Of a DNA stretch of 64,000 bases, positions 1-64,000 are shown one piece after another; positions within the stretch are counted from its first letter, which is position 1; every line of letters begins with the position of its first letter. The position numbers and the translations under genes were made by a program. The stretch is from Cephalothrix simula. Taxonomy: Eukaryota; Nemertea; Palaeonemertea; Archinemertea; Cephalotrichidae. The stretch is from the NCBI GenBank assembly GCA_035591015.1, contig JAXIUW010000007.1:124001-188000 (forward strand), given 5' to 3'. The notes below the pieces were generated by a model that made no database searches, was not told the origin of the DNA, and was given only the letters and a program-made list of their open reading frames with translations.

Positions 1-470
1 ATGGAGTGCCTATTTTTGGCAATATGAAGCTCTCTCAAGAGCAGATTGAGCAACGGTGGACTGAGATTCATCAACCCTATGGCCACGGCATAGCTTCAAT
101 AATTGATGCTAAAGCGGATGCTAATTTAGTCTCTATCCACTCATATTCTCCGCAGCGCAGCGCAGATCAAGGGCTTAGACCATGGCTGATTGGGGTGTTG
201 TTTGGCACTCCAGATAGATTAAATGAGGCTATTATCAAGGGTTTGTGGCAGAAATTTCCACAGCATCAAATAGGCATCAATCAGCCCTACTCAATATCAG
301 ACACCGACTACACGCTGCCAATTCATGGTCTTGCTCGCCGTATTCCCTGTGCTTTGCTTGAATTTCGCCAAGATACGCTGAGCAATAATACGACTACACA
401 AGCTATGGCGATGATGATGGCCAAAATTCTGCTAGAGCAGTCTAGCCATACTTCATATTGCTCACGGTAG
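1..470 (+). CDS. N-formylglutamate amidohydrolase-like protein, 3' part
   Basis: This is the C-terminal part of a protein whose reading frame is open to the left edge, so the true start lies outside the window; a GTG at 6 is the first in-frame candidate start inside it. Motifs HSYSP, RPWLIGVLF, a QPYSISDTDYTLPIHG stretch and LLEFRQD match the FGase/HutG-like amidohydrolase family (hydrolysis of N-formylglutamate or a similar N-acyl amino acid). Family assignment rests on these motifs; the substrate is not determined. Its 3' end overlaps the convergent GGDEF gene by 29 bp. Confidence 0.75.
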   Translation, partial: GVPIFGNMKLSQEQIEQRWTEIHQPYGHGIASIIDAKADANLVSIHSYSPQRSADQGLRPWLIGVLFGTPDRLNEAIIKGLWQKFPQHQIGINQPYSISDTDYTLPIHGLARRIPCALLEFRQDTLSNNTTTQAMAMMMAKILLEQSSHTSYCSR

Positions 471-1428
471 CGGGGGCTTCACTAACCATATTGCGGCCAT
501 TGGTTTTTGAGGTATAAAGAGCTTTATCAGCCTCGGACATCAGAGAGTTTAGCGATACCTCAGCGAGTTCTATATCAGGATAAGAGGCGATTCCGATACT
601 AACGGTTACTGCAATGCGTTTGCCATTAAACACAAAGCGATACCCCTCTACCATTTGCCGTATTCGGTCGGCAGCCAGCCTTACGTTGCTAGATGAAAGA
701 TCTAAGATGGCCACGGCAAATTCTTCTCCGCCAATGCGGGCGATAATATCGTTCTTCCGTACCGCAGCCGCAAGTATTTGTGAAAACTTGATCAAAACAT
801 GATCACCGGCCTGATGGCCATGGAGATCATTAATGTTCTTAAAACGGTCTAGGTCTAGGTACAAAAGACTAATTCGCACCGGATTACGGTCTAACGAGCT
901 GAAGGTTTCTGACAATCTTTCAACAAAATAGCGCCGGTTATGCAGACCGGTTAAAGAATCGGTGATGGCCATTTTACCCAATTCTTCTTGAGCCAATAGC
1001 AGCTCTCGGTTAGTTTCTTTTAGCTTCTCGTTCTGAAGGTTTAGTTTTCTGAATTGATTGTGTAATCTAACCAGTACACTTACCCGTGCTTGAAGGTCCA
1101 TATTTGAAAATGGCTTAACAATATAGTCATCGCCACCAATTTCTAAGCCCTTAGCTATGGTTAGTGTGTCTTTACGATCTCCACTCAGAAACAATACAGG
1201 AATGCCACTAGTGTGGGGGTTTTGTTTAAGAGCCTTGCAAATCTCTAGGCTACGACCATCAGGCAGATCAATATTAAGCAAGATCACATCAGGAGTATTT
1301 CTCTGTGCCATCTCTAAAAGCTCATCGCTAGTGGTTGCAGACGCTATTTTGTGGCCGTCATAACCCAAAATAGTGCTTACAAGCAGAGCGTTACTTTTTG
1401 TATCTTCAGCAATTAATACGTTAGCCAC
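442..1428 (-). CDS. PleD-like response regulator with GGDEF (diguanylate cyclase) domain
   Basis: The protein (328 aa) has an N-terminal receiver domain (about residues 3-120), a short coiled linker (125-155) and a GGDEF domain (155-320) that would make cyclic di-GMP. The active loop reads RIGGEEF (231-237), and an RxxD motif (RKND, 224-227) sits where the inhibitory I-site is expected, so the cyclase looks intact and product-inhibited. In the receiver, acidic E8/D9, S82 and K105 are in place, but the phospho-acceptor position in DVILLNIDLP is Asn52 instead of Asp. The receiver is therefore probably not phosphorylated in the usual way. No kinase gene lies beside it. Confidence 0.92.
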   Translation of the reverse strand: MANVLIAEDTKSNALLVSTILGYDGHKIASATTSDELLEMAQRNTPDVILLNIDLPDGRSLEICKALKQNPHTSGIPVLFLSGDRKDTLTIAKGLEIGGDDYIVKPFSNMDLQARVSVLVRLHNQFRKLNLQNEKLKETNRELLLAQEELGKMAITDSLTGLHNRRYFVERLSETFSSLDRNPVRISLLYLDLDRFKNINDLHGHQAGDHVLIKFSQILAAAVRKNDIIARIGGEEFAVAILDLSSSNVRLAADRIRQMVEGYRFVFNGKRIAVTVSIGIASYPDIELAEVSLNSLMSEADKALYTSKTNGRNMVSEAPATVSNMKYG

Positions 1429-1747
1429 TTTAGTTTTTGTATATTCAGTGTATTCAATTCAACACAATGCAAAAACAATGAAACATCGCAAACTGTATGC
1501 CATTCAATCACATATGATTATAACGCATTTTTGAAGTAAATTTAACTATTAATTTTATTACAGGCATGGTCACTATAGAGTATTTTACCAGAGCTAGCTT
1601 AGAGTTCATCATAGTCAAACATGAATTATATTAATCTTATCAATTGTATAGCCTATGTTTTGATTGAAAGTTATTTATGGGGCAGTTTTTTACTTTTCTA
1701 GCAGAATGCACCCATCTACATAGATAGAACGTAAAAATAAAAGGGTA
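1429..1747. other. Divergent intergenic region, no gene seen
   Basis: AT-rich gap between the divergent GGDEF gene and the SufR-like gene; it should hold the promoters of both. I see no small ORF with a ribosome-binding site, no RNA gene and no strong hairpin. Confidence 0.5.
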
Positions 1748-2416
1748 TTGCATAGAAGTAGCGTCCAAGGGCATAAACTGTGGATATATATGAGTATGGA
1801 CGTAAGTCAAATCGGATCAACCAAGCTAGAAATTTTAAGAATTATCCTCAACAAAGATTGTAGTATACTTGAGCTTTCTAAAGATTTGAATATGAGTGCA
1901 GCAGCGGTGAGGCAGCATATTCAGTATTTATTAGCAACAGATATGCTCGTTCGGCGTAAGTTTTCGTATAGACCGAGCAGGCCAACCTATATTTATTCTT
2001 TATCGGAGCGGGGTAAAGAGTTCTTTCCTAATCAATGCCGATTATTATTACGGTTAATTTTAGATGCCATGGTAGAGGCTGCATCAGAGCCTAAAAATCA
2101 TCAAGGGCTGATTGAAGATGCTGCAAATATTTTTGCTAGAGAGCACTCTAATATTCTTAATTTTATTGCCTTAGAGCATAGAAGTAGTGAGATAATAGCG
2201 TGGCTAAAAAAAGAGTTTAATCTAGACGCTCAGCCCACTGAAGACGGCAAGATAATTGTTAAGGCTTTAATTTGCCCCTTTAATAATAGCTCAGTATTCG
2301 CCAAGGGAGCTTGCGGTATTTTCTTTGATAAACTTTTATCAAAGTTGGGCAATGTCGCCAAAAGCACTGTCAGCAATGGTTCTACTTCAGGTTGCTGTAA
2401 CTTTGTGATTGGCTAG
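1748..2416 (+). CDS. SufR-like winged-helix transcription regulator
   Basis: An N-terminal DeoR/ArsR-type winged helix (about residues 22-90, with SILELSKDLNMSAAAVRQHIQYL as the recognition region) is followed by a C-terminal domain with Cys176 (ICPF), Cys189 (GACG) and Cys216-217 (SGCCNF). This cysteine spacing resembles SufR-type regulators, which bind an Fe-S cluster and control Fe-S assembly genes. That function is inferred from the layout; no suf or isc genes are in the window. The start is uncertain: TTG at 1748 has an AAGGG-like sequence very close, and ATG at 1790 would remove 14 residues ahead of the conserved part. Confidence 0.75.
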   Translation: MHRSSVQGHKLWIYMSMDVSQIGSTKLEILRIILNKDCSILELSKDLNMSAAAVRQHIQYLLATDMLVRRKFSYRPSRPTYIYSLSERGKEFFPNQCRLLLRLILDAMVEAASEPKNHQGLIEDAANIFAREHSNILNFIALEHRSSEIIAWLKKEFNLDAQPTEDGKIIVKALICPFNNSSVFAKGACGIFFDKLLSKLGNVAKSTVSNGSTSGCCNFVIG

Positions 2417-2434
2417 ATAGCTAAGTTATATTTG

Positions 2435-2535
2435 TCTGGTTACCTATTTATATAGTTATCTATTTATTTATCCAGCTATCTACCTAGCTATTTACATAGT
2501 TATCTATCTGGTTATCTGTCTGTCTGGCTATATAT
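2435..2535. repeat. Degenerate 12-bp tandem repeat
   Basis: The short gap between the SufR-like gene and smpB consists almost wholly of imperfect 12-bp units such as AGCTATCTACCT, AGCTATTTACAT, AGTTATCTATCT and GGTTATCTGTCT. It lies between convergent genes, so it forms both 3' ends. No stable terminator hairpin is visible in it. Confidence 0.75.
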
Positions 2536-2997
2536 TTATAATGAATCATAGTTGCCACGTTGTAGCTGGCGTTTAACACTGCGCTCTTTTATAGATTGGC
2601 GTTTATCATGCAGTTTTTTGCCTCTACCAAGCCCCAAGGCTAGTTTTAGGTAGCCATTTTTTAGATAGGCACGTAGCGGTATAATGCTGAGGCCTTTCTC
2701 TTGGCTTCTTCCATAAAGCCGATGCAACTCTTGGCGATGTAACAGCAGCTTACGGGGAGCGGTTGGTAAATGATTACTGCGGTTACCGTGTTCGTAGGGC
2801 GCAATATGAGCTCCGGTGAGGTAGAGCTCTAGCTTACTATCAAAGGCGCAGTAAGATTCTTTAAGGCTTAGTCCACCATTTCTAACGCTCTTTATTTCAG
2901 TGCCACTAAGCACTATTCCGGCCTCAAATTGGTCAAGTATTTCGTAGTTAAAGGTTGCGCTTTTGTTGGCAGCCATGATGGATTGTGTCTTCTTCAT
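2536..2997 (-). CDS. smpB: SsrA-binding protein SmpB
   Basis: SmpB (153 aa, normal length) binds tmRNA and delivers it to stalled ribosomes for trans-translation. Seen: the N-terminal NKSATFNYEILDQFEAGIVL region with GTEIKSVRNG, the ESYC and HIAPYEHGN motifs, and a basic C-terminal tail (LGRGKKLHDKRQSIKER) expected to enter the decoding centre. The start may be the first ATG or the internal M8 just before the conserved part. No tmRNA gene is in the adjacent gap. Confidence 0.97.
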   Translation of the reverse strand: MKKTQSIMAANKSATFNYEILDQFEAGIVLSGTEIKSVRNGGLSLKESYCAFDSKLELYLTGAHIAPYEHGNRSNHLPTAPRKLLLHRQELHRLYGRSQEKGLSIIPLRAYLKNGYLKLALGLGRGKKLHDKRQSIKERSVKRQLQRGNYDSL

Positions 2998-3041
2998 ACT
3001 ACAGCGGTTGACTTACGCTAATTGCCGCACCAGCTAAATAT

Positions 3042-3683
3042 TTATACAAAAACGATTGCCGGAAGAATAAAATCACCAATGCTCCACACAAAGCTAAAAA
3101 TAGGCAAGCCCATGACGCTCAGAAGAATTAAACCCATTAAAGCCAGTGTGCCATAGCGAGCATTAAACTCACGATAACGCCAAGCCATATTGCGACTTAG
3201 AAAGTAGGGTAAAATGTAGTGTCCATCAAGCGGCCCCAGCGGAATAAGATTAAACAGCATTAACAGCAGATTAATCTTGGCCAGATACACAAAAAAGAAC
3301 TGCGCTCCGCTGCCCTCAAACAAGCCTATTCCAGTTTTAAGACCTAAAACATATATATTGATAGAAATTACCGCCAAAATAAGATTAGCCCCCGGTCCCA
3401 TGGCTGAGACTAAAAGCTCTGCCCAACGTGAGTTGAAGTTGCTGGGATTAACCGGAACAGGCTTAGCATAGCCAAAGCCCACAAAAACAACCATCAGCAT
3501 GCCCATTAAATCAATATGAGCAATAGGGTTGACCGTCATGCGTCCCATTCTTTTGGCGGTATCATCACCAAACAGATATGCGGTTGCAGCATGGCCAAAC
3601 TCATGCAATGACAATGACATAATCAAAGCAATCATTATTAGGCCAAAAGCGGCATATTGACCATTAAAAAGTAGCTGTGTCAC
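3042..3683 (-). CDS. Site-2 protease family (M50) membrane metalloprotease
   Basis: A polytopic membrane protein of 213 aa with the zinc-binding HEFGH motif at residues 27-31 in the first membrane region, and NLIPLGPLDG near residue 145 supplying the third zinc ligand Asp. Both are hallmarks of the short prokaryotic M50 (rhomboid-like S2P) peptidases, which cut substrates within the membrane. The substrate is unknown. It sits between yggT and smpB on the same strand, with a 44-bp gap to smpB. Confidence 0.9.
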   Translation of the reverse strand: MTQLLFNGQYAAFGLIMIALIMSLSLHEFGHAATAYLFGDDTAKRMGRMTVNPIAHIDLMGMLMVVFVGFGYAKPVPVNPSNFNSRWAELLVSAMGPGANLILAVISINIYVLGLKTGIGLFEGSGAQFFFVYLAKINLLLMLFNLIPLGPLDGHYILPYFLSRNMAWRYREFNARYGTLALMGLILLSVMGLPIFSFVWSIGDFILPAIVFV

Positions 3684-4053
3684 GGAACAATATTAATTAT
3701 TAAAATCTGATATAGAACAATGCTCACACATAACTATACTTGAGTTTAGCCTTGCATGAAACTATTTGACACAGAAAGCAGACAATACGCCGATAGTATG
3801 CAGACAGTATGCAAACAGTATGCAAACAGAAAATTGAGTACTCTCCGCTTCTTTTTGCACAGAGCATAGACGCTCTTTTAGCATGCGTAGTACGCTGATC
3901 TATCGCCAGCCTTCTAATTTGCTCTGTGGTTTATCGGCCTATAGATGCGATAGGCATTGGCTATAGAATGCCCAAGCTCTAGCCCTTAAAAGAAACGCTA
4001 AAAGCCTTGCCGAAGCCATATAGAATAATCGGAAATGCTAGTAATGCGACCAA
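3684..4053. other. Intergenic region with an 11-bp tandem repeat
   Basis: No gene is seen here. Between 3795 and 3829 the unit AGTATGCARAC occurs three times in tandem. The rest is AT-rich sequence that could hold the promoter for the minus-strand protease gene. Confidence 0.55.
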
Positions 4054-4314
4054 CTAATAGAGCTTGCTAATTGTGCTTATCAACAAATTTTCGCTTAATT
4101 TAACAATGCCTATTGCCAAAATAGGTGATATATCAAAGCCTCCAATAGGTGGAATAATTGAGCGTAGAGGTGCCAAAACGGGCTCGGTTAAGCGGTGGAT
4201 AAGCCGATAGAATTCCGAGAATTGAAGCTGAGGCAACCACGACAATATAACTCTGGCAAAGATGAGCACATTAAGTGCTAAGGCGACAAAACTAATTATT
4301 TCAAGTAAGACCAT
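4054..4314 (-). CDS. YggT family membrane protein
   Basis: A small (86 aa) protein with two hydrophobic segments and the conserved ARVILSWLPQL and HRLTEPVLAPLRSIIPPIGGFDISP motifs of the YggT family, implicated in membrane or cell-division functions in several bacteria. It follows yggS by 21 bp on the same strand, the common yggS-yggT pairing, which supports co-transcription. Confidence 0.93.
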   Translation of the reverse strand: MVLLEIISFVALALNVLIFARVILSWLPQLQFSEFYRLIHRLTEPVLAPLRSIIPPIGGFDISPILAIGIVKLSENLLISTISKLY

Positions 4315-4335
4315 TATGCAGACTACGTTAGGTGT

Positions 4336-5184
4336 TTATAAGCTATGCCTCAAGCCGAAAATGGCACGACCAATGCGGATCATTGTTGAGCCTTCGGCTA
4401 GTGCCCAATGATAGTCGTTGCTCATGCCCATAGATACTACACTGAAGTGCTTATCCAGAGAATAGCGTTGCTTAATATTTTCAAAGGCACGGCGACAGCT
4501 CGCAAAACTGTGTCGAGTTTGCTGCTCTGTGGCCTCTGCTGGAGGAATGCACATTAAGCCGTCTAGCCTTAGATTACTAGAACTAAGAGCAAAATCGGTG
4601 AATGCGTATAGGTCATCAAGGTTTTTTAACCCCGATTTTTGGCCTTCAGCATCAAAATTGATTTGAGCAAGAACCGACAAAGGCTCAGCAGGCAAATACT
4701 CAGTAGAAAAAGATTTATTAGGCAACGGCTTATCAGTTAATAAATTAGCAGGCAGTGGTTTAGTAGATAGCGATTTAGCAGGCAACGTTTCAGACGGCAA
4801 CAACTTAGCAGACAATAATTTAGTAGACAATGACCTTACAGCATGTTGATTAAGACGGCGAAGCAATTTAATCGAATCTACGCTTTGAATAACATTAAAA
4901 CTTTTTGCAGCTAATGCGCTTTTATTGCTTTGCAAAGTTCCTACCATATGCCAGCGCACATGAGGTAAATGCGGCATTTTAGTTAGTGCCTCTTGCACTT
5001 TATTTTCACCAAAGTTAGTGCATCCAGCCTCAAAGGCAGCCTTAATGCGCTCTATACCAAAGGTTTTGCTTATTGCAACTAGGGTAACATCGCTAGTCTT
5101 CTGGCCATTAGCCACGCAAACAGTGCTTATTTTGTGATGTATTTTGGCTAAGTTTTCAGCAATGCTTTGGGTTACTTCTTCCAC
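4336..5184 (-). CDS. YggS family PLP-binding protein with a pentapeptide-repeat insertion
   Basis: PLP homeostasis protein of the YggS/PLPBP family. Lys40 in VAISKTF is the expected PLP-binding lysine, and MVGTLQSNK, GLMCIPP and SMGMSNDYHWALAEGSTMIRIGRAIFG are family motifs. At 282 aa it is about 50 residues longer than usual. The excess is residues 118-168, about ten tandem copies of a 5-residue unit (x-L-S/P-x-K/E/N), encoded by 15-bp repeats placed after the LLRRLN helix. The GTG start overlaps the upstream nuclease-fold gene by 13 bp, indicating translational coupling. Confidence 0.92.
   Translation of the reverse strand: MEEVTQSIAENLAKIHHKISTVCVANGQKTSDVTLVAISKTFGIERIKAAFEAGCTNFGENKVQEALTKMPHLPHVRWHMVGTLQSNKSALAAKSFNVIQSVDSIKLLRRLNQHAVRSLSTKLLSAKLLPSETLPAKSLSTKPLPANLLTDKPLPNKSFSTEYLPAEPLSVLAQINFDAEGQKSGLKNLDDLYAFTDFALSSSNLRLDGLMCIPPAEATEQQTRHSFASCRRAFENIKQRYSLDKHFSVVSMGMSNDYHWALAEGSTMIRIGRAIFGLRHSL
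4675..4833 (-). repeat. 15-bp coding minisatellite inside yggS
   Basis: On the plus strand the units read like TTAGCAGGCAGTGGT, TTAGTAGATAGCGAT and TTAGCAGACAATAAT: about ten imperfect copies of 15 bp. The period is a multiple of three, so the reading frame is kept and a pentapeptide repeat is inserted into YggS. Confidence 0.8.
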
Positions 5185-5864
5185 AATCCTAACTTATTTT
5201 TCCGGGCATGGCTTTCAGCCAGACGATAGCGTTCTAGCGGTTTTTCGCCATCCAAAACATAAAAACTAAGACCTCTACCGATAATCCATTCATTCAGTAC
5301 AATTTTATCGTAGATTACTGTGCCCAATAATATTTTGCCGGCCATGCGCTTGAATTTTACGGTAACCAGGCGATGCATAATAAATGACTGAATCTCGTGG
5401 ACAGCCTGTTTATTAAACTGCTGATAAAACTTTGCGCCACGTAATCGCGCAACTTCAGTGCCAATGTGTTTCAGCCATACCCTAACACTGCCTTGGCGTT
5501 GGTCTATGTCATTGGCTGAGGCTATCTCGGCCAGAGCGGCTAAGGTTGGGGGATGATCAATTTTAATCCAGAATGATTTTGGACTATCCACTCTCAAGAC
5601 TATGCCTGAAAGCTCGCCCTGCATGGTCGCTTCTGACCATTGGAGTCGCTTTTGAATTTCTTGGGTAAGGTTAAACTTGGGTTTATGATAATGATAAGAG
5701 CCGTTTTCACCAATATGGCCACCAAACTTATCAAGCTCTCCCGGATCAGCCAAGCCAACTCTGGCAAAGCACCACAGCATTAGCATTATGCCCATTACTA
5801 GTTTGAGAGCTTTTGGCAAGGTCTTATTTATTGTATTAAATGTTGCGAGTTTTGGCGTACTCAT
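5172..5864 (-). CDS. Exported protein with YHYH motif and nuclease (SNase)-like fold
   Basis: A hydrophobic segment at about residues 19-38 suggests a signal peptide. It is followed by GELDKFGGH-x7-SYHYHKP, the YHYH domain often found on secreted nuclease-like proteins. From residue 80 the order of segments (GEL.GIVLRVDS, A..AL, GTVIYDK..LNEWIIGRGLSFY, ARKNKLGLW) resembles a staphylococcal-nuclease OB fold. I do not see the canonical catalytic Arg/Glu set, so activity is doubtful. Its ATG overlaps the upstream stop (TAATG), so the two are probably translated together. Confidence 0.7.
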   Translation of the reverse strand: MSTPKLATFNTINKTLPKALKLVMGIMLMLWCFARVGLADPGELDKFGGHIGENGSYHYHKPKFNLTQEIQKRLQWSEATMQGELSGIVLRVDSPKSFWIKIDHPPTLAALAEIASANDIDQRQGSVRVWLKHIGTEVARLRGAKFYQQFNKQAVHEIQSFIMHRLVTVKFKRMAGKILLGTVIYDKIVLNEWIIGRGLSFYVLDGEKPLERYRLAESHARKNKLGLWKK

Positions 5865-7063
5865 TAGGGATTGCTGCCATCGGCAGTGCTATCGTCAGCA
5901 TTATCATTGCGGACTAGGGTTATGCGATTGCTGGTAACTTCTTCAATAGAATAGGGCAAGCGGCGACGTTTAAGAGAGCTTAACAAGCCGTTAGCCATGC
6001 TTAGGCTAGATTGGTGCGATATAACCTCTAATAATGCAGTATTGTCTTTGAAAGAGAGCAACTCAACTCGGCTTACGCCTGCGCCAGCAGAGGCAAGTTT
6101 CTGTAATTCTTCTAATTCTGTAAAGGAGGTGTTGCGAATAACAACATCAATAGAGCTGCCCTGACTGCTCTCTTTAATCCACTTCGTACTTAGTTGTTCT
6201 TTAAGCGGAATAACAATTTTGTCAATTGCACGCTCAAAGCCATTAACCACTGCTGATGTTCTAGTTACGCCCATTCCACGAGCCTCAACCACTGAAGATG
6301 CCAATATTTGTTTATTTTCAACGGCGATTGACTGTAAATTAACAAAAACATCAATCAGCACAAAGCTATCTTTTTTGCGAGCATTGCTAGCCTCAGCATT
6401 GCCAATAATCAATATTTCTGTGCCGTTGTCTTGGGCCATGGTCATCAAAGCCCGCTTAGCTCTTTCCGAATAGCCGCCACTGGGCAATGAAGACGGTTCA
6501 ATAAAAGTAAAACCCTCCTTTAGCAACTGAGCACTCAAAAAACGACCAGCACGATTATTAACGCTAAGCGTGGGGTTACCATCGGCATCCTCGGCAACTT
6601 CGTATATAACCAGCATCAGCCGAGGCATACCCACTCGGTCGTAGAGATTTTCTAAAGAATCCTGCACCGCATCAATAAAGCGACTCTTAACTACGAAGGC
6701 GGTAATGGCAACTTTGTATTCGTTGCCCGATAAAGCCTCTTCATCAATTACATATGACTGAATATAGCCATCACTACGGCTTAAAATCTCATCACGAACT
6801 AGCTCGTAGTCGCTAAGTAAGCTACCCGAGGCCATAAATGCGCCGGCAGCTTCTTCTACGGCTAAGCGTTGAGCTTCTGCCAAGGCTGTTCGGCGTGCAT
6901 TAGCTCGGTTGCCATCTAACGGGGCATAGCCAACGGTGCTAACCTCATAAACATTGGTTGCTTGCGGTTCAACTGCCTTGGCCGATACGGTTGCCAGTAC
7001 AGCCATCAGTAAAGCAATCAGTAATGTTATAGAAAACTTTATAGAAGGCGCAGACCAGTGCAT
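5864..7063 (-). CDS. Exported FlgT_N/LPP20-like protein
   Basis: The start chosen is the ATG at 7063, preceded by GAGTGAG and followed by a clear signal peptide (SIKFSITLLIALLMAVLATVSAKA). The mature N-terminus has A-rich, R-rich helices (ANARRTALAEAQRLAVEEAAGAF) then ILSRSDGYIQSYVI and YKVAITAFV. This pattern is typical of the FlgT N-terminal/LPP20-type domain found in flagellar outer-ring and some unrelated envelope proteins. A C-terminal part (about residues 200-390) contains repeated alpha/beta segments I cannot name. Flagellar function is possible but not shown, since the flagellar genes are 46 kb away. Confidence 0.65.
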   Translation of the reverse strand: MHWSAPSIKFSITLLIALLMAVLATVSAKAVEPQATNVYEVSTVGYAPLDGNRANARRTALAEAQRLAVEEAAGAFMASGSLLSDYELVRDEILSRSDGYIQSYVIDEEALSGNEYKVAITAFVVKSRFIDAVQDSLENLYDRVGMPRLMLVIYEVAEDADGNPTLSVNNRAGRFLSAQLLKEGFTFIEPSSLPSGGYSERAKRALMTMAQDNGTEILIIGNAEASNARKKDSFVLIDVFVNLQSIAVENKQILASSVVEARGMGVTRTSAVVNGFERAIDKIVIPLKEQLSTKWIKESSQGSSIDVVIRNTSFTELEELQKLASAGAGVSRVELLSFKDNTALLEVISHQSSLSMANGLLSSLKRRRLPYSIEEVTSNRITLVRNDNADDSTADGSNP

Positions 7064-7194
7064 GAGGCTCACTCTATTTTGGATTAATAAATAATATAAG
7101 TATATTAGATAAATAGCAGATAAATGTTGTACAGCCTGTAATTTAACACAAATGCTTATAAAGCCAGCACAGTATAGCACGATGAGCTTATGAG

Positions 7195-8475
7195 CTAAAG
7201 TAAGGCAGTGGCTAATTCTTTTATGGCCAAGCGTTGCTCGGTGTGGCTGGCTAAATTGCGGATGACTACGTAACCTTGTTGTAGCTCATCAGGCATGACT
7301 AAAATAAGATTATTAGGTATCGCTTCTTTGGCATAATGAGCGATAGACTTAGACAACCCCCGATACGATGCATCAAGGTCAGACCAGTGCTTATGCTTGC
7401 GTAACGTGGCCAAAATATTTAGAGCTGTCGGTAGCTCGGCGTCAGAATAGGGAATAACCACATAACTTAGCTGTTTCTGTAGGGGCGGTGTAAGCCCAAG
7501 GCTGTCTAGCAATTCGGTAATCACCACATCACCAAAGCCAAAGCCAATGGCTGGCAAGCTGTTTTTATCATCAGAAAGCAAGCTATCATAGCGACCTCCG
7601 CCAGCAATAGCCCGCAGATTTTCTGTTTTAGAGCGCACCTCAAACACGGTTGAGGTGTAATAGGCTAGACCACGCACCGTTGAAAGATCAATGCGTAGGT
7701 AGTCGCCAAAACCGGTTTGAGTAAGAGCCTCAACCACATGGCCTAAGTTGCCTGAATAGTCTATGTCTAGAGCATCTAACTGCGGACTGTCGAGGTTTAA
7801 GAACTGCTCAATTGCCGCAATTTGAGGCGTAGTTAAGCCAGCTTCGGTCAGCATTGAGGCCAAGGCTGCTGCGCTTAGTTTATCGTGCTTATCAATTATG
7901 ATTAAGGTTGGCGTTAAGAGATGTTTGGGAACTCCGGCTTTTTGCAACAAAGCGGTTATGATGGCACGGTCATTGAGGCGAATCTCAATCTGTTCGGCAC
8001 TTAAGCCCATATCGTTAAGTGCTGTAATCAGTAATTGCAGAATTTCAACTTCGGCAAGATGCCCTTTGTGGCCAATGATGTCTGCATTCCATTGATAATG
8101 CTCACGCTTTCTGCCTTTGGTCATTCTTTCATAACGAAAGCACTGGCCAATAGTGAACCATTTTAGAGGCAATTTTAGGCTGTGCCGATGTCGCATAACC
8201 ATCCGTGCCAGCGTAGGCGTAAACTCTGGTCTTAAGACTAGTTGTCGCTGACTTTTGTCGGCAAATGCATACATTTGCTCGCTAATTTCTTCACCATCTT
8301 TATGCTGATAGAGGCTGGCATGTTCAACGATTGAGGCATCGTACTCTTCAAAGCCATACAATAATGAATTGCGCCGAAAAATATCAAACAACCAATTTCT
8401 GCAACGCATGGCATCCGGATAAAAATCTCGCATGCCTTTAACGGGGCGTAACTCTTTGGTAGTCAAGGTGGTCAT
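7195..8475 (-). CDS. hisS: Histidyl-tRNA synthetase
   Basis: Class II aminoacyl-tRNA synthetase charging tRNA-His. Motif 2 (QCFRYERMTKGRKREHYQWNADI), the HisA motif (RGLAYYTSTVFE, then AGGGRYDSL) and the motif 3 region (IGFGFGDVV) are all present, followed by the anticodon-binding domain (LSYVVIPYSD onward). Length is normal at about 426 aa. I chose the ATG at 8475 because it overlaps the stop of the transaldolase gene as ATGA; a TTG at 8484 is an alternative. Confidence 0.96.
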   Translation of the reverse strand: MTTLTTKELRPVKGMRDFYPDAMRCRNWLFDIFRRNSLLYGFEEYDASIVEHASLYQHKDGEEISEQMYAFADKSQRQLVLRPEFTPTLARMVMRHRHSLKLPLKWFTIGQCFRYERMTKGRKREHYQWNADIIGHKGHLAEVEILQLLITALNDMGLSAEQIEIRLNDRAIITALLQKAGVPKHLLTPTLIIIDKHDKLSAAALASMLTEAGLTTPQIAAIEQFLNLDSPQLDALDIDYSGNLGHVVEALTQTGFGDYLRIDLSTVRGLAYYTSTVFEVRSKTENLRAIAGGGRYDSLLSDDKNSLPAIGFGFGDVVITELLDSLGLTPPLQKQLSYVVIPYSDAELPTALNILATLRKHKHWSDLDASYRGLSKSIAHYAKEAIPNNLILVMPDELQQGYVVIRNLASHTEQRLAIKELATALL

Positions 8476-9386
8476 GACCGCCAAGCCTTGGCATCTTCAA
8501 GGAACATCAGAAAACCCTTATCACTTAGAGGATGGTTAAACGCCTGTTTTAGAATGGCGGTTGGAATGGTTAAAATATCTGCCCCGCTCAGCAAACAATC
8601 ACTAACCTGTGGCAAATTTCTAAATGATGCCGCCAAAATCTCTGTAGTAATGCCATAGTTGGCAAATATCGTAGTTATTTCGTGGATTAGGCGTACTCCG
8701 GCATCTTCACGCTTTTCTCCACAAGCCACGTAGGCCGAATTATGATGCTTATCAGCCGGGCCGCCACCCAAAAAGTGCAAAGAATTGCCAATGGGCAAAT
8801 CGGGGCTGTCTTGGGCAATCATGTAATCGCCAATGCGTCCCAAGAACGGCGAAACATAAGTTGCACCAGCATTAGCGGCTAAAAAGGCCTGCGTGCTGCT
8901 AAAGATAAGCGTAGCATTGGTTTTGATGTTTTCCTGCCAAAGTTTGCGAATAACTTTAAGTCCTGTGGACGGCTCTGTTTTTGCTGCTGCCTCATAACCC
9001 GACACTGGAACCTTAACCACTACATTGGCACCAATTTCAGCCAAGTGGCTAGCCTCTTTGATCATTTCTGCGTAGTTAACGGAGGTGATTTCTAAAGATA
9101 CCGGGTCGGGATGCATGTATTTGACTATTTCTTGCATCAAAGAATAAGCATGTTGCTGAGATTGAGCTCCAGCACGCTTTAGCAGGGTTGGATTAGTAGT
9201 TACGCCATTAATCAATCCGGCCTCACGAAGATTTTTAATTTCGGTTAGATTAGCCGTATCAGCAAAAATTCGTGGTGCATGAGCTGCGGGATGAGGCAGT
9301 GCCTTGTCTTTGATTTGGGCATGAACAGGCTGCATCGTTCTGCGGCGACTGGCAATGGCTGAAGATATTATTTGTGGGATGAGCAT
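8472..9386 (-). CDS. Transaldolase-family protein (fructose-6-phosphate aldolase-like)
   Basis: The conserved core begins at RIFADTANLTEI and NGVTTNPTLL, and the Schiff-base lysine is in NVVVKVPVSG. Further family motifs are KTNATLIFSSTQAFLAANAGATYVSPFLGRIGDY and LAASFRN. This is the short transaldolase/FSA group acting on C6/C7 sugar phosphates; which of the two is not decidable here. About 40 N-terminal residues precede the core, so the real start may be further in (ATG at 9335). It overlaps hisS by 4 bp. Confidence 0.88.
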   Translation of the reverse strand: MLIPQIISSAIASRRRTMQPVHAQIKDKALPHPAAHAPRIFADTANLTEIKNLREAGLINGVTTNPTLLKRAGAQSQQHAYSLMQEIVKYMHPDPVSLEITSVNYAEMIKEASHLAEIGANVVVKVPVSGYEAAAKTEPSTGLKVIRKLWQENIKTNATLIFSSTQAFLAANAGATYVSPFLGRIGDYMIAQDSPDLPIGNSLHFLGGGPADKHHNSAYVACGEKREDAGVRLIHEITTIFANYGITTEILAASFRNLPQVSDCLLSGADILTIPTAILKQAFNHPLSDKGFLMFLEDAKAWRS

Positions 9387-9459
9387 AATCAAAAGGGGTT
9401 ATTTACCAAATACTTGCCATAAGCCATACACTTAACTGGCAACTTTTATAACTTTATGA

Positions 9460-10137
9460 CTAATTGTTCTGTCTTTCAAGCATGTTAATGGTTATCTCTA
9501 ATGCTTCTTTGATGAGGTCATTGTTTTCATGACTGCGTAAGTCTTTAATTTTATCTAGGGCATTGGTTAGATTAGCTTTCTGGATGCCACGCAAGGCATG
9601 CCAGCGCACTAAGGGGTCTTTGTGGTCTAAAAAACTGATAATTTCTTGCTCGTATTCAGGTGTGGCTAGGTCGGCCACGGCTCGGGCAATAGACAGTATT
9701 AATAGTTCACGATTTCTTGCAGTCAGTATTTTAGGTGGGCTAATTTTCTTCTTAAGCCAGTTTGTTTTAGAGGCTCTCAATCCGGCTAGTTCTAAAATAT
9801 GCCCGGCTAAGTAACTTTGATTAGTTTTGGCCATGGCATTAATTATGTTTTCTACAAAAATTGCCGATTCAGCCGATTTTTTACGCATCAGCCTTAAAAG
9901 TTGTTCGGCGGCTTTTGGGCTACCATTACGGCCTAGAGCTTCTATTCCGTAGGCACTGAGGTTAAAATCTGCATCTTCGGATAGGGCAATAATCGATTCT
10001 AGGGGTACTTTTTGTTTGGCCTCTAGTATTCTTAGTTTTTGGTCGGCATCAATGCGTTCTTCGGCAGTGCCTTTAATCATAATACTGGTTAGTTTTTTTA
10101 GCTCTTCCATTAGGGGCTCGGCAAGGCTGTATTTCAT
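9460..10137 (-). CDS. HEAT-repeat protein
   Basis: A 225-aa all-helical protein with HEAT/PBS-lyase-type repeats: FNLSAYGIEALGRNGSPKAAEQLLRLM, then DPLVRWHALRGIQKANLTNALDKIKDL. There is no signal peptide or membrane segment, so it is probably a cytoplasmic scaffold or binding protein. I do not recognise a specific function. It is divergent from ispF with only 45 bp between them. Confidence 0.7.
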   Translation of the reverse strand: MKYSLAEPLMEELKKLTSIMIKGTAEERIDADQKLRILEAKQKVPLESIIALSEDADFNLSAYGIEALGRNGSPKAAEQLLRLMRKKSAESAIFVENIINAMAKTNQSYLAGHILELAGLRASKTNWLKKKISPPKILTARNRELLILSIARAVADLATPEYEQEIISFLDHKDPLVRWHALRGIQKANLTNALDKIKDLRSHENNDLIKEALEITINMLERQNN

Positions 10138-10182
10138 AATTTATTTCTGATCAAAACAGACATTATACGAGAGTGTGCTGCT

Positions 10183-10680
10183 ATGTATAGGGTAGGTTGT
10201 GGTTACGATGTTCATCGCTTGGCTAAAGGCAGACGTTTAATGCTTGGCGGAGTGTTGGTTAAACATACAGTAGGGTTGCTTGGCCATTCCGATGGCGATG
10301 TATTGCTACATGCAATAGGCGATGCCTTGCTTGGTGCCGCAGCACTGGGCGATCTTGGCGAGCAATTTCCCGATACAAGCAGAGAGTATAAAGACATATC
10401 CAGCATAACTCTACTAAAAAGAGTTGCCGAAAAGGTGAGCCAGTGCGGATGGCAGATTGAAAACATAGACAGCACTATTATTGCTCAAGCACCACGTCTT
10501 AAAGACTATTTGCCGGCGATGCGTAAGGCAGTCGCTGAAGCATTAGGCATAGACATCGGCCAAGTATCAGTTAAAGCCACCTCACCCGAGGGTTTAGGCT
10601 TTGTAGGCGCAGAAGAAGGCATGGCGGCTCATTCGGTAGCCATGCTTAGCTCAAAAAAAGCTCGGCAACAACAAAGATAA
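10183..10680 (+). CDS. ispF: 2-C-methyl-D-erythritol 2,4-cyclodiphosphate synthase
   Basis: IspF (165 aa) forms the cyclic diphosphate in the MEP isoprenoid pathway. Zinc ligands are visible in GYDVHRL and GHSDGDVLLHA, with DLGEQFPDTS, a following K-rich segment and the C-terminal KATSPEGLGFVGAEEGMAAHS motif. Length is normal. A second MEP gene, ispE, lies far away at 45 kb. No ispD is fused or adjacent. Confidence 0.97.
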   Translation: MYRVGCGYDVHRLAKGRRLMLGGVLVKHTVGLLGHSDGDVLLHAIGDALLGAAALGDLGEQFPDTSREYKDISSITLLKRVAEKVSQCGWQIENIDSTIIAQAPRLKDYLPAMRKAVAEALGIDIGQVSVKATSPEGLGFVGAEEGMAAHSVAMLSSKKARQQQR

Positions 10681-10697
10681 GCAATCAACTTAGAGGC

Positions 10698-10994
10698 TTA
10701 AGTAGACGGTTTTGAGGCTGTGCTGGCCGGCTTGGCCGCTGATGACGCAGTAGCATCGCTTTTGGTGCTAGCACTAGCTTTTTCTGTGCTGGCGGGCTTG
10801 GTGGTGGCAGCTTCTGAGTTATAGCCCTGCTTATACCAACCACCGCCCTTAAGTTGGAAGGCATTCAAAGATACCTTACGCCTAGCTATACTGCCCTTGG
10901 CGCAACTGTGTTCAATGGTGTGGCTAGAGTCAATTTTTTGGAGTAATTCAAATTCGGTACCGCAGTTTTCGCAGACATATTCGTAAATCGGCAT
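10698..10994 (-). CDS. FmdB-type zinc-ribbon protein
   Basis: The N-terminus MPIYEYVCENCGTEFELLQKI is the FmdB/CxxC regulatory zinc-ribbon family, and FQLKGGGWYKQGY matches its conserved end. The second zinc knuckle has only one Cys (HSCAKGS) where a CxxC is usual, so metal binding may be changed. The C-terminal 40 residues are Ala/Ser/Thr/Lys-rich low complexity. It converges on ispF with an 17-bp gap. Confidence 0.85.
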   Translation of the reverse strand: MPIYEYVCENCGTEFELLQKIDSSHTIEHSCAKGSIARRKVSLNAFQLKGGGWYKQGYNSEAATTKPASTEKASASTKSDATASSAAKPASTASKPST

Positions 10995-11500
10995 TTCGGC
11001 AAATAACCTTTAATATTATTATATTAGCGGTAGCAAGTGATAAATGCATTATAAATACAGCCTAGCCCCGAACAATTATTTAGAACAAATCTATACGCTA
11101 ACCGCCGAACATTGGGGTGGCGTGCTAATTTTAGCATACATATTAACATTGTTTCATGTTACAATTTTCGGGTTGCCTTCAGGACAGGTTTAGTTAAGTA
11201 TAAACGCTGAACAGTTTTTAAGGCAGTCTGGCGTAGGTTATGCTGAAGCAAGCCTCAGTCGCCTAGTATAGTGGTCTGTTATAATGGTCTAGCTGCGGCC
11301 TAGTTTAACATGGCGATGCAAGCTGCACTTATAGTAGTATAGTGGCAATCAGGTGGCTTAAAGCAGCTCTGACAGATGCAATTTGTCAAAATTGAGCATT
11401 TCTGCATAGCCGAGGTTTTTTTAACGTTATTAGTATTAATGCCCAAAGCGTGTTCAGGCTAACACCACGGGTGAAGAAGTTTTTTTGGAGATATTTAGAG
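10995..11500. promoter_or_regulatory. Long leader/promoter region of rpsB
   Basis: About 500 bp without a convincing gene between divergent fmdB-like and rpsB. A short inverted repeat TGCTAATTTTAGCA lies near 11128. A GGAG at 11487-11490 serves rpsB, whose chosen ATG is at 11501. A gap of this size before rpsB-tsf often holds an autoregulatory leader, but I cannot show a fold for one. Confidence 0.4.
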
Positions 11501-12355
11501 ATGACTACAGTTTCAATGAAACAGCTCGTTGACAGTGGCCTGCATTTTGGGCATTTGACCAGTCGTTGGAACCCGAAAATGAAGCCCTATATCTACGGAA
11601 GTCATGGAGGCATACACATCATTGACCTCAGAAAGACTTTTGTAATGCTGAAGAGTGCTTGCGAAGCTATTCGTGATCTACGTAAAGAAGGTAAAACGAT
11701 ACTCATGGTCGGCACTAAGCCCCAAGCCCAAGATATTATTCGTAAAGAAGCTCTGCGCAGTGATTGTTTTTATATTAATGAACGCTGGCTAGGCGGCCTT
11801 ATGACCAACTTTAATACGGTTAAAAACTCTATTCAACGCTTGGACTACATTGATAAACTGCGTAGCGGTGAGGATAATTACCCCGGTATTATCAAAAAAG
11901 AGGCGGCACGCCTTGAAAGAGAGCGCATTAGCCTGAACAAGTCTTTGGGTGGTATCCGTGAAATGAAGGTCTGCCCCGATGCGCTGTTTATTGTTGACTG
12001 CGTCAAAGAGTCTATTGCAGTGCTTGAGGCTAACAAGCTGAAAATACCAATTTTTGCCGTTACAGACACTAACTGCGACCCAGATTTAATTGACTATAAT
12101 ATCCCAGCTAATGATGACTCTATTGGCAGCATTAGGCTAATAACTTCAGTAATGGCTGATGCAGTTCTTGAAGGCAAACGCCTGCATGAAGAGGCTTTAC
12201 GTACTGTAGAGGCCGACAAAACGATTAAGACTAGGGCACGGGCTAAAACTCCAAAAACTAAGGTGCAGGTAGAAATAGTCAACAGCACCAAAGATAAGCC
12301 AGCAGATAGCTCAGTGGAAAAGCCTGAGGCTAGCACTGAAGATATAGTGAACTAA
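11501..12355 (+). CDS. rpsB: 30S ribosomal protein S2
   Basis: S2 begins at [18 protein letters not shown], after GGAG; an upstream in-frame extension from 11450 is not conserved. Motifs [43 protein letters not shown] and [11 protein letters not shown] are typical. The last about 45 residues form a charged Lys/Ala/Glu tail beyond the usual end. It heads the rpsB-tsf-pyrH-frr block. Confidence 0.97.
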
Positions 12356-12512
12356 AGTTGAATTAAGCCTAAAGGCGACACTGAATGGGGTGTGGTTCGG
12401 CGATAAAGCTCTTCGGGTGAAGGTGAATGGCGCAGTTTATAGCATCTACAGTATTTACGGTATTACCAGTATTTAACTAATTGATTAACGTTATTTTTGT
12501 GAGGAAGCATCA

Positions 12513-13361
12513 ATGTCTACGGTAAGCGCAAAGCAGGTTATGCAACTGCGCAATGAAACAGGGGTGGGGATGATGGATTGCAAAGCCGCCCTAATTGAAA
12601 ATGAGGGCGACTTAGAGAAAGCCAAGCTGTATCTCAGAAAGAGAGGGCTGGCTTTGGCAGAAAAGAAGGCCGGCCGAAAAACTGATGAAGGTGCCATCAA
12701 AATATTGATTGATGATGCACGGCGCAATGCGGCCATGGTTAGTATGTCTTGCGAAACAGACTTTGTGGCTCGGAATGAGGCCTTTGGCAGTTTGCTGCAA
12801 GAGCTGACCGAACAGGCTTTAGAGCATGGCGACCAAAACTTCTTAGAGCAAAGCACCGCATCAGGCACTGTGCAAGACAAAATAGCCAACGCAATTAGCA
12901 AGCTAGGTGAGAATATTCAGTTTGATCAGTGCGTAAAACTGAGCACCACAGAAAAAGGTTTTATTGGTCATTACCTACACAGCAATAGCAAGAATGGTGT
13001 TTTGGTTGTTTTAGAAGGTAATAATCCTAATCCCGAAGAATGGTCTGCAATTGCAACAGATTTGGCCATGCACATAGCCGCCAACAATGTTTTGGCCGTG
13101 TCTGAAGAAAGCATTGACCCAGAACTTATTGAGAAAGAGCGTCGGGTTTATATGGAGCAAGCTCAAGAATCGGGCAAGCCTGAAGACATTGCGACCAAGA
13201 TGGTTGAGGGGCGAATGCGTAAGTTTTTGGCTGAGATGTCTTTGATGCAGCAACCCTTTGTAAAGCGACCTGATGTGAACTGTGCTGAATTTCTTAAAGA
13301 ACACAGCCAACGCTTAGGTGACAAACTATCTGTGCAGAGTTTTGTGAAGTTTACGATATGA
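12513..13361 (+). CDS. tsf: Translation elongation factor Ts
   Basis: EF-Ts (282 aa) recycles EF-Tu-GDP. The N-terminal UBA-like helix bundle (VMQLRNETGVGMMDCKAALIENEGDLEKAKLYLRKRG) and CETDFVARNEAF are diagnostic. The start ATG follows GAGGAAG. It lies 157 bp after rpsB, the conserved order. Confidence 0.98.
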   Translation: MSTVSAKQVMQLRNETGVGMMDCKAALIENEGDLEKAKLYLRKRGLALAEKKAGRKTDEGAIKILIDDARRNAAMVSMSCETDFVARNEAFGSLLQELTEQALEHGDQNFLEQSTASGTVQDKIANAISKLGENIQFDQCVKLSTTEKGFIGHYLHSNSKNGVLVVLEGNNPNPEEWSAIATDLAMHIAANNVLAVSEESIDPELIEKERRVYMEQAQESGKPEDIATKMVEGRMRKFLAEMSLMQQPFVKRPDVNCAEFLKEHSQRLGDKLSVQSFVKFTI

Positions 13362-13399
13362 CACCAGCAGCTAACTAAAATCATAACTAAGCGGGCGTA

Positions 13400-14104
13400 A
13401 TGGCAGAACCAGAGTATAAGACCGTACTAATTAAACTTAGCGGTGAAATGTTCGGCGGTGAACATGGCTTTGGTTTTGATGAGCAGGTGGTATCTGATTT
13501 TGCCGTACAGATTAAAGAGATAGTCGGCCTATCGGTTAAGGTAGGCATAGTTATTGGTGGGGGTAATTTTTTTCGGTCACGTAGTGCTCCAAGCCTTTTA
13601 GAGCGAGGCTCTGCCGATTACATTGGTATGCTCGGCACAATATCTAATTCTATCTTTCTACATGATGTTTTAGCTGGTCAGGATACTGATAGCCGTATTG
13701 TTTCTGCCTTAGAGTTTCCGGTATTGGCTGAGCTATACTCACGGCATAATGTTATGGAGCATCTTAATCACGGGCGAGTGGTTATTTTTGCTGCGGGAAC
13801 AGGGCATCCATATTTCACTACAGATACAGCAGCCGCATTAAGAGCCTCACAAATTGGGGCTGATGCCCTCATCAAATGTACTAATGTTGATGGCCTCTAT
13901 GACAAAGACCCTAATAAATATTCTGATAGCCAGCGTTATACTAAGGTTACCTATCAAGAGGTTATAGAGAAGAGTTTGGGTGTTATGGACAGCACGGCAT
14001 TGGTGTTTTGTCGTGATAATGGTATTCCGATTATAGTTACCCATGCATCGCAGATGGTGCGCACGGTAAGGGGCGACAAAGTGGGTAGCTTGATTAGTGA
14101 TTGA
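13400..14104 (+). CDS. pyrH: UMP kinase
   Basis: Hexameric bacterial UMP kinase (234 aa) converting UMP to UDP. Seen: LIKLSGEMFGG, GIVIGGGNFFR, GTGHPYFTTDTAAALRASQIGADALIKCTNVDGLYDKDP, and a late DNGIPIIV. Placed between tsf and frr as usual; 38 bp from tsf. Confidence 0.98.
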   Translation: MAEPEYKTVLIKLSGEMFGGEHGFGFDEQVVSDFAVQIKEIVGLSVKVGIVIGGGNFFRSRSAPSLLERGSADYIGMLGTISNSIFLHDVLAGQDTDSRIVSALEFPVLAELYSRHNVMEHLNHGRVVIFAAGTGHPYFTTDTAAALRASQIGADALIKCTNVDGLYDKDPNKYSDSQRYTKVTYQEVIEKSLGVMDSTALVFCRDNGIPIIVTHASQMVRTVRGDKVGSLISD

Positions 14105-14161
14105 TTAAGAACTGATTAAGAATTGATTGATATATAAAAACCGTTAACTTGAGTAAGTATT

Positions 14162-14719
14162 ATGACCTCCGAGGTAGAAAAAGATTTAAGCTCACGCATG
14201 GATGCAAGCGTTAAGAAGTTCAAAGAATCTGTTTCGGGCATCAGAACCGGCAGGGCATCATCTGACTTACTTAATGCGGTTATGGTTGACTATTACAACA
14301 CGCAAACTCCCTTACGCCAGCTATGCTCGGTGCAGGTTCCTGAAGCTAATTTAATTGTGTTAAACCCCTTTGATCAGGGGGCTATTGCAGGCATTAAAAA
14401 GGCCATAGTCGGTGCTAATTTGGGTATTAATCCCGATGAAAGCGGCGGCACAATCCGTTTGGTTATTCCGCCCCTCACTCAAGAACGGCGACTAGAAATG
14501 GTCAAACTACTTAAATCAAGAGAAGAAGAAGCGAAGGTAGTTATCAGAAACATTCGGCGCAACATCAACGATAAGCTGAATTCTTTGCATAAAGATAAAG
14601 AAATATCTGATGATGATCTAAAAAGACGCCAAGACTGGGTTCAGAGTCAAACCGATGCGCATGTTGATAAAATTGCTTCATTAGCCAAGCAAAAAGAGCA
14701 AGAACTAATGACTGCCTAG
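14162..14719 (+). CDS. frr: Ribosome recycling factor
   Basis: RRF (185 aa) splits post-termination ribosomes with EF-G. The sequence shows SVSGIRTGRAS, VDYYNTQTPLRQL, PFDQGAIAGIKKAI, IPPLTQERR and a basic helix (IRNIRRNINDKL), covering the whole family length. Next in the operon is mraY rather than the common uppS-cdsA. Confidence 0.98.
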   Translation: MTSEVEKDLSSRMDASVKKFKESVSGIRTGRASSDLLNAVMVDYYNTQTPLRQLCSVQVPEANLIVLNPFDQGAIAGIKKAIVGANLGINPDESGGTIRLVIPPLTQERRLEMVKLLKSREEEAKVVIRNIRRNINDKLNSLHKDKEISDDDLKRRQDWVQSQTDAHVDKIASLAKQKEQELMTA

Positions 14720-14738
14720 AAGAGATTAAAAGGTCATT

Positions 14739-15998
14739 ATGCTGGCTGACTTACTTTATTCAATTTTTCCCTATCAAATTTTCAAGTCTATTGCTTTTAG
14801 GAGCGGGGCGGGCTTTTTAACGACCTATATCTTAGTGATAGCGGTAATGCCTTGTATTGTCAGGCTCTTCAGACGTAAAAAAATTGTATCAGAGTATAGC
14901 GCGTATCAATATGATCCTCATCAACCCTATGCGGGACCCAAGCCGTTTATGGGCGGGTTGGTTTTGATTTTAGGTGTAATGGTTTCTTTATTGTTATGGA
15001 TAGATTTTAATCAATTCATCATTGCTCTGCTGATTATTTTCTTAGCTTTTGGTCTGATTGGAGCCTGTGATGACTTGATGAAGCTGCGTATGCGTAATCG
15101 TGTTGAGCAAAATAAGATGCAGCGCAAAGAATATAGTAGCAAGGCTGATGGTATTAGCTCACGATTAAAACTTCTGGCAGAACTGCTGGTGTCAGTGGTG
15201 GCGGTGATTATTCTGTATCGGCATGTGAACATTGATGGGCATTTGGTTGTGCCTTTAATTCCTATGGATTGGTGGTATCCATATCTGCCACGCTATGTGT
15301 TTATTCCGCTAATGATTTTTATTATCATTGGTGGCGCAAACTCTACCAATATTCTGGATGGGATGGATTCTTTGGCGACCATACCCTTGCTTACCGGAAC
15401 ATTATTTGTGGCCGTCATCGCCTACATTGGAACAGACGCTGGTCTTGCTCAAGGCTTAAAAATACCATTACTGCCCGCAGAATTAAGAGAAATGGTGGTC
15501 TTTGCGGCCTGCTTTATTAGTGCAGGCTTGGCTTTTTTGAAGTTTAATACTCCGCCGGCGCATATTACTATGGGTGATGTGGGGTCATTGGCTTTTGGCA
15601 GCACTTTCGCCACTATGTTTATTTTTGTTAAGGCAGAATTATTTTTGCCGATAGTGGCCTTAGTGCCGGTATTGGTGACGCTATCAAGTATTATTCAAAA
15701 CCTATTTTTTAAGATTATGTTGCGGCTTAAAGGCCGTGAAACAGCCAAGAAATTTAGATTTTTCTACAAAGCCCCCTATCATCATCACTTGCATGAGCAG
15801 TGGCTGTATGTTGAGGGTGAGCGACCAATTAAATCAGCATGGGCCATGTTATTGACTAAGCTGGGCATTAAGACGCCTAAGGCCGAAGATCAGCTGTGTT
15901 CAAGAGATTTAGCAGCAAGTAGAGTTATTTGGAATTTGCATTTGTTGTCAATTATAATGTTGGTTGTAGCCAGCGTTATATATTTTAAGGTTCGGTAA
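14739..15998 (+). CDS. mraY: Phospho-N-acetylmuramoyl-pentapeptide transferase
   Basis: An integral membrane enzyme (419 aa, about ten segments) transferring phospho-MurNAc-pentapeptide to undecaprenyl phosphate. Family motifs: KPFMGGLV, GACDDLMK (the DDxxK element), NSTNILDGMDSLA, HITMGDVGSLAFG and the histidine motif APYHHHLHEQW. It is somewhat longer than typical (about 360 aa), with a 60-residue C-terminal extension ending in another membrane helix. Position after frr, with AAAGGT before the ATG, suggests translation within the rpsB operon instead of a dcw cluster. Confidence 0.93.
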   Translation: MLADLLYSIFPYQIFKSIAFRSGAGFLTTYILVIAVMPCIVRLFRRKKIVSEYSAYQYDPHQPYAGPKPFMGGLVLILGVMVSLLLWIDFNQFIIALLIIFLAFGLIGACDDLMKLRMRNRVEQNKMQRKEYSSKADGISSRLKLLAELLVSVVAVIILYRHVNIDGHLVVPLIPMDWWYPYLPRYVFIPLMIFIIIGGANSTNILDGMDSLATIPLLTGTLFVAVIAYIGTDAGLAQGLKIPLLPAELREMVVFAACFISAGLAFLKFNTPPAHITMGDVGSLAFGSTFATMFIFVKAELFLPIVALVPVLVTLSSIIQNLFFKIMLRLKGRETAKKFRFFYKAPYHHHLHEQWLYVEGERPIKSAWAMLLTKLGIKTPKAEDQLCSRDLAASRVIWNLHLLSIIMLVVASVIYFKVR

Positions 15999-16118
15999 TA
16001 GCATGACTTCAACGTATTTAATGGAAATAATTGTGTTAAGGGCTTGACTAATATGTTGTAAGGGGAGTATCACTTTATAGTGTTGGTTTAGTATTATCAA
16101 AATTGTAGGACTAAAGTA

Positions 16119-17501
16119 GTGCGTAAAATCAGTAGCAAATTTTTTCTGTTAGGGGGAGTTCTATTTAGTCTTCTTCTCAGTGGTTGTAATGTTTTTGGGC
16201 CTTATTCAACTCTTGAGCCTCATTCGGAGGTTACGCATTTAATAGACAGACTTTACAAATTAACCATAGTCATAGATGCCGGCATATTGGTGCTGGTGTT
16301 TGGTTTAATTGGCTTCGTGGTCATTAAGTATCGTCGGCGTCATAAGGATCAACAAGCAACATCTACATTACATAGTAGCTTGAAGTTAGAGCTGTTGTGG
16401 ACTATCGTTCCGGCCTTGTTGCTGCTGATGCTGGCTATTCCAACTTGGGCAACGATGTTTGCCATTTTTGGACGTGGTGCCGAAAGCATAGAACAGGCAG
16501 AAGCAAGAGGAGAAACACTTGCCTTTGTGGCCGTTGGCCATCAATGGTGGTGGGAATACAAATATCCAGACCTAGACTTGGTTGCTGCCGGTGATGCTCA
16601 TCTACCAGTCGACACTCTTATTGACTATAAAACCACATCGGTTGATGTTATCCATAGCTTTTGGGTGCCGCAATTATTGTCAAAGATAGATTCTTTGCCC
16701 GGTGCCTATAACGGCTTCCCGGTGGTCTTTGATGAAGAGGGCATCTACGAGATGCAGTGCGCTGAGTTCTGTGGAACACAGCATGCTCAAATGCGTGGCC
16801 GAATTATCGTTGAGAGTCGTGAAAAGTTTGATGCTTGGGTGGCACGCCAAAAACTTCCGCCAGAAGCAGTTAGCCAGTCACAATTAGAAGGTCAGGTGCT
16901 ATTTACAGAAAAAGCCTGCGTAACTTGTCATACTATTGAAGGAGTGCCTGGAGCCGTAGGCAATATCGGTCCCCGTCTTAATGCGCTGATTGAGCGAACT
17001 AAGATTGGTGCGGGGATTATTCCAAACTCAATGAACAACCTAACCGAATGGATTTATAATACGGAAGCCTTAAAGCCCGGAACACAAATGGTGTTACCCT
17101 TTCCGGTAAGTCAAGAAGAAGCCAGAAAAATAGCGGCCTTCCTACTAGCACCTCCGGGTGAGCTTGCCACGCCTCAGATTACAAGCACGGCACCGGTTTT
17201 GGATGAGGTTGCTGTGGTAACTGATTCGGGTGAACCCGATGCAGCACGAGGCAAGGCACTGTATATGGCGCAATGCTTCGCCTGTCATGGTCCAGACCCC
17301 ACTAAGGATGGTCCAATTGGCCCTGCAATCAGCAACTCTTCGGTTGAGCTTATTTTGGCACGAACCACCTACGGCAACGTACAATATAATAAAAGCTACC
17401 CAGAAGGATACAAGCCGAAGCGTAATACACGTTTGATGGCACCTATTCCCAGCTTAAAAGAGGCTGACATCAAACACATTCAAGAATATCTAAAACAGTA
17501 A
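16119..17501 (+). CDS. coxB: Cytochrome c oxidase subunit II with two cytochrome c domains
   Basis: GTG start. A lipoprotein-type signal (LLLSGC, Cys23) and two membrane helices (about 48-72 and 92-115) lead to a CuA domain with QWWWEYKYP, His179, Cys214, Glu216, Cys218, His222 and Met225. Two haem c sites follow: CVTCH (267-271) and CFACH (386-390). Caa3-type subunit II usually carries one such domain, so this diheme tail is notable. It would bring electrons from a soluble donor to CuA on the outer face. Confidence 0.94.
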   Translation: MRKISSKFFLLGGVLFSLLLSGCNVFGPYSTLEPHSEVTHLIDRLYKLTIVIDAGILVLVFGLIGFVVIKYRRRHKDQQATSTLHSSLKLELLWTIVPALLLLMLAIPTWATMFAIFGRGAESIEQAEARGETLAFVAVGHQWWWEYKYPDLDLVAAGDAHLPVDTLIDYKTTSVDVIHSFWVPQLLSKIDSLPGAYNGFPVVFDEEGIYEMQCAEFCGTQHAQMRGRIIVESREKFDAWVARQKLPPEAVSQSQLEGQVLFTEKACVTCHTIEGVPGAVGNIGPRLNALIERTKIGAGIIPNSMNNLTEWIYNTEALKPGTQMVLPFPVSQEEARKIAAFLLAPPGELATPQITSTAPVLDEVAVVTDSGEPDAARGKALYMAQCFACHGPDPTKDGPIGPAISNSSVELILARTTYGNVQYNKSYPEGYKPKRNTRLMAPIPSLKEADIKHIQEYLKQ

Positions 17502-17522
17502 GTAGGTTACGGGAGAGTATAA

Positions 17523-18098
17523 TTGAGTACAAAAACTTCGCTTAATATTGATAACCGCAAACTAGGCATGTGGTTGGTAATCGTCTCTGAGTGCTTCTTG
17601 TTTGCCTCACTAATTGCCACCTATGTTGCCTTCCGCAATGAGTCCGGTGATGGGCCAACGGCTGGTGAAATATTAGACATACCGATAACTACGATAAGCT
17701 CATTTGTGTTACTGATGAGTTCTTTCTGCGTGGTGATGGGTTTTAATGCACTTGAGCATGGCGATCAGGCTCGGTTCCGACGCTGGACACTGCTTACAGC
17801 ACTCGGAGGTCTAATCTTTTTAGGGTTTCAGGCCTATGAGTTTACTCATTTTGCCCAGCAAGGTTTGGGGCTGACCACCAGCGTGTTTGCCACTAGTTTC
17901 TATATGCTTACGGGAACTCACGGTGCGCACGTGGCCGTGGGCGTTTTGTGGTTATTGAGTGTGGTCTTTAGATCTTGGCAGGGTAAATTCACCGAAGATG
18001 TAGTGGTTAAAGCCGACATTATGGCACTGTACTGGCATTTTGTTGATGTGGTATGGATTATCATATTTGCCTTAGTTTATTTATTTGTATTTATTTAG
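17523..18098 (+). CDS. coxC: Cytochrome c oxidase subunit III
   Basis: A 191-aa membrane protein with the subunit III signature: KLGMWLVIVSECFLFASLIATY, LEHGDQ, QAYEF and LTGTHGAHVAVGVLWLL, ending in YWHFVDVVWIIIFALVYL. It starts at TTG, preceded by GGGAGAG, 21 bp after coxB. The short (five-helix) form is normal for bacterial caa3 oxidases. Confidence 0.95.
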   Translation: MSTKTSLNIDNRKLGMWLVIVSECFLFASLIATYVAFRNESGDGPTAGEILDIPITTISSFVLLMSSFCVVMGFNALEHGDQARFRRWTLLTALGGLIFLGFQAYEFTHFAQQGLGLTTSVFATSFYMLTGTHGAHVAVGVLWLLSVVFRSWQGKFTEDVVVKADIMALYWHFVDVVWIIIFALVYLFVFI

Positions 18099-18112
18099 AT
18101 TGGAGGTAACGC

Positions 18113-18430
18113 ATGAGTTCACAGACTGATACAGCACATAATACACCCAGTCCCGGCACCTATGCCAAGATTGCAGTTGTTCTATGCGTAGTAACTGGCA
18201 TTGAGTTTGGAGCCTTTTATGTTGAGGCTTTACGACCGATATTTGTGCCACTAATACTTATTCTGTCAGCGATTAAATTTTATTTGGTGGTCGCATACTA
18301 TATGCACCTTAAGTCAGAAAGTAAGTCGTTAGTGACTATCTTTACAACTTCATTGGCGTTAGCCATTGCTACTGGCGGAGCACTGGCAGTACTTTTGTTG
18401 ACTTTTGGGCTGTTTGCCACACAGATGTAA
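18113..18430 (+). CDS. Cytochrome c oxidase subunit IV family protein
   Basis: A 105-aa protein with three hydrophobic segments and the typical ILILSAIKFYLVVAYYMHLK motif of the small bacterial subunit IV. GGAGG lies just before the ATG. Its place between coxC and coxA supports the call. Confidence 0.9.
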   Translation: MSSQTDTAHNTPSPGTYAKIAVVLCVVTGIEFGAFYVEALRPIFVPLILILSAIKFYLVVAYYMHLKSESKSLVTIFTTSLALAIATGGALAVLLLTFGLFATQM

Positions 18431-18455
18431 CAATGGGTAATTTTTGGGTAAGGTA

Positions 18456-20243
18456 ATGAGTAATACTGCAGAACTTAATTATTTAAAAGGTAGCCTCACA
18501 AGCTGGCTGACTACGGTTGATGCCAAACGTATTGGTGTTTTGTATGGAGTGACTGCTGTTGTTGGAGCTTTTTTGGGCGGGATTGAAGCCATGCTCATCC
18601 GAACACAACTGCTTACTCCTAACAATGATTTTTTACATCCAGATACCTACAATGCCATGTTTACTATGCATGGCATTACGATGATCTTTTTGTTCTTCAT
18701 GCCGCTAAACTCGGCCTTCTTCAACTTTATAATGCCGCTACAGATTGGTGCACGTGATGTGGCCTTTCCACGGCTTAATTCATTAAGTTACTGGCTGTTC
18801 TTAATGGGAGCAGTCTTCTTTAACATAGGCTTGTTCACCGGAGATTTGCCCAATATTGGCTGGTTTGGTTATGCTCCGCTGTCTACGATGTATTCTGGCA
18901 CTGGAACCGATTTTTGGCTGTACGGATTGATTTTGTTGGGCGTATCTTCGCTGATAGCATCAATCAACTTTACAGTGACCATCTTGAATATGCGAGCGCC
19001 GGGAATGAGCTTAATGCGCATGCCCATGTTTACTTGGACAACGCTTATCGCTAACGTTTTGTTGCTACTATCATTACCGTTTGTAACGGTGGGTTTGTTG
19101 CAGATAATGTTTGATAGAGTGTTTACGACTGGCATTTATGATGCCAATGTTGGCGGTGATGTTTTGCTGTGGCAGCACTTGTTTTGGTTGTTTGGGCATC
19201 CTGAGGTTTATATTCTGATATTGCCAACAATGGGCATAGTTTCTGAGATACTACCCACTTTTTCACGCAAGCCGTTGTTTGGATACCATGGTATGGTGAT
19301 GGCACTGATTGCACTAGGTTTCTTAGGCTTTGGAGTTTGGGCGCATCATATGTTCACGGTGGGCTTAGGACCATTGGCCTTGGGTATTTTCTCGGCCTTA
19401 ACGATGATGATCGCCATTCCTACCGGTATTAAGATTTTCAACTGGATCACTACTATGTGGGGCGGTAGCTTGCAGTTTACTACGGCCATGCTTTGTGGAA
19501 TTGGATTTTTGGCGATGTTCACCATAGGTGGCGTAACGGGAATTATGCACGCCTCACCGCCAATTGATTGGCAGCAGCACGACAGCTACTTTATTGTGGC
19601 GCACTTTCATTATATTTTATTTGGCGGTGGTGTATTTGCCTTTATCGGGGGGATATTCTATTGGTTTCCGAAGGTTACGGGTAAAATGCTCTCCGAAAAA
19701 ATTGGCAAATGGATATTTTGGCTGTTTATAATAGGCTTTAACCTCACCTTCATGCCGATGCACTTTGCGGGCATTGCCGGTATGATTCGTCGCTCTTATG
19801 TCTATCCGGCTGATGCTGGCGTAGTTGCCTCTAACATAGCCTCAACCATAGGGGCGTATATAACGTTTGTCGCTGCTCTGCTATTTTTATATGCCATATT
19901 GAAAGCCTTGGCTGATAAAGAGAATGTGGCTGTGGCCGATCCGTGGGATGGCCGAACCTTAGAGTGGTCAGTTGACTCTCCACCTCCAATTTACAACTTT
20001 AAGACCATACCAACCGTACGCGCTCTGGATGATTTTTGGTACAGCAAGTATGGTGCTAAAGACTATAAGCCTGAGCAACCCGGTCAGGTACACTTACCCT
20101 ATCCAAGCTGGTGGCCGTTGGTTGTTTCCGCAGGATTGTTCTTTGTTGCAGTGGGCATGGTGTTTGGCTATGTTGTTTCTGTAATTGGGTTATTGATGGT
20201 AATTGTAGCTAGCTATGGTTTGGCACTCCAAAAAGCTGAGTAG
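18456..20243 (+). CDS. coxA: Cytochrome c oxidase subunit I
   Basis: The catalytic haem-copper subunit (about 595 aa). CuB/haem ligands are seen in FTMHGITM (low-spin haem), LFGHPEVYILILP (the His-Tyr pair), HHMFT and AHFHYILFGGG. GWFGYAPLS and KIFNWITTMW are also family motifs. The last membrane segments come after the soluble DPWDGRTLEWS region. I favour the ATG at 18456; a TTG at 18444 is possible. The order II-III-IV-I is less usual than II-I-III. Confidence 0.97.
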   Translation: MSNTAELNYLKGSLTSWLTTVDAKRIGVLYGVTAVVGAFLGGIEAMLIRTQLLTPNNDFLHPDTYNAMFTMHGITMIFLFFMPLNSAFFNFIMPLQIGARDVAFPRLNSLSYWLFLMGAVFFNIGLFTGDLPNIGWFGYAPLSTMYSGTGTDFWLYGLILLGVSSLIASINFTVTILNMRAPGMSLMRMPMFTWTTLIANVLLLLSLPFVTVGLLQIMFDRVFTTGIYDANVGGDVLLWQHLFWLFGHPEVYILILPTMGIVSEILPTFSRKPLFGYHGMVMALIALGFLGFGVWAHHMFTVGLGPLALGIFSALTMMIAIPTGIKIFNWITTMWGGSLQFTTAMLCGIGFLAMFTIGGVTGIMHASPPIDWQQHDSYFIVAHFHYILFGGGVFAFIGGIFYWFPKVTGKMLSEKIGKWIFWLFIIGFNLTFMPMHFAGIAGMIRRSYVYPADAGVVASNIASTIGAYITFVAALLFLYAILKALADKENVAVADPWDGRTLEWSVDSPPPIYNFKTIPTVRALDDFWYSKYGAKDYKPEQPGQVHLPYPSWWPLVVSAGLFFVAVGMVFGYVVSVIGLLMVIVASYGLALQKAE

Positions 20244-21138
20244 CCTTCTTCTGTTTGGCTTGGTGTTGCCTACGGCTTTGTGGGCGCACTCAATTGCAGA
20301 ACATGACGAAGCAACCGCTTTGTGGTATTGGCAGTGGACAATTGATCCGGTATCAATCTTTGTAGTAGCTTTGGCGTTGTTGTACCTCAATGGAAGCCTT
20401 AATTGCCGGGTTACTGCGTGGCGGCAGTGGTGTTTTTGGGCAGGGACGCTGATTGCTGTACTATCATTGAATAGTCCTGTTGACTATCTAGCTGACTATT
20501 CCTTTACATGGCACATGGTGCAGCATGCCCTCATAATGATGTTTGCGGCACCATTGATTTTGCTGGGAGCTCCCTTTGTTCCCATAATGCGGGGCGTGCC
20601 GTATTCATTGCGAAAAACGTTTATTGTTCCCTTGGCCAACTGGTCATGGTTCAGAGGTTTGATTAGGTTTGTATTAAATCCAATCACTTCGCTGGCCATA
20701 TTTGCGCTGGTTCAGGTTGTGTGGCATATTCCTCAGTTATACGATTTAGCACTACGTAATGAGTTCTACCACTATTTAGAGCATGCATGCTTCATGGTTG
20801 GAGCCATGCTTTATTTTTGGAATATTATTGCTCCGTGGCCACTTAGCAATCGTCTGTCTGCACCGCAGGTTTTTATTTGGATAATGCTAGCAACTTCGAT
20901 TAATGCAGCCATCGGTGCCAGCATAACGTGGTCTAAAACCCTTCTTTATGACTACTCTGAAAACACAGTAATTAGCATGATGCCAATGGAAGATCAGCTA
21001 ACCGGCGGAGTACTGATGTGGAGCATGGGCGGTATGATGTACTTTATAGTGCTTATGACTTGGGTTGGAGTACTAGTCAACATATCTATCAAAGAAGAGC
21101 AGACATCTAGCGGACAACCTATACCTAGTCTAGGCTAG
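20215..21138 (+). CDS. ctaG: Cytochrome c oxidase assembly factor, caa3-type CtaG
   Basis: A polytopic membrane protein (307 aa) with SFTWHMVQHALIMMFAAPLILLGAP, WHIPQLYDLALRNEFYHYLEHACFMVGAMLYFW and MPMEDQLTGGVLMWSMGG. These His-rich helices are typical of the caa3 CtaG family, which helps copper insertion into the oxidase. Its start overlaps the 3' end of coxA by 29 bp, so the five genes 16.1-21.1 kb look like one transcript. Confidence 0.92.
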   Translation: MVWHSKKLSSLLLFGLVLPTALWAHSIAEHDEATALWYWQWTIDPVSIFVVALALLYLNGSLNCRVTAWRQWCFWAGTLIAVLSLNSPVDYLADYSFTWHMVQHALIMMFAAPLILLGAPFVPIMRGVPYSLRKTFIVPLANWSWFRGLIRFVLNPITSLAIFALVQVVWHIPQLYDLALRNEFYHYLEHACFMVGAMLYFWNIIAPWPLSNRLSAPQVFIWIMLATSINAAIGASITWSKTLLYDYSENTVISMMPMEDQLTGGVLMWSMGGMMYFIVLMTWVGVLVNISIKEEQTSSGQPIPSLG

Positions 21139-21197
21139 GCTATCGTTTTCAATACCTAAGGCTTTTCTATATTTTGTCTTTGAATACTGGTTCGTGC

Positions 21198-22505
21198 TTA
21201 TAGCGAACGAGGCTTCAGGCGATTTTGTGGTTGGTCAGTAATAGAAGTTGATAGAGTATCTCTACTCAAGGATGTAGACAAGGTGGAAGATACAGGGTAA
21301 GGCTCTATAGATTTCAGCGCGCCTCCATTTATATGAGGCACTATCAGTTTTGTAGAGATAGAAGCATCGGGATAGTAGCCTTCTACTTGTTTTGCCGTTT
21401 CTGTTTGGATAGCTCGGTGCTTATTCTTCTCAAGAATATCCTTAAACTTATCAAATAAATACAAAGAGTCATGAGGGCCGGGAGCGCCCTCTGGGTGGTA
21501 TTGAGCAGCAAAGAAGTTAAGCTCTTCTGATGCTATGCCCTCTATCGTGTTGTCATTCAAACTGCGGTGGGTAACTTTTACACTTGCTGGTAGACCCTTA
21601 TCAGTGATTGCAAAGCCATGGTTATGACTGCAAATCTCTACCTTCTTGGTATCTAATTGCTGTACAGGATGATTACCGCCATGGTGGCCAAAGTTAAGTT
21701 TGATGCGTTCGGCTCCACAAGCCAAACCGAGTATTTGCTGCCCAAGGCAAATCCCAAAAATAGGAACTTTGCCAAGTAATTCCTTCACCACTGCAATGGC
21801 TTCATCCACGGCATCGGGGTCGCCCGGTCCATTAGATAAGAAAACTCCATCAGGTTGCATGGCAAGGGTTTCTTGAGCAGGATAATCAAAAGGAACTACG
21901 GTAACAGAGGCATCCATCGCAACTAGGTATTGGAGAATACTATTTTTAATACCATAGTCGTAAGCCACAACTGTAAAGCGAGCTTTGTCGCCTGCAGTAT
22001 AAGGTTTAGTGGTTGAAACTCGTTTAACTAGGTTTTGGCCTTCCATAGGCACAAACTGACTAGCCAAGGGCTTGTTGCCGTTAGCTACAGCACTAGCCGG
22101 AAGAATTATTCCGGGCATAGAGCCTTCATTGCGAAGCTCTAGGGTTAGTCGGCGCACATCTATGCCCTCCAGAATGGGCACTTTATTTTTACCAAGATAG
22201 TTATTCAAACTTTGCTCATGTCTCCAGTTGCTAGAGATACGGCTGAGTTGGCGGGTTATTAAGGCACTGGCATAGACGGAAGAGCTTTCTTGGTCAGCAT
22301 CACTTACTCCGTAGTTTCCGATATGCGGATAGGTCATGCAGACTATTTGACCGGTATAAGAGGGATCAGTTAGGATTTCTTGATATCCAGTAAGACAAGT
22401 GTTAAAAATAACCTCGCCACAGATACCATCGGCATCGCCATGCAGCACGCCGCGGTAGCTAGAGCCGTTTTTAAGCAATAAAAAAGCTTCTTGTGATTTT
22501 TCCAC
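21198..22505 (-). CDS. carA: Carbamoyl-phosphate synthase small subunit
   Basis: Glutaminase subunit of carbamoyl-phosphate synthase (pyrimidine/arginine supply). Seen: CGEVIFNTCLTGYQEILTDPSY, VAYDYGIKNSILQYL, LSNGPGDP, the nucleophile elbow GICLGQQILGLA, GHHGGNHP and AAQYHPEGAPGPHDS. About 65 residues of Ser/Thr/Leu-rich tail extend past the usual end. I chose the GTG at 22505 because the match to CarA begins there; in-frame sequence continues upstream into kamA. carB is not in the window. Confidence 0.95.
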   Translation of the reverse strand: MEKSQEAFLLLKNGSSYRGVLHGDADGICGEVIFNTCLTGYQEILTDPSYTGQIVCMTYPHIGNYGVSDADQESSSVYASALITRQLSRISSNWRHEQSLNNYLGKNKVPILEGIDVRRLTLELRNEGSMPGIILPASAVANGNKPLASQFVPMEGQNLVKRVSTTKPYTAGDKARFTVVAYDYGIKNSILQYLVAMDASVTVVPFDYPAQETLAMQPDGVFLSNGPGDPDAVDEAIAVVKELLGKVPIFGICLGQQILGLACGAERIKLNFGHHGGNHPVQQLDTKKVEICSHNHGFAITDKGLPASVKVTHRSLNDNTIEGIASEELNFFAAQYHPEGAPGPHDSLYLFDKFKDILEKNKHRAIQTETAKQVEGYYPDASISTKLIVPHINGGALKSIEPYPVSSTLSTSLSRDTLSTSITDQPQNRLKPRSL

Positions 22506-22520
22506 GTTGTTGAGTATTAA

Positions 22521-23510
22521 ATGAGTTGTAGTTATGACAATAAACCTCGTGGTCAGCAAGCATTAAGCGATGCTCTAACCAATGGAACTCATGTTGCACG
22601 ATACTTCAACCTTAGTCAAGAACATGCGCAGCTGCTCGCTAAGACAGAGAGAGTGCGTATTCCGCAGCATTACCTGGACCTAATCAAAGACCCTCAAGAC
22701 CCCTTAGGAAAACAGGCTATTCCACAATTAGAAGAGCTTTACCAAAGCGCAAATAACTCAGAGGTAGACCCTCTTTGGGAAGACCATTCGCAGTATTCAC
22801 CCAGCCCACACCTGACGCATCGCTACTCAGACCGAGCTTTGCTATTGGTAACCACAGCCTGCCCTATGCTGTGTCGCTTCTGCACTCGGCGGCGCAAAAC
22901 GCTTAGTGGTGATGGTCATGTTAAGCAATCTGATATAGAGCAAGCTCTTGCAATAATTGAACAAAGGCCAGCCATTCAAGAAGTTATTCTTTCTGGAGGC
23001 GACCCACTGATGCTCTCTGATAGTCGCATTGAGGCTATTTTAGACCGTGTTAAGGCTATTCAGCATGTAAAACGCATTCGGTTGCATACTCGTATGCCGG
23101 GCATGTCGCCACTCAGAATAACTACTGCTACTGCGAAAATGCTTAAAAGCTATGCGCCCATCTTTATAGGGCTGCACTTTAATCATCCGCTTGAGATTGG
23201 TGAAGAAACAGAAGATTCATTGCGTATACTGCATGAGGCTGGCTTAATGCTGTTTAGTCAAACCGTGCTTTTGCGAGGTGTCAACAACAACTTGCAGACT
23301 TTGCAAGGTCTATATCGGCGTATTATTGAGTGCGGAGTGCATCCCTATGCAATTTATCATCCTGATTTGGTTTCAGGTACGGCGCATTTTCGGTTGAGCA
23401 TTGCGGAAGGTCAATCAATAGTTAATCAGCTAAGAATGGCATTTCCAGCATTAGTCATGTTACACTACATGGTAGATACGGCTGATGGAGGCGGTAAGGT
23501 GGCATTGTAG
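22521..23510 (+). CDS. KamA-family radical SAM protein, EpmB-like
   Basis: Radical SAM/PLP aminomutase of 329 aa. The Fe-S motif is CPMLCRFC, followed by RRRKTLSG, EVILSGGDPLML and a RLHTRMPGMSPLRIT segment. Its short length without the C-terminal cysteine zinc module fits EpmB, which makes beta-lysine for elongation factor P. Neither efp nor epmA is in the window. The start is only 15 bp from that of divergent carA. Confidence 0.85.
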   Translation: MSCSYDNKPRGQQALSDALTNGTHVARYFNLSQEHAQLLAKTERVRIPQHYLDLIKDPQDPLGKQAIPQLEELYQSANNSEVDPLWEDHSQYSPSPHLTHRYSDRALLLVTTACPMLCRFCTRRRKTLSGDGHVKQSDIEQALAIIEQRPAIQEVILSGGDPLMLSDSRIEAILDRVKAIQHVKRIRLHTRMPGMSPLRITTATAKMLKSYAPIFIGLHFNHPLEIGEETEDSLRILHEAGLMLFSQTVLLRGVNNNLQTLQGLYRRIIECGVHPYAIYHPDLVSGTAHFRLSIAEGQSIVNQLRMAFPALVMLHYMVDTADGGGKVAL

Positions 23511-23586
23511 AGCTTCATCGCCAGCTTACATACAAACGTGTACTTTTGGATATCTTTTATACCTTTGGCGAGGAATTAAAAACGCT

Positions 23587-24681
23587 ATGCAGAATCTTCC
23601 ACTTAACAATAAACATGAAGCAGCACAAGCTAAGTTTTGTAACTTTGCTGGTTATAGAATGTCGCTTTATTACCAAAAACCCATTCAAGAGCATCATTTA
23701 GTTCGCACAGAAGCAGGGGTGTTTGATGTTAGCCATATGGGGCAGATTATGGTTGATGGAGCACAGGCCGAACAATATCTTAACTTTATAATTTCTAACG
23801 GTGCGGATGGATTAAGCATCAATCAAGCGCGCTACGGTTTGCTTTGTGATGCTGATGGCGGCGTTATTGACGACTTAATTGTTTATAGAACCGCAGCCAA
23901 TGGCTACAGACTAATTATTAATGCCTCCAATCGGGCTAGTAAAGTAGAATGGTTGCTGAAGCATGGTCAACAATTTGATGTATCTATAGTTGATAGTAGT
24001 GCTGAGCTGTGTCTGTTGGCCGTTCAAGGTCCAGAAGCCTTTAAGCGTTTAAGGTCAGTGCTTGAGATAGATATCGCACAAATGCCTTACTACACTGCAC
24101 AAATTACAACGGGCTTTGGAAAAGTACCTTTGTTTGTAGGGCGCACCGGATACACGGGTGAGCAGGGCTGCGAGCTATCAATGCCGGTGGATGCCGTAGA
24201 AAAGGTTTGGGATATGCTAACTCAAGAATTAAATATTGCCCCAATTGGCTTGGTGGCCAGAGATACTCTGAGGCTTGAAGCAGCGATGGCCTTGTATGGT
24301 AATGAGTTGAAGCGTGAGTGGAACCCCTATGAAAGTGGAGTTGGCTTTGCCGTAGCTTTAGATAGAGACGACTTTATTGGTCGTGAAGCCCTGCAACGTA
24401 TTAAGGCCAGTGAGCGTGAGTATCGCTGTGTGGGCTTGGAGATGACCGAAAGAGGCATCCCCCGTTCTGGTTATACAATTTGGCGTGAGGGCGTGGAAGT
24501 GGGGCTGATTACGTCTGGGGCACTATCACCAACTCTCAATAAACCTATTGCCTTAGCAAGGCTAAAAACAGGCATTAAAGATAACCTGACAGTGCTTATT
24601 CGTGATAAACACTATGCAACCCGCATTGTGAAGCGTCCCTTCTATAAGCAGGACAACATAAGAGAGGTTGCCGGTTCTTAG
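23587..24681 (+). CDS. gcvT: Glycine cleavage system T protein
   Basis: Aminomethyltransferase taking the methylene group from H-protein to tetrahydrofolate. The homology starts at MQNLPLNNKHEAAQAKFCNFAGYRMSLYY with ATG 23587, so the earlier in-frame starts are not used. VFDVSHMGQI, RYGLLCDADGGVIDDLIVYR, GRTGYTGEQGCEL, ARDTLRLEAAMALYGNEL and ITSGALSPTLNKPIALA are conserved. No gcvH or gcvP is adjacent. Confidence 0.95.
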   Translation: MQNLPLNNKHEAAQAKFCNFAGYRMSLYYQKPIQEHHLVRTEAGVFDVSHMGQIMVDGAQAEQYLNFIISNGADGLSINQARYGLLCDADGGVIDDLIVYRTAANGYRLIINASNRASKVEWLLKHGQQFDVSIVDSSAELCLLAVQGPEAFKRLRSVLEIDIAQMPYYTAQITTGFGKVPLFVGRTGYTGEQGCELSMPVDAVEKVWDMLTQELNIAPIGLVARDTLRLEAAMALYGNELKREWNPYESGVGFAVALDRDDFIGREALQRIKASEREYRCVGLEMTERGIPRSGYTIWREGVEVGLITSGALSPTLNKPIALARLKTGIKDNLTVLIRDKHYATRIVKRPFYKQDNIREVAGS

Positions 24682-25337
24682 TTTCGGCCAACATATACTT
24701 TTATATCTTGGTGACCTTTTTGATCTGAATCTGGCAAAGGCTCTATAAGCTGCTCACCGGGTATAACTGAAGCCAAGGCTAGAGCAGCCTTGATGTTGCC
24801 CTTTGAATATTGAATAGATGATTTGCGCTCATCGGGTTCATCAATTTGAGTTATAAAGATTATCTCAACGCTTCGGCCGAGTTTTTCTTCAAGCCGTTTA
24901 CGTTGAAATGAGTCGATGACTACCGCAAGCTGATTGGCCTTGTCCATCTGGCTCGGGTGAGCAAAAAGGCTAATCTGCAATGGACCCGTAGGAACTAGCG
25001 GTATAATAGCAGCAAAATCTTCTTCAACTACAATTTCGGTAGGAATGACTTTCTCACGAACAGCCATTGTAGGGTTTGGGGTATCATTGAGATCATTAAC
25101 AACTTGTTCGGTCTCAACAATCTCAACTTCCTGAATAATTGGCAGCGGCTCGGCCTCTTCTTGAAGAATTCTCACGGGCGGCCACGCTGATAGTTCTTCG
25201 GTTAAAACAACATCAAGACTTCTCGCAGCTTTAGGTGCTCGCAAATCACTCTGACCAGAGCAAGCACTTAATACAAAGCCCGTAGAACAAAATATTAAGC
25301 AGAGTTTAGTCAGTTGAGGTATTCTAATATCAAGCAT
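24678..25337 (-). CDS. Lipoprotein with LytR_C-like C-terminal domain
   Basis: A signal peptide ends in the lipobox LSAC (Cys26), so this is an outer- or inner-membrane lipoprotein. Residues 35-115 are acidic and low complexity, likely a periplasmic linker. The C-terminal 100 residues (LQISLFAHPSQ..., SIQYSKGNIKAALALASVIPG, ending DIKVYVGRN) have the layout of the LytR C-terminal domain found in envelope proteins. That identification is tentative. Its stop overlaps gcvT's stop in opposite orientation. Confidence 0.6.
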   Translation of the reverse strand: MLDIRIPQLTKLCLIFCSTGFVLSACSGQSDLRAPKAARSLDVVLTEELSAWPPVRILQEEAEPLPIIQEVEIVETEQVVNDLNDTPNPTMAVREKVIPTEIVVEEDFAAIIPLVPTGPLQISLFAHPSQMDKANQLAVVIDSFQRKRLEEKLGRSVEIIFITQIDEPDERKSSIQYSKGNIKAALALASVIPGEQLIEPLPDSDQKGHQDIKVYVGRN

Positions 25338-25541
25338 GTTAGTGTCTACGTAAGTTGCGACAAGTATTCAACCAGCAATTTAAGCGTTAGTCAACAGATA
25401 CTTGCATTCACTATATCATGTTAGCCCAGCGGATTTGTCTGCATCAGACCACCTGATATGTGTAAGGCAACATAAAGCAACATATATACCAATGCAATGC
25501 ATCACTTTATCATTCAAATACATTTAGCAATTTAGTATCAA

Positions 25542-26765
25542 ATGAATAATTCATATTTAATTGGCAACCATACAGCCGATGAATTGGCCAGTCAGTTTGG
25601 CACGCCACTTTATGTATATAACAAGCAGCAAATTGTTAGCCATTGCACAAGCATAATCAAGGCCTTTGCAGACTACCCCACCGATGTTCTTTATGCTATT
25701 AAGGCAAATTATAATCCTCATCTAGTAAGTGTAATCAATGAGTTAGGTTTGGGAATAGATGCCGTTTCACCCTACGAAGTACGCTTGGCATTAGAGCTGG
25801 GTGTTGCTAAAAACAAACTACAATTTACGGGTAATAACGTTTCTTTGGATGACCTTCTATACTGTGTTGAAAATGATGTTGGCGTAGTAGTAGGCTCTTT
25901 GCATGAATTAGAGTTGTGGGCAAAAAACTTTCCACAGCATCCTGTTGGAGTGCGCATTAACCCTGATTTTGGAGCTGGTCATCATCGGCATGTGGTTACC
26001 GGTGGCCAAGATTCAAAGTTTGGCGTGTCTGTGCAGGATATTTTGGCTATGGATAAAATATTAAGTCATTATAAATTAAACCTAAATGGTTTGCATGCGC
26101 ACATAGGTACTGGCTTTGATGATGCAGCTGAGCTGCTAAAGTCAGCTAAGGTATTATTAGAATTGGCAGAGAATTATCCTGTTGAATTTATTGATTTTGG
26201 CGGAGGGTTAAAGATTGACTATCATCCCTCACAGAAGAAGATTGATGTTAATAATTTAGCCAAAGAGCTGATTGAGTTTATGCGCAGATTTGTATCTAAA
26301 ACAGGTTCTGAACCACGCATAAAGATAGAGCCCGGGCGCTGGATTATAGCCAATAGCGGCTATCTACTAACTAGAGTTACCAATGTTCACCCAACCAAGC
26401 GGTGGCACTTTGTTGGAGTAGATACTGGCTTTAACCATTTGATAAGACCCACGCTTTATGGAGCGTATCATCATATTGTCAATGGTTCTGAGCCACAAAG
26501 ACCGCTGCAAAACGTAATTGTAGCGGGTAATATTTGTGAATCTGGAGACGTATTTACCCAGAATAATCAGGGTTTAGAGCATCAAAGCATTGCCGAGCCC
26601 CGACCGGGTGATGTGCTGGTAATTGAAGACGTTGGAGCCTATGGTATGTCATTGGCCTCAAACTATAATTTGCGAGCGTTGCCGGCTGAAGTTTTAATTG
26701 ATGGCGCAGATGCGCAGCTTATCAGGCGGCGCCAAAGCTATGAAGATTTGCTAGCTTATTACTGA
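25542..26765 (+). CDS. lysA: Diaminopimelate decarboxylase
   Basis: PLP enzyme (407 aa) producing lysine from meso-DAP. PLP lysine is in VLYAIKANYNPHL; other motifs are HAHIGTG, IDFGGGLKIDY, IEPGRWIIANSGYLLTRV, CESGDVF and the closing EDVGAYGMSLASNYN. The ORF covers the complete family length. No clear Shine-Dalgarno precedes the ATG. Confidence 0.97.
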   Translation: MNNSYLIGNHTADELASQFGTPLYVYNKQQIVSHCTSIIKAFADYPTDVLYAIKANYNPHLVSVINELGLGIDAVSPYEVRLALELGVAKNKLQFTGNNVSLDDLLYCVENDVGVVVGSLHELELWAKNFPQHPVGVRINPDFGAGHHRHVVTGGQDSKFGVSVQDILAMDKILSHYKLNLNGLHAHIGTGFDDAAELLKSAKVLLELAENYPVEFIDFGGGLKIDYHPSQKKIDVNNLAKELIEFMRRFVSKTGSEPRIKIEPGRWIIANSGYLLTRVTNVHPTKRWHFVGVDTGFNHLIRPTLYGAYHHIVNGSEPQRPLQNVIVAGNICESGDVFTQNNQGLEHQSIAEPRPGDVLVIEDVGAYGMSLASNYNLRALPAEVLIDGADAQLIRRRQSYEDLLAYY

Positions 26766-26939
26766 GTAAGGGCATCCAGCCATGCCATCATTCTTGGCTA
26801 ATAAGCAGCGTCTACAAAGATGACTGACAGCCGATTTACTTATCAAACCGAGTATGATGCTACCTAGAGATGCTGCTTGGAACATAAAGCGAGGGCTCAC
26901 GGATAAGCTCGCCAGTAGCGCAAGCCATGCTGGCAGTGC

Positions 26940-28346
26940 TTAGGCCATGGCAGCGTGAAGCCAGTCAACTAAGCCATTCATAGAGATACGTTCTTGCTGC
27001 ATGCTATCACGATGACGAACGGTAATCTTTTCATCTTCAAGCGTTTCAAAGTCATAGGTAATGCAAAAGGGCGTTCCGACTTCATCTTGACGCCGATAAC
27101 GCCGACCAATGCTACCGCCACCGTCAAAGTCGCACCTAAAATGCGGAGCTAGAGCCTCAAGTAACTTTTGAGCATTTTCAGCAAGTTTTTTTGATAGTGG
27201 CAGTATGGCCACCTCAATCGGAGCTAGTTTGGGGCTTAGTGCTAACACGGTGCGCTGCTCATCACCTATGTTTTCAATGCGATAGGCGCTGCATAGTAGG
27301 GCTAACAGCAGGCGATCAACACCCAAAGATGGCTCAATGACGTGCGGAATGTATTTTTCATTAGTGTGAGGGTCTGTGTAACGCAGATCTTTTTTAGAGT
27401 GATTCTGATGCTGATTAAGGTCAAAATCGCCACGCATGGCTACACCCCAAAGCTCGCCCCACCCAAACGGAAACTTAAACTCAACATCTAAGGTTCGTGA
27501 ACTATAATGAGAACGTTCTTCTGGGCCATGTTCACGCCAGCGGACTAAGTCATCACGCAATCCGGTTTGTTTTAGCCAGTCATCACAGTATTTTATCCAA
27601 TACTCCATTTGCTGGCTGCTCTCTGTTGGGTGGCAGAAAAATTCTAACTCCATCTGTTCAAATTCACGTGTACGAAAAATAAAATTGCCGGGAGTTATTT
27701 CATTGCGAAAAGATTTGCCAATTTGAGCGATTCCAAAGGGCACTTTTTGACGGCTAGTAGTTTGAACATGCTTAAAGTTAACAAAAATACCTTGCGCAGT
27801 CTCTGGCCGAAGATAAATAGTGGCCGAGCTATCCTCAACCACGCCCTGACTGGTTTTGAACATAAGATTAAAATGGCGCAACGGGGTAAACTCTTTGCTG
27901 CCACAGGCTGAGCAGGGAACACCAAGCTCTTTAAGCCTTTGTTCAACTTGGTCTTGGTTCAGGCTTAAAACCTCATCGGGATCAAGATTACTTGCCGAAT
28001 CAGTCTTGTTATTATGCTTCTGATAGTATTCTTCAAGCAGCTTATCAGCACGATGCCGAGCCTTGCAGCTTCGGCAATCAATTAAAGGATCGCTGAATTG
28101 ATCAATATGCCCCGATGCCTTCCATACCGAAGCATTCATCAGTACGGCAGAATCTACACCCACCACATCATGGCGTTTGGTAACAAAGTTCTTCCACCAA
28201 AACTGTTTGATATTATTCTTTAATTCTACTCCAAGCGGGCCATAATCCCAAGTATTGGCCAGTCCGCCGTATATTTCTGATCCAGAATAAACAAAGCCTC
28301 TGCGCTTGGCTAAAGAGACTATCTCATCCATTGAATATTCTTGCAT
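26940..28346 (-). CDS. glyQS: Glycyl-tRNA synthetase, single-chain alpha2 type
   Basis: Class II synthetase (468 aa) of the homodimeric type. Motifs: VYSGSEIYGGLANTWDYGPLGVELKNNIK, the zinc-like cluster CRSC...CSAC, LRPETAQGIFVNFKHV (motif 2 region), FRNEITPGNFIFRTREFEQMELEFF, and HVIEPSLGVDRLLLALL (motif 3). The anticodon domain follows. Most proteobacteria use the separate GlyQ and GlyS chains, so this type is a taxonomic hint. Confidence 0.97.
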   Translation of the reverse strand: MQEYSMDEIVSLAKRRGFVYSGSEIYGGLANTWDYGPLGVELKNNIKQFWWKNFVTKRHDVVGVDSAVLMNASVWKASGHIDQFSDPLIDCRSCKARHRADKLLEEYYQKHNNKTDSASNLDPDEVLSLNQDQVEQRLKELGVPCSACGSKEFTPLRHFNLMFKTSQGVVEDSSATIYLRPETAQGIFVNFKHVQTTSRQKVPFGIAQIGKSFRNEITPGNFIFRTREFEQMELEFFCHPTESSQQMEYWIKYCDDWLKQTGLRDDLVRWREHGPEERSHYSSRTLDVEFKFPFGWGELWGVAMRGDFDLNQHQNHSKKDLRYTDPHTNEKYIPHVIEPSLGVDRLLLALLCSAYRIENIGDEQRTVLALSPKLAPIEVAILPLSKKLAENAQKLLEALAPHFRCDFDGGGSIGRRYRRQDEVGTPFCITYDFETLEDEKITVRHRDSMQQERISMNGLVDWLHAAMA

Positions 28347-28401
28347 GACAATATAAAAGTAATAGGGTCTATGATATTTGTTGGTGTTGACCAGCAGATA
28401 A

Positions 28402-28560
28402 TCAGAATAGCAGATTTATGAGCAGTATGATGGCGACAATATCAATCACCAAGGCCAGCAGATTAAAATTGCGCTGAGCTTCGGTAGTAAAATTATCAAA
28501 ATTGCGCCCTAATAGCTTGGCCATTAAGCGTGATTGTGGGTCAAAAAAATTGAGTTGCAT
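28402..28560 (-). CDS. Small membrane peptide, 52 aa, unrecognised
   Basis: Reading the minus strand, an ATG at 28560 is preceded by AAGGAG at 7-nt spacing, one of the best ribosome-binding sites in the window. The frame runs 52 codons to TGA at 28402. The product starts MQLNFFDPQSRLMAKLLG, has a polar stretch, and ends in one hydrophobic helix (LLALVIDIVAIILLINLLF), so it should insert once in the inner membrane. It lies 55 bp upstream of glyQS on the same strand. I do not know a family for it. Confidence 0.65.
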   Translation of the reverse strand: MQLNFFDPQSRLMAKLLGRNFDNFTTEAQRNFNLLALVIDIVAIILLINLLF

Positions 28561-29061
28561 TGCATTACTCCTTGTTCTTTTATTAAGATGATTTATTAAC
28601 GTTGCTTATCAAAACTATCTATTAAAGTTACCTATTAAAGTGCCTTACTGAACAAAATTATTCATTAAAAATTAAGACAGTTCCATGGCGGCTAGGCTGA
28701 TTAAGCCGCGTCGGCCATGTAGAGATTATTAAAAATATTGGTGCTAAAGCTACTATAATTTTGCGTTTGTAGCAGTAGCAGTCTAGCAAAATTTATCAAC
28801 GCCACAGAGCCGATGCAACGTTTAATGGGCATTTATAGCGAAACACTATTCTATGAGGTGCTGTTCTATAAAGTGTTATTCACTACAAGCTACCCAATAA
28901 ATACTATTAAATAAATGCCAGCCATAAAATGTTATCTATTTGGTATAATTACTAATTTGCTTGACAAACGCAGTCACCAAATGCGCTTATCAAACATATC
29001 TATCTTAAACTTTGTGCCGCTTTTTGAAAGATAAAGTAGTCTAATGGGCAAACTGATTTGC
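28561..29061. repeat. Intergenic region with degenerate short repeats
   Basis: No further gene is seen. Two repeat patches stand out: TATTAAAGTTACC/TATTAAAGTGCC near 28620-28640, and three 15-bp units at 28840-28884 (GAAACACTATTCTAT, GAGGTGCTGTTCTAT, AAAGTGTTATTCACT). The second patch resembles the repeat inside dnaX. Confidence 0.6.
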
Positions 29062-30429
29062 TCAACTTATCGGGAGTATAGATTTTTCTTGCATGGCCGC
29101 CCGATGCCTAGCACGAGTAATATCTGTTTCAATTTCATCTAAAATTTCATTAAGCTCGTTACCACGAATCAGAGCACTGCTTCGTTCAGGCATTATATTA
29201 AAAATATAGCGAACAAACTCAGAGAATAAAGGCAGCAAAGATAAGTTCTGTGGAGAGTATACCTGATTTTTTAATAACTTCTTAAGATGATCAGCGGGCA
29301 TACGGCGCAGAATAGGCGTTAATTTCCCTAAGATAGATTGCATTTCGGGGCTAATATCTGTTGGATAATACGCAGTAAATCGCTTTTTGGTGAGTGCTGT
29401 AAAACTAAATAGCAACATTCCTAGCAAAACCAACAAGCCCTCCCACCACCTAATCGTGGCTAGGCCAACGAACCCCATTAAATAGAAAATAAGACCACTA
29501 CTAATCGCTAATATTTGCAAGGTTACACGAACTTTTTCTATAGATATATACTTGAAGTTAAATATCTTTTGCGTCCAAAACATTCTAAACGCATCGGTGA
29601 AGTATTCTTGAGCGCTAACAATATCTTCAGCACTGGCCATTCGCAATGACAGCTCAAATTCTGCCTCTCGTTTTTTGACTTGAAGCTGATTATTATGATC
29701 ATCCTGAATGACAAACCAGCGAGTGCCACGAAGTCTGTCAGCAAGAATGTTCATGTATTCATTAGGATTTTGCTGATTAAGTGAATCAGAACGAAACTGA
29801 GCGCGGGTTAGAATATATTCAATAATATCATCGTAAAGCGCAGTATCGGTAAGTGGCTCTTCATGATGCATTAGAGCTTTTCGAGTTGACCTCTCTTCAG
29901 ATTTTTTAGAGAGCTTGCGTCCTAACTCAAGTTCGTTCTTGATAACTGCTGAATAAATGTTACTGATACACTCGTATAATTCACCGCTAATATCAATCAG
30001 TTTAGTGAATACATCACCAAGGCTATGCGCCATTGCCGAGAAAGTTTTGCGCTTAACTTCTACATCGGGAGTTCTTTTGTAGTAGTGGTCATCAATAAGA
30101 GTATCAACGGTGCTTTGAAGCAGTCTGCTAGCACTTTCTGAACTGGGCAAACCCTCAATGCTTAAAGATGCGTAGCAAAGTGCGCCATAGCGATGAGTTG
30201 CCGGATCTTGCATAAAATGATTAATCATTTCCAGAAAAATCGAATAATATTCACGAGATGGTAGGCACTGCACTATGTAACCTTGAACATTCTCTAACAC
30301 CTTGGCCATATTGCGCTCACGATCGATGAGCGGTGATATGTTTAGTGCCATTTGCCGATAGTAATCTGTCGGTAATTGCTGGAGGCTATGTTGGGTTTCT
30401 GGTTCTTGGTTAGATTGTTCCTCGGCCAT
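29062..30429 (-). CDS. Unrecognised membrane protein, 455 aa
   Basis: I do not recognise the family. Residues 1-300 look helical, charged and soluble, with no signal peptide. Two hydrophobic helices follow close together (about 308-326 and 333-350), then a further 100 residues of soluble C-terminal sequence rich in charged helices (MPADHLKKLLKNQ, ELNEILDEIETDITRARHRAAM). The layout suggests an inner-membrane protein with both large domains in the cytoplasm. It follows the BatD-like gene on the same strand, 131 bp apart. Confidence 0.6.
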   Translation of the reverse strand: MAEEQSNQEPETQHSLQQLPTDYYRQMALNISPLIDRERNMAKVLENVQGYIVQCLPSREYYSIFLEMINHFMQDPATHRYGALCYASLSIEGLPSSESASRLLQSTVDTLIDDHYYKRTPDVEVKRKTFSAMAHSLGDVFTKLIDISGELYECISNIYSAVIKNELELGRKLSKKSEERSTRKALMHHEEPLTDTALYDDIIEYILTRAQFRSDSLNQQNPNEYMNILADRLRGTRWFVIQDDHNNQLQVKKREAEFELSLRMASAEDIVSAQEYFTDAFRMFWTQKIFNFKYISIEKVRVTLQILAISSGLIFYLMGFVGLATIRWWEGLLVLLGMLLFSFTALTKKRFTAYYPTDISPEMQSILGKLTPILRRMPADHLKKLLKNQVYSPQNLSLLPLFSEFVRYIFNIMPERSSALIRGNELNEILDEIETDITRARHRAAMQEKSILPIS

Positions 30430-30559
30430 GTCTGTTCTTTGTATTGAATAATCCTAGAATTAGCGCATTCAACAACTGCGCCAAATTGCCTTAGTCTATA
30501 CGCTGATTAAATATTCTCTACAATATCTTTTGCGCATTTCAAATACACATTTATGATAA

Positions 30560-31804
30560 TTAGAGCACGCTTTGAGGCGGAATATTATTTGTTTTTTGAC
30601 TGTTTTTAATAAACTTAAACTCGGTAGATGGAGTTTGCAGACCTTCTATAGAAGGCTCTAATATGGCTGCCGGAACATCGGTGCTTGTTGCTTGATCAGT
30701 TTCTATGTTCCACCACTTAATGCTCATCGGTGGCAAGGTGATTTTGCCACTTATTTGGGGAACTATAAGATATCTCTCGGTACGGATGCTGATGATTTTA
30801 GTGCCTTCTAGTTTTTGCTCTAACTGAAATTCACGCTTTTTTATAGAAATGCCACGAGCCTGCTGTTGGTTTTCAAGACTAGGCAACTGCTGCGCCAAAA
30901 GAGCCTCAGCTTTAATTTTTATTGTTCTAGTTATGGCAAAACCTTGTTGAGGGCTAGTGCTATCAAAAGAACTTTCTATAGTTAGCTTAGAAGCTGGTAG
31001 CCAAGGCCTTTGACGCGGATTAACAACCTCAATTGCCGGCGGTGTTTTTTGGGTTTGAAAGGGTTTAGTAGCTCGGGGCTCTCTATTCCAAAACCAAAAA
31101 TTATTGCGCTGTGGTGGAGCATGCTCTCCGCTTAAAACTAGTGGAGTTAGGTTGATGGTTGCGCTGGCAGTGGGTATTATCACATAAATTGCCTCAAGCA
31201 GCTTAACGGCCGTATTGTCTATGACCGTGTTTCTGATGGTGGGTTGTTCCCACAGCAATACATCGGCATGAGGTGATTTAACTCCATCTAAATACAGGTT
31301 AAATAAGTCATCAGTAGACTGCAATTCGGCGTAGAGTAATACAGGCTGTCCAAGATAAACCTTATCTTGGCTTAGTCTAATCTGTAACTCCAGTTCTTCA
31401 GCGTTGAATGGCTGGCCGCTAACCATTAAGTTAATAGCTTCAGTGGCAAGAGTCTTACCGGCAGTGGTTTCAATAGTAATCGGCGGAATAACAAGCTGGC
31501 CTTGACGTTGTGGCACAATCTCAAAGCTCCAGCTAGTAGTGGTGGCCACACCACCCCCGCCAAGGCTTATATTTTTGCTTTTCCAGCTACGAGTTATTGC
31601 AAAATCTTTTTCAAGAATACTAATCTTAGGGTCATTTTCTGCTGAGATGCCCTCTAAGACCAACTCTAGCACTATGGGGGAAGCAATGCGGGCTTCAGTT
31701 GAGCTGATATTGGCCTTGAATTCTGCGGCGGAGATTGATGGAATGCCCAATACGCAGAATAGTGCTAAACTAAATCTCCGTAAACTGTGGCTGATGTAGG
31801 TCAT
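30560..31804 (-). CDS. BatD-like exported protein
   Basis: A signal peptide (SLALFCVLGIPSISAAEF) precedes tandem beta-sandwich domains. The pattern RIASPIVLELVLEG, SWSFEIVPQRQGQLVIPPITI, and later RTERYLIVPQISGKITLPPMSIKWW matches BatD (oxygen-tolerance operon) proteins. At 414 aa it lacks the C-terminal membrane helix usual in longer BatD. No MoxR or VWA Bat genes are adjacent, so it is an orphan here. Its ATG overlaps the xseB stop by 4 bp. Confidence 0.75.
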   Translation of the reverse strand: MTYISHSLRRFSLALFCVLGIPSISAAEFKANISSTEARIASPIVLELVLEGISAENDPKISILEKDFAITRSWKSKNISLGGGGVATTTSWSFEIVPQRQGQLVIPPITIETTAGKTLATEAINLMVSGQPFNAEELELQIRLSQDKVYLGQPVLLYAELQSTDDLFNLYLDGVKSPHADVLLWEQPTIRNTVIDNTAVKLLEAIYVIIPTASATINLTPLVLSGEHAPPQRNNFWFWNREPRATKPFQTQKTPPAIEVVNPRQRPWLPASKLTIESSFDSTSPQQGFAITRTIKIKAEALLAQQLPSLENQQQARGISIKKREFQLEQKLEGTKIISIRTERYLIVPQISGKITLPPMSIKWWNIETDQATSTDVPAAILEPSIEGLQTPSTEFKFIKNSQKTNNIPPQSVL

Positions 31805-32034
31805 GACTGATTAGAGGGTAGCTGGTCTAACTTAATTGCTTCTAGTTCATCTTCGGCAGATAACTGTAATTGGTTTATCTCTAATTCGGCTTGCTCAAGC
31901 TGTGTACGACAATCTTTAGAGTGAGTTAAGCCTTGCTTATACAGGCGCAGAGCCTCTGCAAATTCTATTTCTCCCTGCTCTAGTCGCTCTACTATTTGTC
32001 TGAGGTTTTGTAAACTTTCTTCAAATTTTGCCAT
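31801..32034 (-). CDS. xseB: Exodeoxyribonuclease VII small subunit
   Basis: A 77-aa helical protein with the family pattern FEESLQNLRQIVERLEQGEIEFAEALRLYKQGL. XseB assembles with XseA, which is not in this window. The stop overlaps the BatD-like start (ATGA), indicating coupled translation. Confidence 0.92.
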   Translation of the reverse strand: MAKFEESLQNLRQIVERLEQGEIEFAEALRLYKQGLTHSKDCRTQLEQAELEINQLQLSAEDELEAIKLDQLPSNQS

Positions 32035-32208
32035 GGGCTTCTGCTAAAGAATATTCCTAAATTATCCTAAATACCATACGGAATGCCTTCCAAAATACCA
32101 TCTAAAATACCTTTCTTAATGCCATCCATAAGATACCGCTAAGCGTTGCCACTCAGTTAGTGCTCTTTATGACTGATAGCCTAAGAATATATCTATAAGA
32201 GTGCATCA

Positions 32209-33045
32209 TCAAGACAGCAACTTAAATGCTCCAGCTACCCAATTCTGATTTACTTGCCGGCTTTTTAGGCTAAATTGAGCAGATTCTAGTTCGGAACAAA
32301 GGTTGCTCCACTCATTGTCTAGTATTCCGCTGACAATTAGTAAACCGTTATTGGTCAATAAACGCTTGAAGTCATGACGCATTTCAATCAAAGGCATAGA
32401 GCGAATATTGGCCAAAATCAAATCAAAGCTACCATTTATGCAACGAACATCACCCTGAACCGCATTTAGATTAGAATCAGGCGTGGAATTAAGCTGTTTA
32501 TTGTGCAAGCATTCTAATGCTGCCTGAAAGTCTATATCAATAATTACAGCCTGTGAGCAACCCAAAGCCAGCGCACAAAAGGCTAAAATGCCACTGCCAC
32601 CACCAACATCAAGGCATGCTCCGCTAAGGTTTGGCATTGCATCAAGATACTCAATAATTAGCCTAGTGGTTGGATGCAAACCTGTGCCAAAAGCCTGCGC
32701 AGGATTAATTATAATCGGTTTTGGATACGCCGATTTATCATGCCACGGAGCTATTATAGTCAGTTTTTGCCCAATACTTAGTGGAGAGTATTGCTCGCGA
32801 TTAATTCTAACCCAGTCTTGAGCAGGTAATTTTTCAATAGACCAGCCCAGTAAGCCGCTGCCAGAAAAGGCATTAAGACAGCCCTCGGCATCAACACTCT
32901 GCGGAAAGTAATAGATAACCTCAAGCACATCGGCACTTTGTAGCTGCCAAGAACCCAAGCAACCACTTGCAAAACAGTGCATGTCTAGGGCATCTGCTTC
33001 TGTAGAAACAATGCGGCAAGTTGCCAACCAGTACTGCTCAGGCAA
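32209..33045 (-). CDS. prmA: Ribosomal protein L11 methyltransferase
   Basis: SAM-dependent methyltransferase. Family motifs: PAQAFGTGLHPTTRLIIEYLD, then the SAM loop LDVGGGSGILAFCALALG, IDIDFQAAL and FDLILANI. The start is uncertain because conservation begins right at the end of rpsA: a TTG at 33045 avoids overlap, while ATG at 33102 would overlap rpsA by 50 bp and run through its repeat-rich tail. The N-terminal half is more divergent than the catalytic domain. Confidence 0.87.
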   Translation of the reverse strand: MPEQYWLATCRIVSTEADALDMHCFASGCLGSWQLQSADVLEVIYYFPQSVDAEGCLNAFSGSGLLGWSIEKLPAQDWVRINREQYSPLSIGQKLTIIAPWHDKSAYPKPIIINPAQAFGTGLHPTTRLIIEYLDAMPNLSGACLDVGGGSGILAFCALALGCSQAVIIDIDFQAALECLHNKQLNSTPDSNLNAVQGDVRCINGSFDLILANIRSMPLIEMRHDFKRLLTNNGLLIVSGILDNEWSNLCSELESAQFSLKSRQVNQNWVAGAFKLLS

Positions 33046-33052
33046 GGTCCAA

Positions 33053-34876
33053 TTACTGCTCGTCTTCTGAACTGGTGTCGTCAGTCTTGGCGGTTTCGGC
33101 ATCGGTGTCAGCATCAACATCAGCTTTGGACTCAGCAGCGACTTCGGACTCAGCATCAGCCTCGGACTCAGCGGACTTGGCTAAACCTTGACGCTCCATG
33201 AGGCCGCTAAATGCGTTTTCAAAGGCTCTGTTTTGAGTCTTTTCAGTCTTGGGGGCTGTGTAGCTATCGGCCGTATCATCGTAAGGCAGTAGTGCCAAAC
33301 GCCGATCTTCACTGTCAATGCTATCAATTTTAACTTTAAGTTTAGAACCTACTGCGTAGAACTTGCCCAGATTACCTTTGCCAATTTCGTCAGGTAAATC
33401 AGAAGCATGGATTAATCCTTCTACGCCATCGCTAATTTCAATAAAAATTCCAAAGTCAGTCACGTTAACTACTTCGCCCTCAATCGCTTCACCAATTGAA
33501 AAATTACTTTGGATGTCTTCCCAAGGATCTCTAGTGAGTTGTTTTATTCCTAGTGAGATGCGTTCTTTATCAGCATCTATGCCAAGCACTTTAACCTCTA
33601 TTTCAGAGTTCTTTTCAGCAAAAGCACTGGGTTTACGGTCACGAGGCTTCCACGATATGTCTGAAATATGCACCAAACCATCAATACCTTCGGCTAAACC
33701 AACAAAAATGCCAAACTCTGCTATGTTGCGAACTTTGCCTTTGATAACCGAACCCACCGGATAGGCTGTTTTAGCCTTGTGCCACGGATTAGGCTGGGTA
33801 TCACGGATAGAAAGAGCAATGCGCTTCTTTTTAATATCAATCTCTTTAACGATGGCTTCTACGTAGTCGCCAACATTAAATATTTTTGAGGGATGCTTGG
33901 TGCTTTTAGTCCAAAATACCTCTGAGATATGCACCAAGCCTTCAACGCCCGGTTCTACCTCAACAAAGATGCCGTAATCCATAACGGTAACAACCTTGCC
34001 TTTAATTGCAGTACCAATAGGATGCTTCTCTTCAACGCTCTCCCATGGGTTGGAAAACTTCTGCTTGTAGCCCAGAGATACCTTTTGAGTTTCAGGCTCG
34101 TACTTCAAAACGATTGTTTCAAGCTCATCACCTACCTCAAACAGATCCGATGGATGCATCAGACGCCCCCAGCTAATATCAGTGATATGGAGCAGGCCAT
34201 CAAGTCCGCCCAAATCAACAAACACACCATAGTCGGTAATATTCTTCACATAACCTTTAACGGTAATGCCTTCTTCAAGCTCCTCAAGCAGCTTATCACG
34301 CTGTTGCTCTCGGCCAACTTCAAGCAAGGCTCTGCGAGACAAAACTACGTTGCCACGCTTGCGATCTAGCTTTAGTATTTTGAATTCGTGGACTTCGCCA
34401 ATTAGCGCATCTAAATCACGGATGGGGCGCAAACCAATCTGCGAGCCGGGTAAAAAGGCTCTTACACCAATATCAACAATCAATCCGCCCTTAATGCGTG
34501 AGCTAAGCTCGCCCTCAACAACGCCATCTTCTTCATAAATGCGCTCAATTTTTTCCCAAGTTCTTAACTGGCGCGCTTTTTCTTTAGAAAGCACAACCAT
34601 GCCCGAGTAGTTCTCAAAGGAGTCTATAAAAACTTCAACTTCATCGCCTTCACTTACGGTTAGTTGGCGGTTTTTATCATAGAATTCGTTAACATTTATA
34701 ATGCCTTCTGATTTATAACCAATGTCTACGGTTACACACTCGCTATCTATGCCGACTACTTTTCCGGTTACTATTTCATTTTCGTGGAATGTTTTAAGTG
34801 AATCTATGTAATTGTCATCAAACTGAGTTCCGTCATCTATAAAACTAAGTTCAATGAATGATGATGTTTCTGTCAT
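33053..34876 (-). CDS. rpsA: 30S ribosomal protein S1
   Basis: S1 (607 aa) with six S1 RNA-binding repeats, starting near residues 32, 120, 205, 290, 378 and 465; repeated cores include YGVFVDLGGLDGLLHITDIS and FGIFVGLAEGIDGLVHISDISW. The last 45 residues are acidic low complexity (AESEADAESEVAAESKADVDAD), encoded by imperfect 12/18-bp DNA repeats that overlap the region before prmA. Confidence 0.97.
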   Translation of the reverse strand: MTETSSFIELSFIDDGTQFDDNYIDSLKTFHENEIVTGKVVGIDSECVTVDIGYKSEGIINVNEFYDKNRQLTVSEGDEVEVFIDSFENYSGMVVLSKEKARQLRTWEKIERIYEEDGVVEGELSSRIKGGLIVDIGVRAFLPGSQIGLRPIRDLDALIGEVHEFKILKLDRKRGNVVLSRRALLEVGREQQRDKLLEELEEGITVKGYVKNITDYGVFVDLGGLDGLLHITDISWGRLMHPSDLFEVGDELETIVLKYEPETQKVSLGYKQKFSNPWESVEEKHPIGTAIKGKVVTVMDYGIFVEVEPGVEGLVHISEVFWTKSTKHPSKIFNVGDYVEAIVKEIDIKKKRIALSIRDTQPNPWHKAKTAYPVGSVIKGKVRNIAEFGIFVGLAEGIDGLVHISDISWKPRDRKPSAFAEKNSEIEVKVLGIDADKERISLGIKQLTRDPWEDIQSNFSIGEAIEGEVVNVTDFGIFIEISDGVEGLIHASDLPDEIGKGNLGKFYAVGSKLKVKIDSIDSEDRRLALLPYDDTADSYTAPKTEKTQNRAFENAFSGLMERQGLAKSAESEADAESEVAAESKADVDADTDAETAKTDDTSSEDEQ

Positions 34877-35456
34877 AAGGATTGTGAAAGGATTTTTTGT
34901 AGAGGGTTGTCTCTACATTAAAAGTTTATAAAATAAGGGTGCTTGCACCCACACAAGATACTGCAGTCCGGCTTGTTTGCTAGGGCATAACTTGGCATCT
35001 AGCCAAATTCTAACAAGCATTAGGTCTGAACAGGAAATAGTAACATAGTTGCAAAGGTTAATCTAGTAGATTAGTAATATATTCAAGAAATAATATATTC
35101 AAAAATCTACACGTTGCCCCATCTGCATGAGCTTACCGTTTTTGATTACTGCCTAGCTCGGTTCTGTATGCTGCATTAGTGGCGCAGAATACCCGATTAT
35201 GGAAGGCAATCTAACTGAGCCATGCAGAGTTATTTATGTAAATTGATAACTAACCTTATAAGCCTGATAGGTATTTATCACTTATGCCCTCATATACTTA
35301 TACGTTTATTTTGCGATGGCTTATTCAAAAAAAATAGAATAAAAGCCAAGCTGCAAAGTGTTTAGTGCTTAATTATTGCTAGAAGTGCCAGTGCTAAAGC
35401 ATGCTGACTAGAGCGGTATTTAATGCTAACATAGGTAGCAGACTATAGATTTTGCT
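34877..35456. other. Divergent intergenic region between rpsA and ntrY-like gene
   Basis: About 580 bp with no gene I can support. Besides the leader hairpin it holds a palindrome AATCTAGTAGATT near 35060 and a 16-bp direct repeat TAATATATTCAAGAAA/TAATATATTCAAAAAT right after it. Promoters for both flanking genes must lie here. Confidence 0.5.
34938..34951 (-). promoter_or_regulatory. rpsA: Hairpin in the rpsA leader
   Basis: A perfect 6-bp inverted repeat, GGGTGC-TT-GCACCC, lies about 60 nt upstream of the rpsA ATG. On the minus strand it is followed by a T-rich stretch (TTATTTTAT). It could be an attenuator-like terminator or an autoregulatory element of S1; which is not shown. Confidence 0.4.
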
Positions 35457-37637
35457 ATGCCTAAAGAAAGAATTATCAGCATATCGGCCGCAATATTAGC
35501 CATAGTGATAGGCTCTGCTTTAGCCTCTGTGCTGATTAATAATTGGGGCGGAGTTAGTTGGCAGGTTCTTGATAAAAATCTGATTATTTACATCACGGTA
35601 AGCATGAATCTGATTGTGCTTACGGTGATTTTTTACTTAGCTCTAACTAAGTTATTCAAAATAATCTTTGGTGAAAAAGTTGGGCTGAGGCGTCTTTCTT
35701 TGCAGAATAAGCTAATTGTGGGCTTTTTAGCACTGTCTATTCCATCAGCTACATTTCATTTATTGTCTAGCGGTTACATGGCTTATCTGCTTGAAACGTG
35801 GTCACAAAGCCAGCAACGACAGCTATTAGACAGTACAGAAAGTATTGCTAGCAATTTAGAAAGCGACCAAGAGCTACTGATGTCTTACGAGATTAATCAA
35901 TTATCGCAGGGCATTCCCAGTAATATTGCCGAGCTTGAAAATGGAGCATGGCTGGATAAAATCAAACTGCGTCAACGTGGAGGTATTGTTGTTTACAATC
36001 AAAATAATGAACCCGTTTTATACAGTGTTTCTGATGAAGATGTGCTGAATTTATGGGAAGAGGCCGAAATACCGCCAACTTTGTCTATAGATGCGCCATT
36101 ACGCTGGAAAGACGTTTACCAAAGCGGCTACATGCAGCGCATTATTATTGCTCTGCCGCAATTACAGGGTTTTAAGTTAGAGTATTTTCTTTTGTCGCCA
36201 CAGTCTATTGCCGATGCACGTCAGGCCATAACCAAAAGTGAGCTAACCAATCGCTTTGTTGAGCGCGACTTATTTGTGCTGATTATTGCCATATTGATTA
36301 CAATCAGTTTGCTGATTTTAGGCATGGCAACACGAGCATCACATTATATTTCAAGGGGCTTTGCAGAACCAATTCAGCAGCTTAACACGGCTACTAAAGA
36401 AGTTGCCGCAGGTGATACCGGCTATCAGCTAGATTGGCAACGATTAGGCCTATTTAAGAGTGACTTTATTGATTTATTTAAGTCATTCAATGCGATGAGT
36501 AATCGGCTGCGCATACAACACGTAATGCTGATGAAGGCTGCTGAAGACATTCGCCAATCAAACCTAGAGCTTACCGAGCGCAACAAGGTAGTTGAGTTAT
36601 TATTTGAGAATATAAATACAGGCATTTTGCTGCTAAGTGCAGCGGGGCATATTGAAGGTTCAAACAGACTAGCCCGCAAGCAGGTTTCTGCGCCGAGGGC
36701 GAGCTCATTATTAAGATTGCACTACAGAGAATTTTTGACTGCTGAGTTGTCTGAATTTATGAATGAAAAACTGGTGCAGCTCTATTCTGGCAAGTCTGGA
36801 AAAGTTAAGGGTTCGCTTAGTATGCCCTCAGGAGAAGAGTTTGAAATTGAGTTAATACTAATTAATCTTGAAGGACTTCAGCGTGGAGTTATGGCCTTTA
36901 TCACTGATATGTATGCTGAAAAAAGGCATCGCCGCACCGAGGCGTGGCGTGATGTGGCACGCAGGGTTGCTCATGAGATAAAGAACCCTTTAACGCCTAT
37001 TCAGTTGAATGCCCAAAGAATTTCACGCAAGTATCTTGAACATTTTACAGGTAATGAACGCAAGATACTTGAGGAATGCACTCAGGCGATTATCTCTGAG
37101 GTGAGTAGCTTAAAGCGAATGGTCAATGATTTCACACAGTTTGTGCGCCTGCCAGAAACTAATCTTGTGGCTGAGAACATCAATGATATTGTTGAAGAAG
37201 TGCTGCGTTCTTATTTGGGCTTTGTTTCTGATGATATTAAAATAGAGCTTGAATTGGGTGATGATATTCCTGAAATACCGCTTGACCGCTCTCAAATGAA
37301 GCGGGTTTTGGGCAATTTGATTGATAATGCACTGCAATCTCTAAAAGATAAGGGTAGAGTGGTGGTATCTACCGCATTAGACGCCGATGGTCAGGTGGTT
37401 ACGGTGAGCATTGCTGATAATGGCTTAGGTATTGCTGAAGACATTAAAGACCGTGTGTTTGAGCCCCATATCACTACGAAGGATGAGGGTACGGGATTAG
37501 GATTATCTATTGTACAGCGCATTATTATGGACCATCAGGGGCATATTGACTTCTATGTGAATTCTGATGGCGGAACCACCTTTAGACTTCAGCTTAAAAC
37601 CTACAAAGCTGATATTCAATTGGCATTAGAGGCTTAA
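35457..37637 (+). CDS. NtrY-like sensor histidine kinase
   Basis: A 726-aa membrane kinase. Hydrophobic segments near residues 8-27, 40-65, 80-105 and 275-295 flank a sensor region; HAMP (about 300-370) and PAS (about 380-480) follow. The phospho-acceptor is His506 in RRVAHEIKNPLTPIQL, and the ATPase domain has N (NLIDNALQSL), DNGLGI and GTGLGLSIV. The NtrY class usually works with an NtrX response regulator, but none is adjacent, making this an orphan kinase here. Confidence 0.9.
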   Translation: MPKERIISISAAILAIVIGSALASVLINNWGGVSWQVLDKNLIIYITVSMNLIVLTVIFYLALTKLFKIIFGEKVGLRRLSLQNKLIVGFLALSIPSATFHLLSSGYMAYLLETWSQSQQRQLLDSTESIASNLESDQELLMSYEINQLSQGIPSNIAELENGAWLDKIKLRQRGGIVVYNQNNEPVLYSVSDEDVLNLWEEAEIPPTLSIDAPLRWKDVYQSGYMQRIIIALPQLQGFKLEYFLLSPQSIADARQAITKSELTNRFVERDLFVLIIAILITISLLILGMATRASHYISRGFAEPIQQLNTATKEVAAGDTGYQLDWQRLGLFKSDFIDLFKSFNAMSNRLRIQHVMLMKAAEDIRQSNLELTERNKVVELLFENINTGILLLSAAGHIEGSNRLARKQVSAPRASSLLRLHYREFLTAELSEFMNEKLVQLYSGKSGKVKGSLSMPSGEEFEIELILINLEGLQRGVMAFITDMYAEKRHRRTEAWRDVARRVAHEIKNPLTPIQLNAQRISRKYLEHFTGNERKILEECTQAIISEVSSLKRMVNDFTQFVRLPETNLVAENINDIVEEVLRSYLGFVSDDIKIELELGDDIPEIPLDRSQMKRVLGNLIDNALQSLKDKGRVVVSTALDADGQVVTVSIADNGLGIAEDIKDRVFEPHITTKDEGTGLGLSIVQRIIMDHQGHIDFYVNSDGGTTFRLQLKTYKADIQLALEA

Positions 37638-37884
37638 TCTCAAAGACTAATTCTAAAAACACCGTTGGTGCTGCTTATAGCCAGACTGAATAGTCTGACT
37701 AGCCAAGATAGCAGGCGATTTAGTCTGCGTTGGGCTTAGATTGACACCCGAACCAAGGGTTTTGCGACGTTTGATAGTCCGTGGCAACCAATGCGGAGAC
37801 GATGAAGACCGCATCAGTGCCACCTTGCGAGCAGAATGCTTGCCTTTGGCATTGAGTTTTGACCTAGTCTGACGCCGAGAAGCA

Positions 37885-38811
37885 TCACCGTTGATACCTG
37901 CGCTGACCACGCAATGCGCCTTGAACGGTACGGAGCACAGGTTGGAGTGGTTTCTCAGATATTTTGGGGATAAATTGTTCTGTAGCCCCATAGGTTTCAG
38001 GTGGATGATCTTGCGCCGAGTCTGAAAGCTGCTGTTGACAGAAGCGATGCGCATTGGCAAATAACTCAACTCCTAGTGGTGGAAGCTGCTGCGTCCGTCC
38101 CCATTGAGGATGATTGGTGCGCTGATTATAGGCTTCGGGATGCGGCATTAAGCCCATAACTGTGCCACGGGCATTGCAAACCGCAGCTATGGCATCTACA
38201 GAACCGTTGGGGTTAAAGGGATAGTCCATGGTGGGTGATTGTCCATCTTGGCTGTACTGCATTACAATTTGGTTATGGGCAGAAATCTCATCTAGCGTAG
38301 ATTTTAAGCCGATAATTCGACCTTCACCGTGCCGAATGGGCAGTTGCATGTGCGTTAATCCCTTAGTAAATACGCAGGGACTATCCGGATTAACACTTAA
38401 ATCAACCCAGCGATTTTCATAACGACCATGACGATTAGGCGCCAAAGTCAGGCCACTAGTGGCTTGCTCTGGAGCGATTTTAGGCAAAAGCCCCAGCTTT
38501 AAGAGCAATTGAAAGCCATTGCAAATGCCTAAAACTAGTCGGCCGTTGTTGATATAGTCAATGATGCGTGGCAAAACGGGCTCTGCTCCATACCGAAAGC
38601 GATTGGCACAGGCTTTGGCTCCACCCAAGTCATCGCCATCCATAAAGCCTCCGCCAAATACAATGAGCTGATAATCAAGTAAATTAAGCTCATTAATTCT
38701 GTGCATATGAACAACATCAACGCTATCAAAGCCACCCTGATGCAGGGCATATTCTGTTTCACGTTCGCAGTTGGTTCCCCAACCAGATAAGACAAGTGCG
38801 TTAGTTTGCAT
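37885..38811 (-). CDS. purQ: FGAM synthase, glutaminase subunit PurQ
   Basis: Class I glutamine amidotransferase supplying ammonia to PurL. Start motif ALVLSGWGTNCERETEYAL, then GGGFMDGDDLGGAK, nucleophile LGICNGFQLLLKLG and MGLMPHPEA for the catalytic His/Glu. A 45-residue basic tail follows the normal end. It lies 12 bp after purL on the same strand, so both act in one enzyme. Confidence 0.96.
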   Translation of the reverse strand: MQTNALVLSGWGTNCERETEYALHQGGFDSVDVVHMHRINELNLLDYQLIVFGGGFMDGDDLGGAKACANRFRYGAEPVLPRIIDYINNGRLVLGICNGFQLLLKLGLLPKIAPEQATSGLTLAPNRHGRYENRWVDLSVNPDSPCVFTKGLTHMQLPIRHGEGRIIGLKSTLDEISAHNQIVMQYSQDGQSPTMDYPFNPNGSVDAIAAVCNARGTVMGLMPHPEAYNQRTNHPQWGRTQQLPPLGVELFANAHRFCQQQLSDSAQDHPPETYGATEQFIPKISEKPLQPVLRTVQGALRGQRRYQR

Positions 38812-38823
38812 AGTTTGTATAGT

Positions 38824-41800
38824 TTATAAATCCTTAAAGGGTGCTTGCCAAGATTGTTTTAGAGCATAAATGTTATCTACAATAATACTTTTAGAACCGC
38901 AACTTATATTAAGCAGTTCGCTATCGGTAACCCGTCCTAAGCGACTAAAAGTTACACCAGCGTTGTGCAAAGCGGCCTCAAAGCTGGCATCATCAACAAC
39001 CTCAACGATAATTCTAGCTGTAGATTCAGCGAACAAACATTCTTCAATGCTTAATGAACCTGCGGTTTGCTTAAGATCAACTTCTATGCCCCGGCCGCCA
39101 CTAAAGGCCATCTCTGCCAAAGCTACGGCTAAGCCTCCATCAGAGCAATCATGAGCAGCGACTATGTTATTAGACTCTATCTGCTGATGAATGGCAATGT
39201 AGCTTTGTAGCGCAGATTGTGGATTGGTTGTCGGGATAATTCCGCCTTCAATCTGCTGCATCATATAGTATTCTGAACGCCCCAATTCGGGCTTAGTTTG
39301 GCCAACCAGATACAGACTGTGCTGCGGCATCTTAACGTCCATGCTGATGGCTTGTTCAATGTTGTTCACAATACCCAAGGCCGTAATTAAAACAGTTGGC
39401 GGGGTAGAAATCCATCTTGAGTTTTCTACGTAGTCATTTTTCATACTGTCTTTGCCTGATATAAAGGCCACCAACGAGGTGGTGCTACTTTCATAAAGAG
39501 CCTGACAGGCACGCACTAGCTGCCCTAGTTTAAGCTGAGCCTGCGGATTGTCTGCTGCCGGCAAGGGATTAGACCAGCAAAAGTTATCAAGAGCGGTCAT
39601 TTGGCGTGGGTCAGCTCCGCCGGCAACTATATTACGCAGAGCTTCATCAAAGGCAGCTTGAGCCATTTTATAGGCATCAGGGCTATAACGGGGGCAAATA
39701 CCATGGCCAATAGCCAATCCCTGCGCACTACTGAGTTGTGGACGAATAACAGCGCAATCTGAAGGGCCATCATTATTGATGCCCACTAAAGGCTTGATTA
39801 CTGAGGCACCCTGAACCTCATGGTCGTACTGCCGCACCAGCGATTCTTTGCTGCAAATATTGGGCTGGCCTAGTAAGCGATGCAACACAGCTGCCCAATC
39901 ATCATGCCTTGGTACGGTTGGAGCAATTGGTAGCGGCGGTGGCAGATGCAAGGCATCAAGTTCTAAGGCAGGCAAGCCCTTGTGCATAAAGTTTAGGTCA
40001 AGGGCAGCGACTACTTCATTATGCCAGCGAGCAATGAACATTCCATTATCGGTAAACTGTCCAATATCAGTAGCTTCGCTGTCCATAGCTGTGGCGAGCT
40101 TTAGCAGTTCATCAAGTTTTTCAGGTGCTACGGCAAGCGTCATGCGCTCTTGGGATTCAGATACCATTACCTCCCACGGAGCCAGATTGGCATATTTAAG
40201 TGGAGCGTGGCTAAGATTAAGATCAGCACCGCCACTCAATAATGCCATTTCGCCTACTGATGATGACAATCCACCAGCACCGTTATCGGTAATAGCTCTA
40301 TAGAGGCCTTTATCTCGGGCTACACGGAGGTAGTCAAACATTTTCTTTTGGACGATTGGGTCGCCAATCTGAACGGCATTAACCGATGTTTTTTCATCCC
40401 ATTCACGTGATGAGGTGGTTGCACCGTGGATGCCGTCTTTGCCGATGCGTCCACCAACCATAACAATTCTGTCGCCGGGTAAAATCGTTTTTTTGTGGCC
40501 GGGTTGTTGGGCAATTGTCTTAGCCAATAAGCCTCCTGTGCCACAAAAAACTAAGGGGCGACACAGGTAATCGGGTTGAAAGACCACCGAGCCGTTAACC
40601 GTAGGGATGCCGCTTTTATTGCCGCCATGCTCAACCCCAAGCCGAACGCCCTCATAAATGCGCTGGGGATGCATTACTCGTGGCGGTAGATTGCCCTTGT
40701 AGAAGGGCGGTGCAAAGCAGAATACATCGGTATTACAGATAAGATCGGCGCCCAGTCCGGTGCCGAAGGGGTCTCGATTTACGCCAACAATGCCGGTCAA
40801 TGCTCCGCCGTAAGGATCTAAAGCACTGGGAGTGTTATGAGTTTCAACCTTGAATACTATATGATGACTGTCATTAAATTTAATCACCCCGGCATTATCA
40901 TCAAATACAGATACGCACAGGTCGTGGTTTTTGCGCACCTGCTGAGTTGCGCCCTGAATGTAGGTTTTATACAGCGAGTCAATGTGTTGAGTTTGCGGCT
41001 CTGCGCCTGAATAATCAGTGTAGTTGATACGAGCGTTAAATATTTTGTGCTTACAGTGCTCAGACCAAGTTTGAGCCAAAACTTCTAACTCTACTGCACT
41101 GATATTGCGCTGTTTAATATATTCGCAACGCTTGGCCATGGCCTCGGGTTGGCTAAAATACTGTTTAATACAAGCTATTTCAGCAGTGCTTAGCCCTAAT
41201 TCGGTGGCGATGTTATCAAATTCGGCCTGTTGAGGATTATAGAATTGCGAAGGCGGATTAGCGGGCTTAATTACGGGCAGTTTATTGAGTAATTCAGTGG
41301 TCTGTCCACGCTCTAAAATGCTGGCTTGTTGGATGAGTGGGTTATACAGCCAACGCTGGGCTATTTGAACAATATCAGAGCGTTGGGCTTGTGGATAATC
41401 AAAAAAGTAACCCTGCGCAAAATGAACATCAAGTCTAGCAGCATTGTTTAAGCGATTGTTGAGGTGGATATTACTGGCATTACTGGGCGTGTCATGCGCT
41501 GGGTAAGCCAGATAATTAAGTAATGATTGGCTAGCTGTACGACCTTGATTGTCGGTAACGCCGGGCAAGAAAGACACCTCTACATACCAATTATAGTCTT
41601 GGTCAGCAAGGCTTTTGGTGTTGATGAAGGTTTCATCTAAAATTGGATCAGAAAACAGTTTTTGACCAATTTCTAGCAACTGCTCATCGCTAATCTGTGG
41701 CAAGTCAAAAAACAAATAAATACGGGCTGTTCTGATAGAGTGCGGTCTGAACGCTGTAAATTTTTGCAGCTGTTGCCATGTTTTGCCACCAAGCGAATCA

Positions 41801-41859
41801 TAGTCGCTATGACGGTTGACAATCTCTATGCGTGATACGGCAGATGAAGCAGCATTCAT
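38824..41859 (-). CDS. purL: FGAM synthase PurL with PurS-like N-terminal fusion
   Basis: The protein is 1011 aa, between the small PurL (about 740) and the full-length form (about 1300). The first 210 residues contain two alpha/beta modules (SIRTARIYLFFDL..., and DVHFAQGYFFDYPQ) of the PurS type. The catalytic part has LAQTWSEHCKHKIF, FKVETHNTPSALDPYGGALTG, GKDGIHGATTSSREWDEK, DNGAGGLSSSVGEMA and DCSDGGLAVALAEMA. PurQ stays a separate gene next door, so the organism uses an S-L fusion plus PurQ. Confidence 0.95.
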   Translation of the reverse strand: MNAASSAVSRIEIVNRHSDYDSLGGKTWQQLQKFTAFRPHSIRTARIYLFFDLPQISDEQLLEIGQKLFSDPILDETFINTKSLADQDYNWYVEVSFLPGVTDNQGRTASQSLLNYLAYPAHDTPSNASNIHLNNRLNNAARLDVHFAQGYFFDYPQAQRSDIVQIAQRWLYNPLIQQASILERGQTTELLNKLPVIKPANPPSQFYNPQQAEFDNIATELGLSTAEIACIKQYFSQPEAMAKRCEYIKQRNISAVELEVLAQTWSEHCKHKIFNARINYTDYSGAEPQTQHIDSLYKTYIQGATQQVRKNHDLCVSVFDDNAGVIKFNDSHHIVFKVETHNTPSALDPYGGALTGIVGVNRDPFGTGLGADLICNTDVFCFAPPFYKGNLPPRVMHPQRIYEGVRLGVEHGGNKSGIPTVNGSVVFQPDYLCRPLVFCGTGGLLAKTIAQQPGHKKTILPGDRIVMVGGRIGKDGIHGATTSSREWDEKTSVNAVQIGDPIVQKKMFDYLRVARDKGLYRAITDNGAGGLSSSVGEMALLSGGADLNLSHAPLKYANLAPWEVMVSESQERMTLAVAPEKLDELLKLATAMDSEATDIGQFTDNGMFIARWHNEVVAALDLNFMHKGLPALELDALHLPPPLPIAPTVPRHDDWAAVLHRLLGQPNICSKESLVRQYDHEVQGASVIKPLVGINNDGPSDCAVIRPQLSSAQGLAIGHGICPRYSPDAYKMAQAAFDEALRNIVAGGADPRQMTALDNFCWSNPLPAADNPQAQLKLGQLVRACQALYESSTTSLVAFISGKDSMKNDYVENSRWISTPPTVLITALGIVNNIEQAISMDVKMPQHSLYLVGQTKPELGRSEYYMMQQIEGGIIPTTNPQSALQSYIAIHQQIESNNIVAAHDCSDGGLAVALAEMAFSGGRGIEVDLKQTAGSLSIEECLFAESTARIIVEVVDDASFEAALHNAGVTFSRLGRVTDSELLNISCGSKSIIVDNIYALKQSWQAPFKDL

Positions 41860-41861
41860 TC

Positions 41862-42458
41862 TTAGTCAACGTTTTGTCGACCCAAAAAGGCCTGCTCAAT
41901 GGTAATGCCATCGGTTAGTTCAAGATGAGCACCAATCGGCATGCCTCTGGCCAGTTTGGTAACCTTAATTGATGATGACAGAATGCTTTTGATGTGCAGA
42001 GCGGTAGCCTCTCCATTAGTTGATGGATTGGTAGCGATAACCACTTCATTAAAATTGCCACGCTCTAGTTTTTCAATGAGGCTTTTGAGGGTTAGTTCAT
42101 CGGGTCCTATGCCATCAATGGGTGACAAAACCCCTCTTAAAACATGGTACTGGCCGTTGAATACAGCGGTATTCTCAATAGCGAAAATATCTTGAGGCTG
42201 TTCAACAATGCACACTTGGCCGTTTAATCTGCGCTCATCATTGCAAATAAGGCAAAGACTATCTTCGGCAAAGCCATGGCAATTATCGCAAAATCTTATT
42301 GAATGCTTAACATCTTCAATGGCTTTAGCCAAAGCGAGAGCTTGGTGTTGGGGTCTTTGTAACAGGGCAAAGGCCAAGCGTTGAGCAGTACGTGTGCCAA
42401 TGCCCGGCAGTTCAGCCAGCTCATCTACTAGGCGTAACAGTGTTGACGGCAGCTTCAT
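41862..42458 (-). CDS. recR: Recombination protein RecR
   Basis: RecR (198 aa) works with RecO/RecF in gap repair. The helix-hairpin-helix (LAELPGIGTRTAQRLAFALL), zinc finger (CDNCHGFAEDSLCLIC) and Toprim domain (CIVEQPQDIFAIE) are in order. Its start overlaps the ybaB stop by 4 bp, the classical dnaX-ybaB-recR arrangement. Confidence 0.97.
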   Translation of the reverse strand: MKLPSTLLRLVDELAELPGIGTRTAQRLAFALLQRPQHQALALAKAIEDVKHSIRFCDNCHGFAEDSLCLICNDERRLNGQVCIVEQPQDIFAIENTAVFNGQYHVLRGVLSPIDGIGPDELTLKSLIEKLERGNFNEVVIATNPSTNGEATALHIKSILSSSIKVTKLARGMPIGAHLELTDGITIEQAFLGRQNVD

Positions 42459-42775
42459 CGGAACATCCCTGAAAAATCACCGCCCACCAACGAAGACATT
42501 TCACCACGCAATAGCTCAATAATTTTTTTGTGGGCTGTGTTGGTACACGATAGAATTAAATCTTCAAGCAGATTCTTTTTTTCTGGCGTAAGTAATTGTG
42601 GATCAATTTCTACGGTCAGAGCCTCTCCACGGCCATTGAAAGTCATTTTAACCATATCGCCGCCAGCCGAAACCGGCACCGTAACCCGGCCGAGCTCTTC
42701 TTGCTTTTTCTCAAAGATAGCTTTGAAATCTTTAGCTTTTTTTAGTAATTCAAATAAATCACCGCCGAGCATCAT
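42455..42775 (-). CDS. ybaB: YbaB/EbfC nucleoid-associated protein
   Basis: A 106-aa DNA-binding protein. DLFELLKKAKDFKAIFEKKQEELGRVTV and GGDMVKMTFNGRGEALTVEIDPQLL are family features. The start overlaps dnaX by 17 bp, and the stop overlaps recR. Confidence 0.94.
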   Translation of the reverse strand: MMLGGDLFELLKKAKDFKAIFEKKQEELGRVTVPVSAGGDMVKMTFNGRGEALTVEIDPQLLTPEKKNLLEDLILSCTNTAHKKIIELLRGEMSSLVGGDFSGMFR

Positions 42776-44690
42776 CTACCTCCGTTAAGATTACTGACTG
42801 CACACGACTTCCCGGAAAGCTATCTAATAACATTTTAACTCGTGGGTTGTTGCGTGCGTTCTGGCGCAGCTCATTCTTGTCAGCCTCAGCCCGCTCTTCC
42901 TCAATACTAGCACGACTAACCGCTACAGCATCAGTATTACTAACATGATGCTTGCTATCAATAGGGTTGCTGGCCTCCGCATTACTATTCTCAGAAGCAC
43001 TATTCTCCAAAGTGCTGCTCTTAAAATCACTGCTCTGCAAAGCATTGCTATCAGAAGTGCTGTTTTCAGTAATTCTGCTTTTTATAGCTGCTGTTGCGAT
43101 GGTGGTCGGTTTTTTTAGAGAATTGCTAGGGTTGCTGGTAAAGGCAATGCCGTTAGATTGGTTGCTCTTGGCGTCTTGTTGATTTTCATCAAGCCAGCGC
43201 AGCTTAAAATCTTGCCCAAAGTGCTGTTTTATCATAGCTTCAATATCATGCACATCTGATTCTTTTAGTAAATTAGTTTTCATCTTAATCAATTCAATGC
43301 CATCATCCAAAACTTTTACGCGCGTTCTTTTAAGTATGGCACCAACCCGTTTACCAACTTTTTCATTAACGGTGGTAATGGTGTCAATCCAGCGTTGGTC
43401 ATCGCAGAACTTGGCAGAAGCATCTAGTGCATCATGGATATTAGTTGGCGAGGAATCAATATTGGCCATGGTGGAATCTGTTGGCAAGGTCGGCAGACTT
43501 GATGAGTGCTGTGGCGATGACGAAGGAGCACCTTTGTGCGCAGAAGTCGGTTTTTCTATGCCTTGGGCTAGATTGAGCAATTCTGGCAAACCAACCACCG
43601 TTTCAATGCTAAGACACTTCAAAATTGCCATTTCAAAGCAGTGCCAGCTATGCTCTGTCAACTTGAATTGCAGATTTAATTCTATGAAAACATAGAACAT
43701 TTGCTGGATTTGATCGGTGCTGATTAGATTATGTTGCTGGTGGTAGAACTGTTGGGCTTCAGGATTCATTCGCGAGCAATAGTCGGCATCTTTCCCCAAG
43801 ATTTGATAAAAGTTAAGCTCTTTAAGATGAAATAGAATGCGCTCAAGCAAGGTTTGTTTAGCCACCCCTTTTTCAATGATAGTTCCTACCATGGCTAAGG
43901 TTTGGGGAGCATCTTTGGCAATGATTGCGGCTAGTAGCTCAAAGATAACTCGGTCGCCCACTAAGCCCAAGGCAGTTTGAATTTGCTCTAGGCTAGGCTT
44001 AGCTCCGGCATAGGCAATAATTTTTTCAAGCATGCCCAAAGCATCACGCAAAGAGCCTTGGGCAGATAAGATAATCAACTCAATACCGGCTTGCGGAATA
44101 ACTAAATTTTCTTTAGATGCAGTTAGCTGCAAATAGTCGGCAAGGTCTTTATTTGAGATTCGATTAAAATCGTGGCGTTGACAGCGTGATAGAACCGTGG
44201 GCGGAATACGCTCGGCATCAGTCGTGGCTAAAATAAACACAGCATGTGGCGGTGGCTCTTCTAAGGTCTTGAGCAGGGCGTTAAATGACTCAGTGGTCAG
44301 CATATGCACCTCATCAATAATGTAAATGCGGTACTGGCCTTGAGCGGGCAAAAAACCAATCCGTGAGCGCAATTCACGAATATGGTCAATGCCTCGGTTA
44401 GAAGCGGCATCTATCTCATGCACATCGGCAGAGGTGGTTCGGTTAATGTCAGTGCAACTAGGGCAGGTGTTGCACGGCTCGGCGCCATCACGATGTTGAC
44501 AATTCAAAGCCTTGGCAAGAATGCGAGCTGTGGTCGTCTTGCCTACCCCCCGAGGTCCAACAAACAGATAGGTATGGGCGTTGTGGTCGCTAAGAATAGC
44601 ATTAGACAAAATAGTCCGTGTTACATTTTGCCCGGCTATGTCTGCGAAGGTTTGTGGCCTTAATTTTCTTGCTAATACAACGTGAGCCAT
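42759..44690 (-). CDS. dnaX: DNA polymerase III subunits gamma/tau
   Basis: Clamp-loader ATPase. Numbered from ATG 44690: P-loop GPRGVGKTT near residue 45, zinc cluster CQHRDGAEPCNTCPSC, DEVHML near 126 and SRC sensor near 168. After the AAA core and collar, a linker (about 385-420) and a second Ser/Asn-rich stretch (about 540-573) are low complexity; the latter is made of six 5-residue units encoded by 15-bp repeats. A TTG two codons upstream is an alternative start. Total length about 643 aa is normal. Confidence 0.96.
   Translation of the reverse strand: MAHVVLARKLRPQTFADIAGQNVTRTILSNAILSDHNAHTYLFVGPRGVGKTTTARILAKALNCQHRDGAEPCNTCPSCTDINRTTSADVHEIDAASNRGIDHIRELRSRIGFLPAQGQYRIYIIDEVHMLTTESFNALLKTLEEPPPHAVFILATTDAERIPPTVLSRCQRHDFNRISNKDLADYLQLTASKENLVIPQAGIELIILSAQGSLRDALGMLEKIIAYAGAKPSLEQIQTALGLVGDRVIFELLAAIIAKDAPQTLAMVGTIIEKGVAKQTLLERILFHLKELNFYQILGKDADYCSRMNPEAQQFYHQQHNLISTDQIQQMFYVFIELNLQFKLTEHSWHCFEMAILKCLSIETVVGLPELLNLAQGIEKPTSAHKGAPSSSPQHSSSLPTLPTDSTMANIDSSPTNIHDALDASAKFCDDQRWIDTITTVNEKVGKRVGAILKRTRVKVLDDGIELIKMKTNLLKESDVHDIEAMIKQHFGQDFKLRWLDENQQDAKSNQSNGIAFTSNPSNSLKKPTTIATAAIKSRITENSTSDSNALQSSDFKSSTLENSASENSNAEASNPIDSKHHVSNTDAVAVSRASIEEERAEADKNELRQNARNNPRVKMLLDSFPGSRVQSVILTEVDDARR
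42972..43064 (-). repeat. 15-bp coding repeat inside dnaX
   Basis: Six imperfect 15-bp units on the plus strand (for example GAAGCACTATTCTCC, AAAGTGCTGCTCTTA, GAAGTGCTGTTTTCA) encode an Asn/Ser-rich pentapeptide repeat in the tau linker. The reading frame is preserved throughout. The unit resembles the three 15-bp repeats in the intergenic gap at 28840-28884. Confidence 0.75.
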
Positions 44691-44701
44691 TCTCAAACCA
44701 C

Positions 44702-44726
44702 CCCGGCAATCTAAAACTGCCGGTTG
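44702..44726 (-). promoter_or_regulatory. dnaX: Stem-loop just upstream of dnaX
   Basis: CCGGCA and TGCCGG form a 6-bp stem with a 9-nt loop about 12-35 nt before the dnaX ATG. It could affect translation start or end transcription from ispE; it lacks a long U tract on the minus strand. Confidence 0.3.
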
Positions 44727-44790
44727 TTAAACTAAGTATCAATCGGCAACTCTAACATGAATTAAAGCCGTACAGCAATGCCTTTTTCAG

Positions 44791-45654
44791 CTAGACCGCT
44801 GCTAAATAATCGTGAGTATTCAAAGTATTAAACTCTATGCAATCTATATCATTTGGCATTTCATAACGAGCTTTTTGGCGTTGCTCTGAGCTGTTAAAGA
44901 AGGCTGAAAAAGTGCTGCCACTACCATTAAGAACCACGCCCATTGCGCCGAGTTGGTAGAGCTGTGAGCGAAGGTTGTTGAGGTGTGGGTAGCTACTAAA
45001 GAAGTACGCTTCAAAGCTGTTATAGAGATTTTCTAACAACGTGGTGGCCGTTAGAGTTTTGGAGGCAAGAGTGGCGGGTAATTCTTTCTCAATTTTAACT
45101 TTGGCATACATTTCTGCCGTATTACAGGTGATACGGGGAATAATTAACAGCCCGCACAGCTGTGGAGGATTAACCAAGGGCTCTAGCAATTCACCACGAC
45201 CCCAAGCCAAAGTTGGGCGTGGTTTAAGAAAAAATGGCACATCACTGCCTAAGTTTTGGGCAAGCTCTAGCAGCTGGCTAGCGTTTAGGGGTTTATCGTA
45301 AAGAGTATTCAATACTTGCAGAGTAGCGGCGGCATTGGCTGAACCACCGCCTAGTCCAGCTTGTGGTGGAATAGATTTATTTAAGATAACTTGCCACTGC
45401 GGCTCTACATGGCTGGCCTTCTGCCACATCTGAGCAGCACGATAAACAAGATTATGCTCTGGAGTGCCAAGATCAAAGCCACCGGTAACGATTAGATCAA
45501 TTCGTGGGCTAGGTATTTTTTTAATAACTAGCCTGTCGTAGAGATTAATCGGAAACAGGGCTAGGCGCACCTCATGAAAGCCGTCTCTACGCAAAGAGCC
45601 CACATACAGCAAAGGTGTAATCTTAGCCGGGCAAAGAACAGTAATCTTGCTCAA
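44791..45654 (-). CDS. ispE: 4-diphosphocytidyl-2-C-methyl-D-erythritol kinase
   Basis: GHMP kinase of the MEP pathway (287 aa). PAKITPLLYVGSLRRDGFHEV is the N-terminal signature and PPQAGLGGGSANAAATLQVLN the ATP-binding glycine loop; GMGVVLNGSGSTFSAFF is motif 3. It precedes dnaX by about 100 bp and follows mdh by 25 bp. Confidence 0.94.
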   Translation of the reverse strand: MSKITVLCPAKITPLLYVGSLRRDGFHEVRLALFPINLYDRLVIKKIPSPRIDLIVTGGFDLGTPEHNLVYRAAQMWQKASHVEPQWQVILNKSIPPQAGLGGGSANAAATLQVLNTLYDKPLNASQLLELAQNLGSDVPFFLKPRPTLAWGRGELLEPLVNPPQLCGLLIIPRITCNTAEMYAKVKIEKELPATLASKTLTATTLLENLYNSFEAYFFSSYPHLNNLRSQLYQLGAMGVVLNGSGSTFSAFFNSSEQRQKARYEMPNDIDCIEFNTLNTHDYLAAV

Positions 45655-45679
45655 AAAATCTTACTCAAAGTGAGTTTAA

Positions 45680-46660
45680 TTACAGCAAGTCAGCTACGGC
45701 ACTGCGCTCTTCTTCAAGCTCTTTTTGCGTGGCGGCTACTTTAGATTGGGCAAAGTCATTATGCTTAAGACTCTGAACTATAGTAGCTTCCATATTTTTG
45801 TATTCTACCGGAAATGAGAATATCAAGCCCGGAGTAATGCCATAGCTTCCATCAGAACAAATTGATGAGCTTGTCCATTCACCTTCGGGTGTTCCGTAAA
45901 GAATCGTCTTGACGTGGTCAATAGCAGCATTGGCTGCCGAAGCTGCCGAAGAAACGCCTCTGGCTTTGATGATTGCTGCTCCACGCTGTTGCACCGTGGG
46001 CAAAAAGCTGGTTTCAATCCAATTTTGGTCATTAATAAGCTCGGCGGCAGGCTGGCCATTAACCTTGGCATTGTAGCAGTCTGGATATTGGGTAGCGCTA
46101 TGATTGCCCCAAACACACATATGACTAACCTGACTAACGTCAACCCCGGCCTTTTGAGCGACTTGCGTTAGGGCACGATTATGATCAAGCCTAGTCATGG
46201 CACTAAAGCGATCTCTGGGTATTGAGGGCGCATTATGCATGGCAATCAAGCAGTTAGTGTTGGCTGGATTACCAACTACAAAGGCTCTTACATCATCGGC
46301 GGCACGCTCAAGCGCTCGGCCTTGATTGACGAATATTTTGCCGTTTTCTGTGAGCAAGTCTTTGCGTTCCATGCCCGGTCCACGAGGCTTGCTGCCCACC
46401 AATAATGCCCAGTTGATGCCCTCAAACATGGCACTGGGGTCATCGCCAAACTTTATCTTTTTAAGCGTGGGGTAAGCGCAGTCATCAAGCTCCATAACTA
46501 CGCCCTCTAAAGCACGCATAGCCGGAGGAATTTCAACCAAATGCAGGTGCACCGGAGTATCTTTACCAAAAACTTCTCCTGAAGCCACTCTAAAAATAAG
46601 GCTGTAGGCCAGCTGACCCGCTGCTCCAGTGATGGCTACTTTTACGGCTTCTTTTGTCAT
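45680..46660 (-). CDS. mdh: Malate dehydrogenase
   Basis: NAD-dependent malate dehydrogenase (326 aa). The ATG at 46660 is preceded by AGAGGAT and begins [21 protein letters not shown], the nucleotide-binding Rossmann motif. [20 protein letters not shown] and the catalytic His in [13 protein letters not shown] are seen. It is of the LDH-like form common in proteobacteria. Confidence 0.96.
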
Positions 46661-47087
46661 ATATCCTCTATATTGTTTATTGAACTGTAAAATAAATTGG
46701 GGGCATTGCAATCCGGAAGCATGCAACTAAAAGTCATAGCAACGGAGATATGCTTTACCAATAGGCGCAATTGTACAATGTACTGGTTATGTTTGCCAAG
46801 TAGCTTCAATTTAATATCTTGTAAAGTCGGGCTTATCAATAGGTTGTCGGCATTCTTCAGCACTTTAATTTTACTACATTTATTACAGTATATAATGTGG
46901 GCGGTAATTGCGATGTGTGCTGGTTAATGCATACAAGCTGATATATGGGGGCGATATATACAAGTTGACATATAAAAGTCGACATATAGATATATAAAGA
47001 TTGATATATAAAAGCCGATATATACAAGCTGATACAGCGGAGCGATCTATCCAAGCCATTGTTGGAGGCTAAGGCCCTCTTAAAATA
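46661..47087. repeat. Intergenic region with degenerate AT-rich repeats
   Basis: Between 46927 and 47035 the sequence consists of repeated GATATATA-core units such as CAAGCTGATATA, CAAGTTGACATATAAAAG and CCGATATATA. The rest holds the mdh promoter region. No gene is supported. Confidence 0.6.
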
Positions 47088-47936
47088 TTAGCTTTCTACG
47101 ACATACTCAAAGAGTAATAGCCCCAGCACCAAAAAGATTGCATCAAAAATAAGCACTAAATAGAGCCAGTTGTCTAAGTTTTGACTAGTTCCGCTGATGA
47201 TTAATGCCGAAGACTGCACCAAGCCCAAAATTAGCGGAGTAATCAACGGAAACAGCAATAACGGAAAGATAACTTCACGGCCATTAACCGTGCTAACCAT
47301 AGCCGCCAAGAGTGTTCCGAGTAATGACAGACCGGCACTGCCCAGCGCAGCCAAGCCCAGCAAAGGGACTAGGCTACTGAAGTATTGAACATCAAATATA
47401 AATAACGTTAGCGGAATATTGAGGCTAATCATGCCTCCCAGTAGCACCCAGTTAGCAAAAGTTTTGGCTAAAAACAGTTGCCAGCGTGGTAACGGAGCAA
47501 TCAGAATGGTAGAGAAAACTCCGTTTTGCTGCTCGGCACTAAACGAGCGCACTAGGCTAAGTATTGACGCCAAAATAGAGCAGAGCCACAGATAGCCAGC
47601 AATACTGGCCGGGCTAAAGCGAGTTTTGGCTTGGCGAACAATACTCTCTAACTGCGCTGCAGTAATTTGAGGGGTAACAGCTTTGATTTCAGTGATGAAA
47701 TCTTTAAGTTTTGATGTGCTGAGGCCGCTTAATTGAGGCGGTAGGCTAGGAGTTGTTTGCAGGTTGATCTGCTTCAGAGCTAGTGGGCTAAGGTAATAGT
47801 AAAGCCTTTGTTGTGAGCTACTAAAGTAGATGATAGTTAGCGTGGCCACAAAGAAGCCCAGCATTGACAACAGATATTCTGGACGGCGAGCTAATAGAAG
47901 AACATCTTTTTTGAGTATAATCAGAAAATAGCTCAT
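47088..47936 (-). CDS. ccmB: Heme exporter membrane protein CcmB
   Basis: An ABC-type membrane subunit (282 aa) acting in cytochrome c maturation. SYFLIILKKDVLLLARRPEYLLSMLGFF is the typical start, and FSAEQQNGVFSTILIAPLPRWQLFLAKTFANW is the conserved loop. A 60-residue insertion at about 45-105 separates the first helix from the rest. CcmA, CcmC and others are not adjacent. It would serve the c-type haem domains of CoxB. Confidence 0.88.
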   Translation of the reverse strand: MSYFLIILKKDVLLLARRPEYLLSMLGFFVATLTIIYFSSSQQRLYYYLSPLALKQINLQTTPSLPPQLSGLSTSKLKDFITEIKAVTPQITAAQLESIVRQAKTRFSPASIAGYLWLCSILASILSLVRSFSAEQQNGVFSTILIAPLPRWQLFLAKTFANWVLLGGMISLNIPLTLFIFDVQYFSSLVPLLGLAALGSAGLSLLGTLLAAMVSTVNGREVIFPLLLFPLITPLILGLVQSSALIISGTSQNLDNWLYLVLIFDAIFLVLGLLLFEYVVES

Positions 47937-47978
47937 AGGGCTTTGCCATAGCCAAAACCTTGGCCAAACTTACGGGTG

Positions 47979-49010
47979 CTAGACTTGCTTAGAGTCTAGC
48001 TCTCTGCGTAAATCAACATAGCTAGAGCAAGACTTGCCATGAATAACTGTATCTTTGAAGTCTTGATACAGGGCTTCAGAGGCTTCTAACAACTGGTTTG
48101 GCAGAGCCTTGGGTGTTGCATTTAATTCGTTAATAACAATGCTTTTCCAGTCAGTTACGCCACGTTTTTGGGCTAGTTCTTTGCCCTGTTCTGTAGCCTT
48201 AGCCCAGTCTGAATTTTTGTAGTAGTTTCGCAAAAACTGCTTATCAAATACATGCGAATCTTTGCTAACACGGAGTTCATCAGGGCCAATGCTGTCTACT
48301 AAAATAATCTCGTCATCATAAATTGCCCACTCTAGCTTGCCATCCCATAGCTCTAAGCCACGCCGTGCCAAGAGATAGCGCAACAGATAGGCGACTGCAC
48401 AGGTTTTATGATAAATACTTTCCAAAATATCGGCACTACCTACAATCAAGGTTGCCTCTTGAAGGCTTAGCATGCGGTCTGTTTTTTCTAGCTTGGTTGA
48501 AAACTCAATCAAGGGCTTAATAAACTGCATGCCCGGCGTTATCTCAAAAGAATACCAATGCTTGCGCTTGAGTAGGCTTGACCCTTCAGGAACACCAAAG
48601 CGAAAGATAACCTCTACAGGCAATAAACAACGCTTAGATAACGGCTCTGCATAGTCATAAACGGCCAATGAGCCTATGCTGCGCTCATGGGGCGGCTTAA
48701 CGTCAACCCGGCGCACTTTAAGCCGATTGCCGCTATGTGTACCCAAATGAGTTTTGATAGGCAGGGCACGGTGAACGTCTGGATCTTTGTTTAAGGCAGA
48801 TTCTTCCCAGCTGCTAGTATCTTCAATCTGCTTAAAGAACCAAGACCCCATTTCAGCAAGAGCTTGCCCTTTGCCAGCAATCGGATTAGGCATTTTGCCC
48901 CAATCAAATATAGAGTAATCATCGGTGTATTCAAACCAAACAAAGTCTTGTTCGCTGTCTGCGTAAACATTCTTAACGCTGCCAGAGTAGATTAATTTAT
49001 CGGTGGTCAT
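47979..49010 (-). CDS. purC: SAICAR synthase-like protein (PurC family)
   Basis: Purine pathway ligase family. The N-terminus IYSGSVKNVYADSEQDFVWFEYTDDYSIFDWGKMPNPIAGKG corresponds to the ATP-binding start of SAICAR synthase, and LWDGKLEWAIYDDEIILVDSIGPDELR to its metal/nucleotide site. At 343 aa it is longer than the 240-aa bacterial form, closer to a divergent branch. purL and purQ lie 6 kb downstream on the same strand. Confidence 0.82.
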   Translation of the reverse strand: MTTDKLIYSGSVKNVYADSEQDFVWFEYTDDYSIFDWGKMPNPIAGKGQALAEMGSWFFKQIEDTSSWEESALNKDPDVHRALPIKTHLGTHSGNRLKVRRVDVKPPHERSIGSLAVYDYAEPLSKRCLLPVEVIFRFGVPEGSSLLKRKHWYSFEITPGMQFIKPLIEFSTKLEKTDRMLSLQEATLIVGSADILESIYHKTCAVAYLLRYLLARRGLELWDGKLEWAIYDDEIILVDSIGPDELRVSKDSHVFDKQFLRNYYKNSDWAKATEQGKELAQKRGVTDWKSIVINELNATPKALPNQLLEASEALYQDFKDTVIHGKSCSSYVDLRRELDSKQV

Positions 49011-49463
49011 AATTTAATTAATACAACTATTAACATAGGCTACTGTTGCCGCTGATTAGGCAACTCTGCAACAAAAACAAACTCTTAATTAAGACATAGT
49101 TATAATCTATCAACATAGTCTGTTAAGCAATAGTGCCGCTTGGTATAGCTTGCGCATCAAAGGCGCACAGCTCAAAGATAGCACCTGACTAAGAATGCTT
49201 AACAGCATGCCTCAAATTAATTAACATGTATTATGTATTAACATGCAATAATATGCAGTATAGCGCAAATAAAGCTCGCTTGGCTAAATAACCCAGTTTA
49301 GCAAACATATTTAATGGTTAAAGCTGATTTTTTGAACTGCCTATTCTAAGAATAACTCCACAAAATAATCTCTAAAAATAATCCCTTAAACACCCCAAAG
49401 TGTTCGTTAAATAGAGTACAAATAGGCCTGCTTCTGCGCTTAGCAAGAGCTAATTATGGTCAA
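49011..49463. other. Intergenic region, no gene seen
   Basis: About 450 AT-rich bases. There is a palindromic stretch around ATTAACATGTATTATGTATTAACATG (near 49219) and repeats of the form AATAACTCC/AATAATCTCT/AATAATCCCT near 49350-49385. I see no ORF with a ribosome-binding site. Confidence 0.45.
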
Positions 49464-50231
49464 TCAGACCGAGGGGTTAGCCGCTGTTGCTGGATGGCCA
49501 ATAAAACTAAGATTTTGCCGTGGTAGTTCTGGTTCACGGCGAAAGCTAGAATAGGGTTGCTGCGGTGTTCCGTAGCATTGAGTGCAGTGTGGCGCAATAA
49601 AAATATTCTCACGCCGAATACCACAGAGTATGGCCTGATTAAGAATAACACGGCTTAAATCAAGCATAATGTGGTCACCTTTGGCGGTGTAGGCGTGTTC
49701 AATGTGCTGGGATTCAAAATTTTGCAAGCGTTGCTCTTCAACGGCATAGCAGCAAGGCTTGATTGAGGGACCCAATGCCAGCCGAGTTTGATTAAGATTA
49801 GTCCCTAAGCGTTGCAATAGATTAACAACAATAGAGCTGGCACAGCCTCGCCAGCCAGCATGTGCAGCCGCATAGCTGTTATCATCACAAATCAACACCG
49901 GCACACAGTCTGCCGTTCTGATAACGATTAGCGCATTCTGCTCAAAGCCAGCCAAGGCAGCATCAGCCAGTTTGCGCTGTTCATAATCTGGGGCAGAGTT
50001 TTGGTTAGTGTCGTGATTAGCCGACTGTTCATGGTCTAGCACCTGAGCATAGTCATAGATGCTATTGCCGTGTGGTTGTCCTAAAGTGATCAAATCATCG
50101 CCGACAACACCCCATTGGCTGCCAATAACGGGTTCTGATTCTCTAGCCAAGGCAGTCGTAAAACCAGCACAGAGGCCACGAGATGAGCAATATTCAAAAA
50201 AGGGTTGTAATTCGTTTAATTTAGCTAGCAT
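49464..50231 (-). CDS. pgeF: PgeF/YfiH family laccase-like protein
   Basis: Copper- or zinc-site family of purine-nucleoside/peptidoglycan-editing enzymes. RTADCVPVLICDD, AHAGWRGCASSIV (metal site), LALGPSIKPCCYAVE and APHCTQCYGT are conserved. I chose the ATG at 50231 (MLAKLNELQPFF), just after the folC stop; an upstream start would overlap folC by 46 bp. Confidence 0.93.
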   Translation of the reverse strand: MLAKLNELQPFFEYCSSRGLCAGFTTALARESEPVIGSQWGVVGDDLITLGQPHGNSIYDYAQVLDHEQSANHDTNQNSAPDYEQRKLADAALAGFEQNALIVIRTADCVPVLICDDNSYAAAHAGWRGCASSIVVNLLQRLGTNLNQTRLALGPSIKPCCYAVEEQRLQNFESQHIEHAYTAKGDHIMLDLSRVILNQAILCGIRRENIFIAPHCTQCYGTPQQPYSSFRREPELPRQNLSFIGHPATAANPSV

Positions 50232-50236
50232 AACGG

Positions 50237-51607
50237 TTAAGTGTGGATATGTAGATTTTTGCGGACAGCTCCAGCCATCCAAAATGAACCACTGATGACC
50301 AACGGTCGCCCGGGTTCAATCATGCATAGTGCCTGCTGGGGGCTGTTTGCACTCAGAATAGGCTGATTATTAGCTGCTACTGAGGCTATAAATCGCTGTA
50401 ACTGGGCATGGTCGGCAGTGTTATCTTTGGTGGTGCTGCTCACAGCGGAATGCTTCAAGTTTTCGCTAGTAGCATTACTGGCCACAGTTGGGGGCAGAAC
50501 AATTATGCGTTGGGCCCCGCTTAAAAGACGCTTGAGAGGCGGCACTATTTGGCCATTAAGTTTATCGTCTTTAAGGCCAATAATTAAGTTATAGTCGCAG
50601 TAGCCCCAAAACTTGAGCTGTGTAACTAATGCTTGTAAAGCCGAGGGATTATGCCCACCATCAATTATTGCTGCTGGAACATCAATACTCAAGTTATGCT
50701 CGCAAATATGCTCAAGGCGAGCCAATACACGGGTATTAAGGAGAACATTAGCCATAGCGGCTAGCTGAGTTCTGGCAATACCTAAAACATGCTCGCCCAC
50801 GGCTAAAGTTAGGGCTAAAGACTGTAAACGAGGCACAGTAAGGCTATGCTTAGAGATATTATTTTGAGAAAAATCATCTTCAATGAGTAAATTATTGACC
50901 TGAAGACCCTTTGCTGTAGTCATTTTGCCTCGCCTCACAAAGTGATAGCTGGCGTTAATTTTCTGTAATTGCTTCGTGATAAAGGGCATTAACTCTGGCC
51001 GCTGTTCGGCTATAAAAACCTTGCCTTGGGGGGGTACAATGGCTAGTTTTTCAGCAGCTATTTGGGGTAGGGTGCTGCCTAGCACTTGCAGATGGTCATA
51101 GTCTAGCTTAGTGATTACCGCACACAGCTTGGGTAGTATGTTAGTTGTGTCTAGTCGGCCACCAAGACCAGTCTCAATGACGGCATGGCTAATGCCTTGC
51201 TTACAAAAGGCTTGTAAGGCAATTATCGTGAGTAGGCTAAAGTAGCTTAAATAAGGTTTGCCGGGCAAGTTTTCGTAACAGTCTAAGATGCTTAATCCGT
51301 ATTTAGATAGTAACTCAGTGCTGATAGGACTATTATTGATGACTATGCGGTCATTGATGTTCTCTATGTGTGGTGAAAGATATGCCCCCACCTGAAAGCC
51401 CTGCTTAAGCAGCATATTAGCGATCATAGTGGTGGTCATGCCCTTACCATTTGTGCCTGCAACATGTATGATACCGAAATTGGTACTTATGTTTAACTTG
51501 TCCAGCATTTGTTGTGCTGTTAATAGAGCTTGGCTGGGGCAGTAGCCGGGTGGTTTGTGTCTGTTTTCGTAGGCAGAAAATCGCTTAAAAAATGGTTCAG
51601 AATGCAT
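50237..51607 (-). CDS. folC: Folylpolyglutamate/dihydrofolate synthase
   Basis: Mur-ligase family enzyme (456 aa). IHVAGTNGKGMTTTMIANMLL is the P-loop; SHAVIETGLGGRLDTTNIL, TKLDYDHLQVLGSTLPQIAAEKLAI and IDGGHNPSAL are family motifs. A Thr/Ser-rich stretch (residues about 375-400) looks like an inserted linker. It is upstream of pgeF on the same strand, so they may be co-transcribed. Confidence 0.95.
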   Translation of the reverse strand: MHSEPFFKRFSAYENRHKPPGYCPSQALLTAQQMLDKLNISTNFGIIHVAGTNGKGMTTTMIANMLLKQGFQVGAYLSPHIENINDRIVINNSPISTELLSKYGLSILDCYENLPGKPYLSYFSLLTIIALQAFCKQGISHAVIETGLGGRLDTTNILPKLCAVITKLDYDHLQVLGSTLPQIAAEKLAIVPPQGKVFIAEQRPELMPFITKQLQKINASYHFVRRGKMTTAKGLQVNNLLIEDDFSQNNISKHSLTVPRLQSLALTLAVGEHVLGIARTQLAAMANVLLNTRVLARLEHICEHNLSIDVPAAIIDGGHNPSALQALVTQLKFWGYCDYNLIIGLKDDKLNGQIVPPLKRLLSGAQRIIVLPPTVASNATSENLKHSAVSSTTKDNTADHAQLQRFIASVAANNQPILSANSPQQALCMIEPGRPLVISGSFWMAGAVRKNLHIHT

Positions 51608-51712
51608 GGCTGGGCTGGTTAACTTTCTAAGTAGACGTAGATTATTATTCGTATATTATTTTTAAGTTAAGTTATGTATAACGCATCAATAAACCCAGTA
51701 ATGTAACCATAG

Positions 51713-52819
51713 ATGGAAAGCATAATCAGTAGTTATATCCGCTATCGGAAGCAAAGTAAGATAACTGTTTCTATGCCATTGCTAGAGGCTTACGAGGGCA
51801 ATCCGCAGCGTCGTGACCAGTTTATTTACGATTTATTTACCTTTAGTGGGTTGTTTCAAGGTTACTTTGACAATCTTATTACCGACTTAGATGAACAATT
51901 AAGCAGCAATGTTTATTGTAGAATGCTTGACACCATGCTGGTATCTCTATGCTACATGGCCGAGTATGACAATGCTACCCATAATCAAGATGCTGAACTG
52001 TGCCGGATTTTTCAGCATTTGCTAGAGCTTAACGAGGCTCCGCACATTGACAACTTGCCCATTAAGCCCCTAGCAGACCGCCTTGTCAGCGAACTGGGTG
52101 ATGATGCTAATGGGCTGAGTTTATTCTTTTTTACAATTTATGATGCACTGACTGCCGGCCAAACTAAAGCCCAAGATTTAATTTATGCCCTAATGGGCGT
52201 TATTAATAAAGCAGAACATGAACTGCTTGAAGTAGCACCGGCCAACCAAAACATAGGCCAACAAATATGGGCTGCTTACGCTACGGCAGGCAAGCCAGAC
52301 TATCAGAAAGACGTTGCCATAGGTTACAGTAATCTGCCCAAAATCACTAGGCGTTACATGTTAGAGATGGCTTATACCAACTTGCTAGAGCATGGTTATG
52401 TTGCCGACCAACACTCTGAATTGATTATTAAACTAGGCCAGCAAATAGGGCTGAGTAGTCGTGAAGTCAAGTTTAGTCTGCATAATAGCAACGTTTTCTT
52501 GCATGAGATGAGGCGTCAAGAGGCACAGCCATCATCACGATCTACAGATCGTATCACTTCTCTGCTGCGGCTTAATTTAAGGCGCATAGTTGCTGAAATT
52601 GAAGAAACTAAAGAGCTTTATCAGCTATTAACTAAGCAAACTCCGCTTACTAATGAAGAACGCGACAAAGTTTATAGCCAGCTTAGTGATATTTTGCGAG
52701 CCATACCGGCCTTGGCAGTTTTTATGCTGCCGGGGGGTGTTTTTATTTTAACTATATTGATAAAGTTATTGCCCTTTAATCTATTGCCATCTAACTTTCG
52801 TGAAGGCAATTCAACCTAG
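51713..52819 (+). CDS. TerB/LETM1-like membrane-associated protein
   Basis: No family name is certain. Residues about 218-262 (LEMAYTNLLEHGYVADQHSELIIKLGQQIGLSSREV) resemble a TerB-like helical domain. The C-terminus (ELYQLLTKQTPLTNEERDKVYSQLSDILRAIPALAVFMLPGGVFILTILIKLLPFNLLPSNF) is strikingly like the membrane helix and PGG/LLPF motif of LETM1-type proteins. That suggests an inner-membrane anchor with a large cytosolic N-terminus. It stands alone upstream of the flagellar genes. Confidence 0.65.
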   Translation: MESIISSYIRYRKQSKITVSMPLLEAYEGNPQRRDQFIYDLFTFSGLFQGYFDNLITDLDEQLSSNVYCRMLDTMLVSLCYMAEYDNATHNQDAELCRIFQHLLELNEAPHIDNLPIKPLADRLVSELGDDANGLSLFFFTIYDALTAGQTKAQDLIYALMGVINKAEHELLEVAPANQNIGQQIWAAYATAGKPDYQKDVAIGYSNLPKITRRYMLEMAYTNLLEHGYVADQHSELIIKLGQQIGLSSREVKFSLHNSNVFLHEMRRQEAQPSSRSTDRITSLLRLNLRRIVAEIEETKELYQLLTKQTPLTNEERDKVYSQLSDILRAIPALAVFMLPGGVFILTILIKLLPFNLLPSNFREGNST

Positions 52820-53448
52820 CCAGCCTCGCACAAAATATCTTGCCTTCAGTAACTGGCAGGCCTTAGCTCTAAAATAAGTCATAGAGCTAAAATAGTTTGT
52901 AGGTAGATGTATTTTAGATTTATAGTTTCAGCAGGCCGTTATTCAAGCTGCCAAGTCTGGGGCAATAATCTCAAAGCCTCCTAAGCATATTCTGGCGGTA
53001 TTCTGCTGATATTCTATATTATATCCAAGCATGTACAATTATATTTCTGATTCTATTTCTATTCTAATTAAAGGCTAACCTTTTAGAGCCGCCTTTCAAT
53101 ATATTTTGTAGGTTTCGTAGGGTTCGTGGTGCTGGTAGGGGCTAGGTGATTGTTGCCAGCGCAAACTTTCTCAAGGATGCATAAGGAGGCATTAAGCAGG
53201 TTGGACAGCCTGCTATTTTCATAAAATCAACATGCTAAAACAATTAATGTATTTAGGGCAATAGTATTAATTGATGATGTTAATTGATGATATTAATTGA
53301 TGATATTAGTCAATGATATTAATCAATGCGAATTCAGAATGTATCTTAAAAACTCAATAAATAATGCTCTAGGCTACGGAAAGCCGTGTAGAAGAACCGT
53401 TGTTGCTCAAAGGCTATTGAAATTATTTTTGGCATTTAGAATTTTTTT
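52820..53448. other. Intergenic region with a candidate terminator
   Basis: About 630 bp without a supported gene. AGCAGG-TTGGACAG-CCTGCT at 53195-53214 is a 6-bp stem followed by ATTTTC and may end the LETM1-like transcript. The 13-bp repeat and the sigma-28 promoter follow. A strong AAGGAGG near 53183 has no start codon behind it. Confidence 0.5.
53267..53330. repeat. 13-bp tandem repeat
   Basis: Five imperfect copies of TTAATTGATGATA (later copies TTAGTCAATGATA and TTAATCAATG). It lies about 120 bp upstream of the flagellin sigma-28 promoter. Confidence 0.8.
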
Positions 53449-53475
53449 TAAAGTTGACCTAATTATCACCGATAA
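53449..53475 (+). promoter_or_regulatory. Sigma-28 (FliA) promoter of flagellin 1
   Basis: TAAAGTTG, then exactly 11 nt, then ACCGATAA. This is nearly the sigma-28 consensus TAAAGTTT-N11-GCCGATAA. It predicts transcription from about 53482 and a leader of about 60 nt, supporting the start codon at 53545 rather than 53485. Confidence 0.85.
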
Positions 53476-53544
53476 GTTGTGTGAGTGAAGCAATACACCG
53501 CACATAGTGTGGTGGTGGGTTTAATTGAAACCAAAAAATTTGCG

Positions 53545-55269
53545 ATGAGTTTTTCAATAGGTACCAACATAGCTGCCGAGAATACACTGCGTAATCTTGA
53601 GCAAACCGATAATAAACTAAGTAAGTCTTTAGAGCGGCTATCTTCAGGCAAGCGTTTGAATAGCGCAGCTGATAATCCGGCAGCATTTGTGATTGCAGAA
53701 CGCATAGATGGCCAGCGTACGTACACTGATGAGGCAATCAGAAACACAACGGCCTCAATCGCCATGATGCAGATGGCCGATGCCACTTTAGGCGAAGTCA
53801 GTAATCTGTTGTTAGCTTTGCGTCGTGTAGCTGTTCATGCTGGCAATGAGGGGGCAAATGATCAGCTGATGCTACAATCTGATCAGTTTGAAGTTGACAA
53901 TATTCTTGATGCTATTGATCGTATATCTAACACCCACTATGGCAGTCAGGTGCTGTTTGATGGTAGTAACTCGGTTAGTGGCGTGGCCGTGGGCGAAGGT
54001 TTAGAGTATCTAAGAGCGTTGCCTTCAACTAAGCCATCGGGTTCTTCGGGCTATGCGGTAGATATAACTCAGTCGGCAACTAAATCAGAAAAAAAGGCTT
54101 TGCGACCGATAAGGCTTGAAGATGTTGGACTAGGTGCCTCAGGCCCCGTATACATAGAAATTAGCCTCGCCGAAGCAGGTCGTAACATGTTTTTTAGCAC
54201 CGGCAGTCATGCTGACCGCAAGGTTATTGATGGCATATTAAAAAGCTATCAGGTAAAGCCTTCGCCAGAGGCAAAGGTAAATGCCGAAAAACAACTGCAA
54301 AGCTATATCAAGTACAGGTTAACCGAATTAAGCGAGCTTTCTGGTCTTAATTTAGACTTTGCACTAGAAGATATTGGCGGTGATTCAGGGTCTTTGTTGG
54401 TGGTGAGGCATCGCAAATATGGTTCTAAGAATACTTTTCAGGTGGGCGGAAACACTCCCGGTGTTCTGAATGATAGTATTTCTGTAATTGAAAGCCCCGA
54501 GCTGGGCAAAGATATTATGGGCAGAATTGGCGGCGAAGCTGGCATAGGCGATGGTACGGTGCTTACCGTTCCAGAAAACGGCAGTCCAGTTGAGGGGTTA
54601 TCAATACGCTTTGAGCCGCAAAAGCGCATTAGGCAAGAAGTTGTGCCTACAAAAATCTTTAATGAAGATGGCGAGCTAATAGATAACCCGGCATTGGCCG
54701 AATATGAAGAGCTAATCCGCAGCACAGCGGTTAGGCCGATTGAGGTTATCTATGGTGACGAGCAAGTAGAATACAAACTAGAAGTGACTGAAGACGTCAG
54801 CGAAGGCGTAGAGGGTTATGTGCACGTAGATCAACATGCAATTAAATTTCAGATAGACCCCACACCTCAGGGCGTAACTAGTATTTCTTTGTCAAACATC
54901 AGAACTGAAGAGCTAGCCCAGCGCATCAACAATTTGTCAGGCTTTACTAGCCTGCGTGATGTTGATGTAACCAGCGCTCAAGGTGCAGAAGATGCTTTGG
55001 CCTTAACCGATGCTGCTATAGATCAAATCTCTGAATTACGGGGCAGCATAGGTGCTTTGCAGCGTAATACCCTAGAGCCTAATCAATCTAATCTGCAAAC
55101 GGATAGTGCAAGCCTAGCGACTACGCTATCAGCCTTACGTGATGCAGATATGGCTGCTGAAATCAGCGATTTAACTCGCTATCAGATAATGCAATCGGCA
55201 GGAATATCAATGCTAGCGCAGGCCAATCAAAACTCAGGCAATGTATTGCAGTTGCTGAAGCCTAACTAA
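53545..55269 (+). CDS. Flagellin 1
   Basis: Filament subunit (574 aa). The ATG at 53545 starts MSFSIGTNIAAENTLRNLEQ, the canonical flagellin N-terminal D0/D1, with LSSGKRLNSAADNPAAFVIAERI. The C-terminal D1/D0 (AQGAEDALALTDAAIDQISELRGSIGALQRN, ending MLAQANQNSGNVLQLLKPN) is intact. The central variable part (about residues 135-450) includes HRKYGSKNTFQVGGNT and RIGGEAGIGDGTVL, a module shared with flagellin 2 and FliD. No obvious Shine-Dalgarno is seen. Confidence 0.95.
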   Translation: MSFSIGTNIAAENTLRNLEQTDNKLSKSLERLSSGKRLNSAADNPAAFVIAERIDGQRTYTDEAIRNTTASIAMMQMADATLGEVSNLLLALRRVAVHAGNEGANDQLMLQSDQFEVDNILDAIDRISNTHYGSQVLFDGSNSVSGVAVGEGLEYLRALPSTKPSGSSGYAVDITQSATKSEKKALRPIRLEDVGLGASGPVYIEISLAEAGRNMFFSTGSHADRKVIDGILKSYQVKPSPEAKVNAEKQLQSYIKYRLTELSELSGLNLDFALEDIGGDSGSLLVVRHRKYGSKNTFQVGGNTPGVLNDSISVIESPELGKDIMGRIGGEAGIGDGTVLTVPENGSPVEGLSIRFEPQKRIRQEVVPTKIFNEDGELIDNPALAEYEELIRSTAVRPIEVIYGDEQVEYKLEVTEDVSEGVEGYVHVDQHAIKFQIDPTPQGVTSISLSNIRTEELAQRINNLSGFTSLRDVDVTSAQGAEDALALTDAAIDQISELRGSIGALQRNTLEPNQSNLQTDSASLATTLSALRDADMAAEISDLTRYQIMQSAGISMLAQANQNSGNVLQLLKPN

Positions 55270-55809
55270 GTTATGTAGAGCTTCGCTTTGGCCAATGGTT
55301 GCAACTTAGGCTCTTTTGGGCTCGGCACTGGCGATTACTCTAGCGCAACTTTGGTGCTAGAGGCGATGATAATGTGATAGTAGTTTTTGATGACTACTCT
55401 GTAATCACGTCTTGCCGATGCTCTACTACGGGCACTCTTCGGCGCTGCTCAACCTTGATGGCGTTATTCAATAAGCTCTTGCATAATGCTTGGGCGTTCA
55501 GTTTTTTGTGATGATTTTTGGGGCGCAGGCGCAGTCTTCTCTATAATTTTCTTTATAATCTCTCTATATTTATTGCGCCGTAGCCACGGTGCTAATAATT
55601 ATTTTGCAGATCCCCTTAACGCATTAATTGCCTAATTCATTTGTGTGTTCAACAACAAAATACATTGGGCATAGTCTCTGCTTGGCATAATTAGTTATAG
55701 CTTTATGCTTAGCGTGCAAACATTTCATACAAATTGCATATTCTGATGAGCTAAGAATAGTTTCTTTGTCAGCTGATCAAGACTAGTGTTTACTGGGGAA
55801 TAGTACTTA
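55270..55809. other. Intergenic region between flagellin 1 and fliD
   Basis: 540 bp with no gene. An inverted repeat CTCTAGCGC...GTGCTAGAG at 55338-55362 (9-bp stem with one G-U pair, 7-nt loop) lies just after flagellin 1, but has no U tract. GGGGA at 55795 serves fliD. I find no good sigma-28 or sigma-54 site here. Confidence 0.45.
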
Positions 55810-58800
55810 ATGGCAGAAATTAGCGCAGATAAGCCCACATCTGTGGAGCTTCCGACTAAATCTTTAAAAAAGACCGCCTTGCCGCAAGATGATGGTCCGC
55901 CACGCATGGATTCCGTTATGGCTTCTGTAACGGGGTTCAATATGCAGGGGCTTATTAATGACATCATCAAGGTTGAGCAACGCCGAATAGTGCCCGTAGA
56001 AGAGCGCCGACAAGATGTTCTAGCCGAGATGAGATCTTACAAAATTCTGCAAGAGGCTCTAGCAGATCTCAATACCAAAGCTGAAGCTATCGCCAATAAA
56101 GATGACTGGAATTTGATGAGGATCGAATCTAGCAATCAAGAAGTCTTATTGGCCAGCCAGTTTGGCACTCCTAAGACCGGCAATTATACGGTGTTGGTTG
56201 AGCAGTTAGCTCTTAACCATCAGCTTGGCTCGCAGATGTATGCTGAAAACAATACTGTAATTGGTGAGGGTACGGTAGTAATTAACGTTGATGAAGAAGA
56301 GTTCAAAATCAATATTGACAGCAATAACAACACCCTAAAAGGCTTGGCTAGCGCAATAAATAATGCTACTGAAAAAGTTAGAGCCAGCGTAATTAATACC
56401 GGCGAAACTGACACACCGTATCAGTTTATCTTGACCAGCACAGAGTCTGGTGAAACAGGGCGCATGAATGTTGAGGTTAGTTTGAGGGGTGGCGAAGAAC
56501 CATTTTTTGGGAATACTATCAGCAAAGCCAGCGACTGGAGCGGCGTACCTTACGAAGCCCGCAAGCGTGATGATGGCGAGGCAACTACATCAACCGCAGT
56601 GGTGCGCAGTTCTGGCACGTACACTGGCGATAGCAATAATATGTTTACCTTTGAGGCCGTTGATGATGGTGCCGTAGCAGGCGATTATCCTTTAACGGTG
56701 CGCTGGAAAGATGAACAGGGTCGCTCTGGTAAGTTTAACTTAGATAAGTTTAGTTATGCTCCGGGCTCACCCATAGATATTGCTGATGGCGTACAGGTGG
56801 CCTTTAGCTCTGGAGAACTAGTTGGAGGTGAAAAATTCAGTATTAGTGCTAAATCAGCCAGAAATCCTAGCTGGTGGGAATCTGGAGAAGATGGCAAAAG
56901 TGCTATTTCTCAGCCAACCCTTTGGTACGATGGTGCGTTGTCTACAGATATCAGCATGCCCGATTTTGAGATTGCTGGCGAATATAAAGGCTCTGATAAA
57001 GCAAAATATACTTTTACCGTTAGCGGCACTGGTCAGGTTGGCGAGGCCGATGACTTAACGCTTAACTGGACTAAAAACTATGAGGGCAAAGATGCCGCTC
57101 CATGGATTAGTAAAAGCGAAAACTCGGGCAGCATAAACGTTGGTCGTGGCTACAGACCGGGGCGTAAGTTAGCAATTGATGAGGGACTAAGAATAGCCCT
57201 TCCCGATGGAGTGCTTGTGAACAATGCTCAGGCTTCATTTACCGCCAATCCACGCCAGTTAGATGCGAACTGGTGGTTGCCTGATGAAGAAAGAGGTATT
57301 CCACCCAAAGTAACCGGGATTAATCAGTTTGTGGCTCCTGAAGACTATCTTGAAAATCCTTTTGATGCTCCGATGGTTGAGTTTCCTCAAGAGATAGAAG
57401 ATCTTCAAGAGAGTACCTCACTGCCCTTAGTTGGTGGAAGCTACACCGGCGACAAAAACCGTGAGTACACCTTTAATATTGAAGGCACAGGCACCGTAGG
57501 CATAACTAATAGGTTAAGGGTGCGTTGGTCAGATGATGCGGGCAATGAGGGTGTGTTTAACATTGGTAAGAGCTATAAACTTGGTCAAGAACTAAAGTTG
57601 CCTGACGGCATTAATGTTAGTTTTGGCTATGGCCGTGTGTATGATAGCGATTCATTTACTTTTGATGTTACGGCTTCTAGCATTCAGCCACCTCAAGATG
57701 CACGGATAAGGCTGGGCTCTAGTGGCCCCGGTACCGGTACGGCAATTAGTAGCTCATCAAATGAGTTTTACAATGCCATTGAAGGCTTAAAGCTAGAGGT
57801 GCTTAAGCCCAGTGATGAGGTAATACGCATTAACGTAGACTTTGACCGTGAATTAGCTAGTGAAAAGCTGGGTGCGTTTACGTCATCTTATAATCAATTT
57901 GTGGCTTTATCTAAAGAACTCAGTAAGTTTGACCCCAGCACAGATACTGCGGGGCCTTTGTTGGGGTCTTCAGACTTGATGGGCATTCAAGAAGAATTGT
58001 CAATGATTATTACCAATCCAATTCCAGAGCTAAGCACAAAAACTAATATGTTGGCCTCAATTGGTCTTGATTTATCACGCAAAGCAGATCTTAAGGTTAA
58101 TGACAAAGTACTTGGTGATAAATTAACCACGGTATTCAATGATGTAGGCAAAATATTTTATTCACGAGGCATTACTGACAATGACGCCATTCAGTTTGCC
58201 GGCATGGATAGCACAACCGAAGAGTCATTAGCGGGCTACTCTGTAAATGTAACCAGAGTCGCCAAAAAGGGCTATTTTGAATCAGGGGCATTGCCGGGCA
58301 TGATTAAAATTGATGGCAGCAATAATAGCTTTAGAATGAATCTTAATGGTCAAGATTCAGGCAATTTAAGCATTGCGCCGGGGCTTTATAGCCTTGATGA
58401 ATACGCTCAGGCCTTGTCTGGAGCTATTGGCGAAGACAAAACCATTGGTAGCTTGGGCGCAGTTGTACAGCCTGAAGGGCAAGCACTGCGCATAACCTCT
58501 AATGTAGCCGGCTCACGCAGTGTTGTTGGGGTAAGCCAAGGTAACTCAAATAATATGCCGCCGGGTTTTGGAACGGGTATAACTAACCCCGGGCAAGATG
58601 TAGCCGGTACCATTGGCGGCGAAGCTGCTCAGGGCATTGGCAACCTGCTGCGAGGCAAAGATAGTAGCCGTGCCAAAGGCTTACGACTGCTGGTGCGGGT
58701 TACAGATGAACAGCTGGGCACAAATAACTCTAGGGCTAATGTTAAGGTTGTGCGTGGTGTTGGCAGCAAGATGAATAATTATCTTAGCAATTTACTGCAA

Positions 58801-59037
58801 CCTCAAGATGGTGGACTGGCTATTCTTAACAATAACTATGCTGAAGCGATTGATAGCATAGACGAACAGATTAAATCTATTAACGAACGCATTCAAAATA
58901 AAAAGAAATCTCTTATTCAGAGGTTCTCACGGCTAGAAACCAACCTTGCTTCGCTCAAGGAGCAACAAAGATACCTTTCGTCACAGTTGGCTAATCTGCC
59001 CAAAGCCGGCGGAGGCTCACCCATTCCGGGTCTATAG
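55810..59037 (+). CDS. fliD: Flagellar filament cap protein FliD, very long
   Basis: FliD caps the filament and guides flagellin folding. The N-terminal FliD domain has MASVTGFNMQGLINDIIKVEQRRI (from residue 37), and the C-terminal one ends in coiled helices (YAEAIDSIDEQIKSINERIQNKKKSLIQRFSRLE). The protein is 1075 aa; usual lengths are 450-700. The extra part contains three tandem repeats (266-356, 388-489, 540-631) sharing the order G-x-YTGD..YTF, RW, G...G.G...SF.F, ANPxWW-like. A Flagellin_IN-like segment (residues 810-970, with GTIGGEAAQGIGNLL) is shared with the flagellins. Confidence 0.93.
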   Translation: MAEISADKPTSVELPTKSLKKTALPQDDGPPRMDSVMASVTGFNMQGLINDIIKVEQRRIVPVEERRQDVLAEMRSYKILQEALADLNTKAEAIANKDDWNLMRIESSNQEVLLASQFGTPKTGNYTVLVEQLALNHQLGSQMYAENNTVIGEGTVVINVDEEEFKINIDSNNNTLKGLASAINNATEKVRASVINTGETDTPYQFILTSTESGETGRMNVEVSLRGGEEPFFGNTISKASDWSGVPYEARKRDDGEATTSTAVVRSSGTYTGDSNNMFTFEAVDDGAVAGDYPLTVRWKDEQGRSGKFNLDKFSYAPGSPIDIADGVQVAFSSGELVGGEKFSISAKSARNPSWWESGEDGKSAISQPTLWYDGALSTDISMPDFEIAGEYKGSDKAKYTFTVSGTGQVGEADDLTLNWTKNYEGKDAAPWISKSENSGSINVGRGYRPGRKLAIDEGLRIALPDGVLVNNAQASFTANPRQLDANWWLPDEERGIPPKVTGINQFVAPEDYLENPFDAPMVEFPQEIEDLQESTSLPLVGGSYTGDKNREYTFNIEGTGTVGITNRLRVRWSDDAGNEGVFNIGKSYKLGQELKLPDGINVSFGYGRVYDSDSFTFDVTASSIQPPQDARIRLGSSGPGTGTAISSSSNEFYNAIEGLKLEVLKPSDEVIRINVDFDRELASEKLGAFTSSYNQFVALSKELSKFDPSTDTAGPLLGSSDLMGIQEELSMIITNPIPELSTKTNMLASIGLDLSRKADLKVNDKVLGDKLTTVFNDVGKIFYSRGITDNDAIQFAGMDSTTEESLAGYSVNVTRVAKKGYFESGALPGMIKIDGSNNSFRMNLNGQDSGNLSIAPGLYSLDEYAQALSGAIGEDKTIGSLGAVVQPEGQALRITSNVAGSRSVVGVSQGNSNNMPPGFGTGITNPGQDVAGTIGGEAAQGIGNLLRGKDSSRAKGLRLLVRVTDEQLGTNNSRANVKVVRGVGSKMNNYLSNLLQPQDGGLAILNNNYAEAIDSIDEQIKSINERIQNKKKSLIQRFSRLETNLASLKEQQRYLSSQLANLPKAGGGSPIPGL
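56605..57702 (+). repeat. Three tandem protein-domain repeats within fliD
   Basis: Codons 266-356, 388-489 and 540-631 encode three related domains (about 90-100 residues each). Matching pieces: SGTYTGDSNNMFTF / AGEYKGSDKAKYTF / GGSYTGDKNREYTF; then LTVRWKDEQG / LTLNWTKNYEG / LRVRWSDDAG; then IADGVQVAFSSG / IDEGLRIALPDG / LPDGINVSFGYG. The pattern suggests an Ig-like beta-sandwich. Confidence 0.8.
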
Positions 59038-59157
59038 GCTGCTTAGTCTGTTCGGCCTGCTCGGCTTATTCAGTCTATCTAGTCTGTTTAAGCTATCCAG
59101 CATGTTCAACCTGTCTAACCTGTTCAAGCTATCTAATTAAGAGTTCTATAAGCCTAT
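58922..59157 (+). repeat. fliD 3'-end repeat, copy A (within fliD and its 3' flank)
   Basis: The last 38 codons of fliD plus a following 9-bp-periodic tract (CTGTTCGGC, CTGCTCGGC, CTGTTTAAG and so on) and an AT-rich tail. It is the parent copy of two further copies downstream. Confidence 0.8.
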
Positions 59158-59293
59158 TAGTTCGGGTTAGTTATTCCCTTAATTATTTCTCAATTATCCC
59201 TTTATTATCCCTTTATTGTTCCGTTAACTATCTATATATCTTTATATAGAAAGAGCAATCTCTATCTATATACTATCTATTAATATTATTTGG

Positions 59294-59625
59294 GGGTTCT
59301 TGTGGCTAGAAGCCAGCCTTGCCTTGCTCAAAGAGCAGCAAAGATAAAAGATGCCTTGTATCACAGCTGTTTAACTTGCCTAAGGCTGGTGGAGGCTCAC
59401 CCATCCCGGGTCTATAGGCTGCTTAGTCTGTTCGCCTGCTCGGCTTATTCAGTCTATCTAGCCGGCCCAGCCTGCTTGGCTTACCTAACTAGGAGTTGTA
59501 TAGGTCTCTTAGTTCAGCGGAGTTATTCTCTTAATTACTCCCTAAATTATTTCTTAATCATTTCCTTAATTATTCCGTTAACTATACTTTATATATAAAA
59601 AGAAACATCTATCTATATATTATTG
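59294..59625 (+). pseudogene. fliD 3'-end repeat, copy B (decayed)
   Basis: This copy aligns with copy A from the TTCTxxxGGCTAGAA point, but has indels that break the FliD frame (for example after AAAGAGCAGCAAAGAT) and many substitutions. Its 3' part is nearly identical to that of copy C (GCCTGCTTGGCTTACCTAAC). Confidence 0.75.
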
Positions 59626-59627
59626 GG

Positions 59628-59910
59628 AGGTTCTCACGGCTAGAAACCAACCTTGCTTCGCTCAAGGAGCAACAAAGATACCTTTCATCACAGTTGGCTA
59701 ATCTGCCCAAAGCCGGCGGAGGCTCACCCATTCCGGGTCTATAGGCTGCTTAGTCTGTTCGGCCTGCTTGGCTTATTCAGTCTATCTAGCCTGCCCGGCC
59801 TGCTTGGCTTACCTAACTAGGAGTTGTATAGGTCTCTTAGTTCAGCGGAGTTATTCTCTTAATTACTCCCTAAATTATTTCTTAATTATTTCCTTAATTA
59901 TCTATTTCAT
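59628..59910 (+). pseudogene. fliD 3'-end repeat, copy C (nearly identical coding part)
   Basis: About 135 bp match the fliD 3' end with one synonymous difference (TCG/TCA for Ser) that I can see; the same stop codon follows. No start codon or upstream fliD body is present, so it is a remnant. Its tail is closer to copy B than to copy A, a mosaic that suggests gene conversion. Confidence 0.8.
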
Positions 59911-59920
59911 CTACCGATAA
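59894..59920 (+). promoter_or_regulatory. Possible sigma-28 promoter for fliS1
   Basis: ACCGATAA (59913-59920), the same -10 as the flagellin 1 promoter, lies 53 bp before the fliS1 ATG, but the -35 at 11 nt spacing (TTAATTAT) is poor. Candidate only. Confidence 0.4.
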
Positions 59921-59972
59921 TAACAGCAGTAAGAAACACATTAGGTGTTAACTGCTTATATGGTAGGTTATT

Positions 59973-60449
59973 ATGCAATCCTATGGAAAATACTCAAAGA
60001 TTTATCAAAAATCAGCTGCCAGTACGTTAGATCAGCGCAAGTTGATCATCATGATGTACAAAGGTGCAGTAAAGTTTTTGAGCATATCAGCCATGAAAAT
60101 GCGCGAAGGGAAGTTATATGAAGCGCATACTAGTCTGGTGCGAGGCAAAAGCATCATTGTTGAGCTGATGGCCTCATTAGACTTAGAGAAGGGCGGTGAT
60201 ATAGCCAGCAATCTGCAAAGTATCTACATTTACATCTTTAATCAGTTGATTGAGGCTAATGTCAATAAAGATGCTGAAGCGGTTGAACACGTAGTAAAGA
60301 TGTTAAAGAGTCTTTGTGAGGCGTGGCAGTCTATTGATTCAAAACAAGAAAATAGTTCTGGACGGCTATCTGTGGTAGCTCAAGGGAGTACTGCGCCTCA
60401 AGAAGTAGTTGAAGGTAATGTGTTGAAACGCCTTAAGGTTACTGGATAG
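59973..60449 (+). CDS. fliS: Flagellar export chaperone FliS, copy 1
   Basis: FliS binds flagellin C-termini before export. The helical family pattern is present: YQKSAASTLDQRKLIIMMYKGAVKFL, then HTSLVRGKSIIVELMASLD and IYIYIFNQLIEANVNKDAEAVEHVVKMLKSL. At 158 aa it carries an extra 30-residue C-terminal tail. It pairs with a second fliS 22 bp downstream. Confidence 0.9.
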   Translation: MQSYGKYSKIYQKSAASTLDQRKLIIMMYKGAVKFLSISAMKMREGKLYEAHTSLVRGKSIIVELMASLDLEKGGDIASNLQSIYIYIFNQLIEANVNKDAEAVEHVVKMLKSLCEAWQSIDSKQENSSGRLSVVAQGSTAPQEVVEGNVLKRLKVTG

Positions 60450-60471
60450 TTATAAATGAAGGGAGTTTATT

Positions 60472-60882
60472 ATGCGATCACCTTATCAGGCTTATCAGCA
60501 AACGAATGTTAAAACCTCAGATCAGTTACAGCTGATAGTAATGCTGTACGAGGGTGCCATTCGCTTTGCTCGGAAAGGCCAAGAAAAAATTGTATTGGGC
60601 GATGTAGAAGGAGCCCATAACTACATTATCAGAAGCAGAGAAATCGTCTTAGAGCTGCTTAACACGCTACGCACCAATGATACTGGCGGCGTAGGGCAGA
60701 ATCTAAAAAGATTGTATGTATATCTGCATAAACGCTTAATTGAAGCCAATCTGACTAAGGATGAGAAAATTCTTGATGAAGCTATAGGGATTTTACTATC
60801 GCTTAGAGATGGCTGGGCAGAATTAAAAAAGAGGCAGAATAATCAGCTTGTAGAAAGCAAAAAAGTAAGCCTCAAAATGTAG
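60472..60882 (+). CDS. fliS: Flagellar export chaperone FliS, copy 2
   Basis: Second FliS (136 aa), with YQQTNVKTSDQLQLIVMLYEGAIRFARKG, HNYIIRSREIVLELLNTL and LYVYLHKRLIEANLTKDEKILDEAIGILLSL. GGGAG precedes the ATG. The two FliS proteins are clearly related yet quite divergent, suggesting different client flagellins rather than a recent duplication. Confidence 0.92.
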   Translation: MRSPYQAYQQTNVKTSDQLQLIVMLYEGAIRFARKGQEKIVLGDVEGAHNYIIRSREIVLELLNTLRTNDTGGVGQNLKRLYVYLHKRLIEANLTKDEKILDEAIGILLSLRDGWAELKKRQNNQLVESKKVSLKM

Positions 60883-61277
60883 AAAGTTTTATGTGGTATT
60901 AGGGTATGGATGCCCGGCGATAAGAGGCATTGAATGGAGGCAAGCCAAATTATCGTTATCTCGCAGTGGCAAGTTATTGCCAGTACCTAGTTAAAAGGCT
61001 GCGATTAGACATGGATAGAGCCATTGAAGGCACAGGTGGGCATTGATGCCAACGCCGCGTAATCAACGGTGGCAGTACTCTGTCAGTAGAAGAGTAGCCT
61101 CAGTTTTAGTATGGATGCTTGGCTGAGGCTTGGATTGAGTAGCTGTATACCGTAGTTCCCGTAAGGGGTGATGTATAGCAAGGCGTAGAGCCGCTTCTTG
61201 TTGTTAGGGGAGTAGTACGCCTATTGTAAACGTAAGTTTTTCATGCCCGTTGAAAAACAATAACCAAGGGAGTTGTC
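60883..61277. other. Long intergenic leader before flagellin 2
   Basis: 395 bp with no gene. A perfect inverted repeat TGGCAA-GTTA-TTGCCA is at 60967-60982. Two related segments, TATGGATGCCCGGC near 60905 and TATGGATGCTTGGC near 61111, suggest an internal duplication. AAGGGAG lies before the flagellin 2 ATG. No clear sigma-28 promoter is found. Confidence 0.45.
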
Positions 61278-62741
61278 ATGGGAATATTAGTTGTAAATAC
61301 CAATACAAGCGCTATTAATGCGCATCGTAATTTATTAAATGTGAATACTGAATTAAACCGTACTTTTGAGCATCTATCATCAGGTGAACGCTTAGTGCGT
61401 GCGGCCGATGGCCCAGCCAGCATAATGATTTCTGAGCATATTCGTTCGCAGGCGGTATCAGTTGAGCAGGCTATTAGGAACTCGGAGACTTCGGTTTCTA
61501 TGGTGCAAACCACCGAGGCAGCATTGCAAGAAGTATCACAAATGTTAGTGGGCATCAGGCGTTTGGCCATTCATGCTGCCAACGAAGGTGCTAATGACGA
61601 ATTGATGTTAGAGGCTGATCAACAAGAGGTTGATAACTTAGTGGCCTCAATAGACAGAGTCAGCCAGTTTTCTAACTTTGGTTCTAAGCCTCTTTTAGAT
61701 GGCAGCAATGGTGTTACCGGAATGGTGGCCGGCGATGGATTGAGCTTTGTTAAAGCTAATGAAGATACTATATCTTCGCCAGATGAAGGCTATGCGGTTA
61801 ACGTAACACAGGGGGCTACTCGCGCTAAATTAGTGGGTAAAACTGCGCTATCACGTGAGGTGATTGACCAAGGGGCAGAGCTATCTGTTCAATCTATGGG
61901 CAGAATTGCGTCTTATACTACCCAGCCGGGTGAAGACCCCAAAACCATCATTAGGCGCCTGCAAAACTCTGTTAATAGTAATGGTATGGACATTACGGTT
62001 AGCCTTGATTATAGCGATATTAGTGGCGACCCCAAGCTGGTGCTAGAGCATAATGAATACGGCTCAGAGCATAAGTTTTTGGTTACATCTAACATTGCCG
62101 GTGTTTTGGCTGATGATGTTAAGGTGCCGATGATTGTTGATAATGGCCTTGACATAGAAGGCACAATTGGTGGCGAGTTGGCTTTTGGAAGGGGCAGAGT
62201 GCTGCGTGGCGCAGAAGGAATTGATGCTTCAGGGGTAGAGGTACTCTATTCAGGCGAAGTTCCGGCAGACCCAAAAGAGCCAGTTGGTCACGTTAATGTT
62301 ACTCAGCGGTCGCTAATCTTCCAGATTGGTCCAGATGCGGGGCAAAAAGTATCTGTGGCTATTGATACGGTCAATTCACGCCGCTTGGGTATTAATGTAG
62401 ACAACGATTCTGGCTTCAAGAGCGTCTTTGAGATTGACGTTCGTAATGCTCAGGGAGCATCTGATGCGGTCAAGGTTGTTGATAAAGCCTTAGATGACCT
62501 TAACTCTATACGAGGTCAGCTGGGTGCTATTCAGCGCAATTCGCTAGAGTCAAACATTAGGAACTTGCGCATTAGTTACGAAGAAATGATGAATGCTGAT
62601 TCCGTACTTCGTGATGCAGATATGGCTGAAGAAATCAGCAAGTTAACTCGTGAGCAGATTATTGCTCAATCGGCCATGGCAGTGCTGGGGCAGGCAAATC
62701 AGACGTCGCAAAACGTTTTGAGACTACTCAACCAGCAGTAA
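61278..62741 (+). CDS. Flagellin 2
   Basis: Second filament subunit (487 aa) with an AAGGGAG ribosome-binding site. N-terminal MGILVVNTNTSAINAHRNLLNVNTELNRTF and LSSGERLVRAADGPASIMISEHI are D0/D1; the C-terminus LRDADMAEEISKLTREQIIAQSAMAVLGQANQTSQNVLRLL is complete. The central domain has HNEYGSEHKFLVTSNIAGVL and TIGGELAFGRGRVL, then LIFQIGPDAGQ. It differs a lot from flagellin 1, notably in length and the middle part. Confidence 0.95.
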   Translation: MGILVVNTNTSAINAHRNLLNVNTELNRTFEHLSSGERLVRAADGPASIMISEHIRSQAVSVEQAIRNSETSVSMVQTTEAALQEVSQMLVGIRRLAIHAANEGANDELMLEADQQEVDNLVASIDRVSQFSNFGSKPLLDGSNGVTGMVAGDGLSFVKANEDTISSPDEGYAVNVTQGATRAKLVGKTALSREVIDQGAELSVQSMGRIASYTTQPGEDPKTIIRRLQNSVNSNGMDITVSLDYSDISGDPKLVLEHNEYGSEHKFLVTSNIAGVLADDVKVPMIVDNGLDIEGTIGGELAFGRGRVLRGAEGIDASGVEVLYSGEVPADPKEPVGHVNVTQRSLIFQIGPDAGQKVSVAIDTVNSRRLGINVDNDSGFKSVFEIDVRNAQGASDAVKVVDKALDDLNSIRGQLGAIQRNSLESNIRNLRISYEEMMNADSVLRDADMAEEISKLTREQIIAQSAMAVLGQANQTSQNVLRLLNQQ

Positions 62742-62777
62742 TTTACCAATGAAAATTGGGTATTAATTGAGGTTAAT

Positions 62778-64000
62778 ATGGCAACTATACTAACAAGAAA
62801 TAATGAGGTCGTTCTGCCCACTGTGGCTAGTCCGTCAGAAAGTTGCTTGTTTACCAGTCCCCCGGGATGGCTACGCTTTGAAAGCGGAGCTCTGAATACA
62901 GAAAAATTGCTCGGCAATTTAGAGACCATAGTTTCTGTTTTGCAGACGGCACATTCTGGGGTACATGGCGCTCATTCGCTGATTGAAAGTACCAAGAATG
63001 ATTTACATGATGCTTGGGAAAAGCGTGGTGATAGTCCAGTGCCAACACATGAACTGGCTAACTTGCTTAAAGAAAGACTAAGCCGAATTGATGACTTAGC
63101 TCGTAATTGTAGCTTTCATGGACGAGGTTTGCTTAATGGGCAGTCTGGGGTGGTTAGTGATAGTAACTGCTTTGCCCGTGGCGGACCAAAAACTGAAACT
63201 AGCACCGAGCGTGGTTACTTGATCTACATAGAAAGCCGTCCAGAGGTAGCCAAGATTGTAGGTGCTGCACCGCTGAACGCTGCTGATATAAGCTCTGAAA
63301 ACGAGGTGGTGGTTGTTGAAAATGGAAACTTGGTCTGCCATACGTTGGAGGGCAAGCCTAGTCCAGAGCAGTTTGTTATTGGTCTACAGACTGCGCTGAA
63401 CGAAGCCCAAATTGACATTGACGTCATGATGGATGGGCAGCGGCGATTGGTGTTGAAGCATCGTAATTATGGTTCACGGTTTAGATTTAAGGCGATGAGT
63501 CGCAATACAAAAATTATATCTAACGAACCCGGTCGCCTAGAGTGGAGCCAGCCCGGCGCTGATGTTAAAGGCAGCATTAATGGCGAGCCAGCTCTTGGCA
63601 ATGGAACTATGCTGATTGGTTGTGATGACAACCCGACTACAGCTGAGTTAGTGCTTTTATGGGATGAAACGCTAGAGCCTAAGTCAAAAAAATACTGCCG
63701 AGTGCAACAGAACGGCTTGGTGTTTCAAGAGAATATAGACCCAAAGTTACCATGGCGCAGAATAAGTTTGCCTAATCTGCAAATCAATAAGTTTGGGTTA
63801 TGGCAGCACTCACGCCACCGAACGCTAGGCTCATTAAGAGCCGTTAACTGGTTAGATGTGCAGTTTTCAGTAAGGGCGTTGTTTTTAGCTGAAAACGAAT
63901 TACAAAGTTGGAAAAATAAATTGGCGCAGTGGATATCTAATTATCGCCAACAAGCTATGGATTGCTTGGCCAATCTCTACGATGCCGATGATTGTGGCGG
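62778..64000 (+). CDS. Divergent flagellin-like protein lacking typical D0, 3' end outside window
   Basis: The frame opens at ATG 62778 (GAGG five nt before) and has no stop through 407 codons to the window edge. It is collinear with flagellin 2: VLQTAHSGVHGAHSLIES...LLNGQSGVVSD matches its D1 segment, KHRNYGSRFRFKAMS and GSINGEPALGNGTML match the central module, LVFQENIDP matches LIFQIGPDA, and RALFLAENELQSWKNKLAQW matches the C-terminal D1 helix. But the first 55 residues carry Pro/Trp and Cys and none of the N-terminal D0 signature. It is only 36 bp after flagellin 2. Function unknown. Confidence 0.7.
   Translation, partial: MATILTRNNEVVLPTVASPSESCLFTSPPGWLRFESGALNTEKLLGNLETIVSVLQTAHSGVHGAHSLIESTKNDLHDAWEKRGDSPVPTHELANLLKERLSRIDDLARNCSFHGRGLLNGQSGVVSDSNCFARGGPKTETSTERGYLIYIESRPEVAKIVGAAPLNAADISSENEVVVVENGNLVCHTLEGKPSPEQFVIGLQTALNEAQIDIDVMMDGQRRLVLKHRNYGSRFRFKAMSRNTKIISNEPGRLEWSQPGADVKGSINGEPALGNGTMLIGCDDNPTTAELVLLWDETLEPKSKKYCRVQQNGLVFQENIDPKLPWRRISLPNLQINKFGLWQHSRHRTLGSLRAVNWLDVQFSVRALFLAENELQSWKNKLAQWISNYRQQAMDCLANLYDADDCG

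Follow-up and report, generated by a model that had tools for sequence, protein, structure and literature searches.

The D0 of flagellin is generally regarded as necessary for export and polymerization. A close known system to the protein described here, which we call XA, is the cell-surface flagellin of Sphingomonas sp. A1 (2zbi, 3k8v, and 3k8w); we take these structures to be trimmed constructs of a protein that naturally bears D0, as suggested only by the titles N20C20 and N20C45. EspA of enteropathogenic E. coli is proposed, in an excerpt of one report, to be a flagellin relative without D0 that also lacks D3 and an N-terminal part and forms its own filament (PMC1084347). Unlike EspA, XA keeps both halves of D1 and the outer module. 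The nearest functional precedent for XA appears to be the Vibrio paralogues FlaE and FlaF, which an excerpt of their description places outside the filament, secreted through FlhA, binding exopolysaccharide, and with different D1 contact residues (PMC6692518). Like XA, FlaE and FlaF are flagellin paralogues encoded next to flagellin genes (flaE shares an operon with flaD, according to that excerpt). Their D1 is changed, and the D1 contacts of XA may be changed as well; a non-filament role was shown for them and is proposed for XA. Export and polysaccharide binding, shown for the Vibrio proteins in the same excerpt, are putative for XA, and the comparison covers gene position, D1, and role.

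XA is encoded at the end of the window, the whole 64,000-nucleotide stretch analysed here (G000:C1:124001-188000, from an assembly of 8.6 Mb in 580 contigs). The gene occupies 62778..64000 on the + strand, and the initial annotation was right that the frame is open from the ATG at 62778 to the window edge; the last 82 bases, taken from the assembly, complete a protein of 434 amino acids (L009:79-1383). The good ribosome-binding site it claimed is a likely one, GAGG at 62769..62772 (+), read in the sequence 5 bases 5' of the ATG. The near adjacency to flagellin 2 also holds: F2, a true flagellin in which both Flagellin_N and Flagellin_C were found (61278..62741, +), ends 36 bases upstream on the same strand. 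By boundaries carried over by alignment, all on the + strand, XA consists of an N-terminal segment at the place of flagellin D0 (residues 1-35; 62778..62882), the D1 N-terminal helices (about residues 41-82 and 92-110; 62898..63107), an outer module common to true flagellins of the same clade (about residues 125-332; 63150..63773), and the D1 C-terminal helix (about residues 358-399; 63849..63974). The counterpart of residues 1-35 is mostly of low confidence in the predicted model of an orthologue. After the D1 C-terminal helix, the sequence and the orthologue model indicate a linker and then a short helix, which we considered as a possible remnant of the start of the C-terminal D0.

XA lies within an array of flagellin genes. 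The order on its contig is F1, FliD, FliS, FliS, F2, XA, F3, and then the contig end. F1 is a true flagellin (53536..55269, +; the mechanical ORF begins earlier, at an in-frame GTG at 53485). The FliD filament cap (55810..59037, +; domain match) has 1075 amino acids, compared to 1046-1084 for the frames in four relatives, and, like the flagellins and XA, bears the outer-module motif GxDxxGxIxGExAxGxG. The two FliS chaperone genes (59973..60449 and 60472..60882, both + and both by domain match) differ from one another and stand in tandem with a gap of 22 bases. A second contig of the same assembly, C175, carries F4, XB, XC, F5, and a gene that we take to be mnmE, and the same mnmE-like gene is found in six loci of relatives with F5-type or neighbouring flagellin. 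In one relative (G005) a single contig has, in order, F1, FliD, F2, XA, flagellins, XC, F5, and mnmE, and similar repeats between flagellin genes occur in the last 1200 bases of C1 (L009) and of C175 (L010). Because of this order and the repeats common to both ends, C1 and C175 probably adjoin, and the assembly probably breaks inside the flagellin array. A dedicated flagellar promoter for XA was rejected: upstream of 10 XA genes no sigma-54 consensus scored above shuffles, and sigma-28 gave p values of 0.03 in one and 0.08 in another, uncorrected for ten tries.

XA differs from bacterial flagellin (FliC/Hag, with Flagellin_N and Flagellin_C) in having neither the N-terminal nor the C-terminal D0. 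We built D0 profiles from SAR324 flagellins and ran them on 20 of the 26 XA copies known here and on 20 control flagellins drawn from the same building set. The N-terminal profile gave 83.6-103.2 bits on 20/20 flagellins versus at most 0.6 on the XA proteins, and the C-terminal profile gave 60.5-99.2 bits on 20/20 versus at most 2.6. The loss is thus wider than the initial annotation had claimed: the N-terminal D0 is absent, as it stated, and with the downstream sequence in hand the C-terminal D0 is absent too. A D0 hidden by a frameshift was rejected for the flanks that were read. In three frames, no N-terminal D0 was found in up to 400 bases upstream of the 20 XA genes (best 3.1 bits; flanks of 256, 391, and 235 bases in G048, G046, and G043), and no C-terminal D0 was found downstream (best 3.5 bits; flanks of only 261, 63, and 27 bases in G002a, G004, and G044). 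Strong matches in the flanks were of the other kind: the N-terminal D0 lay downstream in 7 of the 20, and the C-terminal D0 lay upstream in 7, with a weak match in an 8th, as would fit neighbouring flagellin genes.

The remainder of XA is related to flagellin. Alignments to F1-F5 begin at about the start of D1, with 21-24% identity (24% to F2). The ordered alignment with flagellin 2 reported earlier is real for D1 and the central module, but the aligned C-terminal helix is that of D1, not D0. Pfam gave nothing at E ≤ 1 for the part of XA in the window and nothing at E ≤ 0.1 for the full protein; among family members Flagellin_N was weakly detected in 11 of 19 (best 2.6e-5). A profile of 32 XA proteins matched PDB flagellins, the matches to full-length chains mostly beginning near residue 50, and residues 45-409 of the orthologue's predicted model matched flagellin structures, which indicates that the family is predicted to have the D1 fold.

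XA is a flagellin paralogue family that is kept across a bacterial class. A search with the XA protein gave four proteins first and 28 with a profile; the 28 had E ≤ 1e-60 and 396-737 bits among 5.8 billion proteins, by a method that depends on shared words. Eight XA loci were in 7 genomes labelled SAR324, Lambdaproteobacteria, or Deltaproteobacteria. We then surveyed 52 genomes of the SAR324 class at a threshold of E 1e-70, and therefore weaker XA-like genes may be missed. In 20 of the 52, 24 places scored at least 384 bits with the XA profile (18 are sequences used in building it, 6 are outside it), and a G030 protein with 279 bits was judged by eye to be D0-less, so that orthologues are present in 20-21 genomes. 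Other matched places were at or below 275 bits and, XC-like rows apart, were flagellins where inspected. Flagellin_N was present in 52/52 genomes, and the 31 without XA all have flagellin. Four genomes have two XA places (G002:C31 and C515; G046:C86 and C62; G047:C171 and C276; G048:C87 and C1), possibly reflecting mixed bins in metagenome-assembled genomes; the G046:C62 and G048:C1 matches each include one stop codon. The family has subtypes I, II, and III, with a common C-terminal segment in which a Met is invariant in 19/19. A literature search of titles and abstract openings found no paper on such a D0-less flagellin family in SAR324.

Phylogenetic analyses support the grouping of XA. Before both trees, which carry no inferred root, 17 of 95 rows were removed as partial or redundant. 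In the careful tree, from D1 and outer-module columns, 24 XA rows were on one side of a branch with support of 100/100. In the quick tree, the flagellins were on one side of a branch (98) and XA had 95; in the careful tree neither the flagellins (2 changes; 39% of bootstrap trees) nor the XC rows were on one side. Of 200 bootstrap trees, 197 grouped XA with six XC rows, and 74 placed all 31 rows without the N-terminal D0 on one side, an arrangement that was not rejected (p-AU 0.347). A single loss of the N-terminal D0 is therefore possible, and we withdraw a separate loss in XC.

Other flagellin paralogues were found in these genomes. XC is a second conserved family, in which a Pro-rich, probably disordered stretch takes the place of the N-terminal D0 and the C-terminus is altered. 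It is on C175 (L010:4133-5572, -) and in relatives (L012:17662-19197, L017:18328-19797, L050:1815-3326, L051:4258-5763, L054:2257-3768, and L055:2583-4097), before flagellin F5 wherever the contig shows that region. XB (L010:5590-6741, -; 383 amino acids), between F4 and XC, is a strongly diverged flagellin relative with a shortened D1; we noticed no counterpart among those relatives that were read. XB and XC of this assembly, the longest rows, were removed before the careful tree. A G039 paralogue (L090:1429-2856, -) has no N-terminal D0 and, by eye, a D0-C-like end; it is XC-like, but the tree separates it from the other XC rows.

XA is under purifying selection in the one pair of relatives analysed. 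For G029 and G028, dN was 0.17 and dS 1.15-1.33 (omega 0.13-0.15), and omega for the flagellin beside XA was 0.072-0.075. In an XA-II pair (G048 and G046) dS was saturated (NG86 -1, ML 15.9) and the flagellin control disagreed (ML 0.68, NG86 0.033); this pair was not used.

The D1 of XA does not have the extra conservation found in true flagellins. Conservation of the N-terminal part of D1 exceeded that of the outer module in 71 of 72 flagellin pairs (for F2, 72% vs 52%) versus 23 of 83 XA pairs, the pairs being non-independent and the sets excluding the window's own XA. The values were 50 vs 56% in XA-I, 49 vs 48% in XA-II, and 40 vs 44% in XA-III, so the effect amounts to the absence of an excess, not to a strong deficit. 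Such a pattern is expected if D1 is freed from the constraint of packing contacts and the outer module is still retained. Because both D0 helices are gone and the D1 excess is lost, XA is unlikely to be a filament subunit.

We tentatively favor the explanation, at somewhat less than even odds, that XA, a conserved SAR324 paralogue without either D0, has a non-filament role and is exported. With both D0 helices it lacks the parts from which flagellin builds the filament core, and it would not pack as a filament subunit. It might leave by way of the flagellar export apparatus, with the disordered N-terminus as the signal, might stay soluble or on the cell surface, and might act by its outer module, probably binding glycan or matrix, as FlaE and FlaF do. 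The weakest link in this reading is export in the absence of the usual flagellin signal region. According to an excerpt of PMC6337784, some reports find FliC residues 26-47 sufficient for export, and that paper's own data disagreed; XA has no equivalent stretch, which counts against export. The outer module is also in true flagellins, and therefore its retention points to no new ligand. The absence of XA from 31 of 52 flagellin-bearing genomes also counts against this explanation. The non-filament role suggested by the initial annotation is supported, whether at the surface, as an assembly helper, or as a regulator.

A doubtful alternative is a cytoplasmic XA acting as a regulator or assembly helper: by mimicking flagellin, it would hold or titrate a D1-binding partner (FliW, a modifying enzyme, or unassembled flagellin). 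XA lacks the N-terminal D0, the reported site of the flagellin export signal in the excerpt of PMC6337784, two FliS genes are in the same array, and FliW is in 48 of 52 genomes and in this assembly. However, FliW occurs in 28 of 31 genomes lacking XA as well as in 20 of the 21 that have it, and therefore does not discriminate; a FliW link was rejected. In addition, the outer module is as well preserved as that of flagellins, which a cytosolic decoy would not easily account for, and XA has no C-terminal D0, the part that binds FliS according to the title of a reference.

We think it improbable that XA is a minor structural subunit (a coat, junction, or tip piece) docking on the filament by D1 contacts. 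The D1 fold is intact in the orthologue's predicted model, the gene adjoins flagellin, and D0-less mutant flagellins can, per the excerpt of PMC1084347, form straight filaments of another kind, but packing should have preserved the excess conservation of D1 that XA has lost. We rejected XA as a replacement for FlgL: a separate FlgL, scoring 169.1 bits with its neighbours in the frame, is found at G000:C409, and XA was not among the 9 matches of a FlgL (HAP3) search of this genome. Still more improbable, we believe, is that the core-less SAR324 flagellins (XA and XC) descend from an ancestor without the N-terminal D0, are exported, and coat the filament or form an extracellular D1-based assembly or adhesive layer with no central channel.

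The window's own XA lies on a long branch, 1.7 in the careful tree (median end branch, 0.39), and it keeps 51 of 67 positions that are invariant across the other 31 sequences; six other rows, some with near copies in the set, keep 96-100% of their corresponding positions. By comparison, at sites where the commonest residue is under 70%, its agreement is 14-21%. Because of the branch and the invariant sites, this copy may be under weaker constraint than its orthologues. Despite this, a decaying flagellin pseudogene is very improbable, given the open 434-codon frame with a codon-position GC pattern matching that of neighbouring genes, the GAGG ahead of the start codon, and the orthologues and low omega in relatives; the earlier argument against decay is borne out, as orthologues, synteny, tree, and purifying selection contradict decay of the family.

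Because XA is without both core ends and yet kept in many SAR324 relatives, a flagellin has apparently been repurposed as something that is not part of the propeller. A natural, long-kept D0-less family offers a convenient way to test what D1 and the outer domains can do on their own and whether D0 is needed for export, and it bears on how flagellin paralogues acquire jobs other than motility.
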